This document shows, piece by piece, positions 1 through 64,000 of a stretch of DNA of 64,000 nt. The translations under genes were made by a program, and so were the position numbers. The notes below the pieces were generated by a model. It searched no databases. It worked only from the letters and a program-made list of their open reading frames with translations, and was not told the origin of the DNA. Position 1 is the stretch's first letter, and each line of letters starts with the position of its first letter. This DNA comes from Nitrospirota bacterium (lineage in GTDB: Bacteria; Nitrospirota; Thermodesulfovibrionia; Thermodesulfovibrionales; JdFR-88): NCBI GenBank assembly GCA_021789935.1, contig JAJYIR010000002.1, positions 96,934 to 160,933 on the forward strand, read 5' to 3'.

Positions 1-1
1 A

Positions 2-196
2 GGGCTGCCAAGCTATAAGGCGATAGACGAACCCCACAAAAAAATACACGAGCTGGCAATGGAGGCCGTGAAAGCCCTAAGTTCAGGCGATAAGGCGAAA
101 GCGGAACAGGCCTTCATGCAGATGGAAGCGGTTTCCGGGCAGATAGGGGCGCTTCTTGACGGAATTAAAAAAGAGTGCACCGGGAGCAAAAATTAA
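2..196 (+). CDS. C-terminal end of a CZB (chemoreceptor zinc-binding) domain protein, 5' truncated by window edge
   Basis: An open frame runs from the window edge to a TAA at 194-196 and gives 64 residues. It reads like the last helices of a CZB domain: a PHKKIHELA segment, then KALSSGDKAKAEQAF and SGQIGALLDGI, which matches the family pattern of a zinc-binding His followed by an amphipathic helix pair ending in an S...L..L segment. CZB domains sit at the C-terminus of cytoplasmic chemoreceptors and some diguanylate cyclases. The catalytic or signalling part lies outside the window, so the full protein type is unknown. The frame converges on nadA with only 23 nt between the stops. Confidence 0.55.
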   Translation, partial: GLPSYKAIDEPHKKIHELAMEAVKALSSGDKAKAEQAFMQMEAVSGQIGALLDGIKKECTGSKN

Positions 197-219
197 TTTT
201 TTAAAAAATAAAAAAACCG

Positions 220-1197
220 CTAAATGGCCAGCATCCTGTCAAGCGCCCTTTTGGCCGGGAGCCTTATCTCCTCCGGTACGCTGACGACGGTTCTCATCTC
301 TTTTAAGGCAGTGTAAACGCTCTTGAGAGTGGTCTTTTTCATGTTGGGGCATATCATGTCTCTTCTGAGCGGATAGAAGACCTTCTCCGGAGTGTCTTTC
401 CTGAGCCTGTGCATCAACCCCAGTTCCGTCCCAATTATGAATTCCTTGTGGGGCGAATTCTTTGCAAACCTGAGCATGCCGGAGGTGCTTGTAACATGGT
501 CAGCCGCCTCCAGGACCTCCATACGGCATTCGGGATGGGCCAGCAGAAGGGCCCCCGGATGTTCCTTCCTGGCCTTAAGCGCGTCTTCCCTTCTCACCCG
601 ATCATGGACATGGCAAAAACCGTCCCAGGCTATGACCTTTTTTTGAGTGTTTTTCTGCGCCCACATGGCCAGGTTCCTGTCCGGCACGCATATCACCTCA
701 TTGCCCGGCAGCGACTCTACAACTTTCACGACGTTCGCCGAGGTGCAGCAGATATCGCTATGCGCCTTCACCTCCGCCGTCGTGTTCACATAGCTGACAA
801 CGGGCACACCGGGATACCGCTGCCTCAGGTCCTTAAGTGAGAACTCCACCGGGAAAACCAGGGATGGCTGGACCTCGTACCCGGGAAAAGCCATTCTCAT
901 TTTCCGCGGTTTCTCCACCTGTATCATGTCCGCCATCGGGCAGCAGGCCTCGACCTCCGGAAGGAGTACCGTTTTTGAGGGGCTTAATATGGCGGCGCTC
1001 TCCGCCATGAAGTTCACACCGCAAAATACTATTACCTCGCATTCTATGGTGGATGCGGTCCTTGAAAGTTCCAGAGAGTCTCCAGTGAAGTCTGCCAGGT
1101 CCTGGACTTCGTCTCTCTGGTAATTATGGGCCAGTATTATGGCCTTTCTTTTTCTTTTAAGCTCCAGGATTTCCTGGAGCATGTCCAGTTCGTTCAT
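220..1197 (-). CDS. nadA: Quinolinate synthase NadA
   Basis: NadA condenses iminoaspartate with dihydroxyacetone phosphate to quinolinate in cytoplasmic NAD synthesis, using a [4Fe-4S] cluster. The 325-residue length is normal. The N-terminus has the family AHNYQ stretch, and the three expected cluster cysteines are visible at about residues 86 (CCPMAD), 195 (GFCHVH) and 283 (CPNMK). Other family blocks include CTSANVVKV, PDRNLAMW and HPECRMEV. A short AAGG lies just upstream of the ATG. The gene appears to be a single unit between a convergent neighbour and the lytic transglycosylase gene; nadB and nadC are not in the window. Confidence 0.96.
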   Translation of the reverse strand: MNELDMLQEILELKRKRKAIILAHNYQRDEVQDLADFTGDSLELSRTASTIECEVIVFCGVNFMAESAAILSPSKTVLLPEVEACCPMADMIQVEKPRKMRMAFPGYEVQPSLVFPVEFSLKDLRQRYPGVPVVSYVNTTAEVKAHSDICCTSANVVKVVESLPGNEVICVPDRNLAMWAQKNTQKKVIAWDGFCHVHDRVRREDALKARKEHPGALLLAHPECRMEVLEAADHVTSTSGMLRFAKNSPHKEFIIGTELGLMHRLRKDTPEKVFYPLRRDMICPNMKKTTLKSVYTALKEMRTVVSVPEEIRLPAKRALDRMLAI

Positions 1198-1226
1198 TTG
1201 CCTTAAATTCCAACCTGATCTGAGAT

Positions 1227-2012
1227 CTAAAACCCGGATGATGGGTCGTTGGTATATAAAACAGTCCCGTCATTACGCGTTACTCTGTATATTATAGTGT
1301 TTTTCCTTGAAGCAAGAGAAGTGTTTTTATGTTTTTTCTTTTTCTTTTTATTTTTCCTGAAAAAATTCTGTCCTGTGTTTTTCGCGGGCCCGGTTGGGCC
1401 GCCATATGACGCCAGGACCTTCCGCACATAGGTCCCTGTCTCCTGGTAAGGGGGGACAGAGCCGTATTTTTCTATGGATCCGGGCCCGGCATTGTATGCC
1501 GCAAGCGCAAGCGTAACATTGCCCCCATAGCGTTCAAGAAGGCCGCTCAGATACCGGACCCCTCCCTCGATGTTCTGCTCCGGGTCAAAGGGGTCGTAGA
1601 CACCAAGGGAGTTGGCTGTACCCGGCATAAGCTGCATAAGTCCCATGGCCCCTTTGGGCGAAACCGCCAGGCGGTCATAACCGGATTCAGCCCCGATGAC
1701 CGCTTTAACCAGCGACGGGTCCACCCCGTATTTGCGGCACATGTTCTGTATCAGGGCTTCAATATGGGGGGGGGGGTTGCTCCGGGTACGGCAAAATACG
1801 TACGATTGCTTTCCCCCGGCCCTTTTTTTGCGGCTTGCCGGGACGCTATCGGCGGCCACCTCCACTGCTCCCCTTCCGGGGATGTCTGTAAAATGGATAG
1901 TTCCGTCCGCATCGAAATACCTGTAAATGGCCGCGCCTGCTTTCGGAGAGGCAAAAAACAGAAAGGTCGTGAGAATGGCCGCGATGCATGAAATTTTTTC
2001 TTTCATATTCAT
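1227..2012 (-). CDS. Periplasmic lytic transglycosylase (SLT domain) with DUF4124 modules
   Basis: This 261-residue protein begins with a signal peptide (to about residue 27). A DUF4124 module follows at about 28-55 (IYRYFDADGTIHFTD), then an SLT/goose-lysozyme-type domain at about 80-200. The catalytic Glu is in AVIGAESGYD, followed by GAMGLMQLMPGTA and LALAAYNAGPG. Family enzymes cleave peptidoglycan and form 1,6-anhydromuramic ends. A very lysine-rich stretch (about 215-230, eight or more Lys) separates the SLT domain from a second short DUF4124-like segment (IIYRVTRNDGTVLYTND) at the C-terminus. DUF4124 at both ends is notable. The region just upstream is an 88-bp tandem repeat, so its promoter lies in or beyond that repeat. 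Confidence 0.9.
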   Translation of the reverse strand: MNMKEKISCIAAILTTFLFFASPKAGAAIYRYFDADGTIHFTDIPGRGAVEVAADSVPASRKKRAGGKQSYVFCRTRSNPPPHIEALIQNMCRKYGVDPSLVKAVIGAESGYDRLAVSPKGAMGLMQLMPGTANSLGVYDPFDPEQNIEGGVRYLSGLLERYGGNVTLALAAYNAGPGSIEKYGSVPPYQETGTYVRKVLASYGGPTGPAKNTGQNFFRKNKKKKKKHKNTSLASRKNTIIYRVTRNDGTVLYTNDPSSGF

Positions 2013-2017
2013 TCTAC

Positions 2018-2246
2018 TGATTTACGGCATTCGCTCACTAACCCTTCGGGGTGCGCTCGCTTTCCATTTTTAGACCCTTCAGGGTCTCGAATGCAGGGTC
2101 TTTCCTGATTTACCGCATTCGCTCACTAACCCTTCGGGGTGCGCTCGCTGTCCATTTTTAGACCCTTCAGGGTCTCGAATGCAGGGTCTTTCCTGATTTA
2201 CCGCATTCGCTCACTAACCCTTCGGGGTGCGCTCGCTGTCCATTTT
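2018..2246. repeat. Tandem 88-bp repeat, about 2.6 copies
   Basis: Units begin at 2018, 2106 and 2194 with exact 88-bp spacing; the third is truncated near 2246. Each unit holds a CCCTTCGGGG segment between CGCTCACT and GCGCTCGC, and a second palindrome GACCCTTCAGGGTC followed by TCGAATGC. Read on the minus strand, each unit starts with ATGGACAGCGAGCG and would give a nonapeptide ending at TAG. A diverged relative of this unit lies between ribE and ribBA at about 24127-24218. There are no unique spacers, so it is not a CRISPR array. Confidence 0.9.
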
Positions 2247-2400
2247 AACAACATGATGCGGGGCATAGTCAATCAAAACACGGGTGCCGGCGCGCGGATT
2301 ATCCTGAGAACAGAAGGCATGCGCCGGTTTTTATTTAGGAGTGCTGGTGGGCGCGCCTCCCCCTCTGAAGGCACGCCCGTAACAAAATTTGGCAGGAATT

Positions 2401-2604
2401 TCAGAGTTTCTGGACGTTTGCGGCCTTTGGGCCGCGTTCCCCATCGACGATCTCAAAGTTCACCTTGTCCCCTTCGTTCAAGGTCTTGAAACCGTCTGTC
2501 ATAATGGCCGAATAATGGACGAAGATATCAGGCCCGCTTTCCTGCTGAATGAATCCATACCCCTTGGTTTCATTGAACCACTTCACCTTTCCCTCGTACG
2601 ACAT
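2401..2604 (-). CDS. csp: Cold-shock domain protein (CspA family)
   Basis: This 67-residue protein is one complete cold-shock OB fold. It carries both RNA-binding motifs, RNP1 (KGYGFIQ) and RNP2 (DIFVHYSAI), which bind single-stranded RNA and DNA in the cytoplasm. It is close in sequence to the second csp at 46286, but has Gln-Gln where the other has Thr-Ser after RNP1. A GGAGGGTC stretch precedes the ATG, and a strong sigma-70 promoter lies about 80 nt upstream, leaving a roughly 70-nt leader. It is a single-gene unit. Confidence 0.96.
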
Positions 2605-2680
2605 ACTTCTGACCCTCCTTCTTCCCTCCCGGGGAAAATGAAATACGGCAAAATCTGCCTGTCAAAACAAGCTAATTTTC

Positions 2681-2709
2681 TTTATAGCACGCGTCAAGCG
2701 CATTGTCAA
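2681..2709 (-). promoter_or_regulatory. Sigma-70 promoter of csp (2401-2604)
   Basis: On the minus strand a perfect TTGACA (2709-2704), a 17-bp spacer and TATAAA (2686-2681) are present. The predicted start near 2674 gives a leader of about 70 nt, which is usual for cold-shock genes. Confidence 0.75.
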
Positions 2710-3059
2710 TAATATTTTTTTATGCGCAACGCTCCCGAACTATTTGATTTTTATAATAAATCGTAAAAAAAAGAACTCGCTCCGCTTATGCCCCGACCGT
2801 CCACGTAACAACCGGAGCGTGAAAATGCTTTATGCGGCATGATCGATAATGGTCTCCAAAAAAATCTTACGCAGATTTAAATCTGCTATAAGGATTTTAT
2901 ATAATTGAATTATGCCCGCTTAATTGCTAAAATGAATACGTAAACTTATCTTGGGTCTTTACTTTTGAGAGAGTGGGCGACCACTCTTTTGTTTTGTGCG
3001 GGCAGGAATGGCAGGAGCGCACCCAGAGGAGAACAGGAGTCAGGAGTTTTTGATTTGAT
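2710..3059 (+). promoter_or_regulatory. rimP upstream region with a terminator-like leader hairpin
   Basis: This 350-nt stretch has no gene I can support. It contains a TATAAT at 2900-2905 with only a weak -35 (TTAAAT at 2877). A short perfect hairpin at 2970-2987 (AGAGTGG, GCGA loop, CCACTCT) runs into TTTTGTTTTG. A comparable GAGTGGGC hairpin leader is common before rimP in other bacteria, so this is probably a leader attenuator or processing hairpin. A GGAG about 14 nt before the ATG is the likely ribosome-binding site of rimP. Confidence 0.5.
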
Positions 3060-3515
3060 ATGGGCAGGGCAGAGGTAAAAATCAGGGAGCTGGCCCAAAA
3101 GGCCGCAGAGGGATTTGGATACACGGTGGAGTCGGTGGAACTCCTGGGGAGCGGGCCAAAGCTCCTTTTAAGGATAAGCATCGACAAGGAGGGGGGGGTC
3201 ACCATCAGAGATTGTGAGCTCATGAGCAGGGAGATCGGCGCTCTGCTGGATGTGGAGGACATCATCCCGGGCCGTTATCACCTTGAAGTCTCCTCTCCGG
3301 GTCTTGACCGGCCGCTTAAAGGGCCTGCCGATTTCAGGAAACAGACTGGAAAGCTCATAAGGGTATCCACCAAGACGCCTTTTGACGGGCAAACCTTCAT
3401 CGTAGGAAGGCTGCAAAAGGCGGAAGACAACTCTTTTATGATCGCAGTAGGGGAGAAAGAGCTGGAGATCCCTTACACTGCCGTTGCGAAGGCGCAGCTT
3501 GAAATCGAGATCTAG
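3060..3515 (+). CDS. rimP: Ribosome maturation factor RimP
   Basis: RimP helps 30S subunit assembly in the cytoplasm. The 151-residue length is typical. The N-terminal alpha/beta domain has the family block DCELMSREIGALLDVEDI (about residues 57-74) followed by YHLEVSSPGLDRPL, which is diagnostic of RimP. The C-terminal SH3-like beta domain holds the last 60 residues. nusA follows after 21 nt, the usual rimP-nusA order. Confidence 0.96.
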   Translation: MGRAEVKIRELAQKAAEGFGYTVESVELLGSGPKLLLRISIDKEGGVTIRDCELMSREIGALLDVEDIIPGRYHLEVSSPGLDRPLKGPADFRKQTGKLIRVSTKTPFDGQTFIVGRLQKAEDNSFMIAVGEKELEIPYTAVAKAQLEIEI

Positions 3516-3536
3516 GTTTTCAATACAGGGGGAGAG

Positions 3537-4664
3537 ATGAAAGAAATAGCGTTCCTTATAGACCAGATTTGCCGGGAAAAAGGCATTTCCAAGGAAGTGC
3601 TCGTGGGGGCGCTGGAATCCGCGTTGCTTTCAGCGGCGCGGAAACGCTACGGAGGAAGGACCAATATCAATCTGCGGATAGACCCCGATACGCTCAAGAT
3701 CACCGTGTTCGAGGAAAAACGGATAGTGGAGAGCGTCCAGAACCCCGATGAAGAGATCTCGGTAGAAGATGCCGAAGAGGAGTTCCCGGGCAAGACTCCC
3801 GGCGATATGGTGGAGATGCCCCTCGCGCCCATAGACTTCGGTCGCATCGCGGCCCAGACCGCAAAGCAAGTGATTCTGCAGCGCATGCGCGAGGCGGAGC
3901 GCGACGCCCTTTTTAACGAGTTCAAGGGCAAGGTGGGCCAGATCGTGAGCGGCAGTGTCATCAGGAAAGAAAAAAACTTCTATTACATAAATATAGGCAA
4001 GACCGAAGCGGTGCTGCCGTTAAAAGAGACCCTGGCGAGCGAGACGCTACGAAGAGGGGATTTTGTCAAGGCGTATATTGAGGACATCAGGATCACGCCC
4101 AAGGGGCCGGTAATACTGGTGTCCAGGGCGACGCCAAAGTTCGTGGCTGAGCTTTTCAGGATGGAGGTGCCCGAGATATCGGAAGGCCTCGTAAAAATAA
4201 GGGACATAGTGAGGGAGCCGGGGGAAAGGACGAAGGTTGCGGTTTTTTCAACCGACAGCTCCATAGACCCGGTCGGCGCATGCGTCGGCATGAAGGGGAC
4301 CAGAGTACAGTCCATAGTAAGAGAGCTTAAAGGCGAAAGAATAGACATAATACCCTGGAACGATGACCCCAGAGTGCTGATAGCCCGGGCACTGAGCCCC
4401 GCCACCATCGACAGGGTAGGCATTAATGAGGAGGAAAAGACGGCCATGGTCGTCGTTTCCGACCAGCAGCTCTCTATTGCCATAGGCAAAAAGGGCCAGA
4501 ACGTGCGGCTTGCCATGAAGCTCACCGGCTGGGACATAGACATAATAAGCGACACCGAATACTCGAAGATAAAGATGGAAGAGGCGGAGGCCGCCTTTGA
4601 CGAGGCCCTCCGGGACACAAAGAAGGAAAGGGAAAAACAGGAAAAGGCCCCGGCTGAGGATTAA
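3537..4664 (+). CDS. nusA: Transcription elongation/termination factor NusA
   Basis: This 375-residue protein has the NusA N-terminal RNA-polymerase-binding domain (about 1-125), an S1 domain (about 130-200), KH1 (about 230-290, GACVGMKGTRVQSI) and KH2 (about 300-350, AIGKKGQNVRLA). It ends in a short charged tail and lacks the C-terminal acidic repeats of E. coli NusA, as is common outside gammaproteobacteria. It modulates pausing, termination and antitermination. The usual downstream partners ylxR and infB are absent: a convergent CBM48 gene follows instead. The start ATG is preceded by GGGGGAGAG. Confidence 0.96.
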   Translation: MKEIAFLIDQICREKGISKEVLVGALESALLSAARKRYGGRTNINLRIDPDTLKITVFEEKRIVESVQNPDEEISVEDAEEEFPGKTPGDMVEMPLAPIDFGRIAAQTAKQVILQRMREAERDALFNEFKGKVGQIVSGSVIRKEKNFYYINIGKTEAVLPLKETLASETLRRGDFVKAYIEDIRITPKGPVILVSRATPKFVAELFRMEVPEISEGLVKIRDIVREPGERTKVAVFSTDSSIDPVGACVGMKGTRVQSIVRELKGERIDIIPWNDDPRVLIARALSPATIDRVGINEEEKTAMVVVSDQQLSIAIGKKGQNVRLAMKLTGWDIDIISDTEYSKIKMEEAEAAFDEALRDTKKEREKQEKAPAED

Positions 4665-4726
4665 CTAAGAACCGCTGCCGGCCGCCCTTGCCGTTAAAGA
4701 TTGCACAAAGATCGTCAACCGGCTAA

Positions 4727-4755
4727 AACCGGCCCCTGTGTCTGGGGGGCCGGTT
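4727..4755. terminator. GC-rich hairpin between convergent nusA and CBM48 gene
   Basis: AACCGGCCCC (4727-4736) pairs with GGGGGCCGGTT (4745-4755) across a short loop. The flank is only weakly T-rich on either strand, so it may be a bidirectional terminator or simply a 3'-end stabilising hairpin. The right arm overlaps the stop codon of the minus-strand CBM48 gene. Confidence 0.4.
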
Positions 4756-5137
4756 AAACCTGAATGACCGAGTCTTCCCCGCCGAATTCGTTCTTCACAT
4801 ATTTGTCAGCGCACCAGTCGTTTTCCCATTTCGCGTCGTCTATGAGATATTTGAACCTGTATTCGTGGCCCGCCGGGATTTCCAGGGCCATCTGGAAACT
4901 GCCGTCTTTCTGTTTTTTCATAATGTTTGCGTGCCGGTCCCATTGGTTGAAATCGCCGACTATAGCCACCTTGACGGCCCCGGGGACGGCCTCCGCAGGC
5001 AGAAAGAAAACCACTTTACAGACCGGCTTGTTTTTAAAATAGGTCTTTTTGAGCCCTTCAGCCACGGCAACCTCTTTTTGCCCGTTGGATTTCACAGGTT
5101 CCCCTTTCATTGTCTTTGTGGAAGTCATTTTTTTCAT
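4754..5137 (-). CDS. Single-domain CBM48/AMPK-type glycogen-binding-like protein
   Basis: The 127-residue product has a basic, low-complexity first 35 residues and then one early-set (E-set) beta-sandwich at about 38-127. The fold signature is clear: VFFLPAEAV, VAIVGDFNQWD, GSFQMALEIPAGHEYRFKYLID and WENDWCADKYV. This pattern is shared by CBM48 of glycogen-branching enzymes and AMPK beta subunits and binds alpha-glucans. No catalytic domain is fused and no glycogen gene is adjacent, so it may target a partner to glycogen or be regulatory. The function is inferred from fold only. Confidence 0.75.
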   Translation of the reverse strand: MKKMTSTKTMKGEPVKSNGQKEVAVAEGLKKTYFKNKPVCKVVFFLPAEAVPGAVKVAIVGDFNQWDRHANIMKKQKDGSFQMALEIPAGHEYRFKYLIDDAKWENDWCADKYVKNEFGGEDSVIQV

Positions 5138-5254
5138 GAAACAAACCCTCCATGTATAATAATGAATAACATAAAAAATTATGTCCCCTATTGCTTTTTA
5201 TATCATAAAACTGCCCTTCTATCAATAAGCTTACTTCATGTTTTGTCCTTTGGC

Positions 5255-5284
5255 TTTAAAAGAACAGTAGAAATATGGTATAAA
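5255..5284 (+). promoter_or_regulatory. Candidate promoter of ychF with near-leaderless start
   Basis: TTTAAA (5255-5260), an 18-bp spacer and TATAAA (5279-5284) lie immediately before the gene. The predicted start near 5291 is only about 4 nt from the ATG at 5295, and there is no Shine-Dalgarno between them. The -35 match is modest. Confidence 0.45.
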
Positions 5285-5294
5285 AGTGGTTCAG

Positions 5295-6389
5295 ATGAAG
5301 ATTGCGATAATCGGGTTTTCAAATTCCGGTAAAACGACCATATTCAATGCGCTAACAGGCCTGGGGCTCCCCACGAGCTCTTATGCATCCACAAGCGGCG
5401 AGGCCCGCGTGGGGGTGGTAAATGTGCCCGATGAACGGATAGACAACCTGTCCGGCATCTTTAAGCCGGCCAAAACCACATATGCAGCTGTGGACTATGT
5501 GGACTACATCGGGTTTACGAAGGGAGACATCAAACAGAACGCCAAGGTCCACGCGCATATAAAGGACGCTGATGCCCTTCTGCAGGTGGTGAGGGCCTTC
5601 GATGACCCCTCCGTGCCCCACCCGCTTGGCGGGACTGACCCGATGCGGGACCTGCGCGAACTTGAGGCCGAATTGGTGCTTGGCGACCTTATGCTTGTGG
5701 AAAAAAGGCTTGAAAGCATAGAGGAGTCCATTAAAAAAGGCAGAAAAGAAAAGGTAAGCGACGCCGAACGGGCGGTCCTTGTAAAATGCCGGGAGGCCCT
5801 GGAGGCGGAAAAGCCCCTGAGGGAGATAGAGTTCAGCATTGAGGAGCTGAAGGCCGTAAGGCACCTTGAGTTCCTTTCCATAAAACCTGAGCTCGTCGTT
5901 TTCAATGTGGCGGAAGAAATACTTTCAGATAAAAAAACGGGGGATGCGCTCCTGCAGGAAGCCCGCAGGCTGTTAAAAGGAAACGCTTCGGCCCTTTTCA
6001 TGTCCGGCAAGATAGAGATGGAGCTTGCCCAACTGTCCGCGGAAGAGCAGAAGGCGTTCCTTTCAGACCTGGGCATCGAAGAGCCGGCCCTGCGAAGACT
6101 CATAAAAGTGTCTTACGGGTTATTGAGACTTATTTCTTTTTTTACCGCCGGGGAAGACGAGGTAAAGGCCTGGACTATAAAAGAAGGGACCTCCGCCTCA
6201 AAGGCCGCGGGGAAAATACATTCGGACATAGAAAAGGGCTTTATAAGGGCCGAGATCGTCTCCTACCAGGATTTCATGAAGTGTGGCGGCTCCACGGCCG
6301 AGGCCAGGAAACTTGGCGTTTTCCGCCTTGAAGGCAGGGACTACCCTGTAAAAGACGGGGACATCATAAATTTCAGGTTCAACGTCTGA
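5295..6389 (+). CDS. ychF: OBG-family GTPase/ATPase YchF
   Basis: This YchF/OLA1-type P-loop NTPase associates with ribosomes and the stress response. Motifs seen are the Walker A GFSNSGKTT at residues 7-15, a long helical insertion with KRLESIEESIKKGRKEK at about 135-151, the NxxE nucleotide-specificity motif in FNVAEE, and a C-terminal TGS-like domain ending in DGDIINFRFNV. The NxxE in place of NKxD is the known YchF feature that favours ATP. The ATG at 5295 is chosen over the in-frame GTG at 5286 because MKIAIIGF is the family start. Confidence 0.93.
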   Translation: MKIAIIGFSNSGKTTIFNALTGLGLPTSSYASTSGEARVGVVNVPDERIDNLSGIFKPAKTTYAAVDYVDYIGFTKGDIKQNAKVHAHIKDADALLQVVRAFDDPSVPHPLGGTDPMRDLRELEAELVLGDLMLVEKRLESIEESIKKGRKEKVSDAERAVLVKCREALEAEKPLREIEFSIEELKAVRHLEFLSIKPELVVFNVAEEILSDKKTGDALLQEARRLLKGNASALFMSGKIEMELAQLSAEEQKAFLSDLGIEEPALRRLIKVSYGLLRLISFFTAGEDEVKAWTIKEGTSASKAAGKIHSDIEKGFIRAEIVSYQDFMKCGGSTAEARKLGVFRLEGRDYPVKDGDIINFRFNV

Positions 6390-6502
6390 TTTCTCATTTG
6401 GGCCTCAAAAAAACAATATTTATTTCCTTATAGGGCAGGCGAAAGCTGAAAAGGGCAGCGCGCTTAACAACAGGAGAATTATTGCCTGGCCGCCCTTAAC
6501 AG

Positions 6503-6545
6503 GTGGGGGGAGAAAACCTCTCTCCCCGGGTTATTTTTATTTTTT
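6503..6545 (+). terminator. Rho-independent terminator after ychF
   Basis: GGGGAGA (about 6507-6513) pairs with TCTCCCC (about 6520-6526) across a short loop. GGG and the T-rich run TTATTTTTATTTTTT follow on the plus strand. It may also serve the convergent tusA transcript. Confidence 0.6.
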
Positions 6546-6776
6546 CCTTATAAGAAAAACTACAGTGCCGCCTTGCTCATCTTTGGTCTCAAGCAGGTCA
6601 GAACCCATGTGCTTAACAACAGCCGGGATATCCGATTTGGAACCAGGGTCCGTAGCAATCACCTCTATCACCTGCCCTGCAGAAACCTCTTTGAGCGCCT
6701 TCTTTGTTTTCATGACCGGCATGGGGCAGTTCATCCCCCTGCAATCGACTATCTTGTCCGCAGTAACACTTGCCAT
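6537..6776 (-). CDS. tusA: TusA-family sulfur carrier protein
   Basis: This 79-residue protein has the TusA/SirA/YedF fold with the defining CPMP motif (residues 17-20, in GMNCPMPVMKTKKAL), where the Cys carries persulfide sulfur. TusA proteins relay sulfane sulfur in the cytoplasm, for example between rhodaneses, rDsr/Hdr systems and tRNA thiolation. Downstream of yeeE and the DUF302 gene on the same strand, it probably accepts imported or Sox-derived sulfur. A strong AAAGGAGG precedes the ATG. It is the last gene of the yeeE transcript. Confidence 0.9.
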   Translation of the reverse strand: MASVTADKIVDCRGMNCPMPVMKTKKALKEVSAGQVIEVIATDPGSKSDIPAVVKHMGSDLLETKDEQGGTVVFLIRKK

Positions 6777-6821
6777 TATTGCCTCCTTTCAATATTTTTT
6801 ATTTTTCCTGAGATCATTTTC

Positions 6822-7352
6822 TTAAAACCTTTTCTCTACCACGTCATCCACAATCCCACCCAGCAGTTTTTCAACCTCCTTTAGCGCCGCCTTGCCGGCA
6901 TTGCTTTTCCAGACAGGACGCTCATAAGAGAGGTAAACCTTTTTTTCATCGCCCGGAAGGGTATAGACAGCTATCCTGTACGGACAGAACGCGATAAAAT
7001 GAGGGTTCCGTTCCATCATGTCTCTTGATACGACCGCGCTGCAAAACTCCAGCACCTTTGCCCTCGCAAATATTTTTTTCGTTCTGCCCAGGGCCATTCC
7101 CGTACGGTCAAGCATCTTCTGAACATGGGAAACCCCTGAGACGACGAGACCACGGTTTGTGAGCGCCATGTTCAGATCATTCCATACGGTATCGAAATCC
7201 CCGTGCACAGAACGTATTACAACGGGGCCGTCATCCGGGGCGACGGCAAATGCCGCCCGCAAGCTGAGACAGGACACAAGACACAGTGCCAGGACCCCGG
7301 CCAGAAGCGCGTGCGCAGGCAGCGCTCCGCCTCTGTCTTTGTGCTGTCTCAT
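6822..7352 (-). CDS. DUF302-domain exported protein
   Basis: This 176-residue product has a basic N-terminus and a hydrophobic signal segment (about residues 13-36, ending AAFAVA). A DUF302 domain follows at about 55-150 (DFDTVWNDLNMALTNRGL, FCPYRIAVY). DUF302 has no established reaction, but it recurs in clusters of sulfur-oxidation and thiosulfate genes. Here it lies between yeeE and tusA, 43 nt downstream of yeeE, so a role in sulfur handling in the periplasm or at the membrane is inferred from position. Confidence 0.8.
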   Translation of the reverse strand: MRQHKDRGGALPAHALLAGVLALCLVSCLSLRAAFAVAPDDGPVVIRSVHGDFDTVWNDLNMALTNRGLVVSGVSHVQKMLDRTGMALGRTKKIFARAKVLEFCSAVVSRDMMERNPHFIAFCPYRIAVYTLPGDEKKVYLSYERPVWKSNAGKAALKEVEKLLGGIVDDVVEKRF

Positions 7353-7395
7353 TTCTCTGCCTTTGCCCCGTTTAATGCCTCTGCCTTTGTCAGCC

Positions 7396-8622
7396 TCATG
7401 CCTCCCGCATTATTCTCCAAGTCATGAACTTGGCCCCGGCTATGGCACCCGCAAAGATGAACGACATGGTCAGAAAACTCCCGGCGGAGAGCGTCGATAT
7501 GCCGCTCAGCCCCTGTCCTATATTGCACCCCATTGCAAGCACGGCCCCGAAACCCATCAACAACCCCCCGATCAGGTTGTACTTGAACTGCTGGAGGGGC
7601 GGCGCTACCCAGTTGAAAGTACCGCTTATGAGGGAGGAGATCAACGCGCCTGCGATTACCCCGAACACCGTGGCCACGGCGAAATTGATGGTCTCCCCTG
7701 TCCAAAGGATTATGTATCTGAAGGCCTGAGCGTCAGCAAGCGCGAATGTCAGGCTCTTGGGCCCCCAGGCCTGCAGGAGCGTGGGGTCATCAGGGCCGGA
7801 AAAAGAGAATGTATCCACGTGGGGCAATGCTGTGAAGGCCAATCCATTTACCCACCAGGCCGCAGCTACCAGCACCCCTATGGCGGCCCCGGCCAGCGGC
7901 CATTTCAGTTTCCGCCACTCGGAGCCCTTCGGGGCCATGAGCATGAATATGAGCAAGGCGGCCTCTATAAGCAGGATTATTGCCCATCCAGGCACCTGGC
8001 TGAAGATATTGGGCAGATATTGGCTCTTTAAATTCAGGGTCAGCTTGTCCAGGTAATCCACCCTGACCTTGGCGCTGATGCCCCACAAGGTGGCCCCGGA
8101 GGAAACAATGAACGCCAGCACGCTCACAAGCCCTCCAAGATTGCCTTCCCCGGCGCGCACGAGTATCCGGCTTGCACAGCCGCCGGCATATACGATCCCG
8201 ACACCGAAAATGAACCCTCCCAATATGTAGCTAACCCATGTAAAAGGCGAACTGATGTATATGCTGCGGGAAATGTCCACAATGCCGGCCCTGTATAGCA
8301 ACTGGGTGGCCGGTATGGCTACGAAAAGCGCCATCGCATACGCTCTGGTCTGGGTCAGATCGCGGGTGGTCACTACATTATGGCAGGCCGCAGCTATACA
8401 GAATTTGGACCTCTGCACTACCGCCCCCAAGAGACCGCCTATCAAAAAACCGGAGACCACAACGGACGTTTGGATAGATTTCTTGATGGCGGTTATCTGC
8501 TCGTCCGACAATGCCGCGGCATTAATGGAAACATACCCCTTGATCTTGAGAATATAGTAGACGATCCAGAGGACCGCGCCCAGCGTTAACGCGGAACCGA
8601 GAATCTTTCTGCCCTTTGACAT
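7396..8622 (-). CDS. YeeE/YedE-family sulfur (thiosulfate) transporter
   Basis: This 408-residue multi-pass inner-membrane protein has two YeeE/YedE repeats. The conserved cysteine motifs of the thiosulfate importer TsuA are visible: QRSKFCIAA (about 70), GGCASRILVRAGEGNLGG (about 148-165) and AMGCNIGQGLSG (about 365-376). These cysteines pass thiosulfate or sulfur through the membrane in characterised members. It is the first gene of yeeE-DUF302-tusA. A GGAGGG lies 6 nt before the ATG, and a sigma-54 promoter with an activator site lies upstream. The substrate is inferred from the family and the sox context. Confidence 0.88.
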   Translation of the reverse strand: MSKGRKILGSALTLGAVLWIVYYILKIKGYVSINAAALSDEQITAIKKSIQTSVVVSGFLIGGLLGAVVQRSKFCIAAACHNVVTTRDLTQTRAYAMALFVAIPATQLLYRAGIVDISRSIYISSPFTWVSYILGGFIFGVGIVYAGGCASRILVRAGEGNLGGLVSVLAFIVSSGATLWGISAKVRVDYLDKLTLNLKSQYLPNIFSQVPGWAIILLIEAALLIFMLMAPKGSEWRKLKWPLAGAAIGVLVAAAWWVNGLAFTALPHVDTFSFSGPDDPTLLQAWGPKSLTFALADAQAFRYIILWTGETINFAVATVFGVIAGALISSLISGTFNWVAPPLQQFKYNLIGGLLMGFGAVLAMGCNIGQGLSGISTLSAGSFLTMSFIFAGAIAGAKFMTWRIMREA

Positions 8623-8694
8623 TTATCCCTCCACCAGTATTTTTCTGAAAAAAAAGTCTGCGGCATTCAATTAGCGCCTCTTCCCTCTGGAATA

Positions 8695-8710
8695 TGCATT
8701 TTCTATGCCA
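8695..8710 (-). promoter_or_regulatory. Sigma-54 (-24/-12) promoter of yeeE-DUF302-tusA
   Basis: On the minus strand TGGCATAGAAAATGCA matches the sigma-54 consensus TGGCACG-N4-TTGCA with the exact 11-bp GG-to-GC offset. The predicted start is near 8684, giving a 62-nt leader that ends in the GGAGGG of yeeE. The adjacent gene encodes a sigma-54 activator. Confidence 0.75.
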
Positions 8711-8748
8711 GAGAATGCCGGTAGATAACAGGCAGAAGCCGCGCGGGG

Positions 8749-8798
8749 ATGTTCAGAAATGCACAACCCGCACGAAGAAGGTGTCCTTTTCTGAACAT
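8749..8798. promoter_or_regulatory. Enhancer: inverted pair of 17-bp activator sites upstream of yeeE
   Basis: ATGTTCAGAAATGCACA (8749-8765) and its inverted partner TGTCCTTTTCTGAACAT (8782-8798) match at 15 of 17 positions when one is reverse-complemented. They are 16 bp apart, centred about 73 and 106 bp upstream of the predicted start. The same arrangement occurs upstream of the sox genes at 16924-16973. This is the expected position for binding of a sigma-54 activator dimer pair. Confidence 0.65.
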
Positions 8799-8834
8799 TT
8801 TTTTGACAGAAGGATTTTTTTTGGTTTGAAGCCC

Positions 8835-10181
8835 TTACAGCAAATTGTATTTAACCATCTTCGTTCTGAGCTGCCTTCTGGTTATCCCCAGACGGCTCGA
8901 GGCCTTTGTCTGGTTCCAGTCCTCAGCCTCAAGTGCGCCCAGGATTGCGGCCTTCTCGATCTCGGGGAGTTTCATTTCCTGCTGGCCAGCGATTTTTCCC
9001 CCTCCCGCCTCCCCGGCCCCGGCATCCAGTATCTTCCTGGGCAGGTCGGCCGGTACGATCGTATCGAACGCCGTCAGCACGACAGCCCTTTCGATGATGT
9101 TTTCAAGCTGCCTGATATTGCCCGGCCAGTCGTACGCTATGAAGGCTTCCATCGCCCTGCGGTCAATGCCTTTTATGAACTTCTGGTTCTGCTGCGCATA
9201 TTTCCTGATGAAGTATTCGGCCAGAAGGGGGATATCCTCCTTGCGCTCCCTCAGGCTTGGCGTGTGGACCGGTATCACGTTAAGGCGGTAAAAGAGGTCT
9301 TCCCTGAACCTCCCGCATCTTAGCTCCTCATCGAGGTCCCTGTTGGTGGAGGCCACTATCCTGCAGTTCGCCTTCACAGGCCCCGTTCCGCCAATCCTGT
9401 AAAATTCCTTCTCCTGTATAAACCTGAGGAGCTTTATCTGCAGGGCCAGGGACATCTCCCCCACTTCGTCCAGGAACAGGGTGCCTTTATTCGCCATCTC
9501 CGCTTTACCCATTTCTCTTGACGAAGCGCCCGTGTAGGAGCCTGCCTCATGGCCGAACAGTTCGTTTTCCATAAGATCCCCTGGAATGGCGCCGCAATTT
9601 ATGGCAACGAACTGGAAGGCCTTTCTCAGGGAGGCATCATGTATGGCGCGCGCAATCAGCTCCTTGCCCGTGCCGGACTCGCCTGTGATCAGGACATTGG
9701 AACGGCTGTCGCACACGATCCGGATGGTGGCCAGTATGTCCAGTATGGCAGGGCTTTTCCCTATGATCCCGTACTGGTCTTTTTCTTCACGCGCTATCTC
9801 CTTCCCAAACTCCGGTTTTTTGTGCAGGAGGCTGTGCTTTACGACCGCAAGCAGCTCATCGGATTCAACCGGCTTGGTAAGGTAATTCACGGCCCCCGCC
9901 CTCATGGCCTCCACCGCGTTTTCAATGCTCCCGTATGCCGTCATGATAATGACCGGCAGATCGGGGGTTTTTTCCTTTATCCAGTTCAAAAGGTCGAGCC
10001 CGGAGCGTCCGGGAAGCCTCATGTCCGTCAGGACAAGATTGAATGCCTGCCCGGAATGAAATTTTGAAGCAGCCTCTTCAAAACTTATTGCGGCTTCAAC
10101 ATCGAAGCCTTCCTGCCTCAAGACCCTGCCCAGGAGCCGCAGGATGTTCCTTTCATCTTCGACTATCAGGATTCTTTCCAT
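8835..10181 (-). CDS. NtrC-family sigma-54-dependent response regulator
   Basis: This 448-residue activator has a receiver domain (1-120) with the phospho-acceptor Asp in LVLTDMRLPG and Lys in YLTKPVE. An AAA+ domain follows (about 140-370) with Walker A GESGTGKE and Walker B GTLFLDEVGEM. A Fis-type helix-turn-helix closes the C-terminus (about 410-448, SSRLGITRRQLRTKM). The sigma-54 contact loop reads GSYTGA in place of the usual GAFTGA. Its ATG follows the kinase stop with no gap. It lies between the two predicted sigma-54 promoters and is the obvious candidate to drive both. Confidence 0.92.
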   Translation of the reverse strand: MERILIVEDERNILRLLGRVLRQEGFDVEAAISFEEAASKFHSGQAFNLVLTDMRLPGRSGLDLLNWIKEKTPDLPVIIMTAYGSIENAVEAMRAGAVNYLTKPVESDELLAVVKHSLLHKKPEFGKEIAREEKDQYGIIGKSPAILDILATIRIVCDSRSNVLITGESGTGKELIARAIHDASLRKAFQFVAINCGAIPGDLMENELFGHEAGSYTGASSREMGKAEMANKGTLFLDEVGEMSLALQIKLLRFIQEKEFYRIGGTGPVKANCRIVASTNRDLDEELRCGRFREDLFYRLNVIPVHTPSLRERKEDIPLLAEYFIRKYAQQNQKFIKGIDRRAMEAFIAYDWPGNIRQLENIIERAVVLTAFDTIVPADLPRKILDAGAGEAGGGKIAGQQEMKLPEIEKAAILGALEAEDWNQTKASSRLGITRRQLRTKMVKYNLL

Positions 10182-11651
10182 TCAGTTTTCCAGGCCTTCC
10201 GTTTTGTAATTGCGCGAATTCATGCCCCCCGGGAGTGGAAATTGAAGCTCGAAATGGGCGCCCTTTCCAGACCCGGCGAGCCTTATTTCCCCGTGGTGGG
10301 TCAGCATTATCTTATAAACGGTGGCAAGCCCCAAACCGCTACCCTCATTTTTCGTGGTAAAGAACGGCTGGAATATGCTGGAGGCGATCTTTTCAGGTAC
10401 ACCCGGCCCGGTGTCCATCACATGGACCCTGAGCCACTCGCCTGAGAGCTCATACTCCACCGTGATAGTGCCGCCGCCCGTCATCGCCTGTATGGCGTTT
10501 ATGAACAGGTTCATGAATACCTGCTTCAAAAGCGCCGGGTCGCACATTATCTGCATTCCGGGGGCCCCTGCGCTTTTTACCTTAACGCCGGCCTCCTCCA
10601 GGTCCGTTTCGAGCAGTTCCGCCACTTTGTCAACTATTTCTTTCAAGTGGCAAAGTCTGGGCATGGGCGACGGTATCCTGGAGAACCTGAGATACTCGTC
10701 AGCCATTATCATCATCTCCAGGGACTCATCTTTTATGATATCTATATATTCCTTTATTTCGGGTTGGCTGTTGGCCTTGCCTATCTCGGAGGCGGCGCCC
10801 CGGATGGCATAGAGGCTGTTGCGCATCTCGTGCGCTATCTGCGCGGACATCTGCCCGACTGCGGCCATACATGTAAGCTTCTCTTTTTCCTCCGACATCT
10901 TCCTGAATTCCTTGAGATATTTTTTCAGGTTCCCGATCATTTGCTGGAATGCCTGCCGCAGTTGCACCGACTCGTCCCTTGCCGAACGGTCATACAGATT
11001 TGCGTCGCCAAAGGTTATCTCCTTCTCGAACGCCTCCACCTCCTTTACAAGCCTTGCCATGGGTTTGGCAAGGATGGAGGAAACGATAAAAGAGCCCCCT
11101 ATGCCGGCAGCAAATATCAAAAAAGAAAGATAGACAAGCTCAACCCTGGTTTTCCTGAATTCCTTGCCCGGGCGGTTTCTTTTAGCAAAATCGATCCGGA
11201 TGGCCCCCAGCACATCGCCACCGGCGCTGACAGGCAAAAAAATCCGTGAACCATCATATCCGTCATCCTGCGGGGGCAGCCCGGTGGCCTGAAACCGCTT
11301 GTATGCGTCCGGGGCAGTCTGACCTATCTCCCGCAAGTTGCCGGACAGCACTATTATTCCCCTCCTGTCCACCGCCGTTACGTTCTTTACCCCGGAGGTC
11401 AGCTTCAACTGCCTCACCTGTTCCAGCAGGGGGCCGTAATCCCTGGATATCATCGCATCAGAGGCGGAGCCCGCAAGTTTTTCGGCGATGCTGTCGTGGA
11501 ACTGCCTCAACTGCAAGGCCATGTTCTTACGCGCGGTGGAAAGCACTACCAGGCTTACGGAAAGGTATATCAGCGATATCATCAGCATCATATAAAGGAT
11601 GCCTTTCGTCCTGATGCTGGTCCGCTCGTGCAGTTGGCGCAATATCTTCAT
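10182..11651 (-). CDS. Membrane sensor histidine kinase (HAMP-HisKA-HATPase)
   Basis: This 489-residue protein has a first membrane segment at about 16-38, a periplasmic domain of roughly 130 residues, a second membrane segment at about 173-195, HAMP (about 195-250), HisKA with the phospho-His in AQIAHEMRNSLYAI (about 276) and a C-terminal HATPase (NLFINAIQAM, DTGPGVPE, GSGLGLATVYKI). Its ATG overlaps the stop of the upstream PhnD-like gene (ATGA), so the binding protein and kinase are translationally coupled. It most likely senses the PhnD-like protein's ligand and phosphorylates the adjacent regulator. Confidence 0.92.
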   Translation of the reverse strand: MKILRQLHERTSIRTKGILYMMLMISLIYLSVSLVVLSTARKNMALQLRQFHDSIAEKLAGSASDAMISRDYGPLLEQVRQLKLTSGVKNVTAVDRRGIIVLSGNLREIGQTAPDAYKRFQATGLPPQDDGYDGSRIFLPVSAGGDVLGAIRIDFAKRNRPGKEFRKTRVELVYLSFLIFAAGIGGSFIVSSILAKPMARLVKEVEAFEKEITFGDANLYDRSARDESVQLRQAFQQMIGNLKKYLKEFRKMSEEKEKLTCMAAVGQMSAQIAHEMRNSLYAIRGAASEIGKANSQPEIKEYIDIIKDESLEMMIMADEYLRFSRIPSPMPRLCHLKEIVDKVAELLETDLEEAGVKVKSAGAPGMQIMCDPALLKQVFMNLFINAIQAMTGGGTITVEYELSGEWLRVHVMDTGPGVPEKIASSIFQPFFTTKNEGSGLGLATVYKIMLTHHGEIRLAGSGKGAHFELQFPLPGGMNSRNYKTEGLEN

Positions 11652-12517
11652 GGATTAGACATGCCTTTTTCCTCTCTGTCTTTTTTAAGGAGGGCCCTTA
11701 CAAGGTCATAATCTTTGTCGCGGACCCTTGACAGCCCGTCCGCGCCCGGCTCTATGCCGCCCAGCACATCCTCCGGGTTTTTGAGGCTGTTTACAAGCAG
11801 CATGGCTTTCTCGACCTCACGCAGGAGCCGCCCGTCAAGACCTCCCCTTGCGGCAAAAAGATATTGGGAAATAGGTAGTGAGACACCTATCACCCTTAGT
11901 CCTTTGTCCAAATAGGGTTTGGCCGTCTCCTCGGAGACTCCCGTTGCGTCGAACAGCCTTGCCATGACCGCAAGGACCGCGCTCTCATCCGACCCCAGCC
12001 TGACGACATCCATGAAGTCGCCCTTGCTAATGCCGGCTTTCCGGAGGATGAAATCCGGGAGCAGCCCCGAACCGGGACAATAATACCTCCCGTATACAAA
12101 GGTTCTGCCAAAAAGATCGGAGACCTTTTTAATGCCGGAATCATTCCGCACGAGAATAACGCTCCTGTAAACGGAGCTGCCATTGACGCGCAGTTTCGCC
12201 AGCGGCACAATCGGCATAAGCTTTGAAGCCTGGCAATAAAGAGACGGGCAGAGAAAAGCCAGGTCGGCTTCGCCCTTTTCCAGGCTGGTTATGATCTCGC
12301 TCCGTTTTTTTGCGACTCTGAGTTCCACGGGAATTCCCAGGCGGGTTTCCAGGTACCGCTTGAAGGGCAGGAACCTCCCGTACATTACCGAAGGAGAGTC
12401 CAGGGGCATCAGCAGCAGGGTCAATTTTCGCTTCGCAAATGCCGGAGGGGCAGCCACCAGGACGAACATCGCGGACAGGAGAAAGAACCTTTTTAGAAGG
12501 GAGAAATATCTATCCAT
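11648..12517 (-). CDS. PhnD-like periplasmic binding protein, sensory partner of the adjacent kinase
   Basis: This 289-residue protein has a signal peptide (about 1-28, ending PPAFA) and a PhnD/type-2 periplasmic-binding fold: PLDSPSVMYGRFLPFKRYLE, GEADLAFLCPSLY, VSDLFGRTFVYG and a YYCPGSGLLPDFIL segment. Family members bind phosphonate, phosphite or phosphate, and many kinase-linked PhnD-like proteins are sensors. No ABC permease or ATPase gene is nearby, which supports a sensory role. The ligand is unknown; an oxyanion such as thiosulfate or tetrathionate is a reasonable guess from context. There is no Shine-Dalgarno before the ATG, and a promoter abuts it. Confidence 0.82.
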   Translation of the reverse strand: MDRYFSLLKRFFLLSAMFVLVAAPPAFAKRKLTLLLMPLDSPSVMYGRFLPFKRYLETRLGIPVELRVAKKRSEIITSLEKGEADLAFLCPSLYCQASKLMPIVPLAKLRVNGSSVYRSVILVRNDSGIKKVSDLFGRTFVYGRYYCPGSGLLPDFILRKAGISKGDFMDVVRLGSDESAVLAVMARLFDATGVSEETAKPYLDKGLRVIGVSLPISQYLFAARGGLDGRLLREVEKAMLLVNSLKNPEDVLGGIEPGADGLSRVRDKDYDLVRALLKKDREEKGMSNP

Positions 12518-12527
12518 TTTTTCGAAT

Positions 12528-12557
12528 ATTATAAAGGGGGTATCCCGGGATTTTCAA
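12528..12557 (-). promoter_or_regulatory. Sigma-70 promoter of the PhnD-kinase-regulator operon
   Basis: On the minus strand TTGAAA (12557-12552), an 18-bp spacer and a perfect TATAAT (12533-12528) are present. The predicted start near 12521 is about 4 nt from the ATG at 12517, implying an almost leaderless mRNA. The promoter overlaps the soxB 3' hairpin. Confidence 0.6.
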
Positions 12558-12568
12558 ACCCGGGATAC
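12540..12568 (-). terminator. Perfect hairpin downstream of soxB
   Basis: GTATCCCGGG (12540-12549) and CCCGGGATAC (12559-12568) form a perfect 10-bp stem with a 9-nt loop, 20 nt past the soxB stop. The 3' side on the minus strand is CCCCCTTTATAAT, a weak U-tract. It may terminate the sox message or stabilise its end. The promoter for the regulator operon is built into it. Confidence 0.55.
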
Positions 12569-12588
12569 GTTGTCAACCAAAGACTGCC

Positions 12589-14259
12589 TCACGCCACGAG
12601 CGTCTGATTTTCATTATGTATGCTTATTGTTTTCTTCCGCTTGATATAGTCTGTAACTATATCATAGACGGGCGGCCCGGACTGGCCTGCCATTGAGGCC
12701 CAGCCGGCCATCGTGTATTCCTTGCCGGGCTCCACGAGCTTGCCTCGCACCTTCAGGTCCTGGATCCTCCGGCCCACAGGCCTTTCGGCGTACAGGCTGT
12801 ATTCCAGCCCCTTTGACCTTACCATGTCGCCGCCCTGCTGCATGTAAGGGTCCGGGTTGAACAGGTTATCCGCTACGTCCTCAAGTACGTTCTTCAGCGT
12901 GCTGCCCTTCATGGTGGATTTGTATGTGTTCGGATATGTAATGGCCGTTTGCGAATAGACGTCCTCTGTGGTTATGGGACCGGCAGGCACCGTCCCGCCC
13001 CATCTGAAACCGGGGGAAAGCGCAAACTCCACGTCGTAGTGCTCCGTCAGGGCATCACATATCAGATTGTCGAAGGTCCCGTCCATGTTGCCTCGCCTGT
13101 AGAGCAATGTCTCCGTATGCCCCAGCACCTCCCCAAGCTTTTCTTTATAAGGGGCCCGAAGGTCCTCGACCAATTTTTCCATTTCCGGGTCCGGCTCGAT
13201 CATCCCCGATATGACCGGTATGAGCCTGAAAGAATAGCTTTGTATGGCCCTGTTCTTCACCTGGAGATCCAGCCTCGAAACGAATTTGCCGTAACAGCCG
13301 GAATTTATGACAAGCGTCTTGCCCACTGTTACAGGCCTTGGCACGCCGTCATGCGTATGCCCGCCCATGATCACGTCTATCCCTTTGACCCGGCTGGCCA
13401 TTTTCTTGTCCACATCCATGCCATTATGGGAAATTACGACTATGAGGTCCGCCTTCTTCTCTCTAAGCTCATCCACAATACTCTGCATATGCCCATCTTT
13501 TATGCCGAAAGACCAGTCCGGGATAAACCTCCTGGGGTTGGCTATGGGAGTGTACGGGAACGCCTGCCCAATGACGGCAACAGCCATCCCGCCCACCTGT
13601 TTAATGACATATGGTTTGAATACCGGGTCTCCCCAGGTGGCATCGTTCACGTTCTGGGCGACGAAGGGGAAATTCATTTTTTTTATCAGCTCCTTAAGGC
13701 GGTCCTGGCCATAGGTAAACTCCCAATGCCCGGTCATGACCTCGCAGCCAAGCTTGTTCATGGCTGTGACCATGTCTTCGCCCTTCGTCCAGAGACTTGT
13801 GGCAGACCCCTGGACGGTATCGCCTCCGTCAATGTGGAGTACCTTCCCGGGCCTTTCCGCCCTGATGCGCTTTATCAAGGTGGCCATATATGCGAAACCG
13901 CCCACTTTTCCGTATTCCCGGGCGAGCCTGGCATAATCGTCACAGGTATACGCGTAAGCCTCCGGGGTGTCCGGCCTGTACCCGTAATATTTGAGAAAGG
14001 CCTTGCCCGTGATATGTGGAGGCTGTCCCTTATCTTCACCCACTCCGATATTCGTATCGGGTTCCCTGTAGAAAACCGGGACAAGCTGGGCGTGCGTATC
14101 CGTTGTATGCACCAGCGTCAGGTTCCCCTCACCTGAAAAGCTGAAAAGATTCCTGGGATTCAGGGACTTCGCGAGCGCCTCAGGTGTAAGCGAGGCGAAA
14201 GCGGCGCCCCCGGCCGCCAGCGACAGCATTTGAATGAATTTCCGCCTTGTTATGCTCAT
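12589..14259 (-). CDS. soxB: Thiosulfohydrolase SoxB
   Basis: SoxB hydrolyses sulfate from SoxY-bound thiosulfate adducts in the periplasm using two Mn ions. The 556-residue length fits. A Tat signal is present (RRKFIQMLSLAAGGAAFA). Metallophosphatase motifs are visible: HTTDTHAQL (about 50), DGGDTVQGS (about 147), TGHWEFTYG (about 178) and MGGHTHDGVPRP (about 285). The C-terminal 5'-nucleotidase domain spans about 360-556. A clear AAGGAGG lies 5 nt before the ATG. It is the last gene of the sox transcript. Confidence 0.96.
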   Translation of the reverse strand: MSITRRKFIQMLSLAAGGAAFASLTPEALAKSLNPRNLFSFSGEGNLTLVHTTDTHAQLVPVFYREPDTNIGVGEDKGQPPHITGKAFLKYYGYRPDTPEAYAYTCDDYARLAREYGKVGGFAYMATLIKRIRAERPGKVLHIDGGDTVQGSATSLWTKGEDMVTAMNKLGCEVMTGHWEFTYGQDRLKELIKKMNFPFVAQNVNDATWGDPVFKPYVIKQVGGMAVAVIGQAFPYTPIANPRRFIPDWSFGIKDGHMQSIVDELREKKADLIVVISHNGMDVDKKMASRVKGIDVIMGGHTHDGVPRPVTVGKTLVINSGCYGKFVSRLDLQVKNRAIQSYSFRLIPVISGMIEPDPEMEKLVEDLRAPYKEKLGEVLGHTETLLYRRGNMDGTFDNLICDALTEHYDVEFALSPGFRWGGTVPAGPITTEDVYSQTAITYPNTYKSTMKGSTLKNVLEDVADNLFNPDPYMQQGGDMVRSKGLEYSLYAERPVGRRIQDLKVRGKLVEPGKEYTMAGWASMAGQSGPPVYDIVTDYIKRKKTISIHNENQTLVA

Positions 14260-14287
14260 TAGTCCTCCTTATGCATGCTTTGCCCTC

Positions 14288-15112
14288 TTACATCCTGAAC
14301 CCGGGGACTTCCACCGGCAAACCGTTGGCCTGATAAGTAAGGTACAGTTCCAGGTCGCGATATGTCTCGCATTGAAAAGGCAGCGGCTTGGCCCTTACTT
14401 TCTTGTTGCACCCTTTGAACCGTTTTTGAAGTGATCCGGTTTTGCCCCATTTCAACCTGTAGCCCGGCCAATGGTCTGCGTGGTGCCTGTTGTTTGACAA
14501 GAGGTTCGCCCGTATCATGTGTCCGGCATACTTCACATGGCAGATGGCGCAGCTCATGTTCAATTGTCCCTGCCGCTTGTAATAATAGGCCTCTCCCGCT
14601 TTGTAGAAGGGCCTGGCCGGACCGTCTATGCTCACTTTTATCGGCACCCCGTTTGAGAGCGATTTCACATAAAGCTCCAGCGCCAGCTGGTCGTGCGATT
14701 CATATTTCAGTTCCGGGGCGCCCATATTGTCCTTCCGGCACCTGTTTATCTGGAGCGCCACCGTGTTTATGCCCTTTATCGAAGGATCATACTTTGGATA
14801 AGTGGCAGCGACACCCTTCAGTTTTTCGCCGTTTTCGCCGTGGCAACTGGCGCAGGACTTGCCCGCACTGCCGTCAACCTTTTTAAAAAGGTCTTTGCCG
14901 TCATCCAGCACGAAGTCTGCGGGGTTGCCCTGCTGGGCCATCTGCTCGGTGAATTTGCCGTATACCGCGTTGTATCTTTTTTCGTACTCCCTGGTAGATA
15001 TGTTCTGCTTGTATTCCTTTATACCGGAACCAGCCCCTCCGGCAAATGCGCCGCCGGCGGCAACCGCTCCCGCCGCAAATACCAATATGAAAAAATAAAA
15101 ACACCTTCGCAT
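14288..15112 (-). CDS. soxA: Diheme c-type cytochrome SoxA
   Basis: SoxA with SoxX forms the heme enzyme that links thiosulfate to the SoxY cysteine. A signal peptide is followed by two CxxCH sites, CASCH (about 110) and CAICH (about 195), so this is the diheme form. The catalytic Cys ligand is most likely in FKGCNKK, where the family has its cysteine-persulfide heme ligand. The ATG at 15112 is preferred over that at 15118, because the AAGGAGG sits 7 nt before the former and abuts the latter. It lies between soxZ and soxB. Confidence 0.94.
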   Translation of the reverse strand: MRRCFYFFILVFAAGAVAAGGAFAGGAGSGIKEYKQNISTREYEKRYNAVYGKFTEQMAQQGNPADFVLDDGKDLFKKVDGSAGKSCASCHGENGEKLKGVAATYPKYDPSIKGINTVALQINRCRKDNMGAPELKYESHDQLALELYVKSLSNGVPIKVSIDGPARPFYKAGEAYYYKRQGQLNMSCAICHVKYAGHMIRANLLSNNRHHADHWPGYRLKWGKTGSLQKRFKGCNKKVRAKPLPFQCETYRDLELYLTYQANGLPVEVPGFRM

Positions 15113-15139
15113 CCCCATGCCTCCTTGTTTCCCCGCGCC

Positions 15140-15466
15140 TCAGCGGGGGGTTATCTGGACTGATTGCTGGTAAACCCCTCCTTTGTTGTCCTTATAAACG
15201 ATCTTGAGGGGGGCCGTCTTGTCTGCCTTCAGGTAAAAGGATATAAACGGGTTGGCGCTGATCCCATAGCTCCAGTCGCAGTGCGTGACCCTTTCATTCC
15301 CGTAAAATATATCAACGTCGTTTATGTAATACGCAGGTATGATCTGTCCGGCCTTGTTCTTAATCAGACCGGTATCCATCGGATGGCTTACAAGCGCCAT
15401 CACGGGTATCACCTCACCCTTCCTTATGGTGCCGGGCACCCTTATCTTTATCCTCCCTACTACCAT
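15140..15466 (-). CDS. soxZ: Sulfur-carrier complex subunit SoxZ
   Basis: This 108-residue immunoglobulin-like protein with no signal peptide is as expected, since SoxZ is exported bound to SoxY. Family blocks include EVIPVMALVSHPMDTG (about 20-35), PAYYINDVDIFYGNERV and NPFISFYLKADKTAPLKI. It pairs with SoxY to present the swinging Cys arm to SoxAX and SoxB. The ATG has a good AAAAGGAGG 9 nt upstream. It lies 65 nt downstream of soxY. Confidence 0.95.
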   Translation of the reverse strand: MVVGRIKIRVPGTIRKGEVIPVMALVSHPMDTGLIKNKAGQIIPAYYINDVDIFYGNERVTHCDWSYGISANPFISFYLKADKTAPLKIVYKDNKGGVYQQSVQITPR

Positions 15467-15531
15467 GTCGAAGACCTCCTTTTATTCCTTTTTCCTGCCA
15501 GATTTTTTCCGTGCCCTTTTTTGCATCGCGC

Positions 15532-16026
15532 CTATCCGCCGCATCCCCCGATAGTCACCTTGACCGGCTTTATCGCGCCGTAGAGCTGTCCCCTGCTGGT
15601 CTCCAGGATCGCGCGCACATTAGAGGTCTTCCTCATCTTTATCCTCATGGCAAACATCGCCTTCCCGTTTGCGGGCGTAAGCTCGATGCCCGCTATATAG
15701 GGCTCGGGGTTGCCGTCCGCGTACACATTTATCTTTTTTACGTAATCATTATTGTTCATCGGCAAGTCGGAAGTGATGGTCAGGGGGACAACGGCCCCGT
15801 TTTCCGCGATTATCGGCGCGTTAATGGTGACGTGAGACATGCTCACTTTTCTGTTGCCGAACTGCCTTTTCAGCACCTCGTTTATATTTTCTCCCTTAAC
15901 GGCGGCCAATGCAGGCCTCACGAGCGGGGGGAAAGCGCCCGCCGCCAAAAACATCGCGCCGGCAACTCCCGCTGATTTGATAAAAGTCCTCCTGGTGAGC
16001 GCCGGTCCCTTATCTTCCTGCTCCAT
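15532..16026 (-). CDS. soxY: Sulfur-carrier protein SoxY
   Basis: This 164-residue protein has a Tat signal (TRRTFIKSAGVAG) and the hallmark C-terminus TIGGCGG, whose Cys is the covalent attachment point for thiosulfate and its intermediates. The middle is the SoxY immunoglobulin-like fold (APIIAENGAVVPLTITSDLP). The start is fixed by AAAGGAGG 8 nt before the ATG; both lie inside the 3' end of soxX, giving a 17-nt overlap. The intact GGCGG arm shows that the Sox carrier cycle is functional in principle. Confidence 0.96.
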   Translation of the reverse strand: MEQEDKGPALTRRTFIKSAGVAGAMFLAAGAFPPLVRPALAAVKGENINEVLKRQFGNRKVSMSHVTINAPIIAENGAVVPLTITSDLPMNNNDYVKKINVYADGNPEPYIAGIELTPANGKAMFAMRIKMRKTSNVRAILETSRGQLYGAIKPVKVTIGGCGG

Positions 16027-16420
16027 CGTGTTCGCCTCCTTTCAAGATTTTTTTATCATTAAGGCTCAAGAGATAATCGACAACGTCATCAATCTGCTGG
16101 CTGGTCAGTATCTTGTTGGCCCCGAAAGGCGGCATTATGGTGTCCGGCATGAATTTCCTTTCATCCCACACCCTCTCCCGCAACATTTCCCTGTCCTTTT
16201 CGGAGTAGTTCTTCATGGCCTCGATAAGATTCGGCCCGACATCCCCCGGGAATTCCATCCCGGGCACCACATGGCATGCCGCGCAGTTGCCGAGTTTTTT
16301 CGTGTCGACGACTTTTTTGCCGGCTTCCGCGCTGCCTCCGGCCAGCACGGCGGTTGGCAGGGTCAAAAAAGTCAAAAACGCAAACGTCAGACCCAGAGCC
16401 GCAATTTTACTGGTTCTCAT
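16010..16420 (-). CDS. soxX: Monoheme c-type cytochrome SoxX
   Basis: This 136-residue protein has a signal peptide (about 1-28) and one heme site, GNCAACH (about 44-50). The SoxX-like blocks EFPGDVGPNL and PDTIMPPFGANKIL follow; the Met in the latter is the likely sixth heme ligand. With SoxA it forms SoxAX and receives electrons from thiosulfate coupling to SoxY. A GGAGGAGAGGGG precedes the ATG. It is followed with overlap by soxY. Confidence 0.92.
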   Translation of the reverse strand: MRTSKIAALGLTFAFLTFLTLPTAVLAGGSAEAGKKVVDTKKLGNCAACHVVPGMEFPGDVGPNLIEAMKNYSEKDREMLRERVWDERKFMPDTIMPPFGANKILTSQQIDDVVDYLLSLNDKKILKGGEHDGAGR

Positions 16421-16456
16421 TCCCCTCTCCTCCTTTCTTTTTAAAAAAACTTGCCT

Positions 16457-16867
16457 CTATTTTGCGCAAAAAAGGCTTTTGATTCCCACACGATGGCAAA
16501 CAAGGTCCTTGAAATCCTCTTTTGTCACCACACCCGGTATTCTAAGCAGTTCCTTGTTTCCGGGGCCTATGAAAATAAGAGTGGGGACCCCAAAGACCCC
16601 ATATCTTCTCTTGAGCCCGGTCCCGGCCAGTCCTTCCCCGTCCAGTTTCTCCGTCCCGTAAACATTTATTTTTTCCACACTGATATTATTCTGAAAGATT
16701 TTTTTTATCGATGGGTCATAGATCACATCATCCATCATTTTGCACCACTTGCAATTATCCCTGTAGAAAAAAAGCAGCCGGAGGTTTTTCCCGGACGCAC
16801 CGTATGCGGACGCCGCAGCCGAGGTCATCACGAGCAGGCAAAAAATCAAAATGGCGGATTTCTTCAT
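16457..16867 (-). CDS. soxW: SoxW-like periplasmic thioredoxin
   Basis: From the ATG at 16867 this is a 136-residue exported thioredoxin-fold protein: signal peptide (about 1-24), active site NCKWCKMM (CxxC at about 38-41) and the cis-Pro loop GVPTLIF. SoxW-type thioredoxins reduce the SoxY/SoxS side in several sulfur oxidisers. It is the first gene of the sox transcript. The longer frame back to 17014 is rejected because it hides the signal peptide and has no family similarity. An ATG two codons earlier (16873) would lie upstream of the predicted sigma-54 start. No Shine-Dalgarno is evident. Confidence 0.8.
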   Translation of the reverse strand: MKKSAILIFCLLVMTSAAASAYGASGKNLRLLFFYRDNCKWCKMMDDVIYDPSIKKIFQNNISVEKINVYGTEKLDGEGLAGTGLKRRYGVFGVPTLIFIGPGNKELLRIPGVVTKEDFKDLVCHRVGIKSLFCAK

Positions 16868-16881
16868 TTCCATAAAAGAAA

Positions 16882-16897
16882 TGCAAAATACATGCCC
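16882..16897 (-). promoter_or_regulatory. Sigma-54 (-24/-12) promoter of the sox operon
   Basis: On the minus strand GGGCATGTATTTTGCA matches TGGCACG-N4-TTGCA except at positions 1 and 6, with the exact 11-bp GG-to-GC offset. The predicted start near 16871 is about 4 nt from the soxW-like ATG at 16867, so the first gene would be nearly leaderless. That is odd for sigma-54 and is the main caveat. Confidence 0.65.
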
Positions 16898-16923
16898 ATA
16901 CAACCTCGCAAAAAAGCACACCG

Positions 16924-16973
16924 TTGTCCCTTTTTGCACAATTTGGCCTCTTTTTATGTGCAATTCAGAACAT
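16924..16973. promoter_or_regulatory. Enhancer: inverted pair of 17-bp activator sites upstream of sox
   Basis: TGTGCAATTCAGAACAT (16957-16973) matches the reverse complement of the yeeE-proximal site at 15 of 17 positions. A weaker partner, TTGTCCCTTTTTGCACA (16924-16940, about 11 of 17), lies in inverted orientation 16 bp away, exactly the spacing seen upstream of yeeE. The sites centre about 61 and 94 bp upstream of the predicted start. Confidence 0.6.
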
Positions 16974-17042
16974 TTCTGTCCATCATAAGCGGAAGTCATT
17001 TTTGTGGCAGGCACAAAAGCAGGCAGCAGCGGAAGAGGCGGA

Positions 17043-17993
17043 TCAGATCAGTTCGCAGTCCGCATGGATAAAAAAGTGGTCCGAGGCCCTTCGGGCCACC
17101 GGCCACCAGGAGGTGCCTCCGGGGCTGAAGACGTGGAATTCCTTCAAGATGAACCGCCGCTTTGACGGCAATATATAATCAAGTCTTGCCGTAAGCAATC
17201 CGGATTTGTCGGCCCCTGGCCAGCCGGCGCCACCTTCCTCAAGGAATGTCTTTTCATTCGTCCCGGGCCTTATGAGATTTTCGTTTTCAAGGAGGTCCTT
17301 TATCACCTCGCAAGTGCCGACCCCCGCCTCCGGGTCCGTGTTGAGGTCTCCCATTACAACAAACGGCTCGTCCGCCAAAAGGGCTGAAACGCCATGCATG
17401 TCCTGCCCGCTTATATATCTTTCCAGGAAACGGAGCTGGTCGGCGTTTCTCCTGAAGTTCATTTGATTTCTGAGGGGAACGGTCGGATGGAGCAGGACAA
17501 AATGCACCGCCGTTTTGTCTATCTCAATGGGTATGTCCAGGAACACAGTGCTCCAAAGCGGAAAACTTTCCGGGCATTCCGCCTCATCGCAATAATCCGG
17601 AGACATTGCCCTCCATGGCACATCCTTGTAATTTTTGATGGCCCCGAAATCCATCCTGTGCCTGCTCAGGCAGGCTATCCCGTACTGCCCCTTGAAACGT
17701 CCAAATCCTTTGTAGTCGAAAGGGGGAGGGAAACCGGCCGGGACCCCGGAGTTCGTTTCCCCGATATGGAAAAAGGGATAATCAACCGGGGCCTCTCCCT
17801 TATGGAGAAAATTTTCCACAAAAGTGCGTGGGGCAGCCGGGTCCGCTTCCATCTCATTTATTGAAAGCACATCGGGGGCGAATCTTTTTATTATTTTTGC
17901 GGCCGCCACAGCCTGGAGGTTTCCCGGGTCCCGGAGTTTATCCATCGTCAGGTCCCTTATATTGAACTGGCCGAACCGCACAGGCGTAGGCAT
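17043..17993 (-). CDS. Endonuclease/exonuclease/phosphatase-fold protein
   Basis: This 316-residue protein has the EEP (DNase I-like) fold. Motifs seen are FGQFNIRDL at the N-terminus, the metal-binding Glu in VLSINEMEAD, HFVLLHPTVP, FVVMGDLNTDP (catalytic D-x-N) and the terminal RASDHFFIHAD (catalytic Asp-His). The substrate could be nucleic acid, an inositol phosphate or a phosphodiester. No signal peptide is seen. It lies upstream of the sox promoter region, whose enhancer begins 70 nt past this gene's stop. Confidence 0.82.
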   Translation of the reverse strand: MPTPVRFGQFNIRDLTMDKLRDPGNLQAVAAAKIIKRFAPDVLSINEMEADPAAPRTFVENFLHKGEAPVDYPFFHIGETNSGVPAGFPPPFDYKGFGRFKGQYGIACLSRHRMDFGAIKNYKDVPWRAMSPDYCDEAECPESFPLWSTVFLDIPIEIDKTAVHFVLLHPTVPLRNQMNFRRNADQLRFLERYISGQDMHGVSALLADEPFVVMGDLNTDPEAGVGTCEVIKDLLENENLIRPGTNEKTFLEEGGAGWPGADKSGLLTARLDYILPSKRRFILKEFHVFSPGGTSWWPVARRASDHFFIHADCELI

Positions 17994-18077
17994 TACATAA
18001 AAATATCAGAAAACATGCGGCGTGTCATACAAATACCCACCCGGCCGCGTTATGTGTTAAACTTCACTATAGCCATC

Positions 18078-18728
18078 ATGAACACCGCCGGAAGCAGAGA
18101 TTTCAACAAGGAAGCCGCCCAGTGGGACCAGGACCAAAGAAGGGTAAAGCTGGCCTCGGACGTTGCCGCTGCGATTATCCGTGAGGTCTCTCCTACACGG
18201 GATATGGACGCGCTGGATTTCGGATGCGGCACAGGCCTTGTCACGCTCCATCTCCAGCCCCTGGTAAAAACCATGACCGCGGTAGACAGCTCCAGCGGCA
18301 TGCTGGGGGTCCTGGAAGAAAAGCTAAAAATCCGGAACATCAGCAATGTAAACCCCGTTTTTATCGATTTTGAAAGTGGGGCACATCTGCGGAAACCTAT
18401 CGTTGAAGGCAAGAAATTCCACCTGCTCGTAAGCAGCATGACTATGCATCACGTGCCCGATACCGCCGTGCTTCTGCGCATGTGGCATGATCTGCTTTTG
18501 CCGGAAGGCCTCATCTGCGCCGCGGACCTGGATGCCGAGGACGGCTCATTCCACGGGGACAACACGGGCGTCTACCATTTTGGCTTCGAGCGCGCAAAGC
18601 TGATGGAGCTGATGCGGCGGGCCGGTTTCAAAAACCTCCGGGACTCAACTGCCTCCACCATGGTAAAAGAGGTGGAAGGCAAAAGCCGGGAGTTCACGGT
18701 CTTTCTGATAACAGGAAGAAAGTCTTAA
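18078..18728 (+). CDS. Class I SAM-dependent methyltransferase
   Basis: From the ATG at 18078 the product has 216 residues. The Rossmann methyltransferase core shows motif I LDFGCGTGLVTL, motif II AVDSSSGML and a post-motif MTMHHVPDTAVLL, as in UbiE/Methyltransf_11-type small-molecule methylases. The substrate cannot be told. The upstream in-frame ATG at 18015 would add 21 residues without family similarity. It is divergent from the EEP gene, and a small coiled-coil gene follows after 19 nt, probably co-transcribed. Confidence 0.82.
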   Translation: MNTAGSRDFNKEAAQWDQDQRRVKLASDVAAAIIREVSPTRDMDALDFGCGTGLVTLHLQPLVKTMTAVDSSSGMLGVLEEKLKIRNISNVNPVFIDFESGAHLRKPIVEGKKFHLLVSSMTMHHVPDTAVLLRMWHDLLLPEGLICAADLDAEDGSFHGDNTGVYHFGFERAKLMELMRRAGFKNLRDSTASTMVKEVEGKSREFTVFLITGRKS

Positions 18729-18747
18729 AAGAAAAGGATTTTCTTAT

Positions 18748-18993
18748 TTGATACCGGAGGCGCCTGAAACGGAAAACCTTTCCACTGAGCAGCTCAAGGC
18801 CGAACTGGAACGTCTGAAGGACGAACTGTGCGATATGGAAGAGGTCCATACGTTCACCTTCCAGAAGACCCAGGTGCATATAAGCGCAGAAAAGGTCTGC
18901 AGCATGCAGGCAGAGTTCGATGAAGAATGCAGGCAGTACAGGGAACGGATCGCCCTGATAGAAAAAGAACTTTCAAAAAGAGGCGCCCTCTAG
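18748..18993 (+). CDS. Small coiled-coil protein of unknown function
   Basis: This 81-residue acidic, mostly helical protein (LSTEQLKAELERLKDELCD and CRQYRERIALIEKELSKR) is likely to form a two-helix coiled coil. The start is a TTG at 18748 with AAGGA about 10 nt upstream; the next ATG would remove the first helix. I do not recognise a named family. A MITE-like element is inserted so that its left CTAG target overlaps this gene's TAG stop, so the original C-terminus may have been longer. Confidence 0.6.
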   Translation: MIPEAPETENLSTEQLKAELERLKDELCDMEEVHTFTFQKTQVHISAEKVCSMQAEFDEECRQYRERIALIEKELSKRGAL

Positions 18994-19195
18994 TGTAGTG
19001 TCCCTAACAGTTCTTTACATTTGGCTCAGGAATGTTTTGGGCCGTCATTCCCGCGCAGGCGGGAATCCAATTTACAAAAACGTCAAAATGGATGCCCGAT
19101 TAAGACACTCGGGCATGACGACCTTAGAGATGCTTATGTTTCTAAACCTTACTTGAAAGCTGTTATGTAAAGCTATTTACGGGACAGGACTCTAG
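18990..19195. mobile_element. MITE-like non-autonomous element (about 200 bp)
   Basis: CTAG occurs at both ends (18990-18993 and 19192-19195). The terminal inverted repeats are imperfect: the left reads GTGTCCCTAACAG...CTTTACAT and the right, reverse-complemented, reads CTGTCCCGTAAATAGCTTTACAT. The interior has a second inverted pair, GTCATTCCCG..CGGGAATCC against GGATGCCCG..CGGGCATGAC. It has no coding capacity. CTAG with duplication of TA is the known target of IS630-type elements, and an IS630-like transposase remnant lies 2.7 kb away, so mobilisation by that family is inferred. Confidence 0.7.
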
Positions 19196-19226
19196 TCTTC
19201 GCCCCGGTTTCTTTTACGCCCGGGTT

Positions 19227-20009
19227 TCAACTGTGGACCAACGGCAGCCGGTTTCCCATCCCCTTAAGCGCATTCAAGGCATCCTCCGTCTTAAACACAA
19301 GTTTTTCATAAACTATCCCAAGATACTCATGAAGACAGGTATTGGCCCCGCCGAGGTCTGATGGCAGGTAATCCGCCCAGCCGTATTCCGGCTTGGCCGT
19401 TTGTAAATCGGCGGGGACGGCGACCGGGCGCATTTTTTCATGCCTGAAGCACAGCAAGGACCTTCTCATGTGGTATGCCGAAGTGACAAGAAGAGGGGCT
19501 GTAAAATGATGGGCCTCGCACAGCTTTTTAACGTATCTCGCGTTTTCCAGGGTGTCCCTGCTTTTGTCCTCAAGGAGTATGTCCGCCGCGGGCACGCCGA
19601 GCCCGGCAAGGTACCGGGCATCTATGGGCGCCTCCGCTTTCCCCCATGAATAGACCTGGCCGCCCGAAACTATGATGGGGACATGCAAAACCCTGTACAG
19701 GCTGACGGCGGTGATCATCCTCTCTGAAGTATCAGCCGAGGGCACATTGCCCGATACTCCTCCGCCAAGCATGACTATCACATCGCCCTGCGGGTGGGCG
19801 GGATATCTCAGTCCGGCCTGAAGACCATTCATCAGCCTGTCCGTAACTGGGCTGATGGAAAGAAGCCATATTAAAAGACCGGTCGCGATGTTCAGCAAGC
19901 CCATCCTGAACGATCTTCTGAAAAAGAAAAGGCCGGAGCATATCAGGATGAGAACGAACAACCCCGGGGGCAGCAGAAAAGGCGAAACAGCTTTTTTAAA
20001 GATAAACAT
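19227..20009 (-). CDS. YdcF/ElyC-family (DUF218) membrane protein
   Basis: This 260-residue protein has two N-terminal membrane segments (about 8-28 and 34-52) and a DUF218 domain in about 75-235. Family blocks seen are GDVIVMLGGGV, PIIVSGGQVY, LEDKSRDTLENARYV and PLLVTSAYHMRRSLLCF. ElyC and SanA relatives affect envelope integrity and vancomycin sensitivity, but the biochemical activity is unsettled. It is a monocistronic-looking gene between the MITE and a 360-nt gene-free stretch. Confidence 0.85.
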   Translation of the reverse strand: MFIFKKAVSPFLLPPGLFVLILICSGLFFFRRSFRMGLLNIATGLLIWLLSISPVTDRLMNGLQAGLRYPAHPQGDVIVMLGGGVSGNVPSADTSERMITAVSLYRVLHVPIIVSGGQVYSWGKAEAPIDARYLAGLGVPAADILLEDKSRDTLENARYVKKLCEAHHFTAPLLVTSAYHMRRSLLCFRHEKMRPVAVPADLQTAKPEYGWADYLPSDLGGANTCLHEYLGIVYEKLVFKTEDALNALKGMGNRLPLVHS

Positions 20010-20371
20010 CAGGCTTGTTCCCCTGCATTGATTATTTACAACAAATCAATTATACCAGACAGGGCATGGCAAACACAGATGCCGCACCGCACAAAAGATC
20101 GAAACAGGAATAGCAGGGGCTCAATAGAACATTATCCATGCAAGCCCTCCGGCATTTATGCATTTATGGATGCAAGGACTTCGGAGGGCAACTAAAACCG
20201 GTCCGCCAGCGCGGACTTCGTCCCGCAAGTCCTCGCGGTAGGGCGTCTGGGACTACGCGGATTACAGAAAGAAATGTGAGATGCGCCCCTGGATTTGCTT
20301 TCCCCCCGTTTTTCATTCCGAATTTATGATGGAACGGATTTCTAAAAGAATGTGGGATGTGTCACGGATTA
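20010..20371. other. Gene-free stretch with short inverted repeats
   Basis: I see no gene here. GCCCTCCG (20144-20151) and CGGAGGGC (20182-20189) form an inverted pair around a loop that contains repeated ATTTATG. GTCCGCCAGCGCGGAC follows at about 20202-20217, then CCGCAAGTCCTCGCGG. The mix of short palindromes suggests decayed repeat DNA. Confidence 0.4.
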
Positions 20372-21227
<856 letters not shown>

Positions 21228-21668
21228 TCAAGATTCTTCACTGTTAGGAGGAGTGCGCAAGCGTATAGCCGCACTGCGCCTGCGTTTTCCCTCAAGCCTA
21301 TGTTCCCGTGACGCCCTGGTTGGTGCGGTTTTCCTTCGGCGTTTGGGCCGTTGACAAGCTTTTTTTAGAAGTTCTACCAGACGATTAACCGCATCCTCCC
21401 TGTTACGCTCCTGTGTGCGGAATTGACCGGCCTCAATTACAAGCACGCCATCTTTTGTAATTCGACTTCCCGCCACTACCATCAGGCGCAGCCGCACCTC
21501 TGCCGGGAGCGAGCGTGAATGAGCTGCATCAAAGCGGAGCTGCACGGCAGAAGAAACTTTATTGACGTTCTGACCACCGGGACCTGACGCGCGAATAAAG
21601 TGCATCTCAAGCTCGTCTTCGTTTATGGCAATATCGGTGGTAACTGGTATCATCACATTTATGGGCAT
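21228..21668 (-). CDS. arfB: Alternative ribosome-rescue peptidyl-tRNA hydrolase ArfB (YaeJ)
   Basis: This 146-residue protein has the release-factor catalytic core with the GGQ motif (RASGPGGQNVNKVSS, about 28-42). It has a long basic C-terminal tail (RPKRRRKTAPTRASREHR and RRRSAAIRLR) that in ArfB enters the empty mRNA channel. It hydrolyses peptidyl-tRNA on stalled ribosomes without a codon. There is no codon-recognition domain, which separates it from RF1 and RF2. The gene lies alone at the edge of the mobile-element debris. Confidence 0.93.
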   Translation of the reverse strand: MPINVMIPVTTDIAINEDELEMHFIRASGPGGQNVNKVSSAVQLRFDAAHSRSLPAEVRLRLMVVAGSRITKDGVLVIEAGQFRTQERNREDAVNRLVELLKKACQRPKRRRKTAPTRASREHRLEGKRRRSAAIRLRTPPNSEES

Positions 21669-21712
21669 ACCCTCGATTTTTTGCTATTTAAGCAACCTTC
21701 TTTTTCAGTCGT

Positions 21713-21928
21713 TTAAATAATAGTAATCCTCGCCTGCTTGCGCGTCTGTGCGAGATCATAATTTATCTGCATCCGGAGCCACGTCTCCGCCGTACCACCG
21801 GAAGTTTTCTCGAAGCGGATCGCCATTTCCGGTGTGACGCGGCTGTGGCCGGTAACAACCCTGTGAAGCTGCTGACGTGTAACCTGGAGTCCCTCAGCGG
21901 CTTCTGCAACACTTATTAACCCGGCAAC
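21713..21928 (-). pseudogene. higA: HigA-type antitoxin remnant, N-terminus missing
   Basis: A 71-codon frame on the minus strand gives the C-terminal two thirds of a HigA/XRE antitoxin: VAEAAEGLQVTRQQLHRVV, then TPEMAIRFEKT and TAETWLRMQINYDLAQ, ending at the TAA at 21713-21715. An in-frame TAA immediately upstream and the lack of a start codon show that the first 25-30 residues are gone. The break coincides with the end of an IS630-type transposase fragment, so insertion probably truncated the gene. No HigB toxin gene is nearby. Confidence 0.75.
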
Positions 21929-21940
21929 TTAACAGTGAAC

Positions 21941-22096
21941 CTATGCTGCATAGTCTATCCTCGGGTGCTTGAAGTATTTTTTAATCCGTTCAGGCAACTT
22001 CTGCAGTTTACGCATGTGTGATACCACTTTCTTTTTCAAAGCCTTTTCGTTACGGGCAGGAAGTCCCGAATGTACAGCAGATTTCAGGAAAAAAGG
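21941..22096 (-). pseudogene. C-terminal fragment of an IS630-family transposase
   Basis: A minus-strand frame ending at the TAG at 21941-21943 reads FLKSAVHSGLPARNEKAL, KKKVVSHMRKLQKLPERI and KKYFKHPRIDYAA. This basic, P-x-R-I-KKYF-type ending is characteristic of IS630-like transposases. The DDE catalytic core is absent. The fragment is bounded on its 5' side by the RAYT element and on its 3' side, within about 15 nt, by the HigA remnant. Confidence 0.6.
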
Positions 22097-22099
22097 GAA

Positions 22100-22858
22100 A
22101 AAAGGGGACGGTTCTATTTTTCACTTTTCCTTGGCCGCCCTCTCGCCCCAACCACCTCTTTTACCTTATAGTCCGTCCGCACTTTCTTCGTGAATTCCTC
22201 GCCCCCATACACAAGTCTTCCGTCCATAGCGCCTTTCATTGCGCCTTTTTCCAGCATCCCTTTCACGAATTGCCGGTATAATTTTCTTCGCTCAGATGCC
22301 GTAGCGGAAAACTCATAAAAGACCGGATCCTCATCCGTTACGGTGTCCCTTTTCCCGTAAGCATAATAATTATAGCTGCTCCAGGCATATTCCTTCGGGT
22401 CTTCAACAATTCCTGCCCTTACGGGATTAAGCTCAACGTAACTCGCACAGGCCAGCAGATAGTCGTCCTTGGATATCAGGATACTCTTGAACCTGTCTTG
22501 CCAGAAATGGCCGGTATGCCTTTGTTGCCTTTTAAAATAGAGGGCATACGAGAGGTTAATCCCTTTCATAATGTCTGCGAGCCTGCCACCTTTTTCCGAG
22601 GGCTCGATCACGAGGTGGACATGGTTGCCCATCAGCACGTAATGATACAGCAGAAATCCATATTTTTCTTTATAGCGGGAAAGAATGCCAAGGTAATAGC
22701 CGTAATCGTCCGGATTCTTGAATACTGCCTGACGGTTGTTGCCGCGGGTCAGCACATGGTAGATATGGCCTTCCGGCGCTGTCCTCGAAATCCTCGGCAT
22801 GCGGAGAATTTAACAAAACGGGGCAGTCTTGTCAAGAAAAATAGAACCGTCCCCTTTT
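22100..22858 (-). mobile_element. RAYT (REP-associated tyrosine transposase) element with perfect 22-bp terminal inverted repeats
   Basis: AAAAGGGGACGGTTCTATTT.. (22100-22121) is exactly inverted at 22837-22858, bracketing a single Y1 transposase gene. The left repeat overlaps the last codons and stop of the transposase. GGGGACGGTTC-type repeats bracketing RAYT genes fit a REP-domesticated IS200/IS605-like unit. No obvious target duplication is seen, as expected for HUH transposition. Confidence 0.85.
22114..22800 (-). CDS. REP-associated tyrosine transposase (Y1_Tnp, IS200-like)
   Basis: This 228-residue single-strand transposase has the RAYT signature start (PRISRTAPEGHIYHVLTRG), the HUH motif in MGNHVHLVIEP (about 57-67) and the tyrosine region in LLACASYVELNPVRAGIV (about 113-130), then a basic tail ending GRPRKSEK. 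It appears intact. Enzymes of this group act on REP-like hairpins. It is the only complete mobile-element gene in the window. Confidence 0.9.
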   Translation of the reverse strand: MPRISRTAPEGHIYHVLTRGNNRQAVFKNPDDYGYYLGILSRYKEKYGFLLYHYVLMGNHVHLVIEPSEKGGRLADIMKGINLSYALYFKRQQRHTGHFWQDRFKSILISKDDYLLACASYVELNPVRAGIVEDPKEYAWSSYNYYAYGKRDTVTDEDPVFYEFSATASERRKLYRQFVKGMLEKGAMKGAMDGRLVYGGEEFTKKVRTDYKVKEVVGARGRPRKSEK

Positions 22859-22889
22859 ATCTTTTATCCCTGAGAAATGGGGGTTTTTT

Positions 22890-24131
22890 TTACAGGTTGT
22901 CCAGCATGTGCCCCAGTTTCTTTTTCTTGGTCTGCAGGTAGAGCACGTTTTTTTCGTGAGGCTTCATCTGGATAGGCACTCTTTCCACCATACGGAGCCC
23001 GTAGCCTTCCAGCCCGATTATCTTCTTGGGGTTGTTCGTTATCAGGCGCATGTCCCGCACACCCAGATCCACGAGGATCTGTGCGCCTATGCCGTAGTCC
23101 CTGAGGTCCGCCTTGAAACCAAGCTTCAGGTTGGCCTCAACGGTGTCCAGCCCTTTTTCCTGGAGCTCATAAGCCTGCAGCTTGCTGGCAAGCCCTATGC
23201 CGCGCCCCTCCTGCCTCATGTAGAGAATGATGCCTTTGCCCTCTTTTTCTATCATCTTCATTGCTGCATGGAGCTGCCAGCCGCAGTCGCACCTTCTCGA
23301 ACCGAATACGTCCCCGGTGAGGCACTCCGAATGCACGCGTACCAGAACCTTGTCCCCCGGCTTGATATCACCTTTCACCAGTGCAAGGTGAGTGTTCTGG
23401 TCTACCATGTTATTGTAGGCTATCGCTCTGAAGTCTCCGTACTCGGTTGGCAAAGAGACGTTGGCGGCCTTCGTTACGAACCTTTCGGTCCGCATGCGGT
23501 AATTTATCAGGTCCTTGACGGTCACAAGCTTGATGCCGTGTTTCTTTGAAAACTGTATAAGCTCGGGCACCCGGGCCATGGTCCCGTCATCGCTCATTAC
23601 CTCGCAGATGACCCCGGCAGGATACAGGCCCGCCAGCCTTGCCAGGTCCACCGAACCCTCCGTCTGTCCCGCGCGCTGAAGCACCCCCCCCGGTTTCGCT
23701 TTCAGGGGGAAAACGTGGCCAGGCCTGGCCAGGTCTTCGGGCTTTGTCTTCGGGTCTATCGCCGTCTTTATTGTTATGGCCCTGTCATGGGCGGAAATCC
23801 CGGTGGTAACACCCTTTTTGGCCTCGATGGACACCGTGAAGGCGGTCCCGAAAGAAGATGTGTTCACATCCGCCATCATCGGGAGATTAAGGTACTCCAC
23901 CCGCTCGGGCACAAGCGTAAGGCAGATAAGCCCCCTGCCGTGCTTGGCCATGAAGTTCACATCCGCGGCGCTCACCTTCGTGGCAGCCATGCAGAGGTCC
24001 CCCTCATTTTCCCTGTCTTCATCGTCTACAAGAATCACCATCTTTCCATCCGCGATATCTTTTATGGCGTCTTCTATGGTGTCGAAGCCGGGCTTTTCCA
24101 CTTCGTCTCTTCCTTTACCTTTCCTGTCCAT
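22890..24131 (-). CDS. ribBA: Bifunctional 3,4-dihydroxy-2-butanone-4-phosphate synthase / GTP cyclohydrolase II
   Basis: This 413-residue fusion makes both precursors of riboflavin. The RibB domain (about 15-210) shows [21 protein letters not shown] and [11 protein letters not shown]. The RibA domain (about 215-410) shows the zinc-binding motif [17 protein letters not shown] and [16 protein letters not shown]. The start ATGGACAGG and the sequence before it match the repeat family at 2018-2246, so the translation start appears to come from a repeat unit. It follows ribE on the same strand. Confidence 0.96.
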
Positions 24132-24218
24132 TTTTATTCCCTTCGGGAATCGAATGTAATGATTTCCTTTTTTAATATCCGCTCACTGCCCCCACGGGCA
24201 CGCTCGCTATCCATGTTA
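24127..24218 (-). repeat. Diverged copy of the 88-bp repeat, overlapping the ribBA start
   Basis: Read on the minus strand, this starts ATGGATAGCGAGCGTGCCCG, continues GTGAGCGG, then ATTCGATTCCCGAAGGGAAT and AAAAATGGACAG. The layout and much of the sequence match the 2018-2246 units: GCGAGCG block, GTGAGCG block, palindrome around CCGAAGGG, then AAAAATGGACAG. It could also encode a 26-residue leader peptide ([13 protein letters not shown]..). Confidence 0.65.
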
Positions 24219-24231
24219 TTAAAATAAAATT

Positions 24232-24885
24232 TCATGAAATAAAACCCGAATCCCGCAGGGATTCCATCGTAATTCCGCCCTTCCCCTGTCCGGGCGCCAC
24301 ACTTGCCAGGTACCTGGCAACGTATTTGCCTATGATGTCCGCTTCAAGGTTCACCGGGGCCGCCGCCTCTTTGGACCCTATTGTCGTGTTGCGGGCGGTA
24401 TGCGGTATTATGACCACGGTAAAGGCATCTTCCAACAGGTCGACTACCGTTAAGCTTATGCCGTCCACCGTGACAGAGCCCTTCTGCACCAGCAGGGCCA
24501 CAAATCCGGCCGGCGCCTTTATCTCCACCTTCCAGGCATCGCCCGTCTTCGTCTTTGAGCTTATATTGCCAACAACATCCACATGCCCGCTTACAATATG
24601 CCCCCCAAGGGGGTCCTGCGCCCTGAGAGCCGGCTCCAGGTTTACTTTATCTCCCGGCCTCAAGCCGCCAAGGCTCGTGCTTCTAAGGGTCTCCGCGGAG
24701 ATGTCGAATTCCAGGGTCTGGCCGTTTATGGCCGTGACCGTCAGGCATGCCCCGCTTATGGAAACGCTTCCGCCAAGCGCAATACCCTTCGAAACAGCCG
24801 GAGCACTCACGGATAGCCGGGCACCGCCAGACGACAGCTTTAAGGCGGACACCGTTCCAAGCTCCATGACAAGCCCGGTAAACAT
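24232..24885 (-). CDS. ribE: Riboflavin synthase (alpha chain)
   Basis: This 217-residue enzyme dismutates two lumazines to riboflavin. It has the expected two lumazine-binding barrels: the N-terminus MFTGLVMELG, the Cys-containing SISGACLTV (about 42-50), GGHIVSGHVDVVG (about 92-104) and VTVDGISLTVVDL (about 137-149). The start overlaps the upstream DUF4845-like gene by one base, so it belongs to the lepA-lepB-DUF4845-ribE-ribBA run. ribH and ribD are not in the window. Confidence 0.95.
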   Translation of the reverse strand: MFTGLVMELGTVSALKLSSGGARLSVSAPAVSKGIALGGSVSISGACLTVTAINGQTLEFDISAETLRSTSLGGLRPGDKVNLEPALRAQDPLGGHIVSGHVDVVGNISSKTKTGDAWKVEIKAPAGFVALLVQKGSVTVDGISLTVVDLLEDAFTVVIIPHTARNTTIGSKEAAAPVNLEADIIGKYVARYLASVAPGQGKGGITMESLRDSGFIS

Positions 24886-25226
24886 CAGTTGCTCCCCTCC
24901 GCATTCACATCAAAGGCAAAATTCAACTGCCTGCGGTAACGGCCGAACAAGTTCACTTCCTCGCTCCAGGCTGCCTGCGCATCGAAATGCTGGCCGTCCG
25001 GCTGCACGGACACATCGCCGGGGTCCAGAGTAACCCCGTCCTCGGCGGCCTTTTCAACTATCTTCGCCTTGATGTCATCCGCGCTGTAGCCGGGGAATTT
25101 CACTATGTCAGAGGCATCGGACCTGAACCTGTAATACTTGAAATAGGGCATTCCGTATTGTGCGCCGGCGTAGAGGACGGCCAGGAATACCCCAAGGCAA
25201 AAAAAACCCTTAGTCCAGCCTGACAC
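24885..25226 (-). CDS. Small membrane-anchored protein, DUF4845-like
   Basis: This 113-residue protein has one N-terminal membrane segment (about 7-27) and a soluble domain rich in short beta and alpha segments (KFPGYSADDIKAKIVEKA). Its place directly after lepB, overlapping it by 17 nt, and its size match the DUF4845 proteins found next to lepB in other bacteria. The function is unknown. Domain assignment rests on context and general shape, so alternatives are possible. Confidence 0.6.
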   Translation of the reverse strand: MSGWTKGFFCLGVFLAVLYAGAQYGMPYFKYYRFRSDASDIVKFPGYSADDIKAKIVEKAAEDGVTLDPGDVSVQPDGQHFDAQAAWSEEVNLFGRYRRQLNFAFDVNAEGSN

Positions 25227-25881
25227 TGCGGATGGCCTTCCCCGTCCTTCCCAATCTGGGTCTCATGGCATTGCCATCCCATGACCAGTAAATGACGAAT
25301 GCCTCGCCCTTTATGTACTTCATTGGAACAAACCCCCAATAACGGCTGTCGTAGCTTTCATCGCGGTTGTCCCCCATGACGAAATACTCCCCGGGCGGGA
25401 CCACGACCGGACCGAAATTGTCCCTGGGATCGATATTCCCCGGTTTAACATCAGCGTCCGTATGCTCGGTAAAGAAATCCGCAGTGCGCTTGCCGTTCAC
25501 ATAAACAACCTTGTTTTTCTCGACCACCACATCTCCGGGCGTGCCGACGACTCTTTTTATAAAGTCCTTAGACGTGTCTCCGGGATACTCAAAGACTATC
25601 ACATCCCCACCCCGCGGCGCCCTTTCCGCAAGGATCCTCTTATGGGAGAATGGAAGCTCCGTACCGTAGATGAATTTGTTTACGAGGATATGGTCCCCGA
25701 CAAGTAGAGTGGGCTCCATAGACCCGGAGGGTATCTTGAAGGCCTGCACCACAAAAGTCCTGATCAGCAGCGCGAGTATCAGGGCCGTGACTATGGCCTC
25801 GGCGTATTCCCAAATTACCCGCTTTACGCTTTTTGCTTGTGTTGCGCTTTTTTTCATAGTACGAGCTGTATCTTCATTCAT
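25210..25881 (-). CDS. lepB: Signal peptidase I
   Basis: This 223-residue S26 peptidase cleaves Sec signal peptides on the outer face of the inner membrane. One membrane segment (about 27-47) precedes the catalytic Ser in IPSGSMEPTL (about 52-61) and the catalytic Lys in SKDFIKRVVG (about 104-113), followed by the family block GDNRDESYDSRYWGFV. The start could be the ATG at 25881 or that at 25857 (MKKSATQ). It sits between lepA and the DUF4845-like gene. Confidence 0.95.
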   Translation of the reverse strand: MNEDTARTMKKSATQAKSVKRVIWEYAEAIVTALILALLIRTFVVQAFKIPSGSMEPTLLVGDHILVNKFIYGTELPFSHKRILAERAPRGGDVIVFEYPGDTSKDFIKRVVGTPGDVVVEKNKVVYVNGKRTADFFTEHTDADVKPGNIDPRDNFGPVVVPPGEYFVMGDNRDESYDSRYWGFVPMKYIKGEAFVIYWSWDGNAMRPRLGRTGKAIRSVRLD

Positions 25882-25950
25882 ACCGGTCTTCTCTGAATTT
25901 TTTTTGATTTATTTATTTTTTTGTTCCGCTTTAGCCAACTTTAATATAAA

Positions 25951-27747
25951 CTATTTGTCCTCCAGTTGTAAAACCGCCAGGAATGCCTCCTGCGGCACCT
26001 CCACCCTCCCCACCTGTTTCATTTTTCTCTTGCCTTCCTTCTGTTTTTCGAGGAGCTTGCGTTTTCTGGATATGTCTCCGCCGTAGCACTTGGCGGTAAC
26101 GTCTTTCCTTAGCGCCCGCACAGTTTCCCTGGCAATGACCTTGCTGCCGATTGCCGCCTGGATGGCGACCTCGAACATGTGCCTGGGGATGAGCCCCCTT
26201 AGTTTCTCCACCACCTGCCGGGCAAGAAAATATGCTTTTTCCTTGGGTACTATAATGGCAAGAGCGTCCACCGGCTCGCTGTTAAGGAGGATGTCCACCC
26301 GGACAAGGTCCGCATCCCTGTAACCTATGAACTCGTAATCGAGGGAGGCATACCCCTTGGTCATGGACTTGAGCTTGTCGAAAAAATCCCAGAGGATCTC
26401 GTTCATCGGCAGCTCGTAGGTGAGCATCACCCTGTCTTTGCCGATGTAGTTAAAATCCTTCTGCACGCCTCTTCTGGCGCGGCAGAGGTCGAAGACCGCG
26501 CCAAGGTATGCCTCCGGCACGAAAATCACTGCCTTCACATACGGCTCCTGCACGTTTTTTTCAGAATTGTCCCACTTGGATGGGCTATCGATCAGGGCCT
26601 TTTCATTGCCTTCGTCATCGATGGCCCTGTATATAACGGTGGGCGTGGTGCTTATGAGGGTGAGGCCGAACTCCCGCTCGAGCCGCTCCCTGATTATCTC
26701 CATGTGGAGGAGCCCGAGAAATCCGCTCCTGAACCCGAAGCCGAGGGCCTGGGAGCTTTCCGGCTCATACGTGAAGGAGGCGTCGTTCAGCTTCAGTTTC
26801 TCAAGGGCGGCCTTCAGGGCCGCATACTGGTGATGCTCCGTGGGATAAAGGCCGCAGTAGACCATGGGCCTTGCCTCGCGGTAGCCCGGCAGCCTCTCCG
26901 AAGCCGGGTTTTCCGTACCCGTGATCGTATCTCCCACCCGTGTGTCCGCCACATCCTTTATGCCCGCGATTATGTATCCGACATCGCCCGCGCCAAGCCT
27001 GCCCACAGGCAGTATCTTGGGCGTAAAGACACCAACCTCTCCAACTTCATAGTCCTTGCCTGCGCCCATAAGCCTTATTTTCATCCCGGCCTGCACAGAC
27101 CCGTCAAAGACCCTTACAAGCGCGATGACCCCCCTGTAGGCATCGAACCAGGAGTCGAATATGAGCGCCTTAAGCGGGGCGCTGTCGTCCCCCTTTGGAG
27201 GAGGTATTTTTTTTACAACTGCCTCCAGTATGTCACCTATGCCGATGCCGGCCTTGGCACTTGCAAGTATCGGGTTTGAAGCATCGATAGGGATGGTTTC
27301 CTCAAGCTGGGCGATCACCCTTTCCGGGTCGGCCTGGGGCAGGTCTATCTTGTTTATTACGGGCACTATCTCAAGGTCATTTTCTATCGCAAGATACGCG
27401 TTTGCTATCGTCTGGGCCTCCACCCCCTGCGTGGCGTCTATAATGAGGAGGGCCCCTTCGCAGGAAGCCAGGCTCCTTGAGACCTCATAGGAGAAATCCA
27501 CGTGGCCGGGAGTATCTATCAGGTTAAGCAAATATTCCTGCCCGTCCTGCGCTTTGTAGGATAGCCTTACCGAATGCGCCTTTATGGTTATTCCGCGCTC
27601 CTTTTCCAGGTCCATGGAATCCAGCACCTGGGCCGTCATCTCCCGATGGGAAAGCGCGCCCGTGAACTCCAGGAGCCTGTCAGCTATTGTGGATTTGCCG
27701 TGGTCGATATGGGCGACTATGGAGAAATTCCTGATATTTTTGGGCAT
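25951..27747 (-). CDS. lepA: Elongation factor 4 (LepA)
   Basis: This 598-residue translational GTPase back-translocates or remodels ribosomes. G motifs are AHIDHGKST (G1), ERGITIKA (G2), DTPGHVDF (G3) and NKIDLP (G4). The unique LepA C-terminal domain is present ([21 protein letters not shown] near the end). A perfect TATAAT lies 6 nt before the ATG and no Shine-Dalgarno is seen, suggesting a leaderless message that heads the lep-rib operon. Confidence 0.97.
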
Positions 27748-27753
27748 CGTAAT

Positions 27754-27783
27754 ATTATAGAAAAATCTTTCTTCTTTTTTCAG
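27754..27783 (-). promoter_or_regulatory. Promoter of lepA operon, leaderless type
   Basis: On the minus strand CTGAAA (about 27783-27778), an 18-bp spacer and a perfect TATAAT (27759-27754) are present, with 6 nt between the hexamer and the lepA ATG. Transcription would start at or next to the start codon. Confidence 0.6.
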
Positions 27784-27827
27784 CGGGAGAAGACGGCCGG
27801 AGATATAAAGAAGATGGTCTTTATTCT

Positions 27828-28760
27828 CTAATCGGCCAGGGGGTTGAAGACGAGACTCGCGGCCCCTACTATGCCGGCTTCGTCCCCAAGAGAGGCTGGT
27901 ATGATGGTTACATTCTGGAAAAGGGTTTTGAAGGCCCTCTTGGAGGCCTCTTTTATCGCCTCATCCACATAGATGTTCCAGGAGCCTATCAGCCCGCCCG
28001 CCAGTATGACGGCCTCGGGGCTCATGATATTTATCAAGTTTGCGATTCCCACCCCGAGGTATCTGCCCGCCTCCCTCAGCACTTCCCTTGACAGGCTGTC
28101 ACCCTCCTCAAAGGCGGCCTTGTAAACGTCCTCCGGGGTTATGCGGTATATCTTGCCTTCGCAGCACTCCCTTAGCAGGCTCTCCGCCCCGCCCTCCAGG
28201 GCCTCTATGACGGTGGCGATTATGGCACGCGCCGAGGCAAACAGCTCCAGGCACCCGTTGTTCCCGCAAAAACATTTCTTCCCATCGGCCACTATGCTGG
28301 TGTGCCCCACCTCGGCGGCCACCTTCAGGAGTTTTCCGCCGTATATTATGCCGCCGCCTATGCCGGTCCCAAGGGTCAAGAGGACAAAGTTCTTGAAATC
28401 CCTCCCCGCACCTGCACAGGCCTCGCCGAGGGCGGCGGCATTGGCGTCATTTTCCACATACACAGGGACCGGATAAGCAAAATCATTGAAGGAAAACCCT
28501 GCAAGGGGCGGGATATTTGGAGATATCATGATCCTTTTCTCACTGCGATCAAGCACCCCGGCAACCCCTACCCCGATTCCCTCCACTTCCGGCGACATAA
28601 ACTGGTCGATAGCGTTTTTCAATAGATGGATGACATCCCCTCCGGCAAGGCCGGTCGATGGCTCCTTTATCTTTTTTACGACCTGGCCCTCCCGGGTAAC
28701 AAGGGCCACCCGGAGGTTCGTTCCCCCAAGGTCGACAGCTATGGCATATGGTTTGGGCAT
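27828..28760 (-). CDS. glk: ROK-family glucokinase
   Basis: This 310-residue sugar kinase of the ROK family has the ATP-binding [14 protein letters not shown] at residues 7-20, the sugar-binding [13 protein letters not shown] at about 100-112, [12 protein letters not shown] at about 130-141 and the zinc-binding cluster [10 protein letters not shown] at about 160-169. Glucose is the usual substrate, but N-acetylmannosamine-type activity cannot be excluded. It is single-gene and separated from lepA by an AT-rich gap. Confidence 0.88.
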
Positions 28761-28915
28761 GTTTTTCTTTTCTTTTTTTACGCGCTTTTTACGCGGGCTC
28801 AGATAAACACGAAGATATATAATTTTACCATAGGGGGCGCCCGGTGTAAAGCCCGGCTGCGCCCCGTTGTTGTGGAAGGAAACGGGGCTCTTCCTGTGAT
28901 AACCTTTCTGTGTAT

Positions 28916-29803
28916 ATGGAACAGGCGGGATTGGAGGAACTGGAGCTTTTAAGGGAAGAGGTAAAACGCCTCAGAACGATGCTTTCACTCTGCACGCCCT
29001 CCCTTGAGGCCCTCCTTAAAAGAAGGGGGTTTGAGATATATAGAAAAGCCCCGGGCGGCGACCTGCTCCTGCCGGCGGACGGGAAGTTCCTGGAAGGCTG
29101 GTATGAGGCCATGAAGCATTACTCTTTCAGGCTTTTCCTGAGGGACGTGATAAAACACCAGGAGGGTTTCACGCCAGAGAGCGTAACCCGTTATGCAACG
29201 GCCGGCGTCACGGGTGAGTACATCCGGTATCTCAGCGAGACCGGCATCCTGGAGGAAGTGGACGGCCATTACCGGCTGAAAAGGGTGCCCCCTCTTAAAA
29301 AAAAGCCCGGGATAAAAAGTTTCGGCACCACGCTTGAGTGGTTCACCGCCCAGGTCCTTCTCCACGAGTTCCAGGCCCAGGCGGAATGGGGGGTAAAGCT
29401 CAAAAAAAAATCCAGGCTCGGCCGCGGGATTGGCGGAGATTACGATGTCATAGCAAAAGTGGACGGAATGCTTTTGTATATGGAGGTGAAGTCCTCGCCT
29501 CCGAAACAGATATACCTGAATGAGATAAAGGCGTTCCTAGAAAGGGCCGAAGGACTTGCCCCTGACATCTCGATCTTTTTCATGGACACCGAACTAAGGA
29601 TGAAGGACAAGATAGTCCCGATGTTCGAGGAAGCTCTGCCTCCTTCAGGACCGCGTCCGTCAAGACTTTACAAGGAGATATTCAGCATCGGGGACGGCAT
29701 GTTCATAATAAACGCGAAGGGTTCGGTGGCCATGAACATGGAAAGGGTCCTGGGCAATTACTTCAGCAGCCACCGTCCCTCGCCCTTACGGCTTAAAGAC
29801 TAG
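28916..29803 (+). CDS. Protein with a PD-(D/E)XK nuclease-like domain, function unknown
   Basis: This 295-residue protein has a short N-terminal helical part (LEELELLREEVKRLRTML), a winged-helix-like middle (about 80-128) and a C-terminal restriction-endonuclease-like core. Candidate catalytic residues are Glu141, Asp177 (GGDYDVIAKVDG) and the Glu-x-Lys of LLYMEVKSSP (Glu190, Lys192). No partner methylase is present, so a repair or RNA/DNA-processing role is possible, as is a domesticated nuclease. The start could also be a GTG two codons earlier. A hairpin (GCCCCGTT/AACGGGGC, 28861-28888) precedes it. Confidence 0.7.
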   Translation: MEQAGLEELELLREEVKRLRTMLSLCTPSLEALLKRRGFEIYRKAPGGDLLLPADGKFLEGWYEAMKHYSFRLFLRDVIKHQEGFTPESVTRYATAGVTGEYIRYLSETGILEEVDGHYRLKRVPPLKKKPGIKSFGTTLEWFTAQVLLHEFQAQAEWGVKLKKKSRLGRGIGGDYDVIAKVDGMLLYMEVKSSPPKQIYLNEIKAFLERAEGLAPDISIFFMDTELRMKDKIVPMFEEALPPSGPRPSRLYKEIFSIGDGMFIINAKGSVAMNMERVLGNYFSSHRPSPLRLKD

Positions 29804-29988
29804 ACGAACCTGGCCTTTACCCGGCCGGCATAGCCCGAGATGCCTTCCTTGGCATCATCCAGGGCCGTGAGTATCTTTCGCCTGGTTTTTTCCCCCGAAC
29901 GGGGAGCTAACAATAGCGCGACCCCGGCGCCCAACAGGCCTCCCAGAGTAAACGAAAGCAACATACCGCCGGCACTTTTCCTGTTCAT
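29800..29988 (-). CDS. YtxH-like small membrane protein
   Basis: From the ATG at 29988 this is a 62-residue protein with one glycine-rich membrane segment (LSFTLGGLLGAGVALLLAP) followed by RSGEKTRRKI, the YtxH pattern, then a helical tail. The start is set by an AAAGGAGG 6 nt upstream; the longer frame from 30060 lacks such a site. YtxH proteins are general-stress membrane proteins of unknown activity. It converges on the PD-(D/E)XK gene with a 4-nt overlap. Confidence 0.75.
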   Translation of the reverse strand: MNRKSAGGMLLSFTLGGLLGAGVALLLAPRSGEKTRRKILTALDDAKEGISGYAGRVKARFV

Positions 29989-30125
29989 ATGGCCTCCTTT
30001 TGTTTTAAAGAAATCTTCCGGTTTGTGGCGGGTTTTCAAATCTGCGGTTTTGTCTTCCATAAGGGGAAAAAACCATCTCGGGGAAATTGCCGCCCCGCCT
30101 TGCTTTTAGAAAAACAAAATCTGCT

Positions 30126-30734
30126 TCAGATAGCGTCTTCCGGGGATCTGATCTCTCCCGCCCTTATACGTTTGATTATATCAGAGGAAGCCAGCCTCTT
30201 GAAGAGATGTTTTCTGGAGTCCGGCGGAAGGGTCTTGAGGGCCTTTTGCCTTAGCCTGGAAAGCCCCTTTAAATAAACCGAAAATTCGCTGCCATAGAAT
30301 TTTTGAAGCTCAATCCGTATGGATTTGCTCATCGCCGGGCTTGCGCCGGAGGTGCTAACTGCTATTATGAGAGGCCCTCTCTTTACGACCGAAGGCACAA
30401 TTAAGCTTGACTGCGCTTCTCCGGAAGCCACGTTCACGGGGATGCCCAACCCGCGCGCCAGGGACGCTATCTTTTCATTTTCCGAGTGCCTGTCCGTGGC
30501 GGAAAAGACCAGAAAGGCCCCTTTCAACTCACGCTTGCCGCATGCACCGGGGAAATGCGTGATAAGACCTTTTTCCTTCAGCCTGGAAAGGGCGGGGGTA
30601 AGCATGGGGCTATAAACCAATATCAGGGCCCCGGCCTTGAGAAGCGAACCCACCTTTCTCTGTGCCACTCTTCCGCCGCCGGCAACGACGCATTTTTTCC
30701 CTTTCAGATCAAGGAAAGCCGGATAAAGAGACAT
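30126..30734 (-). CDS. Precorrin-2 dehydrogenase / sirohydrochlorin ferrochelatase (CysG N-terminal type)
   Basis: This 202-residue protein matches the stand-alone SirC/Met8p part of siroheme synthase. The Rossmann NAD-binding motif CVVAGGGRVAQRKV is at about 15-28, SATDRHSENEKIA at about 78-90, then VNVASGEAQSSLIVPSVV and the central VSTSGASPAMSKSIR. It oxidises precorrin-2 to sirohydrochlorin and may insert iron, feeding siroheme or heme for sulfite/nitrite reductases or cytochromes. It sits between ytxH and bamD on the minus strand. Confidence 0.9.
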   Translation of the reverse strand: MSLYPAFLDLKGKKCVVAGGGRVAQRKVGSLLKAGALILVYSPMLTPALSRLKEKGLITHFPGACGKRELKGAFLVFSATDRHSENEKIASLARGLGIPVNVASGEAQSSLIVPSVVKRGPLIIAVSTSGASPAMSKSIRIELQKFYGSEFSVYLKGLSRLRQKALKTLPPDSRKHLFKRLASSDIIKRIRAGEIRSPEDAI

Positions 30735-30766
30735 TTTTGGCGGGCACCTGTGTCTGACTGCTGTTA

Positions 30767-31519
30767 TTATTTCAAGGCGAGCTGTTTTTTGGCTCTGGCC
30801 GCGTAAACGCTGTCCGGCCAGTTTTTTTCAAGCTGCGAAAGGAAAAGGCCGGCCTTGCCTTTGTCTCCAAGTGCCCGGCAGGATGAAGCCGCAAGATAAA
30901 GGACCTGCGGCATCCTGACGAAATCCGGATAATCCTCCACGATACCCTCGAACCGGCCCAGCGCGCCCCGGTAGGCCTTCTTCTTGAAATAGAAATTCCC
31001 TACCATGAATTCGTAGCTGGCCATTATGTACCTGCACCTGCTTATATGCATCTCAACCGAATCCTTGTAAGGGTTCCTGGGATAGAGCTCTTTCAGTTTC
31101 CGGAACTCATTCAGCGCCTTTCTGGCCGCTCCGAAACCCCTGTCGTACCCCTCTATCTGGCTGAAATAGATCATCGCTATCTGGTATTGGGCATAAGGAG
31201 CGTATATGTTGTCCGGATACTCGCCCAGGAATTTCCTGTACGCCTCTATGGCCGAATCCGGCTCGTCCTGCCTTGCGTAGCAGTCCGCCATCCGGAGGGC
31301 CGCCATGGGGCCTACCTTGCCGGAAATGTCCCTGGCCTTTACGAGCATGAAAAGCTTTAACGCCTTGTCATAATCTTTCTTGTTAAAAAGAGCGTTCGCC
31401 CTGGCAAATGAACCCTCTGTGCTGAAGGGCCCATTCTTTACTACCTGCTTTTTCGCGCACGCGGACAACACCAGCAGGGCCACGAAAACAGGGAAGGTTA
31501 ATGAAAGAATTCTCCGCAT
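30767..31519 (-). CDS. bamD: Outer-membrane assembly lipoprotein BamD
   Basis: From the ATG at 31519 the product has 250 residues: a lipoprotein signal (FVALLVLSAC, lipobox Cys at about 21) and then TPR-like repeats along the chain (ARANALFNKKDYDKALKLF, PDSAIEAYRKFLGEYP, GFGAARKALNEFRKL). The layout fits BamD/YfiO of the beta-barrel assembly machinery on the periplasmic face of the outer membrane. The frame back to 31579 would hide the lipoprotein signal. No Shine-Dalgarno; a sigma-70 promoter ends 6 nt before the ATG. Confidence 0.88.
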   Translation of the reverse strand: MRRILSLTFPVFVALLVLSACAKKQVVKNGPFSTEGSFARANALFNKKDYDKALKLFMLVKARDISGKVGPMAALRMADCYARQDEPDSAIEAYRKFLGEYPDNIYAPYAQYQIAMIYFSQIEGYDRGFGAARKALNEFRKLKELYPRNPYKDSVEMHISRCRYIMASYEFMVGNFYFKKKAYRGALGRFEGIVEDYPDFVRMPQVLYLAASSCRALGDKGKAGLFLSQLEKNWPDSVYAARAKKQLALK

Positions 31520-31525
31520 ACGTAT

Positions 31526-31555
31526 ATTAAAGCCCACAAAAAAGCAAAGAGTCAA
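31526..31555 (-). promoter_or_regulatory. Promoter of bamD, leaderless type
   Basis: On the minus strand TTGACT (31555-31550), an 18-bp spacer and TTTAAT (31531-31526) are present, with 6 nt to the ATG at 31519. Transcription would begin near the start codon. Confidence 0.55.
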
Positions 31556-31667
31556 GCGCCTGGCCATCAATTGTGACAAAAATCACTTAAAAATAGGGCC
31601 TTTTCTTCCTGCTTTAAACCAAAATATTAATTTATCCAATTAAAACCCCCAAAAAATATTGCAATTG

Positions 31668-31695
31668 TTGACTTTTAATTTTTTTTCTGTAAATA
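31668..31695 (+). promoter_or_regulatory. Promoter of pilMNOPQ
   Basis: TTGACT (31668-31673), a 16-bp T-rich spacer and TAAATA (31690-31695) lie directly before pilM. The predicted start falls at about the second pilM ATG (31703). Confidence 0.45.
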
Positions 31696-31696
31696 T

Positions 31697-32755
31697 ATGC
31701 TCATGTTTTTAGGGGGAAAGATATCGTTCGGACTCGACATCGGCTCCAGCTATATCAAGGCGGTGCAGCTTAAGGAGAAGCGCGGCGGGTACGAGCTTGA
31801 GCTTTTCGATATGGTCCACCTGCCCCCGGAGCTCATTGTGGACGGCTCCATCATAGATTCCATCCGTTTGGTGGAGACCCTGAAACAACTGGTCAAAAAA
31901 GCCCGAATAAAGACAAAAAACGCCGTTATAGGCATTGCGGGCCATGCCTCAGTGATAATAAGACGCATATCCCTGCCCGAGATGACGGAGGAGGAGCTTG
32001 AGGAATCGATCAAGTTCGAAGCGGAGCAGTACGTGCCGTTTGACATCGAGGATGTAAGCGTGGATTTTCAGATACTGGGCCCCAAAGAGGAGCCGGGGCA
32101 GATGGACGTAATGCTTGTTGCCGTCAAAAAAGACATTATCAACGAATATGTCGCGGTCGTAAGGGAAGCCGGGCTCGTTCCCGCCGCCGTGGACATAAAC
32201 GCTTTCGCCTTGAGCAACATGCATGAGATGAACTATCAGATAGATGCGGACAGGAACGTGGCCCTGGTAAACCTGGGCGCCCGCACCATAAACCTGAATG
32301 TTGTCAAAAACGGGATTTCCGTTTTTACCAGGGACAGCTCCATCGGCGCCAACACGGTTACCGAGGCCCTTCAAAAAGAATTCCATCTCACCTATGAAAA
32401 CGCTGAGAAGCTCCAGCAGGGCGAAGAGGCCGAGGGGGCCAGCCCTGAAGGCGCTTTCGAGGTGATGCTTGCGGCCTATGAGGAAATACTGGTGGAGATC
32501 GCACGCTCGCTTGAATACTTTCAGACAACCACCCTCCACGAGGAGACGAGCAAGGTGATACTCTCCGGAGGGGGAGCGCTGCTGAGGGATTTCCCGAAGG
32601 CCCTCGCCAAAAAAACCGGGCTTGAGGTCGGCCTCGCGGAGCCCTTCAGGAACATCTCCATACCCAAGCGGTTTGACAGGGCGATGCTGGAGGAAATCGG
32701 ACCCATAGCCGGGGTAGCGGTGGGCCTTGCCATGAGAAGGCCCGACGACAGATGA
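31697..32755 (+). CDS. pilM: Type IV pilus assembly ATPase-like protein PilM
   Basis: This 352-residue actin-like cytoplasmic protein of the pilus alignment complex has the ASKHA fold blocks FGLDIGSSYIKAVQL (about 11-25), EEELEESIKFEAEQYVPFD (about 95-113), ALVNLGARTINL and VILSGGGALLRDFP. It binds the short N-terminal tail of PilN. The start may be the ATG at 31697 or 31703; if the promoter call is right, the second is more likely. Its stop overlaps the pilN start by 4 nt. Confidence 0.95.
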   Translation: MLMFLGGKISFGLDIGSSYIKAVQLKEKRGGYELELFDMVHLPPELIVDGSIIDSIRLVETLKQLVKKARIKTKNAVIGIAGHASVIIRRISLPEMTEEELEESIKFEAEQYVPFDIEDVSVDFQILGPKEEPGQMDVMLVAVKKDIINEYVAVVREAGLVPAAVDINAFALSNMHEMNYQIDADRNVALVNLGARTINLNVVKNGISVFTRDSSIGANTVTEALQKEFHLTYENAEKLQQGEEAEGASPEGAFEVMLAAYEEILVEIARSLEYFQTTTLHEETSKVILSGGGALLRDFPKALAKKTGLEVGLAEPFRNISIPKRFDRAMLEEIGPIAGVAVGLAMRRPDDR

Positions 32756-33360
32756 TAAGAATAAACCTCCTGCAGCATAAGAGGCGGAAAAAGGGCAAGA
32801 AACTCCCCAGCTTCGTAACAGCAGGCATCGGCCTCCTTCTGCTGGCAGTCGTCGTGGTCTTCTATTTCAATTACTCAATGAAGGGCAGGATTTCCTCCCT
32901 GGAGCAGCAGAAGGCCGATAACGACAGAAAGATAGCGGCGCTCCAATCCAAGATCGCGGAAGTCCGCAATTTTGAAAAATTAAATGACAGTTTCAATCAA
33001 AGAAAACAGCTGATAGAGCAGCTCAGGCAAAACCAGGCCCTTCCGGTAAAGATACTGGATGAGATAAGCACAAGGCTTACGGACGGTGTCTGGCTCACAG
33101 CTGTGAACATATCTCCTGTGGTGGCGCCCCCGGCCCCCAAGAAGGGTAAAAAACCGGCCCAGCCGGGCGGCGGGATCGCCGATAACATCCAGATGAGCGG
33201 TTTCGGATATACGAATGATGACATCGTTCAGTTCGTGCAGACCCTTAAGAGTTCCCCGCTTTTTACCGATGTATATCTTGTGGGCACATCCAAAAGCTCG
33301 GTCAACGGGGTGGAGGTCTACACTTTCAGCCTGACCATGAAGGTGAAGTCAAATGGCTAA
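32752..33360 (+). CDS. pilN: Type IV pilus alignment protein PilN
   Basis: This 202-residue bitopic inner-membrane protein starts with the PilM-binding motif INLLQHKRRK, has one membrane segment (about 22-42), a coiled coil (LEQQKADNDRKIAALQSKI) and a periplasmic ferredoxin-like domain in the second half. An Ala/Pro/Lys-rich loop (VVAPPAPKKGKKPAQPGG) interrupts that domain. It pairs with PilO. It overlaps pilM by 4 and pilO by 8 nt. Confidence 0.92.
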   Translation: MIRINLLQHKRRKKGKKLPSFVTAGIGLLLLAVVVVFYFNYSMKGRISSLEQQKADNDRKIAALQSKIAEVRNFEKLNDSFNQRKQLIEQLRQNQALPVKILDEISTRLTDGVWLTAVNISPVVAPPAPKKGKKPAQPGGGIADNIQMSGFGYTNDDIVQFVQTLKSSPLFTDVYLVGTSKSSVNGVEVYTFSLTMKVKSNG

Positions 33361-33937
33361 GATAAACCTTGAGACACTGGGGAAACCCGCCCGTATAGCC
33401 TTTATCGTGGCGCCAGCCGCCATTTTTTCGATAATATTCACGCTGCTTCTGCTGGTACCCAAGAACAAGGAGATAAAGGCGCAGATGGCCGGCATATCCT
33501 CCCAGGAAGACGAAATAGCCAATACCGAAGGGATGGCCTCCAGGCTGGGCGTACTCAAAGAAGAAAACGCCGTGCTCAAAAGCAGGCTTCAGGCCTTGAG
33601 CGCGCAGCTGCCGGAGGAAAAAGAGGTTTCTCAACTGCTGGCCCAGGTGTCGGACGCCGCTATGCGCGCAGGCCTCCAGATCATCTCCTGGAGACCGGGG
33701 CCTAGAAGGCTCCATCCAAGCCATATAGTGTACGAGGTCCCCGTAAGCGTTACCATGAGTGGCAGTTATCACCGGCTGGGCAATTTCTTCAGCGCCCTGA
33801 CTGCGCTTAAACGCATAGTGAACATCACTAACATATCAATGAGCGGACCAAGGCCAAACGGCAACGAAGCCCTATTGAACATAAGCTTCACAGCCCTAAC
33901 CTTCACCTCCGCCGATCCGGGAGGTCTGTCCAAATAA
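33353..33937 (+). CDS. pilO: Type IV pilus alignment protein PilO
   Basis: This 194-residue protein has one membrane segment (about 15-36), a coiled coil containing LKEENAVLKSRLQALSAQLP (about 65-84) and a periplasmic ferredoxin-like domain (PVSVTMSGSYHRLGNFFSAL is the diagnostic block). It forms the inner-membrane alignment complex with PilN and PilP. The last base of its stop is the first of pilP. Confidence 0.93.
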   Translation: MAKINLETLGKPARIAFIVAPAAIFSIIFTLLLLVPKNKEIKAQMAGISSQEDEIANTEGMASRLGVLKEENAVLKSRLQALSAQLPEEKEVSQLLAQVSDAAMRAGLQIISWRPGPRRLHPSHIVYEVPVSVTMSGSYHRLGNFFSALTALKRIVNITNISMSGPRPNGNEALLNISFTALTFTSADPGGLSK

Positions 33938-34485
33938 TGCCAAGGCAACTGGCAAAAAAAGGTTTTTTTCTTCTTTTCGGCCTGCCGGTAATTGCGTCGC
34001 TTGCCCTGGGCAGTCCGGCCTGCGGAGCGGACAAGGCCCCGCTTCAGCAGGCGGCGGCCGGCCAGAAAACACCGGCGGCACAGGGCATAATCCAGGGCCA
34101 GAAACAGGCCCAGAACCCGGAAGACGAGACATATACATACCAGTCAGGTGGCAGGCGGGACCCTTTTTTGTCTCTCGTGTACACCGCCCAGCAGGCCCAG
34201 AAAAAGAAGGTCATAATGGGCCGCCCGCCGCTTGAACAGTACGCGGTGTCGGATTTCAGCCTGGAGGCAATAGTAACCAGGCAGGGATCGCACTCCTATG
34301 CGCTGGTGAGACTGCCAAACGGAAAAGACTACATCCTGGGCAAAGGCGAAACAGTGGGCATAAACAGGGGGAAAGTGACAGAGATCGGCTCGGACTATAT
34401 CGCGGTGCGCGAGATCACGACTGATTTCAGGGGGAACCGCACCGCTCATACAATAATATTGAAGCTCCGCAAGCAGGAGGAATAA
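33937..34485 (+). CDS. pilP: Type IV pilus lipoprotein-like PilP
   Basis: This 182-residue protein has a hydrophobic N-terminus (about 8-27) with a Cys (SPACGAD), an Ala/Gln-rich linker of about 40 residues, and a C-terminal beta-domain containing GRRDPFLSLV and YALVRLPNGKDYILGKGETVG, the PilP/GspC-like homology region. PilP links PilNO to the secretin PilQ. The signal is not a perfect lipobox, so anchoring may be by the membrane segment. Two nt separate it from pilQ. Confidence 0.88.
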   Translation: MPRQLAKKGFFLLFGLPVIASLALGSPACGADKAPLQQAAAGQKTPAAQGIIQGQKQAQNPEDETYTYQSGGRRDPFLSLVYTAQQAQKKKVIMGRPPLEQYAVSDFSLEAIVTRQGSHSYALVRLPNGKDYILGKGETVGINRGKVTEIGSDYIAVREITTDFRGNRTAHTIILKLRKQEE

Positions 34486-34487
34486 AG

Positions 34488-36689
34488 ATGAGAGCCGCCA
34501 AACTTAAAAACACAACCGTCCTTTTTTTCATAGCAGCGCTGTTGCTTGTCCTGGGGCCTTTCCCCTCGGTGAATTCCTGCCGTGCGGAGAGCGCCACCAT
34601 AAAAAAAATCGAGGTAAAGAACAACCTGCTGCGTATAGGGATAGACGGCCCTTTCACTTACACTATGTACAATACGGACCCGTATAAGATAATAGTGGAG
34701 TTCCCGGGCGTATCCGCCGGCAATTACACGGGCCAGATGAACCCGAAAGTAAAGGGGATAACCTCCGTCAGGGTGGCCGGGGGCAGCAAGGGCGCCCAGA
34801 TCCATATACTGCTGGACAGTCCGGCAAGCGTGAAACCCAGGCTTGAAGCCGGGGTGTTCGAACTGGCGATCCAGTCTTCCGGGGCGCAGCCCTCGCAAAA
34901 AAGTGCGGCCGCCTCAAAGGAAGCGGCAGGTGCCAACCATCAGGCGGGCCCGAGCGCGGCAATCTCAAACGCGGCCTCAACGGGTGCCAAGGCCGTACTG
35001 AACGAGGACAAGCAAGCTAAAGCGATTCAAAAACCGGTTGCAGCCACGGACGTAAAGGCCACGGACATAACGTCCATGAAATTCGAGCGCAAGTCCGGTT
35101 CAGTGGACTTGGTAATCAAGGGAAACGGCACGTTAAAACCTCATATCTTCTCATTGCGCAACCGGATTGTCATAGACTTTTACGGCATAATGAAAACGCC
35201 CCCAAAACCGGCTGAAGTCCTTCTGCCGGTCAGGGCAATCAGGTCCGGCTCCTATCCCGGAAAACTCCGGCTCGTGATAGACATAAGGAAAAATACGCAA
35301 TATCAGGCCATGGCCGTAGGCAACACCCTGACGATAGTAATGCCGGTCCGGGGGAAAAAGGTCCCGGAAATAACAACGGTGACATCGGTCCCCGCTACGC
35401 AGGAAAAGGCGTCCGGAACAGGGAAAATCTCCTCCTCGTCCGGGCCTACGCCAAACCCGGGGCAGAAGATATCACTTGATTTCGAGAACGCCCAAATAGT
35501 GCCTATCTTCATGCTCCTCGGCCAGGTGGGCGGCTATAACGTGGTGGTGTCCCCCAATGTGCAGGGCACCATAACGCTCAAACTTAAGGATGTGCCGTGG
35601 GAGCAGGCCCTGGATATACTGATGAACACCTTCAGCCTGGGCAAAAAGATGGAAGGCAACGTTATGACCATCGCGCCGCTCAGCCAGTTCGCAGCGTGGA
35701 GCCGGGCAGAGGAGCAGCTCAAGAAAGCCACCCAGAGCGCCGAGAGCACCGTCCAGGAAGTCATAAAGCTAAACTATGCTTCCGCAGCTGACGTCACCGG
35801 TGATATCAGCAGCGCAAAACTGCTGAGCCCTCGCGGGAACATAACCACGGACACACGGACCAACACCCTTATAATAAAAGACATACCTTCCCAGATAGAC
35901 AAGATCAAGAACCTGATTAGGATAATAGACATAGCCAAGCCGCAGGTGATGATAGAGGCCCAGATAGTGGAAGTGGACAGCTCCTATACCCAGACCCTTG
36001 GCGTAAGATGGGGCGGCACCCAGAACATCGGCAATGTAAGCGGCCAGACCGTACCCTTCGGGCAGCCCGGCTTCCAGCAGAGTTTCAATTTCTCGGCCAA
36101 TACTCCTGTTGCGACGGCCGGGGCCACGGCCGGCACCGCCACCTCTCCCATTGGGGCCGCGAACTTTACGCTTGGCACCGCCAACGCCATGTCGCTTCAG
36201 CTTTCGCTTGAGGCCCTTGAAACCGTGAACCATGCCAGGAGCCTTGCAAACCCCAGGGTCCTGACGATAGACAACGAGTCTGCAAGCATACAGCAGGGCA
36301 CAAGCATCCCGGTCCAGACCACTACGGCCGCGGGGACTACCACCCAGTTCGTAAACGCGAACCTCAATCTTACGGTAACCCCGAGGATCACGCCTAACGG
36401 TTTTGTACAGCTTAAGGTGACGGCCGCAAACGACAGCCTTGGACAGCTTACGCCGCAGGGATACGCTATAAACAGGAAAAACGTGGACACACAGGCCCTC
36501 GTAAAAAACGGAGACACCCTCGTCATAGGCGGCATATACACGACAAATGAAAACACATCGGTATCGGGGGTGCCGTTCCTGGACAAGATACCGCTTCTGG
36601 GCAACCTCTTCAAGACCAGGACGGTAAACGGGCCCAACCCCTCCGAGCTCCTCATTCTCATCACGCCAAGGATAGTCAAAAACCAGTAG
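34488..36689 (+). CDS. pilQ: Type IV pilus secretin PilQ
   Basis: This 733-residue outer-membrane secretin has a signal peptide (about 1-30), two AMIN domains that bind peptidoglycan (about 38-130 and 195-285), a low-complexity Ala-rich linker between them, STN/N0 and N1 domains (about 325-490, SLDFENAQIVPIFMLLG and VQEVIKLNYASAAD) and the secretin pore domain (about 540-733, with VPFLDKIPLLGNLFKTR and LLILITPRIV). It provides the outer-membrane gate for pili and closes the pilMNOPQ operon. Confidence 0.95.
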   Translation: MRAAKLKNTTVLFFIAALLLVLGPFPSVNSCRAESATIKKIEVKNNLLRIGIDGPFTYTMYNTDPYKIIVEFPGVSAGNYTGQMNPKVKGITSVRVAGGSKGAQIHILLDSPASVKPRLEAGVFELAIQSSGAQPSQKSAAASKEAAGANHQAGPSAAISNAASTGAKAVLNEDKQAKAIQKPVAATDVKATDITSMKFERKSGSVDLVIKGNGTLKPHIFSLRNRIVIDFYGIMKTPPKPAEVLLPVRAIRSGSYPGKLRLVIDIRKNTQYQAMAVGNTLTIVMPVRGKKVPEITTVTSVPATQEKASGTGKISSSSGPTPNPGQKISLDFENAQIVPIFMLLGQVGGYNVVVSPNVQGTITLKLKDVPWEQALDILMNTFSLGKKMEGNVMTIAPLSQFAAWSRAEEQLKKATQSAESTVQEVIKLNYASAADVTGDISSAKLLSPRGNITTDTRTNTLIIKDIPSQIDKIKNLIRIIDIAKPQVMIEAQIVEVDSSYTQTLGVRWGGTQNIGNVSGQTVPFGQPGFQQSFNFSANTPVATAGATAGTATSPIGAANFTLGTANAMSLQLSLEALETVNHARSLANPRVLTIDNESASIQQGTSIPVQTTTAAGTTTQFVNANLNLTVTPRITPNGFVQLKVTAANDSLGQLTPQGYAINRKNVDTQALVKNGDTLVIGGIYTTNENTSVSGVPFLDKIPLLGNLFKTRTVNGPNPSELLILITPRIVKNQ

Positions 36690-36697
36690 AGGTTCCC

Positions 36698-36730
36698 GCC
36701 CCTGCGCTCTTTCCGGAACGAGCGCGGGGC
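36698..36730 (+). terminator. Hairpin after pilQ
   Basis: GCCCCTGCGCTC (36698-36709) pairs with GAGCGC-GGGGC (36720-36730) with one bulge. A second small GGGGC/GCCCC stem follows. There is no U-run, so it may terminate weakly or protect the message end. Confidence 0.45.
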
Positions 36731-36840
36731 GGAAAGCCCCGGCTTACAAAAAAAAACCGGAACAACAGCAACGCCTGATCCAGAAATCCCTTCAAGTGCG
36801 TTTAACTCCCCTGGCCCGGCGCAGGTTTGGTTGGCCGCCT

Positions 36841-38283
36841 TCAATAACTCCTTTGAACTCTGCGCATCAGCATTCTACGGATTGCGTCCTGAACGCGCTG
36901 AATAGGTTCTCTGCGGTAATCCCATTGCGGGTCTTGATCCGGAGGATTAACAACCATCGCCGCGTTTGCCTCAAAAAGGAGAATTTCACCCTGCTCGTTC
37001 AGACCAAAATCAATGCCGGCATAATCAAGGCCAAGTTTTTGCCGGATCTGGCTGAGTGCCCCCATGGCTGTCAATCCAAGGGTCTCGGGCATGCCGGCCA
37101 AAAATCTGGCATCTTCTTCACGGTGCTCCCGGTTGTTCTTCATATCGGCTGTAAAGTAATGGACCTTCCAGTCATGCGAAACGGCCGCATGTACCGGATA
37201 CATTTCGCCGTCTATGAACATGACCCGGTACTTGCGAACATAGCCGTCAGCATCTCTGGTTTTAAGATATTCGATGACCGTCAACTCTTCTCCGGGCAAA
37301 TTTCCGGCTGCTCCTTTAAGGTCTTTCTCATTCTCGATTCTGACAAAAAATTTCCCCGTATGGCATCCCGGCCTGCGAATTAAAAGCGGAAATTTAAAAC
37401 CGATGCCCGAAAGGAACTCCGGCGTAAGGCATTCCCGCTTGATGGTTTCCGTTTTAGGAGTTACCACTCCCGGAATTTCGCCAAGCCGTCGTGAATTGTT
37501 CACGCGGCCCGTAACTTTAACGGCCGAAGGCATATTTATAACAGGTCCGGTTGTACGGGCAATGATCTTTTCAATTTGCTCCATGGCCGTTTGACACAGG
37601 TCCGCGTCCCCTGCCGCATTAAAGATCACATGATGAGGCGGCAGAGGCGAGGATGTGCCGAAATACTCCACGGCAACAACAGTGGTTGAAAATATCCGGT
37701 CATCCATGTGATGAAGCAAGGGAATGTTTCCTCCGGCCGCGGAAACAAGCAGAAGAAGGTTGACCGGCGGAATTTTCCCCCTGTACGGCAATACAAAGAT
37801 GTGTTGGTTCTTAAATCCCAATTCCTGGTGGCGCATTGCCTTTTCTTCTTCCCCCATCTCCATGAGGACATAGGCAATGCCCTGATGGGCGCAGGCCAGG
37901 CCGGGGTCAAGGCGAAGTGCTGTTTCATAATGTTCCAGCGCCGGGTTGAGCTCGGAATTCTCTCTTAAGGCGTCGGCCAGTTTAACGTGGCCGATCGGAT
38001 TGTCCGGATGTTTGTTTGCAGCTTCGGCGAATGCGGTTCGCGCCGCGGTTCTGAATCCCATTGAATAAACCAGCGTCCCCAGATTATCAAGAGCGTCAAA
38101 GTTTGCCGGGTCCTCAGCCAATATTTTCAGGTACGCGTCTTTTGCTCTTTCCTTCTGGCCCAATTCAACAAGAGTCCGCGCATGTTCCAAGCGCAATATC
38201 AGTGTTTTTTCACCGGCACCCAGGCGCTTTTCGATTTGCTCCAGGCGTTTCTGGCGGGAGAAGTAGGGGGCCCAGTTTTTCAT
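36841..38283 (-). CDS. TPR-ATP-grasp fusion protein
   Basis: This 480-residue protein has N-terminal TPR units (about 28-160; FDALDNLGTLVYSMGFRTAAR, AEDPANF and ALEHYETALRLDP are typical) and a C-terminal ATP-grasp-like domain (about 260-470). The latter ends in the metal-binding pattern GIDFGLNEQGEILLFEANAA. ATP-grasp enzymes ligate a carboxylate to an amine or thiol, and TPR-linked versions are candidate peptide or natural-product ligases. Only a 55-nt gap separates it from the serC frame upstream on the same strand, suggesting a two-gene unit. The substrate is unknown. Confidence 0.75.
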   Translation of the reverse strand: MKNWAPYFSRQKRLEQIEKRLGAGEKTLILRLEHARTLVELGQKERAKDAYLKILAEDPANFDALDNLGTLVYSMGFRTAARTAFAEAANKHPDNPIGHVKLADALRENSELNPALEHYETALRLDPGLACAHQGIAYVLMEMGEEEKAMRHQELGFKNQHIFVLPYRGKIPPVNLLLLVSAAGGNIPLLHHMDDRIFSTTVVAVEYFGTSSPLPPHHVIFNAAGDADLCQTAMEQIEKIIARTTGPVINMPSAVKVTGRVNNSRRLGEIPGVVTPKTETIKRECLTPEFLSGIGFKFPLLIRRPGCHTGKFFVRIENEKDLKGAAGNLPGEELTVIEYLKTRDADGYVRKYRVMFIDGEMYPVHAAVSHDWKVHYFTADMKNNREHREEDARFLAGMPETLGLTAMGALSQIRQKLGLDYAGIDFGLNEQGEILLFEANAAMVVNPPDQDPQWDYRREPIQRVQDAIRRMLMRRVQRSY

Positions 38284-38338
38284 TTTATGCGCAAGCCATT
38301 GCCTTTCCGGTTAATCACTTGTTCAGTAAAAAAAGCCA

Positions 38339-39429
38339 TCATCCATATATGCGGAGAAATTCGGCAAGCCACTTTGAAAGCGCTTTGGCCGCATCCATGG
38401 AGACGGCATTGTAAAGCGACACCCGCAGCCCTCCGATCGAACGGTGTCCTTCAAGGCCATGAAATCCCTCGCGCCGGGACGCCTCCAAAAACAAGGTCTC
38501 CAAAGCCGGGTCCGGCAAGCTGAACGCCACGTTCATTATTGAGCGAAAAGGCCGTTGACTATGCACTCGGTAAAAGCCGTCCCCAGCCTCCAGCGCACCG
38601 TAGATCAGATCCGCCTTTTGCCGGTTAATCGCGCCCATTGCGGATAAGCCGCCGATTTTATCACGCAGCCACCGCGTCACCAGCATAAGCACGTAGATCG
38701 AAAAAATCGGGGGGGTATGGAATACGGACCTTGACTGAATGTGCGAATGGTAATCCAGCATGCCGGGCAATGTCCCATTGGACCGCTTTAAAAATCGTCC
38801 TCCAGGATACACACGGTAACCCCGGAGGGCCCGAGATTTTTCTGCGCGTGCGCATATATAAGGGAATATTTTTCTACTTCGCAAGGCGCGGCAAGTATAT
38901 TGGAGGACATATCGCACACCAGAGGAACGCCTTCCAGACCCGGCACCCAGGAAAATTCCAGCCCTTCGACCGTCTCATTGGAAACGTAATGCAGGCAGGC
39001 CGCATCAGGGGAAAGATGCAAATCCTTCAAGCCAGGCAAACGAGTGTAGCCAGCTGCCTTCCCATCCCACACCACCCGCGTTTCACCTTCGAATTTGCCC
39101 TCTTTTTCCGCCTTGGCGCTCCAGTATCCCGATACAATATATTCCGCATGCCGGTTGGCGCCTCGCAGGAAATTCATGGGCACCATGGCAAACTGCAGGC
39201 TGCCGCCTCCCTGCAAAAAAACCACGTGATAGTCCTCAGGGATATGAAGCAGCGTGCGCAAATTACTCTCTGCTTCATCAAGAACACCTCGAAACCAGGC
39301 GGACCGATGGCTCATACCCAGCACGGATATTCCCGTTTCGGGTAAAGCCTCCACTGCCCGGGCTGTTTCCAAGAGCACTTCTGCGGGCAGGGCACCCGGA
39401 CCGCCTGAAAAATTCATCTTATTATTCAT
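38339..39429 (-). pseudogene. serC: Phosphoserine aminotransferase serC, frameshifted
   Basis: Two frames join into one class V aminotransferase. The first (39429 to 38788) runs from FSGGPGALP through the PLP Lys in AHAQKNLGPSG to ILEDDF and then a stop. The second, in the -1 frame, resumes as FLKRSNGTLPGMLDYHSH and continues through HTPPIFSIYV, RSIMNVAFSL and GHRSIGGLRVSLYN to 38339. The break is at a run of five T; a sixth T would restore the frame. It may be a true mutation, a recoding site or an assembly error. SerC makes phosphoserine for serine and PLP synthesis. Confidence 0.85.
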
Positions 39430-39744
39430 TCACATTCTTCCATATACTGCCTGGCACATTCTTCCATACTACCTGGCGTCAAGCGCAATTTTCCGTTGCC
39501 TCAACGGCATTTTTTTATATTTTACCCTCAAATAAGTTCCGGATGTATGTAAAGAATTGTGAAGACAATATTATTGGGTATGGCTTTTCGGGGGACAGGA
39601 GCAGAAATTACCGGCATTAAAGTTTTCAGGACCGTTTTTCGATTCACTACAGGCTGCAAAAAATTTCGGACTCCCCGAACGAGGCTCCCTGCATCGGTAC
39701 ATTATGGCTACCCATGATGGCCCGGATTCGGTAATATAGATGCT
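39430..39744. other. Intergenic stretch between serC and kinase gene
   Basis: About 315 nt without a supported gene. It holds a short tandem duplication, CACATTCTTCCATATACTGC (39431-39450) and a near copy at 39455-39476, just upstream of serC. In one minus-strand frame this reads ARQYMEECE then a stop, possibly the end of a lost upstream gene. TAATAT at 39732-39737 is a -10-like hexamer 7 nt before the next ATG. Confidence 0.4.
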
Positions 39745-40308
39745 ATGCGCATAGGACTTTGCGGAAGCCATAGGACAGGAAAAACGACCTTGGCGGAGGC
39801 CATCTCCAGGAGGGCGGGCACGCCCTTCATAAGGACCTGCACCTCCGAGGTATTCAAGCGGGCCGGACTGGACCCGGCCGCCGCGATGGAGTTCGAAAAA
39901 AGGCTATGGATACAAAAGGAGACTCTGGAGGCCGCCAAAGGCATATGGGAGGCGGCCGGTGAGAACTTTATTACCGACAGGACGCCGCTTGACATGATGG
40001 CCTATCTGCTTGGCGACATACAGGGGGGCACCGGGGCGGATTTCAACGAGGTGGAGGGATATCTGGAGCGCTGCTTCACCGCGACGAACGGCTTCTTCGA
40101 TGCCCTGGTGATCGTCCAGCCGGGCATCCCGCTGGTGCACGAACAGGGCAAGGCCGCGCTGAACCATGCGTACATAGAGCACCTGAACTACCTGGTGATG
40201 GGGCTGGCAGGCGACCCCAGGCTGGGCGCCAAGGTCATCCGCCTCGGCCGCGATACCGTGGAAATAAACGAACGAGTGAGAGCGGTTATTGAAGGGCTGG
40301 GCATCTGA
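39745..40308 (+). CDS. P-loop ATPase / NadR-like kinase
   Basis: This 187-residue protein has Walker A GSHRTGKTTLAEA at residues 7-19, an Arg/Asp-containing FITDRTPLDMMAYLLGD segment at about 75-91 and VIVQPGIPLV, which fit the AAA_28/NadR-kinase-like fold. The substrate is not determined; such kinases phosphorylate nucleosides or similar small molecules. Its TGA overlaps the marC ATG, and marC and deoB follow, so a role near deoxyribonucleoside metabolism is possible by context. Confidence 0.7.
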   Translation: MRIGLCGSHRTGKTTLAEAISRRAGTPFIRTCTSEVFKRAGLDPAAAMEFEKRLWIQKETLEAAKGIWEAAGENFITDRTPLDMMAYLLGDIQGGTGADFNEVEGYLERCFTATNGFFDALVIVQPGIPLVHEQGKAALNHAYIEHLNYLVMGLAGDPRLGAKVIRLGRDTVEINERVRAVIEGLGI

Positions 40309-40904
40309 TGGCCAAGTGGTTTATTGACGGCATTCTCACTACCTTCATCCCTCTTTTTGTTGCCATGGACGTCTTTGCCGCCCTGGGCATATTCATATCT
40401 CTCACGGAAGGCCTGGACAGGCAGACGGTGAAAGGGATAATCCGGGATTCCGTGCTCACAGCCGTCATCGTAAGCGCGGGTTTCCTTGTCCTGGGAGAGG
40501 CCGTCTTCAAGGCCCTGGGCATAACCTCCGACGACTTCAAGATAGCAGGAGGGCTTGTACTTTTGATATTCGCGGTCCGGGACCTCATTTCCTGGGGAGA
40601 GACAAGACGTCCCACAGGCAAATTCGGGGCCGTCCCCATAGGGGTTCCGCTCATTGTGGGGCCCGCCGTGCTCACTACCCTTATCGTCCTTCTGGACCAC
40701 TACGGGGTATTTTTTACAGCGGCGAGCCTGGCCCTTAACCTGGCCATAGTATGGGTATTTTTCACCCAGGCCGGCAGGGTGATAAAGTATTTTGGACGCG
40801 GAGGGATACTGGTATTTTCAAAGATAATGCTTTTGATGCTGGCGGCCATCGCGGTAATGATGATACGCCTTGGCGTTATGGGCATTATCGTGGCGGCCCG
40901 CTGA
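40308..40904 (+). CDS. MarC-family (UPF0056) membrane protein
   Basis: This 198-residue protein has six predicted membrane segments. The MarC blocks FVAMDVFAALGIFISLT (about 17-33) and AVPIGVPLIVGPAVLTTLIV (about 104-123, with the conserved P-x-x-x-G-P) are clear. The transport substrate of MarC proteins is unknown; the link to multiple antibiotic resistance in the family name is not supported by later work. It is co-transcribed with the upstream kinase and the downstream deoB. Confidence 0.9.
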   Translation: MAKWFIDGILTTFIPLFVAMDVFAALGIFISLTEGLDRQTVKGIIRDSVLTAVIVSAGFLVLGEAVFKALGITSDDFKIAGGLVLLIFAVRDLISWGETRRPTGKFGAVPIGVPLIVGPAVLTTLIVLLDHYGVFFTAASLALNLAIVWVFFTQAGRVIKYFGRGGILVFSKIMLLMLAAIAVMMIRLGVMGIIVAAR

Positions 40905-40908
40905 TTTG

Positions 40909-42105
40909 ATGAAAAGAAGAAGAAAAAGAAAAACAAAAACCATAATCATAGTGCTGGACGGAGTGGGCGCCGGCTCCGCCCCCGATTCCTCCGAATACGG
41001 AGACTTAAGTCCAAACACTCTCGGCCACGTCCTTGAAAGGGCGGCCGGGAGTGGCGGTTTTGCCGGGTTGCCCGTGCTTGAAAGTCTGGGCCTGGGCAAT
41101 ATAGCACCTTTAACAGGCATTAAGGCCGTGCACAACCCGCTTGCCTCATACGGCCTCATGCGCGAGCTTGGCGCGGGAAAAGACACCATTACCGGCCACT
41201 GGGAGATGATGGGCATCTTGAACACCGCGCCGTTCCCAACGTTCCCGGAAGGGTTCCCGGCCGATATTATTCTCGAATTCGAAGAGATTACCGGCAGAAA
41301 AATCCTGGGGAACCGGGCAGCCTCCGGCACCCTGATAATAGAGGAACTCGGCCCGGAGCACATGAAGACGGGCTCCCCCATAGTCTACACGTCCGCAGAC
41401 AGCGTCTTCCAGATAGCGGCCCATATCGGCGTTATAGGGTTAAAGGAACTCTACTCTATATGCGAAAGGGCCCGCCGCATGCTTTCGGGACCGGGCAAAA
41501 ACGTCTGCCGCGTTATCGCAAGGCCCTTCGAGGGAACGCCTGGCAGCTTCAGGAGAATTCCTTCAAAGAGGAAGGATTTTCCTTTTCCCCCGCCCGGCGA
41601 AACGGTTGTTGACAGGCTGGCCGCCGAGGGTGTTCCCGTATTTTCGGTGGGCAAGGTCGCAGAGATGTTCGACATGCGCGGATTTTCCGCCGGAACGGTA
41701 AAGACCTCCAGCAACAGGCAGGGCATGGAGGAGATCGCAAAAAAACTCGTCAAGACGGAAGGGCAGGGCCTGATATTTGCCAACCTGAATGATTTTGACA
41801 CCCTGTACGGCCACAGGAACGACCCGGAAGGGTTTGCCCGCGCCCTTGCGGAGTTTGACGGCCTGCTTGGGGAGCTTCTTCCACTCATAGGCGCGGAGGA
41901 TTGCCTCTTCATAACAGCCGACCACGGCAATGACCCCACCACCGGCGGCACCGATCATTCCAGGGAACTTGTGCCGCTTCTTTTTATGGGGGGGGAAAAG
42001 ACGGGCAGGCACCTGGGAGTGAGGCATGGGTTCATGGACCTTGGCGCCACAGTGGCTCAGATATTTGGCGTCCAGTGCCCTTCAGGAAAGAGTTTTTTGT
42101 TTTAG
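40909..42105 (+). CDS. deoB: Phosphopentomutase
   Basis: DeoB interconverts ribose-1- and ribose-5-phosphate (and the deoxy forms). From the ATG at 40909 it has 398 residues. Alkaline-phosphatase-superfamily metal motifs are IIVLDGVGAGSAPD (about 13-26) and FITADHGNDPT (about 341-351); the family cap region has KDTITGHWEMMG, whose Thr is the phospho-acceptor. The first residues MKRRRKRKTK are unusually basic. A frame back to 40870 exists but runs inside marC. Confidence 0.94.
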   Translation: MKRRRKRKTKTIIIVLDGVGAGSAPDSSEYGDLSPNTLGHVLERAAGSGGFAGLPVLESLGLGNIAPLTGIKAVHNPLASYGLMRELGAGKDTITGHWEMMGILNTAPFPTFPEGFPADIILEFEEITGRKILGNRAASGTLIIEELGPEHMKTGSPIVYTSADSVFQIAAHIGVIGLKELYSICERARRMLSGPGKNVCRVIARPFEGTPGSFRRIPSKRKDFPFPPPGETVVDRLAAEGVPVFSVGKVAEMFDMRGFSAGTVKTSSNRQGMEEIAKKLVKTEGQGLIFANLNDFDTLYGHRNDPEGFARALAEFDGLLGELLPLIGAEDCLFITADHGNDPTTGGTDHSRELVPLLFMGGEKTGRHLGVRHGFMDLGATVAQIFGVQCPSGKSFLF

Positions 42106-42132
42106 CAGCCGGACAGAAAACAGAAAACCGGA

Positions 42133-43293
42133 TCACTCGCTGTACACCTGGAGCACGCGGTCAGAGGCGGCGTCCCAGCTGAAGGAGCTCTCCACTGCCT
42201 GCCTGCCGTTTCGCCCCATCCACCTGCCCCACTCGAAATTCGTAAAGAGGGTGCCTATGCCCCAGGCGATCGATTCCGGCGTTGAACATATCTTGAGCCC
42301 GTTTACCTCGTGCCAAACATATTCATCGGGGCCGCCGTTTCTTGTAGCTATCACGGGCTTGCCCGCGCTCCATGCCTCCAGCACCACTATACCAAAGGGC
42401 TCGTTCCTGCTTGGCACACAGACGGCGTCGCACGCCTTGTAGAGGTTAGCCTGCTCCATGCCGTTTTTAAAACCAAGAAACCTTGTAGCAGGGGATATCC
42501 CCAGATGGCGCGCCTTGTCCTCCACCTGCAGCCTCATCTCCCCGTCTCCGAGGAAAACGAACTTGGCATTGGGGTGGAACTTGAGGACGTTGGGGATGGC
42601 TTCCACAAGCAGGTCCGGCCCCTTCTGGTAGACCATGCGGCCACAGTAAAGGACCATCGGGTCCATGTTGCCTATCCCGTAAGAGCTTTTGACCGATTCC
42701 GGAGATATCCAGCCGTCAAAGTGGTTCAGGTTCACCCCGTTAAAGACCACCCGCGTCTTCCACTCCGGCACCTCGTACATCCACATTATCTCATTCCGGA
42801 TGCCCTGGGAGACCGCAATCACCTTGTCCGCCCAGTTGGCCCCCGCTCTCTCTATTTCCCGGACGCGGGCGGATTTGCCGTTAAGGAAATTATTGCCGCA
42901 GCGTCCGTACTCGGTGGAGTGCACGGTCAATATCCCCTTGCGCCCCCTGCCCTTCTTTATCCATATCAGGGCGTTGGCCGCAAGCCAGTCATGGGCGTGG
43001 ACGATGTCAAAACGGCTCCCCATGTAATCTTCCACCATAAAGACATGATGCACAAAGGAACGGCACATGTCATTGGTCTCCTCAACGAAATCGGAATTGA
43101 GCCTGAATGGGCATCGGTGGTAATGGACCCCGTGGATGAGCTCGTAGGCGCTCTGCCCCTGACCCATCCTGGTGAACACATGCACCTCGTGCCCCTTGCG
43201 CTCAAGGGAAGCGGCAAGCTCGGTGACGTGGACTGCCACGCCGCCCACGGCTATGGAATGCAGGGACTCCCAGCAAAGCATTGCGATCTTCAT
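42133..43293 (-). CDS. GT4-family glycosyltransferase
   Basis: This 386-residue retaining glycosyltransferase of the GT-B fold has an N-terminal domain starting MLCWESLHSIAVGGVAVHV with a Gly-rich donor loop, HAHDWLAANAL, VFNGVNLNHFDG, and a C-terminal GT1/GT4 domain with LYCGRMVYQKGPDLLVEAI and the E-x7-E motif in SRNEPFGIVVLEAWSAGKPVI. This pattern is close to the glycogen-synthase-like/maltose-forming GT4 group, which would fit the CBM48 protein elsewhere, but the sugar cannot be read from the sequence. It converges on deoB. Confidence 0.86.
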   Translation of the reverse strand: MKIAMLCWESLHSIAVGGVAVHVTELAASLERKGHEVHVFTRMGQGQSAYELIHGVHYHRCPFRLNSDFVEETNDMCRSFVHHVFMVEDYMGSRFDIVHAHDWLAANALIWIKKGRGRKGILTVHSTEYGRCGNNFLNGKSARVREIERAGANWADKVIAVSQGIRNEIMWMYEVPEWKTRVVFNGVNLNHFDGWISPESVKSSYGIGNMDPMVLYCGRMVYQKGPDLLVEAIPNVLKFHPNAKFVFLGDGEMRLQVEDKARHLGISPATRFLGFKNGMEQANLYKACDAVCVPSRNEPFGIVVLEAWSAGKPVIATRNGGPDEYVWHEVNGLKICSTPESIAWGIGTLFTNFEWGRWMGRNGRQAVESSFSWDAASDRVLQVYSE

Positions 43294-43590
43294 TTTTAAA
43301 CCAGCTCCATCAAAAAAGAATTTTATTTTTTTTACTTTTCATTTTCACTTTCAGCGGCACGGGAGGGCATGGTCTCCAAAATATTTCAAAGCAGATAACT
43401 GTTTCAAAGGGATAACCGGGGGCCGCACCCCCTTAAAAAAAACCCGGCCATCACAGCCCATTAAAAACATTCTACCACCACTTTCTTATTTACCAAACCG
43501 GCCGGGTGGCATTCCCTGCATTTGGTGATACAATTTCAAAAAGCCCCGCAAAAAAAATAAAAATAAAAAATACCGCCCGGAGAAAAAAAC
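43294..43590. other. Intergenic stretch upstream of the sensor kinase
   Basis: About 300 nt with homopolymer A and T runs and no supported gene. A TACAAT at about 43530-43535 may be the -10 of the plus-strand kinase, but its -35 is not convincing. Confidence 0.3.
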
Positions 43591-45855
43591 ATGAAGATCC
43601 GGTATAAATTGCCGGCCACCTTCCTTATATTTGCGATAGCGCTGACCGCCCTCTTTTACCTGGCCGGACTGCGGAACCAGGACATTGCTTTCAGGCATAT
43701 AGCCAGGGAGCATTTGGCGGAAGTGAAGGACTCTTTCAATACCCTGGAAGAGGGAGATACAAGGATGCTCTTTGGGACCCTGCTGGCTATCTCCCAGGAC
43801 CCGGCCATCAAGGCGGCATACCTTGAAAAGGACCGTGACAGGCTCTTTGCCCGCGTGTGGCCGCTCTTTAACAGCCTTAGAGGCAAAACCGGCATCACCG
43901 ATTTTTATTTCATCCTGCCTGACGGCCATGTCTTTTTAAGGATGCACGACAAGGGGCTCTACGGCGATATGGTGAAAGGGACCTCTTTTTTGGAGGCCCG
44001 GGAGACGAAAAAACCCGCATGGGGAATCGATCTGGGCAAAACCGCGTTTGCCCTCCGGGTCGTGACGCCGTACTTCAGGGATGGAAGGCTTATAGGATAC
44101 CTGGAGCTTGCCGAAGGGATAAACCATTTCCTTAAATACCTGAAAGACCGGACTATGAACGAATTTTCGATAGTGGCAGCCAAGCGGTTCATAAACAGGC
44201 AGGATTGGGCATCCGTAAGGAGGGCGGAGGGGCTGAGGGACAACTGGAATGACCTGAAAAACCATGTCATCGTTGGCGGCACGGGCGGCGGCAAACTCGT
44301 GGCGGACTGTTTTACGGAAGAAAGCATCCGGGGGGTGGAGGCCGGGCGGGGCGTGCTGAAACAGGTTCAAAACGGCAGGCAGACTTACATGTGCGGCGGT
44401 TTCAGCCTGGACAGCGCCGGGGGCAAGCACATAGGCTATATTCTTACGCTCACGGACATAACCGCCCATGTGGCGCTTGCCAGGCATGCCAACAGGATAT
44501 TGCTTGGAATGGCGGCGCTTTTCTTCCTGATCACTTTTTCGGCCGGCGTGGTCATCTCCAGGTTCATAACGCTCCCGCTCCGGAAGTTCGCTGAGGCGGC
44601 AAGGGCAATCGGCAGAGGAAACCTGGACAGGAGGGCGAATGTAAGTTCGACGGACGAACTGGGAGAGCTGGCCGTGGCCTTCAATGAAATGGCCGAGAAA
44701 CGCAAGCAGATGGAACAACACCTGAAGGGGCACGAGGAAGACCTTGAAAGGCTGGTCGAGTCCCGCGCGGAGCAGTTAAGAGCAAGTGAGGAGCGCTACA
44801 GGACTATGGTCGAGACGGCGCAGGAGGGCATCATCATCGTGGGCGCGAATGAAAGGATAACGTTCGCCAATGAAAGCATGGCCAGGATGCTTGACCATCA
44901 AAAAGAAGAGTTGCCCGGGCGCCTTGTAACGGACTTCATGGATGAAAGGGCTGTTGCGGAATTCAGGGAGAGGCAGGAGATGCGAAAAAAGGAGAACGCC
45001 GCGAAGTCATTTGATTTCAGGCTCAGGGCCAGGGGAGGCAAAGAGGTGCGGGCCATCATTTCCTCAAGCCCCAGGTTCGACGCGGAAGGAAGATTCGCGG
45101 GTTTCGTTTCGCTGGTCACGGACATTACCGAGAGGAGGCGCCTGGAGGCCATTGCCGAAGCGGCAAATCTTATGGAAAACATCGGGTATGTATTCAGCGG
45201 CATAAGGCACGAGATAGCAAACCCCGTTGTTACGGCCTCGATCACACTGGACGTGCTGAAACGGAAGCTTAAAAACCTTAACCAGGCCGAGATAGAGGAA
45301 TACATAGACAGGACAAGGGAGCAGATGTCCAGGCTGGATTTTCTCCTAAAATCCCTGAGAAATTTCAACCTGTTTGAAGCGGTCGCACTCAAGCAGACCG
45401 ATATCCCCGCGATAATCGGAAAATTTCTGGCGCTTATAACGGACGACGCCAAAAAAAGAGGGATTAAGGTGGAAAGCGAGATAGCGCCCGGCGCCCAAAA
45501 GGTTTATGTGGATGAAAGGGCATTTGACCAGGTAATGCTTAATATCGTCACCAACGCGTTTGACGCCCTGCAAAACACGGCAACCCCCAGGATCAAAATA
45601 AGCGCCCTCAAGGTAAACAGGCTCATATTGTTCCGGGTGGAGGACAACGGCAAGGGCATGACGCCGCAGCAGTCAAAAAATCTTTTCAAGCCTTTTTTCA
45701 CAACAAAACCCCATGGCACGGGCCTGGGCCTTGCGATAGTAAAAAAGATGGTGTCCAAGATGCAGGGGCACGTGGAAATATCCAGCCATGAAGGCGAAGG
45801 CACGGTGGTAGACATATTCATCCCGGAAAGCGGGCCTGATGCGGAGAAGACCTGA
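43591..45855 (+). CDS. Sensor histidine kinase with Cache-like, HAMP and PAS domains
   Basis: This 754-residue membrane kinase has a first membrane segment (about 7-25), a periplasmic Cache-like sensor (about 30-280, with DFYFILPDGHVFLRMHDKG), a second membrane segment (about 302-325), HAMP (about 325-380), a coiled linker, PAS (about 398-515), HisKA with the His in GIRHEIANPVVTA and HATPase (LNIVTNAFDAL, VEDNGKGMT, GTGLGLAIVKKM). No response regulator gene is adjacent, so its partner is elsewhere. The Cache fold suggests a small-molecule ligand. Confidence 0.92.
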   Translation: MKIRYKLPATFLIFAIALTALFYLAGLRNQDIAFRHIAREHLAEVKDSFNTLEEGDTRMLFGTLLAISQDPAIKAAYLEKDRDRLFARVWPLFNSLRGKTGITDFYFILPDGHVFLRMHDKGLYGDMVKGTSFLEARETKKPAWGIDLGKTAFALRVVTPYFRDGRLIGYLELAEGINHFLKYLKDRTMNEFSIVAAKRFINRQDWASVRRAEGLRDNWNDLKNHVIVGGTGGGKLVADCFTEESIRGVEAGRGVLKQVQNGRQTYMCGGFSLDSAGGKHIGYILTLTDITAHVALARHANRILLGMAALFFLITFSAGVVISRFITLPLRKFAEAARAIGRGNLDRRANVSSTDELGELAVAFNEMAEKRKQMEQHLKGHEEDLERLVESRAEQLRASEERYRTMVETAQEGIIIVGANERITFANESMARMLDHQKEELPGRLVTDFMDERAVAEFRERQEMRKKENAAKSFDFRLRARGGKEVRAIISSSPRFDAEGRFAGFVSLVTDITERRRLEAIAEAANLMENIGYVFSGIRHEIANPVVTASITLDVLKRKLKNLNQAEIEEYIDRTREQMSRLDFLLKSLRNFNLFEAVALKQTDIPAIIGKFLALITDDAKKRGIKVESEIAPGAQKVYVDERAFDQVMLNIVTNAFDALQNTATPRIKISALKVNRLILFRVEDNGKGMTPQQSKNLFKPFFTTKPHGTGLGLAIVKKMVSKMQGHVEISSHEGEGTVVDIFIPESGPDAEKT

Positions 45856-46140
45856 AGCCATGGAGCTGAACCCCCGGGGCCTCAACGCACATGACATTCG
45901 CGGGGTACTCTATAGACTCGGGCAGGTACGGCCTCGCCATCTCGACCTTGACATGGCCATAGGGCTTAACCTCTCGGACCCGAATGCGTATAACATCTGC
46001 GGCCTTTGCCATGAAAAAAAGGAAAAAAAGCCAAGGCCGCCTACGATTACATGAAGGCCAGGGAGTTTATAAAAAAACCTTACGACCCGGATTTTCGGTC
46101 CGGGGCCGAGGCGCCTTCCCGGGCTATTGTTCTTTCTTGA
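45839..46140 (+). pseudogene. TPR-protein remnant, frameshifted
   Basis: MELNPRGLNAH, VLYRLGQ, LDMAIGLNLSDPNAYN and, after a +1 shift in an A-run near 46020, KAKAAYDYMKAREF together form two decayed TPR units ending at the TGA at 46138. The first frame overlaps the end of the sensor kinase gene by 17 nt. No intact start or full TPR array is present, so this is a degraded 3' end of a former TPR gene. Confidence 0.55.
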
Positions 46141-46285
46141 CTATTGTTTCTTAATGTGTCATAGTCAAAACTGGAGTTAACGGAGCACTTGTTATATTTG
46201 GATCTGGCAAGTCTGTAGTTGCGTTCTTCTATGGCAGCCTCCTTGAAACTTCAAAAAGCACAAAACACGAAAGGAGGCACTCAAA
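46137..46285 (+). promoter_or_regulatory. Promoter and long leader of the second csp
   Basis: TTGACT (46137-46142), a 17-bp spacer and CATAGT (46160-46165) form a plausible sigma-70 promoter. The start near 46172 gives a leader of about 114 nt ending in AAAGGAGG 9 nt before the ATG. Long leaders are common in cold-shock genes, where they fold differently in the cold. Confidence 0.45.
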
Positions 46286-46483
46286 ATGACAGGAACTGTA
46301 AAATGGTTTAACGAATCCAAAGGGTACGGCTTTATAACATCTGAAGACGGCACCGATGTGTTCGCCCATTATTCTGAAATACAGAACAACGGCTTCAAGA
46401 CGCTTGCTGAAGGCGATTCAGTGAGTTTCGAGGTAACAGAGGGCGGCAAGGGCCCTAAAGCCACGAACATTGTGAAGCTGTAA
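46286..46483 (+). CDS. csp: Cold-shock domain protein (second copy)
   Basis: This 65-residue single cold-shock domain has RNP1 KGYGFIT and RNP2 DVFAHYSEI. It is clearly paralogous to the protein at 2401-2604, sharing VKWFNE-KGYGFI and the NGFKTL and GDSV/KV segments. AAAGGAGG precedes the ATG. A strong hairpin follows 12 nt past the stop, so it is probably transcribed alone, with possible read-through into the small basic protein gene. Confidence 0.96.
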
Positions 46484-46495
46484 GAGGGCCATGGA

Positions 46496-46521
46496 AGGCG
46501 GTCTTCGCATGGGGACCGCCT
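46496..46521 (+). terminator. Hairpin after second csp
   Basis: AGGCGGTC (46496-46503) and GACCGCCT (46514-46521) form a perfect 8-bp stem with a 10-nt loop. Only a short CTATAAAA follows, so termination may be partial. Confidence 0.55.
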
Positions 46522-46707
46522 CTATAAAACAAGCTCTCCCCTGCCCCGTGCCCGGCGCTTCTTGCAAGGTTGGCGGACCAGCGCGGAAAACAAACAAAAC
46601 TTCTCAAACCGGCCTGACAAACAAATAAAGAGAAGGCCAAAACCGAAAAATATAAAAAACCGTTTGAATTGAAAAAACGGAGAATAACAGACAGGAGCTG
46701 ATAAAAA

Positions 46708-46938
46708 TTGGTAAAACGCACAGGCATGTATAAGTCCGAGAAAAGAAAAAAAGAGCTGACAAAGCAAAAAAAACAGGAAGCGAAGAGGCAAAAGCGTCTA
46801 GAAAAAGGGGTCCGGCCAGCCGAAGGGGAAGAGACTGGGGCTGCTGAGGGCCCTGTGGAAAACAACCCGGGATCGCTGGAAGAAGAGAACGGGCAGCAAA
46901 AGGAAGCGGACCAGGCAAAAACTAGAGAAGGGATTTAA
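46708..46938 (+). CDS. Small highly basic, then acidic protein of unknown function
   Basis: This 76-residue product is translated from a TTG at 46708 with GGAG 9 nt upstream. The first 35 residues are Lys/Arg-rich (RTGMYKSEKRKKELTKQKKQ), a start shared by small conserved proteins found near csp genes in related bacteria as far as I recall. The rest is Glu/Gly-rich and probably disordered. RNA binding is plausible. Its 3' end overlaps the convergent NrpR-like gene by 17 nt. Confidence 0.6.
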   Translation: MVKRTGMYKSEKRKKELTKQKKQEAKRQKRLEKGVRPAEGEETGAAEGPVENNPGSLEEENGQQKEADQAKTREGI

Positions 46939-47899
46939 ACGGGACCAGCGCAGAATATTCGTACAGTGTTGACATGGCCTTGGTCTGGACCTGTATGTCC
47001 ATCTCGTCCAGAACGGCCATGGGATTCAGGCCGCCGGTTATTGCCATGCCCGCCCTGTCCATGCCGACAGGTATCTCGAAAAGCGCATTGTTAGGTTCGC
47101 CTATCTTTATTATTCCGCCTATGCCGCTTTCCTTCAGCTCTTCAGCGGTCTTGTAGGCCCGCTCTATGCATATCGCCGGGATCTCCCTGAAACTGGCCAG
47201 CACCTTTCCTTCTCCCGTGCCCACCGCCCCGGCCACGTCCGTCATACCGCTTTTTATGAATATCTCAAGCGGGTCCAGAGAGGAGCCCTCGTAACTTATA
47301 AGTGAGACAAACCTCTTTGCCTTTTTGTCCTCCACCTCAAGCAGACCACCGAACCGCGACAGCACGGGGATGCCGGATTTAAGGAATATGCCGTTTATGG
47401 TCACGCTGCATACGGTGCCCAGGGCTATCATGCCTTCAGGCACGAGGCCCTCGCCCATCAACTGCCCGCCCGCCGCAACTGCCACCCTGTCGCTCATAGT
47501 ATAAGGGGAAAAAAAGACCGTTTTCATCTTCCTGAGGGCCTCGTGGAAATGGCGCTCCGGTATATAGGAGACGTTCAGGATGACCTTCCCCTTCATCGTT
47601 TTCAGATCGAAGTCCGTGAGGTAGGATAGTGTGTCTATCCGGCTTATGACGAAGCCAAGCTTGTCCGAGACGAGCGCCTTTGAAAGTTCCTGCTTGCCCT
47701 TTTCCGTTATTTTCCTGCCCTCTTTCCCGTAGACCCGGGTAAAACCCCTTTCATCGAGGAGCTTCATGTAATACCTGACGGTCCGCTCCGAAAGGGCGAT
47801 GCCCATCAGCTTCAGTTCCTTGGATATCTCACGGGAGCCGATGACTGTTTCCTCATGCTTTCCAAGCACTTTTAAAATGGAAGGGAGCACTTTATTCAT
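46922..47899 (-). CDS. NrpR-like transcription regulator (winged helix plus DUF128)
   Basis: This 325-residue protein has an N-terminal winged-helix segment (about 1-75, IGSREISKELKLMGIALSERTVRYYMK) and one DUF128/NrpR regulatory domain (about 80-320; MSDRVAVAAGGQLMGEG, ALGTVCSVTINGIFL). NrpR represses nitrogen-assimilation genes in methanogens by sensing 2-oxoglutarate; bacterial homologs are less studied. No glnA or nif gene is in the window, so the targets are unknown. A TATACT ends 8 nt before the ATG and there is no Shine-Dalgarno. Confidence 0.85.
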   Translation of the reverse strand: MNKVLPSILKVLGKHEETVIGSREISKELKLMGIALSERTVRYYMKLLDERGFTRVYGKEGRKITEKGKQELSKALVSDKLGFVISRIDTLSYLTDFDLKTMKGKVILNVSYIPERHFHEALRKMKTVFFSPYTMSDRVAVAAGGQLMGEGLVPEGMIALGTVCSVTINGIFLKSGIPVLSRFGGLLEVEDKKAKRFVSLISYEGSSLDPLEIFIKSGMTDVAGAVGTGEGKVLASFREIPAICIERAYKTAEELKESGIGGIIKIGEPNNALFEIPVGMDRAGMAITGGLNPMAVLDEMDIQVQTKAMSTLYEYSALVPFKSLL

Positions 47900-47972
47900 G
47901 CCCGTTTAGTATAACATTTGGGCGGAAACAAAGACCCTTTGGAAGGCCTTAGTCATCTTTCCGCCAGGCCCC

Positions 47973-49013
47973 TCAGGCCAGGGACTCTTTGAGCCTTATG
48001 AGCAGCTCGAAGGCCTTAATCGTCTCGGCCTCCGAAAGCGACCCCGTGCCGCAGGAAGGGGTAAGCAGTATCCTTTCTTTTAAGAGACCGGCGGGAATGA
48101 GAGATGCCAGTTTTTCAAACCTCCTCATAAACAGGGCGTAAAGGGACTCTTCCGTCTCGTTGTTTATGACATCCGTTGTGGGCACCATTCCCCAGGCCAG
48201 GGTGCCACCCCCTTTAAGAAACGCCTCCGTTTCCGCCTGGTAAATCCCGAGGGTGTCTCCGTAGTCATAAGCGTCGAAGCTGAGGATCTCGGCGCCCGAT
48301 TCCATGAGGAGGGGCCATTCGGCCCTGCCGCAGCAATGGATGCCGGGTATGGCGCCAAGCTCCTTAACCGTACGCGCAAGGGCACTTAAAAGCCTCAGCG
48401 CCTCTTCGCGCTCCACCGCGATATACGCGGTGCTCCCAAGCGCGCCCGCTATGGGCTCGTCTATGAATATGACCACATTTTCCGCCTTCGCCTTAAGAGC
48501 GTCTATCTGCCAGCGGGCCTTGGCCTGGAGCCCCATCAGATAGACCTCCCTCAATTCCTCGTCGTAGTAGACCGGCCTGCCCTGCTGGTCATTGAGGCCG
48601 AGGGTGAATGTGAGGGGGCCCGTGACATGGCCCTTGAGCCATTTGAAATGCCGCCCCTTCGTGGTCCTCAGAAACGCATGGAGCCCCTCTGCGAAACTCT
48701 CCGAGATGGCAATCCGCGTGTGCTCGGTGCAGGATTCGTAAAACCTCTCCAGCTCGTCGCTGCCGCTTCTGTTTACCCATACGCTTTTCTTCTCCGAGTC
48801 AACGCGGATGAACGGAAGCCCCTCGGAATATTGGGGAATCATCTGCTCCCTGAAGGAAACCCTTGGCAGCTGGGGCCAGAACGGGATGTCGAAGGTCTCC
48901 AGCACAAGCGCGACCGCGGCCTCCGCGTCTACATGCGGCAGGCTCCCTATGCCCGTTGTCATATATGGATGAAACATGAAATGATGATACATCAAACCGG
49001 GCGCGCTCCGCAA
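47973..49013 (-). CDS. MetE/UroD-like cobalamin-independent methyltransferase-type protein
   Basis: This 346-residue TIM-barrel protein of the MetE-C/UroD superfamily has the zinc-binding pattern GIHCCGRAEW (about 226-235) and TPSCGTGSL (about 317-325), with TTGIGSLPHVDAE near the N-terminus and GHVTGPLTFTL. This fits the short 'core' MetE group, which moves a methyl group from a small donor such as methylcobalamin to homocysteine; other substrates are possible. The true start may be 48962, where MTTGIGSLPH begins. Confidence 0.78.
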   Translation of the reverse strand: MRSAPGLMYHHFMFHPYMTTGIGSLPHVDAEAAVALVLETFDIPFWPQLPRVSFREQMIPQYSEGLPFIRVDSEKKSVWVNRSGSDELERFYESCTEHTRIAISESFAEGLHAFLRTTKGRHFKWLKGHVTGPLTFTLGLNDQQGRPVYYDEELREVYLMGLQAKARWQIDALKAKAENVVIFIDEPIAGALGSTAYIAVEREEALRLLSALARTVKELGAIPGIHCCGRAEWPLLMESGAEILSFDAYDYGDTLGIYQAETEAFLKGGGTLAWGMVPTTDVINNETEESLYALFMRRFEKLASLIPAGLLKERILLTPSCGTGSLSEAETIKAFELLIRLKESLA

Positions 49014-49091
49014 ATTTTAAATAAGATAAAAGACCGTTTTTGCCTCTTTTAAACAGTTCCCAAAAGCGGCGGCCTATTGTTAAAATAGCCG

Positions 49092-49625
49092 ATGGCGGAA
49101 TATGGGAAAGAGAAAGAGAACGCGAGAAAGAATCCTCAAAGCAGCGTAGAGTCCTTCGAAGGCCTGGATACAAGTCTGGAGGAACGCGCCGAGCTCCTGG
49201 ACAAAACCCAGTGGGCCGGGGATTTCGAGTGGCACCAGATAGAGGCCATGGTGAAATATATGAGCGTCAAGCGTGTACCAAAAGACGCCGCCCTTTTCAG
49301 GGAAGGCATGGTTGAGTCCTTCATGTGCCTGATACTCGAGGGGACCGTGCAAATCAGGAAAGAGGACGAAAAGGGGGGCGTAAAATCAGTCGCGATGCTT
49401 GGGGCCGGACAGATGGTCGGCGAGATGTCGCTTTTTAACGATGAGCCCAGATACGCCTCCGCCATTGCGTTAAAGGACATCACCTTCCTGCTCTTCCGCA
49501 GGGAGGATTTCGAACGCTTCAGCAAAGAGATGCCCCTGCTTGCGGTGAACGTACTCACAAGGCTGATCAAGCTGCTTGGAGAACGGCTGAGAAGAACAAG
49601 CGCCGTCCTGGCAGACTACCTGTAA
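49092..49625 (+). CDS. Cyclic-nucleotide-binding-domain protein without an effector domain
   Basis: This 177-residue protein has a charged N-terminal 45 residues and one cNMP-binding jelly roll (about 55-165). The phosphate-binding cassette is visible as GQMVGEMSLFNDEPRYASAI. There is no DNA-binding or enzymatic domain. Such stand-alone CNB proteins may regulate partners by binding cAMP, cGMP or cyclic dinucleotides. TAAAAT lies 5 nt before the ATG without a Shine-Dalgarno. Confidence 0.85.
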   Translation: MAEYGKEKENARKNPQSSVESFEGLDTSLEERAELLDKTQWAGDFEWHQIEAMVKYMSVKRVPKDAALFREGMVESFMCLILEGTVQIRKEDEKGGVKSVAMLGAGQMVGEMSLFNDEPRYASAIALKDITFLLFRREDFERFSKEMPLLAVNVLTRLIKLLGERLRRTSAVLADYL

Positions 49626-49663
49626 GCCCTTTCCCGGCGGAGGGTCCCGGAAAAACGGATAGA

Positions 49664-49700
49664 AAATAAAAAGGGCCCCTTTGCAAGGGCCCTTTTATTG
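49664..49700. terminator. Bidirectional terminator between cNMP gene and atpC
   Basis: AATAAAAAGGGCCC and GGGCCCTTTTATT form a near-perfect stem around CCTTTGCAA. T-runs on both strands make this a convincing terminator for both convergent transcripts. Confidence 0.85.
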
Positions 49701-49717
49701 CTCATATGTTTTTTGCC

Positions 49718-50125
49718 TTATTTGCCGGCGTACTCCTTGGCGATGCGTATCCTTGCGATGGCCCTTTCCAGGGCTACCTGGGCCCGCGTAAAATCTACAT
49801 TCTCCTTCTTGGCCAGCATAAGCTCCAGGCGCTTCTTCTTCTCCATCGCCCTCTCAACGTCGATGTCTTCCGCCCTTTCCGCGCTCTCGGCAAGGACGAT
49901 CATCTTGTCGGAGAGCACCTCCGCATAACCGCTCCCCACAAAGTAGTAGCCTGGCTTGCCGTCCGTCTTTACGACGAGGGCCCCGATCCTGAGAATGGCC
50001 ATCAAAGGGGCATGGCCGGCCAGCACGCCGAAGTCGCCATCGGCGCCGCTTGCGTCCGCCTCATCGACCTGGCCGCTGAAGACCGTGCCGTGCGGGGTCA
50101 CTATATCGAGTGAGAGTTTGTCCAT
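49718..50125 (-). CDS. atpC: ATP synthase F1 subunit epsilon
   Basis: This 135-residue central-stalk subunit has an N-terminal beta-sandwich (LSLDIVTPHGTVFSG, GDFGVLAGHAPLMA) and a C-terminal two-helix part (RAMEKKKRLELMLAKK) that can regulate ATPase activity. It is the last gene of the F'-F-H-A-G-D-C run, 3 nt after atpD. Confidence 0.95.
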   Translation of the reverse strand: MDKLSLDIVTPHGTVFSGQVDEADASGADGDFGVLAGHAPLMAILRIGALVVKTDGKPGYYFVGSGYAEVLSDKMIVLAESAERAEDIDVERAMEKKKRLELMLAKKENVDFTRAQVALERAIARIRIAKEYAGK

Positions 50126-50128
50126 CGT

Positions 50129-51595
<1,467 letters not shown>

Positions 51596-52471
51596 CTATT
51601 TCTTGGTGGCCTCGACACCGCCAACGATATCCATAAGTTCCCTGGTGATGGTCGCCTGCCTTACCTTGTTGGCAACAAGCGTAAGCCTCTGGATCATCTC
51701 CTCTGCGTTCTGGGAGGCGTTTTCCATCGCGGTCATGCGCGATGCCTCCTCCGAGGTCTGAGATTCAAGAAGGGCCCGGAATATCCTTACCTCCACAGCC
51801 TTGGGCACCAGGGTCAGGTAAAGCCCCTCCACTGAGGGCTCGAATATATAACTTACCTGGGTCTCGGGGGCCTCCGACGGCTCTTTCCGCTCATGCTCGA
51901 ACGGGAGTATTTTCACTATTTTCACATTCTGGGCTATTACGGTCCTGAACTCGTTGTAAACCATGTAGACCTCATCGAATGCCGCGCGGCTGTAGTTCCC
52001 GGTGATGTCCATGGCGATCTGCTTGGCATGCCTGAAGTCCGCTTTCCCGGAGATACCCACAAGCGAGTTGCGCAGGGGTATGTCCCGGCGCTTGTAATAA
52101 TCGCGCGCCTTCCTGCCGACGGCGCTTATGCTTACCTGCACGCCCTCCTCTTTGAGCTCCTTCGCGAAATTCGCCGCGGCCTTGAGCACATTCGAATTGA
52201 ACGCCCCGCAAAGCCCCCTGTCGCTCGTCAGCACCAGCAGCTCCACGGCCTTCCGGGGCCTTCTCATGAGCAGGGGATGTGCCTCGGAATCGGTGGCCAG
52301 GCTGAGGTTGCCCAGCACCTCGGATATTTTGTCCGAGTACGGCCTCAGCTCCAGCATGCGCCCCTGGGCCTTCCTGAGCTTCGATGCCGCAACCATCTTC
52401 ATGGCCTTGGTGATCTGGCTGGTGTTTTTGACCGCCTTTATTCTTCTTCTTATATCTCTGAGTGTCGCCAT
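51596..52471 (-). CDS. atpG: ATP synthase F1 subunit gamma
   Basis: This 291-residue rotor shaft subunit has the diagnostic N-terminus MATLRDIRRRIKAVKNTSQITKAM-type coil (about 1-24, continuing to KMVAASKLRKAQ), the SDRGLCGAFNSN block (about 77-88) and the C-terminal coil ending RELMDIVGGVEA. Only 3 nt separate it from atpA. Confidence 0.97.
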   Translation of the reverse strand: MATLRDIRRRIKAVKNTSQITKAMKMVAASKLRKAQGRMLELRPYSDKISEVLGNLSLATDSEAHPLLMRRPRKAVELLVLTSDRGLCGAFNSNVLKAAANFAKELKEEGVQVSISAVGRKARDYYKRRDIPLRNSLVGISGKADFRHAKQIAMDITGNYSRAAFDEVYMVYNEFRTVIAQNVKIVKILPFEHERKEPSEAPETQVSYIFEPSVEGLYLTLVPKAVEVRIFRALLESQTSEEASRMTAMENASQNAEEMIQRLTLVANKVRQATITRELMDIVGGVEATKK

Positions 52472-52474
52472 TTT

Positions 52475-53995
52475 TCAGGAAACGAAGCTCTTCTTGAATT
52501 GTTCAACACTCTCAGCGAGCTTTTTCTTAAGGTCGTCGTCTATGGCCTTTTTCTCCTTCAACTCACCCATCAGGTCCGCTCTGTTCTGCCTGAAATACCT
52601 GAGGAGATCCTCTTCAAACCTCTTGATGGCGTCCACGGCCACGTCGTCCACGTAACCGTTCGCCCCGGCAAAAAGGACGATCAGCTGCTCCTCAAGCGGA
52701 GAGGGCTCGTACTGGCCCTGCTTCAGGAGCTCAACCATCCTCTTGCCCCTTTCAATCTGGGCAAGGGTGGCTTTGTCCAGGTCGGAGCCGAACTGCGCGA
52801 AGGCGGCAAGTTCCCTGAACTGCGCCAAGTCCAGCCTGAGCGTGCCGGCCACCTGCTTCATGGCCTTCGTCTGCGCTGCGCCGCCCACGCGGCTGACCGA
52901 AAGACCGACGTTGACGGCCGGCCTCACGCCCGCATAGAAGAGCTCCGGCTCAAGATATATCTGGCCATCCGTAATGGAGATGACGTTTGTGGGGATATAA
53001 CCCGACACGTCGCCGGCCTGCGTCTCGATTATCGGAAGGGCGGTAAGAGACCCGCCTCCCAGTTCCTTGGAGACCTTCGCGGCCCTTTCAAGGAGCCTAG
53101 AGTGCAGATAGAAAACATCGCCAGGGTAAGCCTCACGTCCCGGCGGGCGCCTGAGCAGCAGCGAAAGCTGCCTGTAGGCGGCGGCCTGTTTGCTTAAATC
53201 GTCATACACTATAAGGGCATGCTGCCCGTTGTCCCTGAAGTATTCCCCTATCGCGCACCCAGTATAGGGGGCTATGAACTGAAGCGGCGCCGGCTCGCTG
53301 GCCGTGGACGACACGATGATGGTGTGCTCCATCGCCCCGTGCTCTTCGAGTATCTGCTGGGTCCTTGCGACGTTTGCCCTTTTCTGGCCGCAGGCCACAT
53401 ATATGCAGATTACGTCCCCGCCCTTCTGGTTTATGATGGCGTCTATGGCAATGGCCGATTTCCCGGTCTGGCGGTCGCCAATGATGAGCTCCCTCTGGCC
53501 CCTGCCTATCGGTATCATGGCGTCAATGGCCTTGAGGCCCGTTTGAAGCGGCTCGCGGACCGGCTGCCTGTCCACGATGCCCGGGGCAACAACATCGACC
53601 AGCCGCGTGAGATTGCTGTTTATCGGCCCTTTGCCGTCTATGGGCTGTCCGATGGCGTTCACGACCCTCCCTATGAGGGAGGGGCCAACCGCCGTCTGCA
53701 TGATCCTGCCCGTGCGCTTTACCACATCGCCCTCGCGAACGAGGGTGTCCTCTCCAAAAAGGACCGCGCCCACCGCGTCCTCCTCCAGGTTGAGCGCCAT
53801 GCCGTATACGCCGTTCGGGAACTCAAGGAGTTCCGAGGCCATGCATTTGTCCAACCCGTAGATCTTCGCGATTCCGTCGCCCAGGGACACGACCGAGCCC
53901 ACTTCGCTGACGTCGACGCGTTTCTCGAAATCCGCTATCTGGCTTTTCAGATAACGGCTTATCTCATCTACCTTGATTTCCATTTTTTCACTCAC
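52475..53995 (-). CDS. atpA: ATP synthase F1 subunit alpha
   Basis: This 506-residue non-catalytic subunit has the P-loop [15 protein letters not shown] (about 170-184), the [21 protein letters not shown] block (quoted in part) and the [19 protein letters not shown] segment. Its start overlaps the atpH stop by 4 nt. The first 30 residues contain the delta-binding helix. Confidence 0.98.
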
Positions 53996-54531
53996 CCCTT
54001 TATCAGCTCTTCTTTGAGTATTCTCAACTGGCCCTTGAGACTGCTGTCAAACATGGTGCTTCCTATCTTCACGAGGACCCCGCCCAGCACGGAAGGGTCG
54101 CGAACGTATTCCATCTCCACCTCCCGGCCGGTTATCTTTCCAAGAGCGGCCTGCAGCCTCTCCCCGGTCTTCTTGTCCAGATCGGTGGCGGAGACGACAA
54201 CCGCCTTTGCGCGGCGCGCGTACTCCATGTAAAGGGCCTCCGCGTGCGCGGTAACGCCTGGAAGCAGGGCGGCCCCATCCATGTCCATGATGTATTCAAG
54301 GAATTTCAGGGTCCCCTCCGAAAGGGGGAGCTTTTTGGCCATGTCCGCAAGCAGGCCCTTCTTCTCCGCGGCAGAAAACTGCGGCCCCTCCAGAAAACCC
54401 CTTACCTCGGGGCTTCCCTCCATGAGCGCGCTGACCGCCTTGAGCTCCTCCACGGCCTTCGCGTTCTGCCTTCCCTCATGGTTTAAAAATTTCTTCGCAA
54501 ACTGTTTTTCCAGCCTCGTGTTTTTTTTCAA
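53992..54531 (-). CDS. atpH: ATP synthase F1 subunit delta
   Basis: This 179-residue OSCP-like peripheral-stalk subunit is all-helical in its first two thirds, with a C-terminal block [20 protein letters not shown] and [14 protein letters not shown] that is typical of the family. It joins the b/b' stalk to alpha. It overlaps atpF and atpA by 4 nt each. Confidence 0.92.
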
Positions 54532-55106
54532 CTTTTAGCCTCTAACTGCGATACGGCATCCGCAATAAGTTTTTTCTGCTCCTCCGGAGTCATTTTCTGC
54601 TCCAGCTTTTTCTCCGCGAGCTCCAGAGCCACTATGACCGCTTCCTTCCTTATGGCGTCCTTGGCCTTCTTGAGCTCGAAAGATATATATGTGTCCGCAT
54701 GCTCCGCGATCTTCTGGTTCATGCGCTCGGCTTCCTTAAGCAGGGTTTCGCGCTCCGCCTCTCCGGACTGTTTTGCCGTCCGGAGGATGGCCTCTATTTC
54801 GACATCTTTCCGGCTGAACCTCTCCTGGACTTCCTTGAGCGCGGCCTCCGCCAGTTCCCTGGCCTGGCGCGCGTCATCAAGCCCCTTTTTTATCGCCTCG
54901 GTGCGCGCCTTCAGGTAGTCCCGCGCGGGCTTCTTGAGCACCACGAAGAGGACGATAAACAGGATGGAGAAGTTGATCAGCTGCCACAGCCATCCCTTCC
55001 ACTCCGCAGTTTTGGGCCCGGCCCCGGCCGCAAAGGCCGCCCGGGAAAAAACTCCCGAAAGAAAGACAAAAACAAAAAAGTAAAAGGCCTTCAAGTTCTG
55101 TTTCAT
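54528..55106 (-). CDS. atpF: ATP synthase F0 subunit b
   Basis: This 192-residue protein has two hydrophobic N-terminal stretches: a signal-like segment (about 8-27) and the b-subunit membrane helix (LINFSILFIVLFVVLKKP, about 43-60). A long charged coiled coil follows. The leading segment suggests cleavage before insertion, as in the c subunit here. It dimerises with the b' protein. Confidence 0.9.
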   Translation of the reverse strand: MKQNLKAFYFFVFVFLSGVFSRAAFAAGAGPKTAEWKGWLWQLINFSILFIVLFVVLKKPARDYLKARTEAIKKGLDDARQARELAEAALKEVQERFSRKDVEIEAILRTAKQSGEAERETLLKEAERMNQKIAEHADTYISFELKKAKDAIRKEAVIVALELAEKKLEQKMTPEEQKKLIADAVSQLEAKS

Positions 55107-55522
55107 GCTTTTACCAGCTTCTCAACTATACCGTCGGAGAACCTTTCCACTTCGGCCCTGAGCGCCTGCCTTGCCTTTTCGGTCTCAGCGGCCAGTTCCC
55201 CTTTTATTTTTTCCGTGCGCTTGAGTGCACTCTCATGGGCCGCTGCAAGTACCTGCTTCTGCTTCTCAAGCCCTTCAGCCCTTAAGCCTTCAAAGAGCTC
55301 CTTGCCTTTTGCCCTGGCAAGCTCGAGCTCCTTTTTCATCCTGGCAATATCTTCCTCGCGCCTGGCGCTCATCTGTCTTGCGGACTCAAGGTCTCCTTCC
55401 ACCTTCTCACGCCTTTCCTTGAATATTTTTACGAATGGCCGGTAAAGGATGAGATTCAATATCCAGACCAGAAATAGAAAATTGAACATAAGGACGAAAA
55501 ACCAACGTGAAAACTGCAGCAT
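55103..55522 (-). CDS. ATP synthase F0 subunit b' (second b-type subunit)
   Basis: From the ATG at 55522 the product has 139 residues: a membrane helix (FVLMFNFLFLVWILNLILY, about 8-26) and a charged coiled coil. A GGAGG 7 nt before that ATG decides the start over the longer frame from 55543. Together with atpF it makes the heterodimeric stalk seen in photosynthetic and many anaerobic bacteria. It is first in the F'FHAGDC run. Confidence 0.9.
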   Translation of the reverse strand: MLQFSRWFFVLMFNFLFLVWILNLILYRPFVKIFKERREKVEGDLESARQMSARREEDIARMKKELELARAKGKELFEGLRAEGLEKQKQVLAAAHESALKRTEKIKGELAAETEKARQALRAEVERFSDGIVEKLVKA

Positions 55523-55561
55523 CGATGCCTCCTCGGAATTCAAAAAGCGAAAAGTATATGG

Positions 55562-55591
55562 ATACTATCAAATGCGAAAAAACCTTGTCAA
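55562..55591 (-). promoter_or_regulatory. Sigma-70 promoter of the atpF'FHAGDC operon
   Basis: On the minus strand a perfect TTGACA (55591-55586), an 18-bp spacer and TAGTAT (55567-55562) are present. The start near 55555 gives a leader of about 33 nt that includes the GGAGG. Confidence 0.7.
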
Positions 55592-55701
55592 GGCACATAT
55601 AAATGAATAAAAATTATAAATAGCCATTTGATAAAAAACCCGCTCATGAGGGGCGCACGAACGGGAAAAAAGGAAACCGCCTCCCTAAGGAGAACCCTTG
55701 A

Positions 55702-56955
55702 ATGTTTGAGAAAAAGCTGGATGCTCTGCGCCGGAACGGTCTTCTGCGGGAGATAACGGACAGGGCGGGGCGCCAGGGACCATCGATTTTTGTAAATGGG
55801 GAAAACCTGTTGAACTTCTCCTCAAATGATTATCTCGGGCTGGCGGCAAACGGCAAGCTCATAGAGGCGGCAGCCGCGGCCGCACGGCGTTACGGGGCGG
55901 GAGCAGGGGCCGCCAGGCTGCTTTCAGGGGGCACCCTCCTGCACCATGAGCTGGAAAGGCAGGCGGCCTCTTTCACGGGGTACGAGGCCGCCGTTCTTTT
56001 TAATTCCGGCTATCACGCCAACACGGGCGCCATCCCCGCTCTTGCCGGCCCGGAATGCACGATATTCAGCGATGAGCTGAACCACGCGAGCATAATAGAC
56101 GGCTGCCGGTTGAGCAAGGCAAAGACCGTCATTTTCCGCCACGCCGACACGGGGCACCTGGAGGAGCTCCTCCTGGCGGAAAGACCAAAAAGCGAAAGAG
56201 CCTTCATCATAACCGAGTCTGTCTTCAGCATGGACGGAGACATTGCGCCGCTTGACGGCATATTCAATCTTGCCGCGCGCCACGGGGCGGACCTTTACGT
56301 GGACGACGCCCATGCGGTGGGGGTTTTGGGCGGAGGCAGAGGGAGCCTGGCGCATTTCGGCCTGGCGGCGGGGAATGACAAAAAAAACAATAGCGGGCCC
56401 TCAATCGTGCAGATGTGCACCTTCTCGAAGGCCCTTGGCTCTTACGGCGCGTTCGTCGCGGCAGGAAGAGAGGTCATAGAGTGGCTAAAAAACACGGCGC
56501 GCACATTCATATTCTCCACCGCCCTGCCGCCCTCCGCGGCAGGGGCATCGCTTGCGGCCATGGGCATCCTGGGCTCCGCAGAAGGGAGTTCCCTGGTCGG
56601 AAAACTCCACGCAAACAGGCAGGCCCTCCAGGAGGGGCTTGCCAAAGCGGGCTTCGAAGGGTTTTTTCCGCAGGAGCGGGACTGCTCGCCGGACAGCGTC
56701 CGGTCCCCTATCGTCCCGGTCCTTTTAAACGGGGTGGAGGAGGCGATGCTTGCCTCCAGGAGACTTTTTGATGCGGGTTTTTACGTCCCCGCCATAAGGC
56801 CCCCCACGGTGAAAAGCCCCCGGCTCAGGCTCCAGGTGACCGCGGCCCACAGCAAAAGCGACATGGATTCACTGATTGCCACCCTGCAGTCGATGCAGCC
56901 CCTCTCTTCAAAAAAGAGGGTCCCTGTCAAAGGCGGGGGGGGGAATGCAAAATAA
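55702..56955 (+). CDS. bioF: 8-amino-7-oxononanoate synthase
   Basis: This 417-residue PLP enzyme of the alpha-oxoamine synthase family has FSSNDYLGLA (about 34-43), GAGAARLLSGG (about 66-76), VDDAHAVGVLG (about 200-210) and the PLP Lys in CTFSKALGSYG (about 239-249). BioF condenses pimeloyl-ACP or CoA with alanine in biotin synthesis. A relative such as 2-amino-3-ketobutyrate ligase cannot be excluded without biotin genes nearby, and none are in the window. AAGGAG lies about 10 nt before the ATG. Confidence 0.88.
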   Translation: MFEKKLDALRRNGLLREITDRAGRQGPSIFVNGENLLNFSSNDYLGLAANGKLIEAAAAAARRYGAGAGAARLLSGGTLLHHELERQAASFTGYEAAVLFNSGYHANTGAIPALAGPECTIFSDELNHASIIDGCRLSKAKTVIFRHADTGHLEELLLAERPKSERAFIITESVFSMDGDIAPLDGIFNLAARHGADLYVDDAHAVGVLGGGRGSLAHFGLAAGNDKKNNSGPSIVQMCTFSKALGSYGAFVAAGREVIEWLKNTARTFIFSTALPPSAAGASLAAMGILGSAEGSSLVGKLHANRQALQEGLAKAGFEGFFPQERDCSPDSVRSPIVPVLLNGVEEAMLASRRLFDAGFYVPAIRPPTVKSPRLRLQVTAAHSKSDMDSLIATLQSMQPLSSKKRVPVKGGGGNAK

Positions 56956-56984
56956 AATCACCGCTGCCAAACCGTCAAAAATTC

Positions 56985-56990
56985 TATAAT
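56985..56990 (+). promoter_or_regulatory. -10 element of rel, leaderless type
   Basis: A perfect TATAAT ends 7 nt before the rel ATG at 56998 and no Shine-Dalgarno is present. The -35 is weak (CTGCCA at 56964-56969, spacer 15). Confidence 0.5.
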
Positions 56991-56997
56991 ATTATTA

Positions 56998-59151
56998 ATG
57001 GCAGTGATCCAGGAAAAAGAAGTCAAAGGCATAGAGGACCTTTTAGAGAAGGTCCGGTCGTATAATCCCGGGGCGGACCTGGAGTTCATACGGAAGGCCT
57101 ATTTTTTTTCCTTTGAGGCCCATGGAGAGCAGAAGCGCCATGAGGGCTCGCCTTTCATAATACACCCGCTTGCCGTTGCCTCCATCCTTGCGGACATGAA
57201 GATGGACACCGTGAGCATCGCCGCGGGGCTTCTGCACGACACCCTGGAAGACACTCCTATCATAAAGGAAGACATACAGAAAAGGTTCGGGTATGAGCTT
57301 GCCTTCCTGGTGGACTCTGTGACGAAGCTGGGCAAGATACAGTTTCAGTCCAAGGAGGAGGCCCAGGCCGAGAACTTCAGAAGGATGATCCTTTCGATGG
57401 CCGAGGACATCCGGGTGATAATGATAAAATTCGCCGACAGGCTCCACAATATGCGCACCCTCCAGTACCTGCCCCGCACCAAGCGCATGCGCATTGCGCA
57501 GGAGACGCTTGAGATCTATGCCCCGCTGGCAAACCGCCTTGGTATCGGATGGCTCAGGGTGGACCTCGAGGACCTATCTTTCAAATACCTGCTGCCGGGC
57601 CTCTATGAAGACCTGGTGAAGAAGGTCGCCTCGCGCCAGGAGGAGCAGGAGGGCTATATAGCAAACCTGATAGCGATGGTCAGCAAGAGGCTTTCGGAAG
57701 AAGGCATCCCCTCCCAGGTGAAAGGAAGGGTAAAGCACTACTATGGCATCTACCAGAAGATGCAGAGACAGAAGGTGACCTTTGACCAGATATACGATGT
57801 CTTGGGCCTGAGGATAATCGCCCGCACAAAGGCGGACTGCTATGCCATCCTCGGCCTTGTGCACTCCATGTGGAAACCGATAGCCGGCAAATTCAAGGAT
57901 TATATAGGCGTGCCCAAATCCAACATGTACCAGTCCCTCCACACGTCCGTCATAGGGCCCGAAGGCAAGCGGGTAGAATTCCAGATACGGACCGAGGACA
58001 TGAACAGAGTGGCCGAGGAAGGCATCGCGGCGCACTGGAGGTACAAGGAAAAAGGGCACATTAATCCCAAGGACGACAGGTATATCGCCTGGCTCAGGAA
58101 TTTCATCCAGGAGCTCCAGGGCGTCCGGCAGACTCCCAAGGAGTTTATGGACGCGGTCAAATCTGAGGTGGTCCCGGACACCATATACGTGTTTACCCCG
58201 AACGGGGACATAAAAGAGCTGCCCCTTGGCGCCACTCCCGTTGATTTCGCATACAGCATACACACCGAGGTGGGCCACAGATGCACAGGGGCGAAGGTAA
58301 ACGGCAGGATGGCCCCGCTTAAATACCAGCTCAACAACGGTGACACGGTGGAAATCCTCACCCAGCAAAACCATGTGCCCTCCCGGGACTGGCTTGGCTT
58401 TGTTGTGACCGAACGGGCGAAGTCCAGGGTAAAGCAATGGATAAAGACCGAGGAGAGAAAAGAGTCCCTCGAACTGGGCACAAAGCTCCTCGATACGGAG
58501 ATGCGCAAAAGGGGCGTCCATCTCCCCTCGTTCAAAGGGGGGCAGATGGCGGAAGCGGCCCAGGCCCTCGGCTTCCAGGCAGTGGATGATATGCTCGTTG
58601 CCGTGGGCTACGGGAAGCTTCCCGTAGGGCAGGCCGCAAACAGGATCGCGCCTGACAGCGCGCCGCATGAGCAGGCCGCGGCCAAGCCGGAAAAGCAGCT
58701 CAAGGAGCTGGAGGAAAAAGGGATAACCATAACCGGCATGAGCAACATCCTCTATCACGTCTCCAAATGCTGCTACCCGATCCCGGGGGACAACCTTGTC
58801 GGGTTCATCACCAGGGGCAAGGGCGTAAGTATACACAGGCGCAGCTGCCCCAATCTCCCCACGCTTGCGGCGGACGAGGAAAGGCTCATCTCAGTCCAGT
58901 GGAAATCGAGCGAAGGGGCCATGAACTATGCCCGCATCGTGGTGGACACCATAGACAAGCCGGGCATCGTGGCCAACCTTTCCGCGTCAATCTCTTCCCT
59001 GGACATAAATATCCATCATATGGAGGCCGTCACAAATCAGCTGCTGAAGGCGAGGATATCCTTTTTGCTGGAGGTCAGGGACAGGGCACAGCTGAACGCC
59101 GTCACTCAAAAACTCATGCAGCTTAACGGCGTCACCAACGTGAGAAGGTAA
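56998..59151 (+). CDS. rel: Bifunctional (p)ppGpp synthetase/hydrolase Rel
   Basis: This 717-residue Rel/SpoT protein has an HD hydrolase domain (about 25-180, with FIIHPLAVA and LLHDTLEDT intact), a synthetase domain (about 230-345, YDVLGLRII and KDYIGVPKSNMYQSLHTSV), TGS (about 390-450, VFTPNGDIKELPLGATPVDFA), a zinc-finger/CC region (CCYPIPGDN) and a C-terminal ACT domain. Both active centres look intact, so it should make and break the alarmone. It is transcribed between the two ATP-synthase parts. Confidence 0.96.
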   Translation: MAVIQEKEVKGIEDLLEKVRSYNPGADLEFIRKAYFFSFEAHGEQKRHEGSPFIIHPLAVASILADMKMDTVSIAAGLLHDTLEDTPIIKEDIQKRFGYELAFLVDSVTKLGKIQFQSKEEAQAENFRRMILSMAEDIRVIMIKFADRLHNMRTLQYLPRTKRMRIAQETLEIYAPLANRLGIGWLRVDLEDLSFKYLLPGLYEDLVKKVASRQEEQEGYIANLIAMVSKRLSEEGIPSQVKGRVKHYYGIYQKMQRQKVTFDQIYDVLGLRIIARTKADCYAILGLVHSMWKPIAGKFKDYIGVPKSNMYQSLHTSVIGPEGKRVEFQIRTEDMNRVAEEGIAAHWRYKEKGHINPKDDRYIAWLRNFIQELQGVRQTPKEFMDAVKSEVVPDTIYVFTPNGDIKELPLGATPVDFAYSIHTEVGHRCTGAKVNGRMAPLKYQLNNGDTVEILTQQNHVPSRDWLGFVVTERAKSRVKQWIKTEERKESLELGTKLLDTEMRKRGVHLPSFKGGQMAEAAQALGFQAVDDMLVAVGYGKLPVGQAANRIAPDSAPHEQAAAKPEKQLKELEEKGITITGMSNILYHVSKCCYPIPGDNLVGFITRGKGVSIHRRSCPNLPTLAADEERLISVQWKSSEGAMNYARIVVDTIDKPGIVANLSASISSLDINIHHMEAVTNQLLKARISFLLEVRDRAQLNAVTQKLMQLNGVTNVRR

Positions 59152-59283
59152 ACTGCTTTTTATCCCTTCCCCTCAGTCGCCGGACTGCACCCGGCAACGC
59201 CTGAAGCGAAGGGGCAAATACCGGAAGATTCCTTTTATTTCATCCTCTCCGCTGACCATTTGTATTACTTATGAGCCTATTCA

Positions 59284-59312
59284 TTGACAATATTTTTTAC
59301 CGCAAGTAACAT
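59284..59312 (+). promoter_or_regulatory. Sigma-70 promoter of atpB-atpE
   Basis: A perfect TTGACA (59284-59289), a 17-bp spacer and TAACAT (59307-59312) are present. A GAAGGAGG (59331-59338) lies between it and the atpB ATG at 59354, somewhat far (15 nt) from the start codon. Confidence 0.65.
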
Positions 59313-59353
59313 AAAGCGAATTTCTCCGGAGAAGGAGGCTTTGAAGCATTCCG

Positions 59354-60037
59354 ATGCATGAAGCAACTTTTTTTGACCTGATCGTAAGCCCTAATGTTTT
59401 GCCGCATTACGTGTCTTTTGCGTTTCTGGCTTCCGCTATCCTTATAGTGACTGCCATAGTGATAAGGGTTTCCATGTCGCTTGTGCCGCAGGGTATCCAG
59501 AACTTTGTTGAGGCGGTCGCGGAGGCGATGTACAAGCTCTCCGAGGAGAACATAGGACATGAATATGGAGAGTTTTTCTTTCCCCTCATATGCACGCTCT
59601 TCATGTACATACTCTTATGCAATTTCTTCGGACTGATTCCGGGGTTCGACTCGCCGACCGCAAACATAAATGTGACAGCCTCCCTGGCGGTGCCCGTCTT
59701 CCTGATCTATCAGATATGGGGCTTCAAGGTGCACGGCCTCCGATACATAAGGCATTTTCTCGGGCCGATACAGTCCATTTATGCGCTGCCCCTCATGGGG
59801 TTCATGTTCCTCACGGAAATCATAAGCCATCTGGCCAGGCCTCTGACCCTTGCGGTGAGGCTTTTCGGCAATATGTTCGCAAAACACCTTATGCTTCTGG
59901 TGCTTGCCCTACTGCTGCCGCTGTTCGTCCCTGACCTGATACTTTTCCTTGGCTTTGGCATATCTCTAGTTCAGGCATTTGTGTTTACGCTCTTAGCGGC
60001 AGTCTATATCGCTGGCGCCGTCCAAGAAGCACATTAG
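59354..60037 (+). CDS. atpB: ATP synthase F0 subunit a
   Basis: This 227-residue membrane channel subunit has five or more membrane segments, with the essential Arg in SHLARPLTLAVRLFGNM (second Arg; about 158-174) and the family block FFGLIPGFDSPTANI. It couples ion flow to c-ring rotation. It is 204 nt downstream of rel and heads atpB-atpE. Confidence 0.95.
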   Translation: MHEATFFDLIVSPNVLPHYVSFAFLASAILIVTAIVIRVSMSLVPQGIQNFVEAVAEAMYKLSEENIGHEYGEFFFPLICTLFMYILLCNFFGLIPGFDSPTANINVTASLAVPVFLIYQIWGFKVHGLRYIRHFLGPIQSIYALPLMGFMFLTEIISHLARPLTLAVRLFGNMFAKHLMLLVLALLLPLFVPDLILFLGFGISLVQAFVFTLLAAVYIAGAVQEAH

Positions 60038-60063
60038 CAATCTTTGCAGAAAGGAGGAAATTC

Positions 60064-60417
60064 GTGAAAAAACTTTTTGCCGCACTCTTTCTCGCGGGTG
60101 TAATGCTTCTTCTGCTTGCCCCGTTAGCCTTTGGAGCCACTGCAGCGGCCGCGCCCAGCAATTCCGGCGACAAGCTACACTATTACGCCATGGCAGTCCT
60201 GGGTGCCGAGGTAGGCATAGGTCTCGCCGCACTGGGTACCGGTATCGGCCAGGGTCATGCGGTGGGTGGCGCATGCCAGGGCGTGGCCAGGAACCCCGGC
60301 GTTCAGGGCAAGATCCTTACGACTCTCATCATCGGCTTGGCCATGATAGAATCGCTGGCGATTTACGCCCTTGTCATTGTTCTTATCGTCTTTTACGCCA
60401 ACCCGTTCAAGGTGTAA
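60064..60417 (+). CDS. atpE: ATP synthase F0 subunit c with N-terminal signal peptide
   Basis: This 117-residue protein starts at a GTG (AAAGGAGG upstream). A signal-like segment (1-25, LLLLAPLAFGA) precedes the two-helix c hairpin. The ion-binding Glu96 lies in AMIESLAIY, with Gln63 (GIGQGHA), Ser97 and Tyr101 also present. These match part of the Na+-binding set of Ilyobacter-type c subunits, though the equivalent of its Thr67 is Leu98, so the coupling ion is uncertain. It is the last gene before a strong terminator. Confidence 0.95.
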   Translation: MKKLFAALFLAGVMLLLLAPLAFGATAAAAPSNSGDKLHYYAMAVLGAEVGIGLAALGTGIGQGHAVGGACQGVARNPGVQGKILTTLIIGLAMIESLAIYALVIVLIVFYANPFKV

Positions 60418-60440
60418 AGGAAAAAACTTTTTTCGCTGGG

Positions 60441-60476
60441 AAAAAGGGACCCTTTCAGGGTCCCTTTTTATTTTTA
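60441..60476 (+). terminator. Strong terminator after atpE
   Basis: AAAAAGGGACC (60441-60451) and GGTCCCTTTTT (60459-60469) form a perfect 11-bp stem with a 7-nt loop, followed by ATTTTTAT. The stop codon of the convergent GT39 gene lies in the loop, so both transcripts share it. Confidence 0.88.
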
Positions 60477-62035
60477 TCTGAAGAGGAAAGAAAACCCTTG
60501 TCCTCCGGCGAGACAATAAGCACATCCAGCGTATAGGGGGGCAGAATGCTTGAATGCAGATACGGAGATGAAACCGCTTCTCTTATCACACCCGGGAAAA
60601 GCGCCTGAAGCTGAAGGGGCGCGTAATCCTCCGTGGTGGAGATAAAAATCCCCCCGTCCTCAAGTATTTCCGGATGCAGGGAAGCCTCCCTTAAAGGGAG
60701 GTATATCGTGCCCGGCATGACGGCAAGGATATTGGCCGCGACATAGGAATCTTTGGACGGAGCGATCACCGGAAGCCCACGCAGGCTTTCTATCCCCGCC
60801 TTTCTGGCCCCCGCCTCCAACTGCCTGGACAGCGCGGCATATGGAATGTGTATGCGCTCCGGCCTTCCGGTTTCGTCCGGAAAGAAACCGGCAACTGCCC
60901 TTACGGCAAAAACAACGGCCGCTATCGTCAGGCATAAATATCCCAGGGACGTACTCCGGGCCCGGGGGACTTGCCCCTTGAGCAGGGAAAAACCGGCCAG
61001 GGGCAGCGTGAAATAGACAGGAGCCAGCCAGCGGTTCTGGAAATGCGCGGGATCAAAAACGAGTATGCCCAAAAAGGGGACCGCAAGCCCATATAGCGCA
61101 AGAGCGGGGAATATTCCTTTCGGAGAGAGGCTTAAAGCCCCGGCCCCGTCTTTTTCTCCTGGGGGATTCCCGCCTTTTGCCCCGAATAGATTGCGGAAAG
61201 ATACATACCTGCCCATGAAGACCGCAAACACTGTCAGAAACAGGATAACCTCTATGTAGGCGGCAAACACAAAATGCAGGAAAGAGCGCGTCTTCGGTTT
61301 CCCGAGGCGGGACAAATGATAGGCGTATCGCAAGGACGGGAAACCGTCGTGCGCAAGCCATATGAAATGCGGGAGGACCACGCCCGTAAAACACAGCAGG
61401 GAAAGTAAGATTTTTTTGTTGAACATGACGCGCCTGCCCTGTGCGGCGGTTATGCCGAACAGAAACAGCGCCAGGAGAAAGAAGACGAAATTATATTTTG
61501 AAAGCATCCCCAGACCGCAGGATGAGCCGAAAAGCAGATAATCCGGCCCGGAGCCGTACAGCAGCAGCCGCAGGAAAAACAGGCATGATATGCCCGTCAT
61601 CGCCGCCACCAGCACGGTGTTGCTCAAGTCCCGGTTGGCCTCATAGAAAAATATAGGGAAAAGAAGAAGGCAGCCTGTAACCATCAGGGATTCCCGCGGC
61701 CCCTGGAAATGGCGGGCCAGCAGATAAAAGGAAACATAAAAAACAAACAGCAGGCTGTATTTTATCAGCACGAGCATTACCAGGCCCCTGCCTGAAAACA
61801 AGGAGACCAGCCAGACGATCCAGGTGTAAAGAGGTGCCTGGTGTGCGTATCCCAGGTGGAAAGAGGCGCCGTTTAAGAATTGTTCCGACTCATCCAGCTC
61901 CATCGCGGGGGAGACAAGCAATCTCAAAACGGCATAGGAGACGCAATATATTAAAATGATGAAGACGGGCGCCAAATCGCCCTTTTTCAACTCCGGGGGC
62001 CTCAACCCGCCAGGAAGACCAAATTCCACACCCAT
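60455..62035 (-). CDS. GT39/ArnT-like membrane glycosyltransferase
   Basis: This 526-residue GT-C enzyme has about ten membrane segments. The catalytic-type acidic motif is in MELDESEQFLNG (about 45-56), and the N-terminal PMT-like fold is clear (FYEANRDLSNT, SKYNFVFFLLALFLF). Such enzymes transfer a sugar from a polyprenyl carrier to lipid A, protein or another acceptor in the periplasm. A small periplasmic domain lies at the C-terminus (about 380-520). The acceptor is unknown. Confidence 0.8.
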   Translation of the reverse strand: MGVEFGLPGGLRPPELKKGDLAPVFIILIYCVSYAVLRLLVSPAMELDESEQFLNGASFHLGYAHQAPLYTWIVWLVSLFSGRGLVMLVLIKYSLLFVFYVSFYLLARHFQGPRESLMVTGCLLLFPIFFYEANRDLSNTVLVAAMTGISCLFFLRLLLYGSGPDYLLFGSSCGLGMLSKYNFVFFLLALFLFGITAAQGRRVMFNKKILLSLLCFTGVVLPHFIWLAHDGFPSLRYAYHLSRLGKPKTRSFLHFVFAAYIEVILFLTVFAVFMGRYVSFRNLFGAKGGNPPGEKDGAGALSLSPKGIFPALALYGLAVPFLGILVFDPAHFQNRWLAPVYFTLPLAGFSLLKGQVPRARSTSLGYLCLTIAAVVFAVRAVAGFFPDETGRPERIHIPYAALSRQLEAGARKAGIESLRGLPVIAPSKDSYVAANILAVMPGTIYLPLREASLHPEILEDGGIFISTTEDYAPLQLQALFPGVIREAVSSPYLHSSILPPYTLDVLIVSPEDKGFLSSSDKNKKGP

Positions 62036-62305
62036 TTTCCCCGGTTACCGCCTTTGGCAAAAATGCCCGTTGTAATCGCCTTTACAAAGATCCGCGCCGC
62101 CTTCAGCACAGATACCCGGTTTTTACCGGCTTCAAAAGAAAAATGCCGGATCGGCATCTTTGAAGAAATGAATGTCTTTATTTTACTTCTTACCGGGGAA
62201 ATCCGCCATCAAAAGGCCCCTTTTTCCCGTTTTTTTGCGCCGCCATGAAACCGCCCGGGACCCTTCGGAAAAAATGCCGGGCAGGTTAATATGTTATTAT
62301 TATCC
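62036..62305. other. Intergenic stretch between GT39 and hypothetical gene
   Basis: About 270 nt with no supported gene. TATTAT-like hexamers at about 62294-62303 precede the next ATG closely, in line with the leaderless starts seen elsewhere. Confidence 0.3.
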
Positions 62306-62656
62306 ATGGCCGATACATGGTATGACGAACTTCCGGAATCCGAAGAAGACCGAATGTACACCGAGTCGGTAAAACGTATTCAAAATGGTGTGCAGCAGGG
62401 GATGACCTTCGAGAAGGCGTCGGGGCTTATCGAGGCCGTGGATGAAGCGCAAAAGGCGGAAATTCTAAACGACGCGCTGAAGGTGCTGATAGCGCAGTTC
62501 CATTTCAGCGAAGGCGTGCCTCTTGACAACCTGGCCAAAAAACTGGGTCTTCCGCTTGCGCGGCTGGAGCAGGCGAAAAAAGCCATGCTGGAGGAAGTGG
62601 AGCAGGCCGCCATTGAACGCTACAAAGAAGAGACGGGAAGAGACGGCAACGCATAG
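62306..62656 (+). CDS. Hypothetical acidic helical protein
   Basis: From the ATG at 62306 this is a 116-residue protein with no signal or membrane segment. It is rich in Glu, Ala and Lys and mostly helical (EKASGLIEAVDEAQKAEI, LDNLAKKLGLPLARLEQA). The latter half could form a helix-turn-helix-like unit. I do not recognise a named family. The gene after it lies 77 nt downstream. Confidence 0.55.
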   Translation: MADTWYDELPESEEDRMYTESVKRIQNGVQQGMTFEKASGLIEAVDEAQKAEILNDALKVLIAQFHFSEGVPLDNLAKKLGLPLARLEQAKKAMLEEVEQAAIERYKEETGRDGNA

Positions 62657-62733
62657 AGGCCCCGGCGAATAAAAGACACAATCCGTAAAAATACTATTAT
62701 GAATCTAATGGAAGCTCCTCCGCTGGAAAGATC

Positions 62734-63105
62734 ATGGAAGACATAAGCATATCGAGGATAGGGAAAAACAAGACATTCAGGGGAAACCTGCGGTTAGATG
62801 TGACACCTGAGCTTCTCTTCAAACCCCGGTTCGTAAACTCCGGAGAAAACGAAGAACTCGTCAAAGAGACCCAGGGGTTTTCCTTTTATGTGGAATACAT
62901 GGAAGGCATGCCAGCGCCGGCCCTAATGCTGATGAAGACCTTTTGTTTCAGGTCAAAAAGCGTGGCCCAGATAACCGGTGTGCCGGAAGAGCTCCTTTGG
63001 GGTGCCGTCCGTGAAAGCGGGGTCAAGGACATAATGGGTATGTATCCGCTAAACAGGCCGCTTGAAGAATGGATAAAAAACCAGGTAGAGACGCACTCGA
63101 AGTAA
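62734..63105 (+). CDS. Hypothetical protein, unrecognised
   Basis: This 123-residue soluble protein has a mixed alpha/beta composition and three Trp near its end (ELLWGAVRES, LEEWIKNQ). It has no signal peptide or membrane segment. SVAQITGVPEELLW may be a helix-turn-helix-type unit. No family is recognised. Its 3' end overlaps the reading-frame tail of the convergent fic remnant. Confidence 0.5.
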   Translation: MEDISISRIGKNKTFRGNLRLDVTPELLFKPRFVNSGENEELVKETQGFSFYVEYMEGMPAPALMLMKTFCFRSKSVAQITGVPEELLWGAVRESGVKDIMGMYPLNRPLEEWIKNQVETHSK

Positions 63106-63764
63106 GGCTTACAGAAAAGATACATCTCCGCCGCATCTGGATACCAGTCCCCCATGACCGCACGTTACCGGTCGCCCGCACAGTAAAAAAATAAAACCTT
63201 TCGCCGCGCTTTCCTATTGCCTGAAAATAACGTTTTGCACCCGCTCCAATATCTTCTAAAGCGGCCAACGTTCCCAAAGCCAGCATTCGAGCAACACGAC
63301 CATTCCCTTCTTTAAATGGATGGATCATCACCAGTTCCGTATATATAACAGCCAAGGCATGAGCAATTTCATCAACTGATTGAAAATGGCAGGGGGTATA
63401 TTCTCTTGAAGGTCCTTTTTCAAACTCCACCATCAATTTGGGAATCTGCGCGGGAAAGGCGAATGAGAAATCTTTCTTGCTTATCTTAACCTGGCGGTAT
63501 GCGCCATTCGTAAATATCCCCGAGCCATATTTTATGTATCTTTTTGATATCAGCGATCATGAATCGGTGGCCGACATCGAAAAGTTCCGTTAACTCCTCC
63601 ATTGCCTGCAATTGTTCTTCTTTCTCTCGTCTATTCATCTCGGCAACGCCTTTAATACCCAATTTATTTCTTGGCACGCGATTACCTGAGCCGGATTCAA
63701 ATTGGTTCTCAATGAGATGAGCCGTGGAATAACGGCCTAAGTTTTTCATATAATTTGATGCCAC
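63023..63764 (-). pseudogene. fic: Fic/DOC-family AMP-transferase gene, frameshifted
   Basis: The N-terminal frame (from 63749 or a GTG at 63764) ends at IHKIWLGDIYEW, the usual lead-in to the Fic core, then reads IPPG and stops. The second frame resumes as AYRQVKISKKDFSF just after that Trp and reaches the intact catalytic motif HPFKEGNGRVAR. The expected W-A-G-x-Y-R has lost about 5 nt. Fic proteins AMPylate targets. Homology fades before the last part of the frame, so the 63023 end is only the reading-frame end. Confidence 0.75.
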
Positions 63765-63877
63765 TGATTCAAGTGCGAAGCCCTAACATCCGCATGACGG
63801 AAAATGATTTCTATATCTCTCCGTAATGTGCTGACTTTTCCGCTGTCTTTCTTTGTTTTTGAAAAAATAACAAGTAC
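63746..63877 (-). pseudogene. Short frame overlapping the fic start, possible partner remnant
   Basis: A 43-codon open frame ends with a TGA that overlaps the fic ATG at 63749 (ATGA). It reads TLRRDIEIIFRHADVRASHL in part. No start codon is evident, so it may be the broken 3' end of an upstream antitoxin-like gene. The ATGA coupling is the only real support. Confidence 0.3.
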
Positions 63878-64000
63878 TCATTTAAGATTAAGGGCACGGA
63901 GGGTCCTCTGGCAAAAATTTTTTAGAAAAAATGAGTTACCGGCTTTATTCTTCAGTTCCCAACTCTATTATTTTTGAACATCTTTTTTTTCTTCTTCTGT

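What the first reader, a model, noticed from the sequence alone, without database searches (positions are those of the whole stretch)
8695..16973. Two sigma-54 promoters with identical paired enhancers frame the sulfur locus
Sigma-54 elements with exact 11-bp GG-to-GC spacing lie upstream of yeeE (8695-8710) and the soxW-like gene (16882-16897). Each is preceded by a 50-bp array: a 17-bp site, a 16-bp gap, and an inverted 17-bp site. Three of the four sites match ATGTTCnGAAnTGCACA (15 of 17 between copies); the fourth is weaker (about 11 of 17). The sites centre at about -73/-106 and -61/-94. The activator gene between them belongs to the NtrC family. Shared spacing and orientation at two promoters is unlikely by chance.
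Basis: partly seen in the sequence, partly recalled or inferred. Interest (0 to 1): 0.85.

Follow-up and report, generated by a model that had tools for sequence, protein, structure and literature searches.

The report
Three-part sulfur switch with twin enhancers
In a Nitrospirota bacterium two promoters, one before the sox sulfur-oxidation genes and one before a thiosulfate-transporter-like gene, carry the same pair of 16-base palindromes 32 bases apart, a layout kept in related genomes, and a response regulator encoded between them likely binds these pairs and would switch both promoters on when a periplasmic binding protein is predicted to sense thiosulfate.

Summary
Both -24/-12 elements are there. 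All four "17-bp sites" are 16-bp imperfect palindromes, TGTNC-N6-GNACA, in pairs 32 bp apart; the fourth site is not weaker when read as a palindrome. These are the only two exact pairs in the 2.47-Mb genome. Across 176 genomes of the order, 63 of 64 listed pairs (parS-like repeats set aside) lie 30-33 bp apart although 20-50 was searched. In 16 soxB genomes, 28 of 29 soxW/yeeE promoter windows hold an exact site. Response regulators (RRs) near the pairs form one clade, and 47 of 48 genomes with pairs have one. Likely mechanism: periplasmic binding protein, histidine kinase, NtrC-type RR, sigma54 polymerase, built like arsenite AioXSR and reading a site of the A. caldus TspR type. The sox branch is sister to an order-wide branch lying by YeeE, TusA, rhodanese, TauE and PhsA-like genes with mostly TGTCC half-sites; ten of its pairs hold the published TspR sequence exactly. 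One recognition-helix residue (Arg in sox, Lys in the other) follows the half-site difference. Binding, thiosulfate sensing and activation are inferred. New variant of a known kind.

The parts
8694..8709 (-). -24/-12 element of the yeeE promoter, TGGCATAGAAAATGCA; predicted transcript start about 8683
   Evidence: start position computed from the -12 C, not measured
8750..8765 (.). proximal enhancer dyad of yeeE, TGTTCAGAAATGCACA (+ strand), centre -73
8782..8797 (.). distal enhancer dyad of yeeE, TGTCCTTTTCTGAACA (+ strand), centre -105, 32 bp from its partner
16882..16897 (-). -24/-12 element of the sox promoter, GGGCATGTATTTTGCA; predicted transcript start about 16871
16925..16940 (.). proximal enhancer dyad of sox, TGTCCCTTTTTGCACA (+ strand), centre -61
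16957..16972 (.). distal enhancer dyad of sox, TGTGCAATTCAGAACA (+ strand), centre -93, 32 bp from its partner
16457..16867 (-). soxW-like thioredoxin-fold gene; ATG at about +5 of the predicted start, so the message is likely leaderless
   Evidence: Thioredoxin_2
16010..16420 (-). soxX
   Evidence: TIGR04485 over its cut-off
15532..16026 (-). soxY
   Evidence: TIGR04488 over its cut-off
15140..15466 (-). soxZ
   Evidence: TIGR04490 over its cut-off
14288..15118 (-). soxA
   Evidence: TIGR04484 over its cut-off
12589..14259 (-). soxB
   Evidence: TIGR04486, 829.5 bits against cut-off 550
12540..12568 (-). hairpin between soxB and the binding-protein gene, terminator-like; a strong hairpin is there in relatives too
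   Evidence: -18.9 kcal/mol, z -3.15; strong hairpin in 7 of 8 genomes folded
12528..12557 (-). candidate sigma70 promoter TTGAAA-N18-TATAAT just before the binding-protein ATG; would give the regulators a basal promoter of their own
   Evidence: 11 of 12 matches; but the region as a whole has 10 such sites against 8.6 in shuffles
11648..12517 (-). periplasmic PhnD/PtxB-type binding protein, predicted sensor component (X); Cys90 and Cys147 invariant in 15 orthologues
   Evidence: PF12974 3e-46; alignment; PDB profile hits; model pLDDT 84.6 and fold match
10182..11651 (-). membrane histidine kinase (S); overlaps the binding-protein gene by 4 bp
   Evidence: HisKA, HATPase_c; weak sCache_3_2; membrane helices by eye
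8835..10181 (-). NtrC-type response regulator (R): REC, sigma54 AAA+ domain, Fis-type HTH; recognition helix GITRRQLRTKM
7396..8622 (-). YeeE/TsuA/SoxT-like sulfur transporter
   Evidence: PF04143 1.4e-63; TsuA models below their cut-offs
6822..7352 (-). DUF302 protein, second gene after the yeeE promoter
   Evidence: PF03625; next to yeeE in relatives

Best explanation
The two promoters carry matching pairs of TGTNC-N6-GNACA palindromes 32 bp apart, and the response regulator encoded between them likely binds these pairs and would drive RNA polymerase-sigma54 at both, when a periplasmic PhnD-type binding protein is predicted to signal thiosulfate (or a related sulfur oxyanion) to the adjacent histidine kinase. 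SHOWN by sequence: the elements and their spacing; the order soxW-XYZAB / binding protein-kinase-regulator / yeeE-DUF302; conservation of sites and layout; co-occurrence of this regulator clade with paired sites; presence of sigma54 in the genome. INFERRED: one dimer per palindrome, with the 32-33-bp distance (three helical turns) placing two dimers on one face of the DNA so that the phosphorylated AAA+ domains can form the active ring; contact with sigma54 by looping; thiosulfate as the ligand, with the conserved Cys in its pocket; two outputs from one signal, enzymes and sulfur import; a small basal supply of the three regulators from a sigma70 promoter behind soxB, with read-through from sox past the hairpin as positive feedback.
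For: Own genome: only two exact pairs, both here, and one RR of this clade: the 18 next best NtrC-type matches all fall outside it, support 100/99. Order: 63 of 64 listed non-parS pairs at pitch 30-33 in a range of 20-50; control 1 of 176 genomes. Promoter windows of 16 soxB genomes: 46 sites in 11.6 kb against 5 in 325 kb elsewhere in the same loci; 28 of 29 windows hit (windows were set by hand after searches had shown the sites). Exact pairs at 13 of 16 yeeE-side and 3 of 13 soxW-side promoters; 7 more soxW promoters have a partner with one mismatch at pitch 32. Regulator clade: 47 of 48 pair genomes have it, against 19 of 128 genomes without a pair (p 5e-26). Binding protein: encoded beside the kinase or one gene away in the sox loci, where the gene between is in at least three loci a diverged second copy; signal peptide by eye; no ABC permease or ATPase among the genes annotated here; invariant Cys90 in the column of the ArrX cysteine. 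Precedent: AioXSR with RpoN (PMC6011840, PMC7533571) and the PhnD-like thiosulfate kinase ThsS (PMC5408782), passages seen.
Against: No binding, transcript or ligand data. 19 genomes have a regulator of this clade but no exact pair, so the exact pattern is incomplete or sites diverge. In G027, G038 and G083 the sox/yeeE promoters lack an exact pair (G027 has one-mismatch partners, G038 single sites, G083 one-mismatch sites at yeeE). In G028 soxW and G038 yeeE no -24/-12 was matched, and in G070 yeeE the pair lies farther from the matched -24/-12 than the limit used. The binding protein is closer by sequence to phosphite/phosphonate proteins than to ArrX or AioX, and the pocket loop is among the least certain parts of the model (residues 146-150 under pLDDT 50). 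The window kinase matches sCache only weakly (E 0.0011).
Confidence: 0.8

Rival explanations
1. It is a plain two-component TspS/TspR-type system: the kinase senses the signal by its own periplasmic (Cache-like) domain, and the binding protein only feeds sulfur compounds to a transporter or buffers them.
For: A. caldus TspS/TspR is described, in the passages seen, without a binding protein, and TspS carries sCache_3_2 (PMC6335251, PMC12194929). 6 of 13 sox kinases match sCache_3_2 at E up to 1 (best 8.4e-8), and so does the one sister-branch kinase of type F12 scanned. In several relatives one gene lies between binding protein and kinase.
Against: The binding-protein gene overlaps the kinase gene by 4 bp here and is kept beside it or one gene away in the sox loci. 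No ABC permease or ATPase was found among the genes annotated here. In the sister branch a two-domain PhnD-like protein (F13) shares the stretch with its kinase (F12) in 5 loci.
Confidence: 0.3
2. The paired dyads belong to another NtrC-family activator (NifA- or NtrC-like, since TGT-N10-ACA is the NifA site as I recall it), not to the regulator encoded here.
For: The core is a special case of TGT-N10-ACA (recalled). The genome has at least 18 further NtrC-type regulators.
Against: Pairs follow this one regulator clade across 176 genomes (47 of 48) and lie near its genes at sox and other sulfur loci; the recognition helix and half-site vary together. The RR is far below the NtrC and NifA cut-offs.
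Confidence: 0.05
3. The sites are conserved for another reason, for example a repressor, and the sigma54 boxes are incidental.
For: A SoxR repressor controls sox in Hyphomicrobium (PMC11582611, passages). The sites could serve more than one protein.
Against: Sites lie mostly at -61 to -115 with fixed phase upstream of -24/-12 elements, the usual activator position, and not over the promoter. No repressor gene was found among the genes annotated in the cluster.
Confidence: 0.04

Closest known systems
TspS/TspR of Acidithiobacillus caldus (sigma54-dependent regulator of sox)
   Same: Sigma54-type RR and kinase encoded at a sox cluster; its published UAS TGTCCCAAATGGGACA fits TGTNC-N6-GNACA exactly (PMC6335251); part of the sox kinases share its sensor domain type.
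   Different: The sox sites here have mostly TGTTCA/TGTACA/TGTGCA-like half-sites and rarely TGTCCC (2 of 68 half-sites); they are paired 32-33 bp apart; a binding protein is added; a second promoter drives yeeE. Orthology of the RRs was not tested. The passages seen mention one UAS; Li et al. 2017 itself was not read.
AioXSR (arsenite) and ArrX/ArxX systems
   Same: PhnD-type periplasmic protein + membrane kinase + RpoN-dependent RR in front of an oxyanion-oxidising enzyme operon; the ligand cysteine column is shared with ArrX (PMC5908839, PMC6011840, PMC7533571, passages).
   Different: Sequence of the binding protein is closer to PtxB (4e-36) than to ArrX (3e-13) or AioX (2e-7); a second invariant Cys147; target is sox, not arsenite oxidase.
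ThsS/ThsR and TtrS/TtrR
   Same: A PhnD-like domain as sensor of thiosulfate or, likely, tetrathionate (PMC5408782, passages).
   Different: There the domain is part of the kinase; here it is a separate protein, and the RR is of the sigma54-activating type.
SoxT1A/SoxT1B with SoxR of Hyphomicrobium
   Same: YeeE-like transporters tied to sox genes and their regulation (PMC11582611, passages).
   Different: That control is by a repressor; here it is by predicted sigma54-dependent activation.

Membership tests
Sigma54-dependent NtrC-type response regulators | REC + sigma54 AAA+ + Fis-type HTH domains | tested here: met
   PF00072, PF00158, PF02954 all over cut-off
Sigma54-dependent NtrC-type response regulators | GAFTGA loop | tested here: inconclusive
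   GSYTGA in the window; GAYTGA or GSYTGA in 15 of 16 sox RRs
Sigma54-dependent NtrC-type response regulators | Sigma54 gene in the genome and -24/-12 elements | tested here: met
   PF04552 207.6 bits
NtrC or NifA proper | curated equivalog cut-off | tested here: not met
   ntrC 428.8 against 558.6 bits, nifA 344.8 against 528.85 bits
TspS/TspR | UAS core TGTNC-N6-GNACA | tested here: met
   4 of 4 sites; published UAS fits
TspS/TspR | half-site TGTCCC | tested here: not met
   2 of 68 half-sites in sox pairs; 77 of 176 in the other pairs
TspS/TspR | kinase with sCache_3_2 | tested here: inconclusive
   window kinase E 0.0011, below cut-off; 6 of 13 sox kinases match at E up to 1, best 8.4e-8
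TspS/TspR | RR orthologous to A. caldus TspR | not tested
AioXSR-type three-component systems | PhnD-fold binding protein, kinase and sigma54-type RR encoded together | tested here: met
AioXSR-type three-component systems | pocket cysteine (AioX Cys106 / ArrX Cys) | tested here: met
   Cys90 invariant in 15 of 15 and aligned to the ArrX Cys; the AioX alignment itself was not printed
AioXSR-type three-component systems | binding protein belongs to the AioX/ArrX subfamily by sequence | tested here: not met
   best profile matches are PtxB/phosphonate proteins; ArrX and AioX rank lower
AioXSR-type three-component systems | binding protein signals its ligand to the kinase | not testable with these tools
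   -

The most novel reading that the evidence does not exclude
Nitrospirota carry an order-wide family of three-part sulfur sensors (binding protein, kinase, sigma54 activator) that read twin palindromes three DNA turns apart. Paralogous circuits are kept apart by one recognition-helix residue matched to the half-site: Lys reads TGTCC (thiosulfate-reductase-like, TauE, YeeE, TusA and rhodanese genes), Arg reads TGT(T/A/G)C (sox and its importer). The site type is shared with A. caldus TspR in another phylum.
Probability: 0.5. Interest if true: 0.68.

Novelty: new variant of a known kind. Interest (0 to 1): 0.58.

Why it matters
It gives a Nitrospirota lineage known here from metagenome assemblies a specific, testable switch for sox and its importer, and links it to an order-wide set of sulfur genes, among them a thiosulfate-reductase-like operon in a genome whose contig length equals that of the cultured Thermodesulfovibrio yellowstonii type strain. 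It joins two known designs, AioXSR-type periplasmic sensing and a TspR-type DNA site. It also proposes a one-residue specificity switch between paralogous enhancer-binding proteins that can be tested by a single swap, and it supplies candidate thiosulfate sensor parts for biosensors.

Tried and rejected
Rejected: chance (controls). Pairs of TGTTCCACGTGGAACA (11 of 75 listed) were set aside as parS-like: they have scattered spacing, and the name parS is recalled. One search's list was cut before its last row(s): 75 places were counted, one of them a duplicate copy of another (G077).

Not useful: SoxB and RR searches in plasmids gave only relatives below 60% identity and no Acidithiobacillus among the rows listed (one search lists 20 of 272 records). 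The kinase search in genome contigs gave three true relatives, L032-L034, and one distant kinase.

Counts that need care. "16 of 16 soxB genomes have a pair" counts the whole genome; in G027, G038 and G083 the exact pair is at another locus, so the report does not use that figure. The 29 promoter windows (430 bp each) were placed by hand, in which the sites were already visible; the G046 yeeE-side window was placed at a -24/-12 next to the RR because no yeeE was found in that stretch. In one search the genomes said to have the clade are 55 with a match of about 449 bits or more to the L085 RR (several are partial matches) plus the soxB genomes, 66 in all; this list was copied by hand. G086 is the one pair genome outside; its locus L098 holds a cut-off RR fragment (48%). 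A first half-site table used hand-picked subsets and is replaced, which uses the pairs listed except the 11 parS-like ones, the one at pitch 21 and the duplicate copy (62 pairs: 17 sox, 1 G021 contig 72, 44 other). For G001 and G005 the script picked the wrong -24/-12; one search gives the right one. In one search the first G001 stretch missed the hairpin; one search refolded it. Two RRs (L090, L128) were left out of the tree as fragments. In the tree the Arg-type RR of G021 lies on the Lys side but at an unresolved fork, so one or two changes fit; L166 and L193 were labelled Lys there although their helices were not read. Not tried: the search for homologous proteins, which shows no organism and so was not expected to identify TspR; the second structure job; a model of the kinase sensor domain.

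Papers: searches, 85 of the open library. No listed title or abstract start described a binding protein-kinase-sigma54 system for sox or such a system in Nitrospirota; subscription papers, Li et al. 2017 among them, are not held.
Full report
WHAT IS THERE. Reading the minus strand, the promoter in front of the soxW-like gene has GGGCATGTATTTTGCA (16897-16882), and the promoter in front of yeeE has TGGCATAGAAAATGCA (8709-8694). Both are good sigma54 -24/-12 elements with GG-N10-GC. Upstream of each lie two 16-bp imperfect palindromes with the core TGTNC-N6-GNACA, 32 bp apart from start to start: 16957-16972 and 16925-16940 for sox, 8782-8797 and 8750-8765 for yeeE. Dyad centres are -93/-61 and -105/-73 from the predicted starts. 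The genome encodes sigma54.

GENES. The cluster is soxW-soxX-soxY-soxZ-soxA-soxB, then a periplasmic binding protein, a histidine kinase and an NtrC-type response regulator, then yeeE and a DUF302 gene, all on the minus strand. SoxB, A, Z, Y and X pass NCBI's curated cut-offs. YeeE has the Sulf_transp domain (1.4e-63) but is below the TsuA cut-offs. The closest named relatives found are Nitrospirota MAGs.

IS IT CHANCE? In the whole genome (2.47 Mb in 60 contigs) the exact pair at this spacing occurs twice, at these two promoters; with up to 3 mismatches there are 4 places against 6 for the reversed control. Single cores are no commoner than the reversed control (17 against 28), so the signal is in the pairing and position. 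In 176 genomes of the order, the exact 32-bp pair is in 20 genomes and the reversed pattern in none. With the gap free from 4 to 34 bases (pitch 20-50), 60 of 176 genomes match and the control matches in 1. After setting aside 11 parS-like pairs among the 75 listed, 63 of the other 64 lie at pitch 30-33 (3, 24, 29 and 7) and one at 21. In a phylum-wide sample, 47 of 395 genomes have a pair at pitch 30-33 and the control has none; one of the hits outside the order is parS-like.

CONSERVATION AT SOX. SoxB orthologues (E at most 1e-100) occur in 16 of 176 genomes. I looked at 29 promoter windows in them, 13 before soxW and 16 before yeeE or its position; three soxW windows were missing because the stretch ends before them. 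The windows were placed by hand after searches had shown the sites. 28 of 29 hold an exact core. Those windows (11.6 kb) hold 46 cores; the rest of the same loci (325 kb) holds 5; the reversed control has 0 and 7. Exact pairs stand at 13 of 16 yeeE-side promoters and 3 of 13 soxW promoters, and 7 more soxW promoters have a partner with one mismatch at pitch 32. In most promoters the proximal centre is -61 to -66 at soxW and -72 to -75 at yeeE; exceptions are G002 yeeE (-83), G038 soxW (-74) and G081 soxW (-117). Against the reading: G027 has exact sites only with one-mismatch partners, G038 only single sites, G083 only one-mismatch sites at yeeE; in G028 soxW and G038 yeeE no -24/-12 was matched, and in G070 yeeE the pair is farther from the matched element than the limit used. 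In G027 the gene order is rearranged so that yeeE and sox diverge, and each keeps a site and a -24/-12.

WHICH REGULATOR? The RRs of the 16 sox loci and 9 RRs that share a stretch with other pairs form one clade with support 100/99, apart from the 18 next best NtrC-type matches in the window's own genome; the sox and other RRs are sister groups. Across the order, 47 of the 48 genomes with a 30-33 pair have an RR of this clade, against 19 of the 128 without (p 5e-26; threshold and exception under Tried and rejected). The 19 without an exact pair show that the exact pattern is not complete.

THE SISTER BRANCH. Near the non-sox pairs lie Sulf_transp (YeeE/YedE-like) genes, TusA-like and DsrE-like proteins, rhodanese, two TauE/SafE-type genes, and a molybdopterin enzyme with an iron-sulfur subunit, the former closest to thiosulfate reductase PhsA (527 bits, under the cut-off of 694). 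Representatives, not every gene, were scanned, and other genes (universal stress protein, glycosyltransferase, radical SAM, aconitase) lie there too. G133 carries the PhsA type; its contig of 2,003,803 bp has the length given for Thermodesulfovibrio yellowstonii DSM 11347 (PMC4319510, abstract start). Its RR of the clade lies 18 kb from the pair.

SPECIFICITY. All 16 sox RRs have the recognition helix TRRQL. Of 30 best matches to the sister RR, 28 could be read: 27 have S/T-R-K-Q and one has TRRQL. In 17 sox pairs, position 4 of the half-site is C in 9 of 68 half-sites and A in 13; in 44 other pairs it is C in 123 of 176 and A in 1, with T in 31 and G in 21. The one sister RR with Arg (G021, contig 72) lies beside a pair whose four half-sites read T, A, A, A at position 4. 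So Arg goes with TGT(T/A/G)C and Lys mostly with TGTCC. That RR falls on the sister side of the tree at an unresolved fork, so this is one or two evolutionary changes, not many.

KNOWN OR NEW? A. caldus TspS/TspR, a sigma54-dependent pair, is reported to control a sox cluster through TGTCCCAAATGGGACA (PMC6335251, passages). That sequence fits the core found here, and ten non-sox pairs hold it exactly on one strand or the other. So the kind is known. What differs: the binding protein, the paired layout, the second promoter for the importer, the changed half-site of the sox branch, and the spread over sulfur genes in Nitrospirota. I found no paper on these in the searches listed, which cover only an open library.

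TRANSCRIPTION UNITS. Between soxB and the binding-protein gene there is a stable hairpin (strong in 7 of 8 genomes folded; G028 weak). Shortly before the ATG there is a TATAAT box in G000, G001, G002 and G046, a looser A/T-rich box in G005, G027 and G028, and none that I see in G004. This suggests that the regulators have a basal promoter of their own and that sox read-through is limited. In 12 of 12 soxW promoters with a matched -24/-12, a start codon lies at +2 to +14 of the predicted start, so soxW is likely translated from an almost leaderless message.

VERDICT. The elements are real and conserved. That the local RR drives both promoters is very likely; the thiosulfate-sensing part is plausible. 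The finding is a new variant of a known kind.

Noticed in passing
window 16865-16883 and 11 related soxW promoters: In 12 of 12 soxW promoters with a matched -24/-12 a start codon lies at +2 to +14 of the predicted start, so a conserved almost leaderless message at a sigma54 promoter is likely.
   Followed up: partly
window 12528-12568 and relatives: Hairpin after soxB followed by a TATAAT box right before the binding-protein ATG (box clear in 4 of 8 genomes); the candidate -35 TTGAAA sits in the hairpin loop.
   Followed up: partly
RR at window 8835-10181 and orthologues: The GAFTGA loop reads GSYTGA here and GAYTGA or GSYTGA in 15 of 16 sox RRs, against F at that place in 17 of 18 own-genome paralogues; several yeeE promoters have ATGC instead of TTGC at -12. 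Whether the two are linked is open.
   Followed up: no
G133:C1:1105306-1105352 (L120): Paired sites and a -24/-12 upstream of Usp, two TauE-type genes and a PhsA-like enzyme in a genome whose contig has the length of Thermodesulfovibrio yellowstonii DSM 11347.
   Followed up: partly
L081, L082, L093, L132, L136, L137: A conserved glycosyltransferase 2 and radical-SAM pair (F11, F8), in some loci near a B12-binding radical-SAM gene and an amine-oxidase-like gene (F14, F15), lies beside paired sites or beside yeeE; role in sulfur unknown.
   Followed up: no
several genomes, for example G161-G167: Pairs of TGTTCCACGTGGAACA with scattered spacing, parS-like (name recalled).
   Followed up: no
window 6822-7352: A DUF302 protein lies directly downstream of yeeE in most of the sox loci read; function unknown.
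   Followed up: no
window 22114-22800: IS200-like transposase gene among riboflavin and other housekeeping genes.
   Followed up: no
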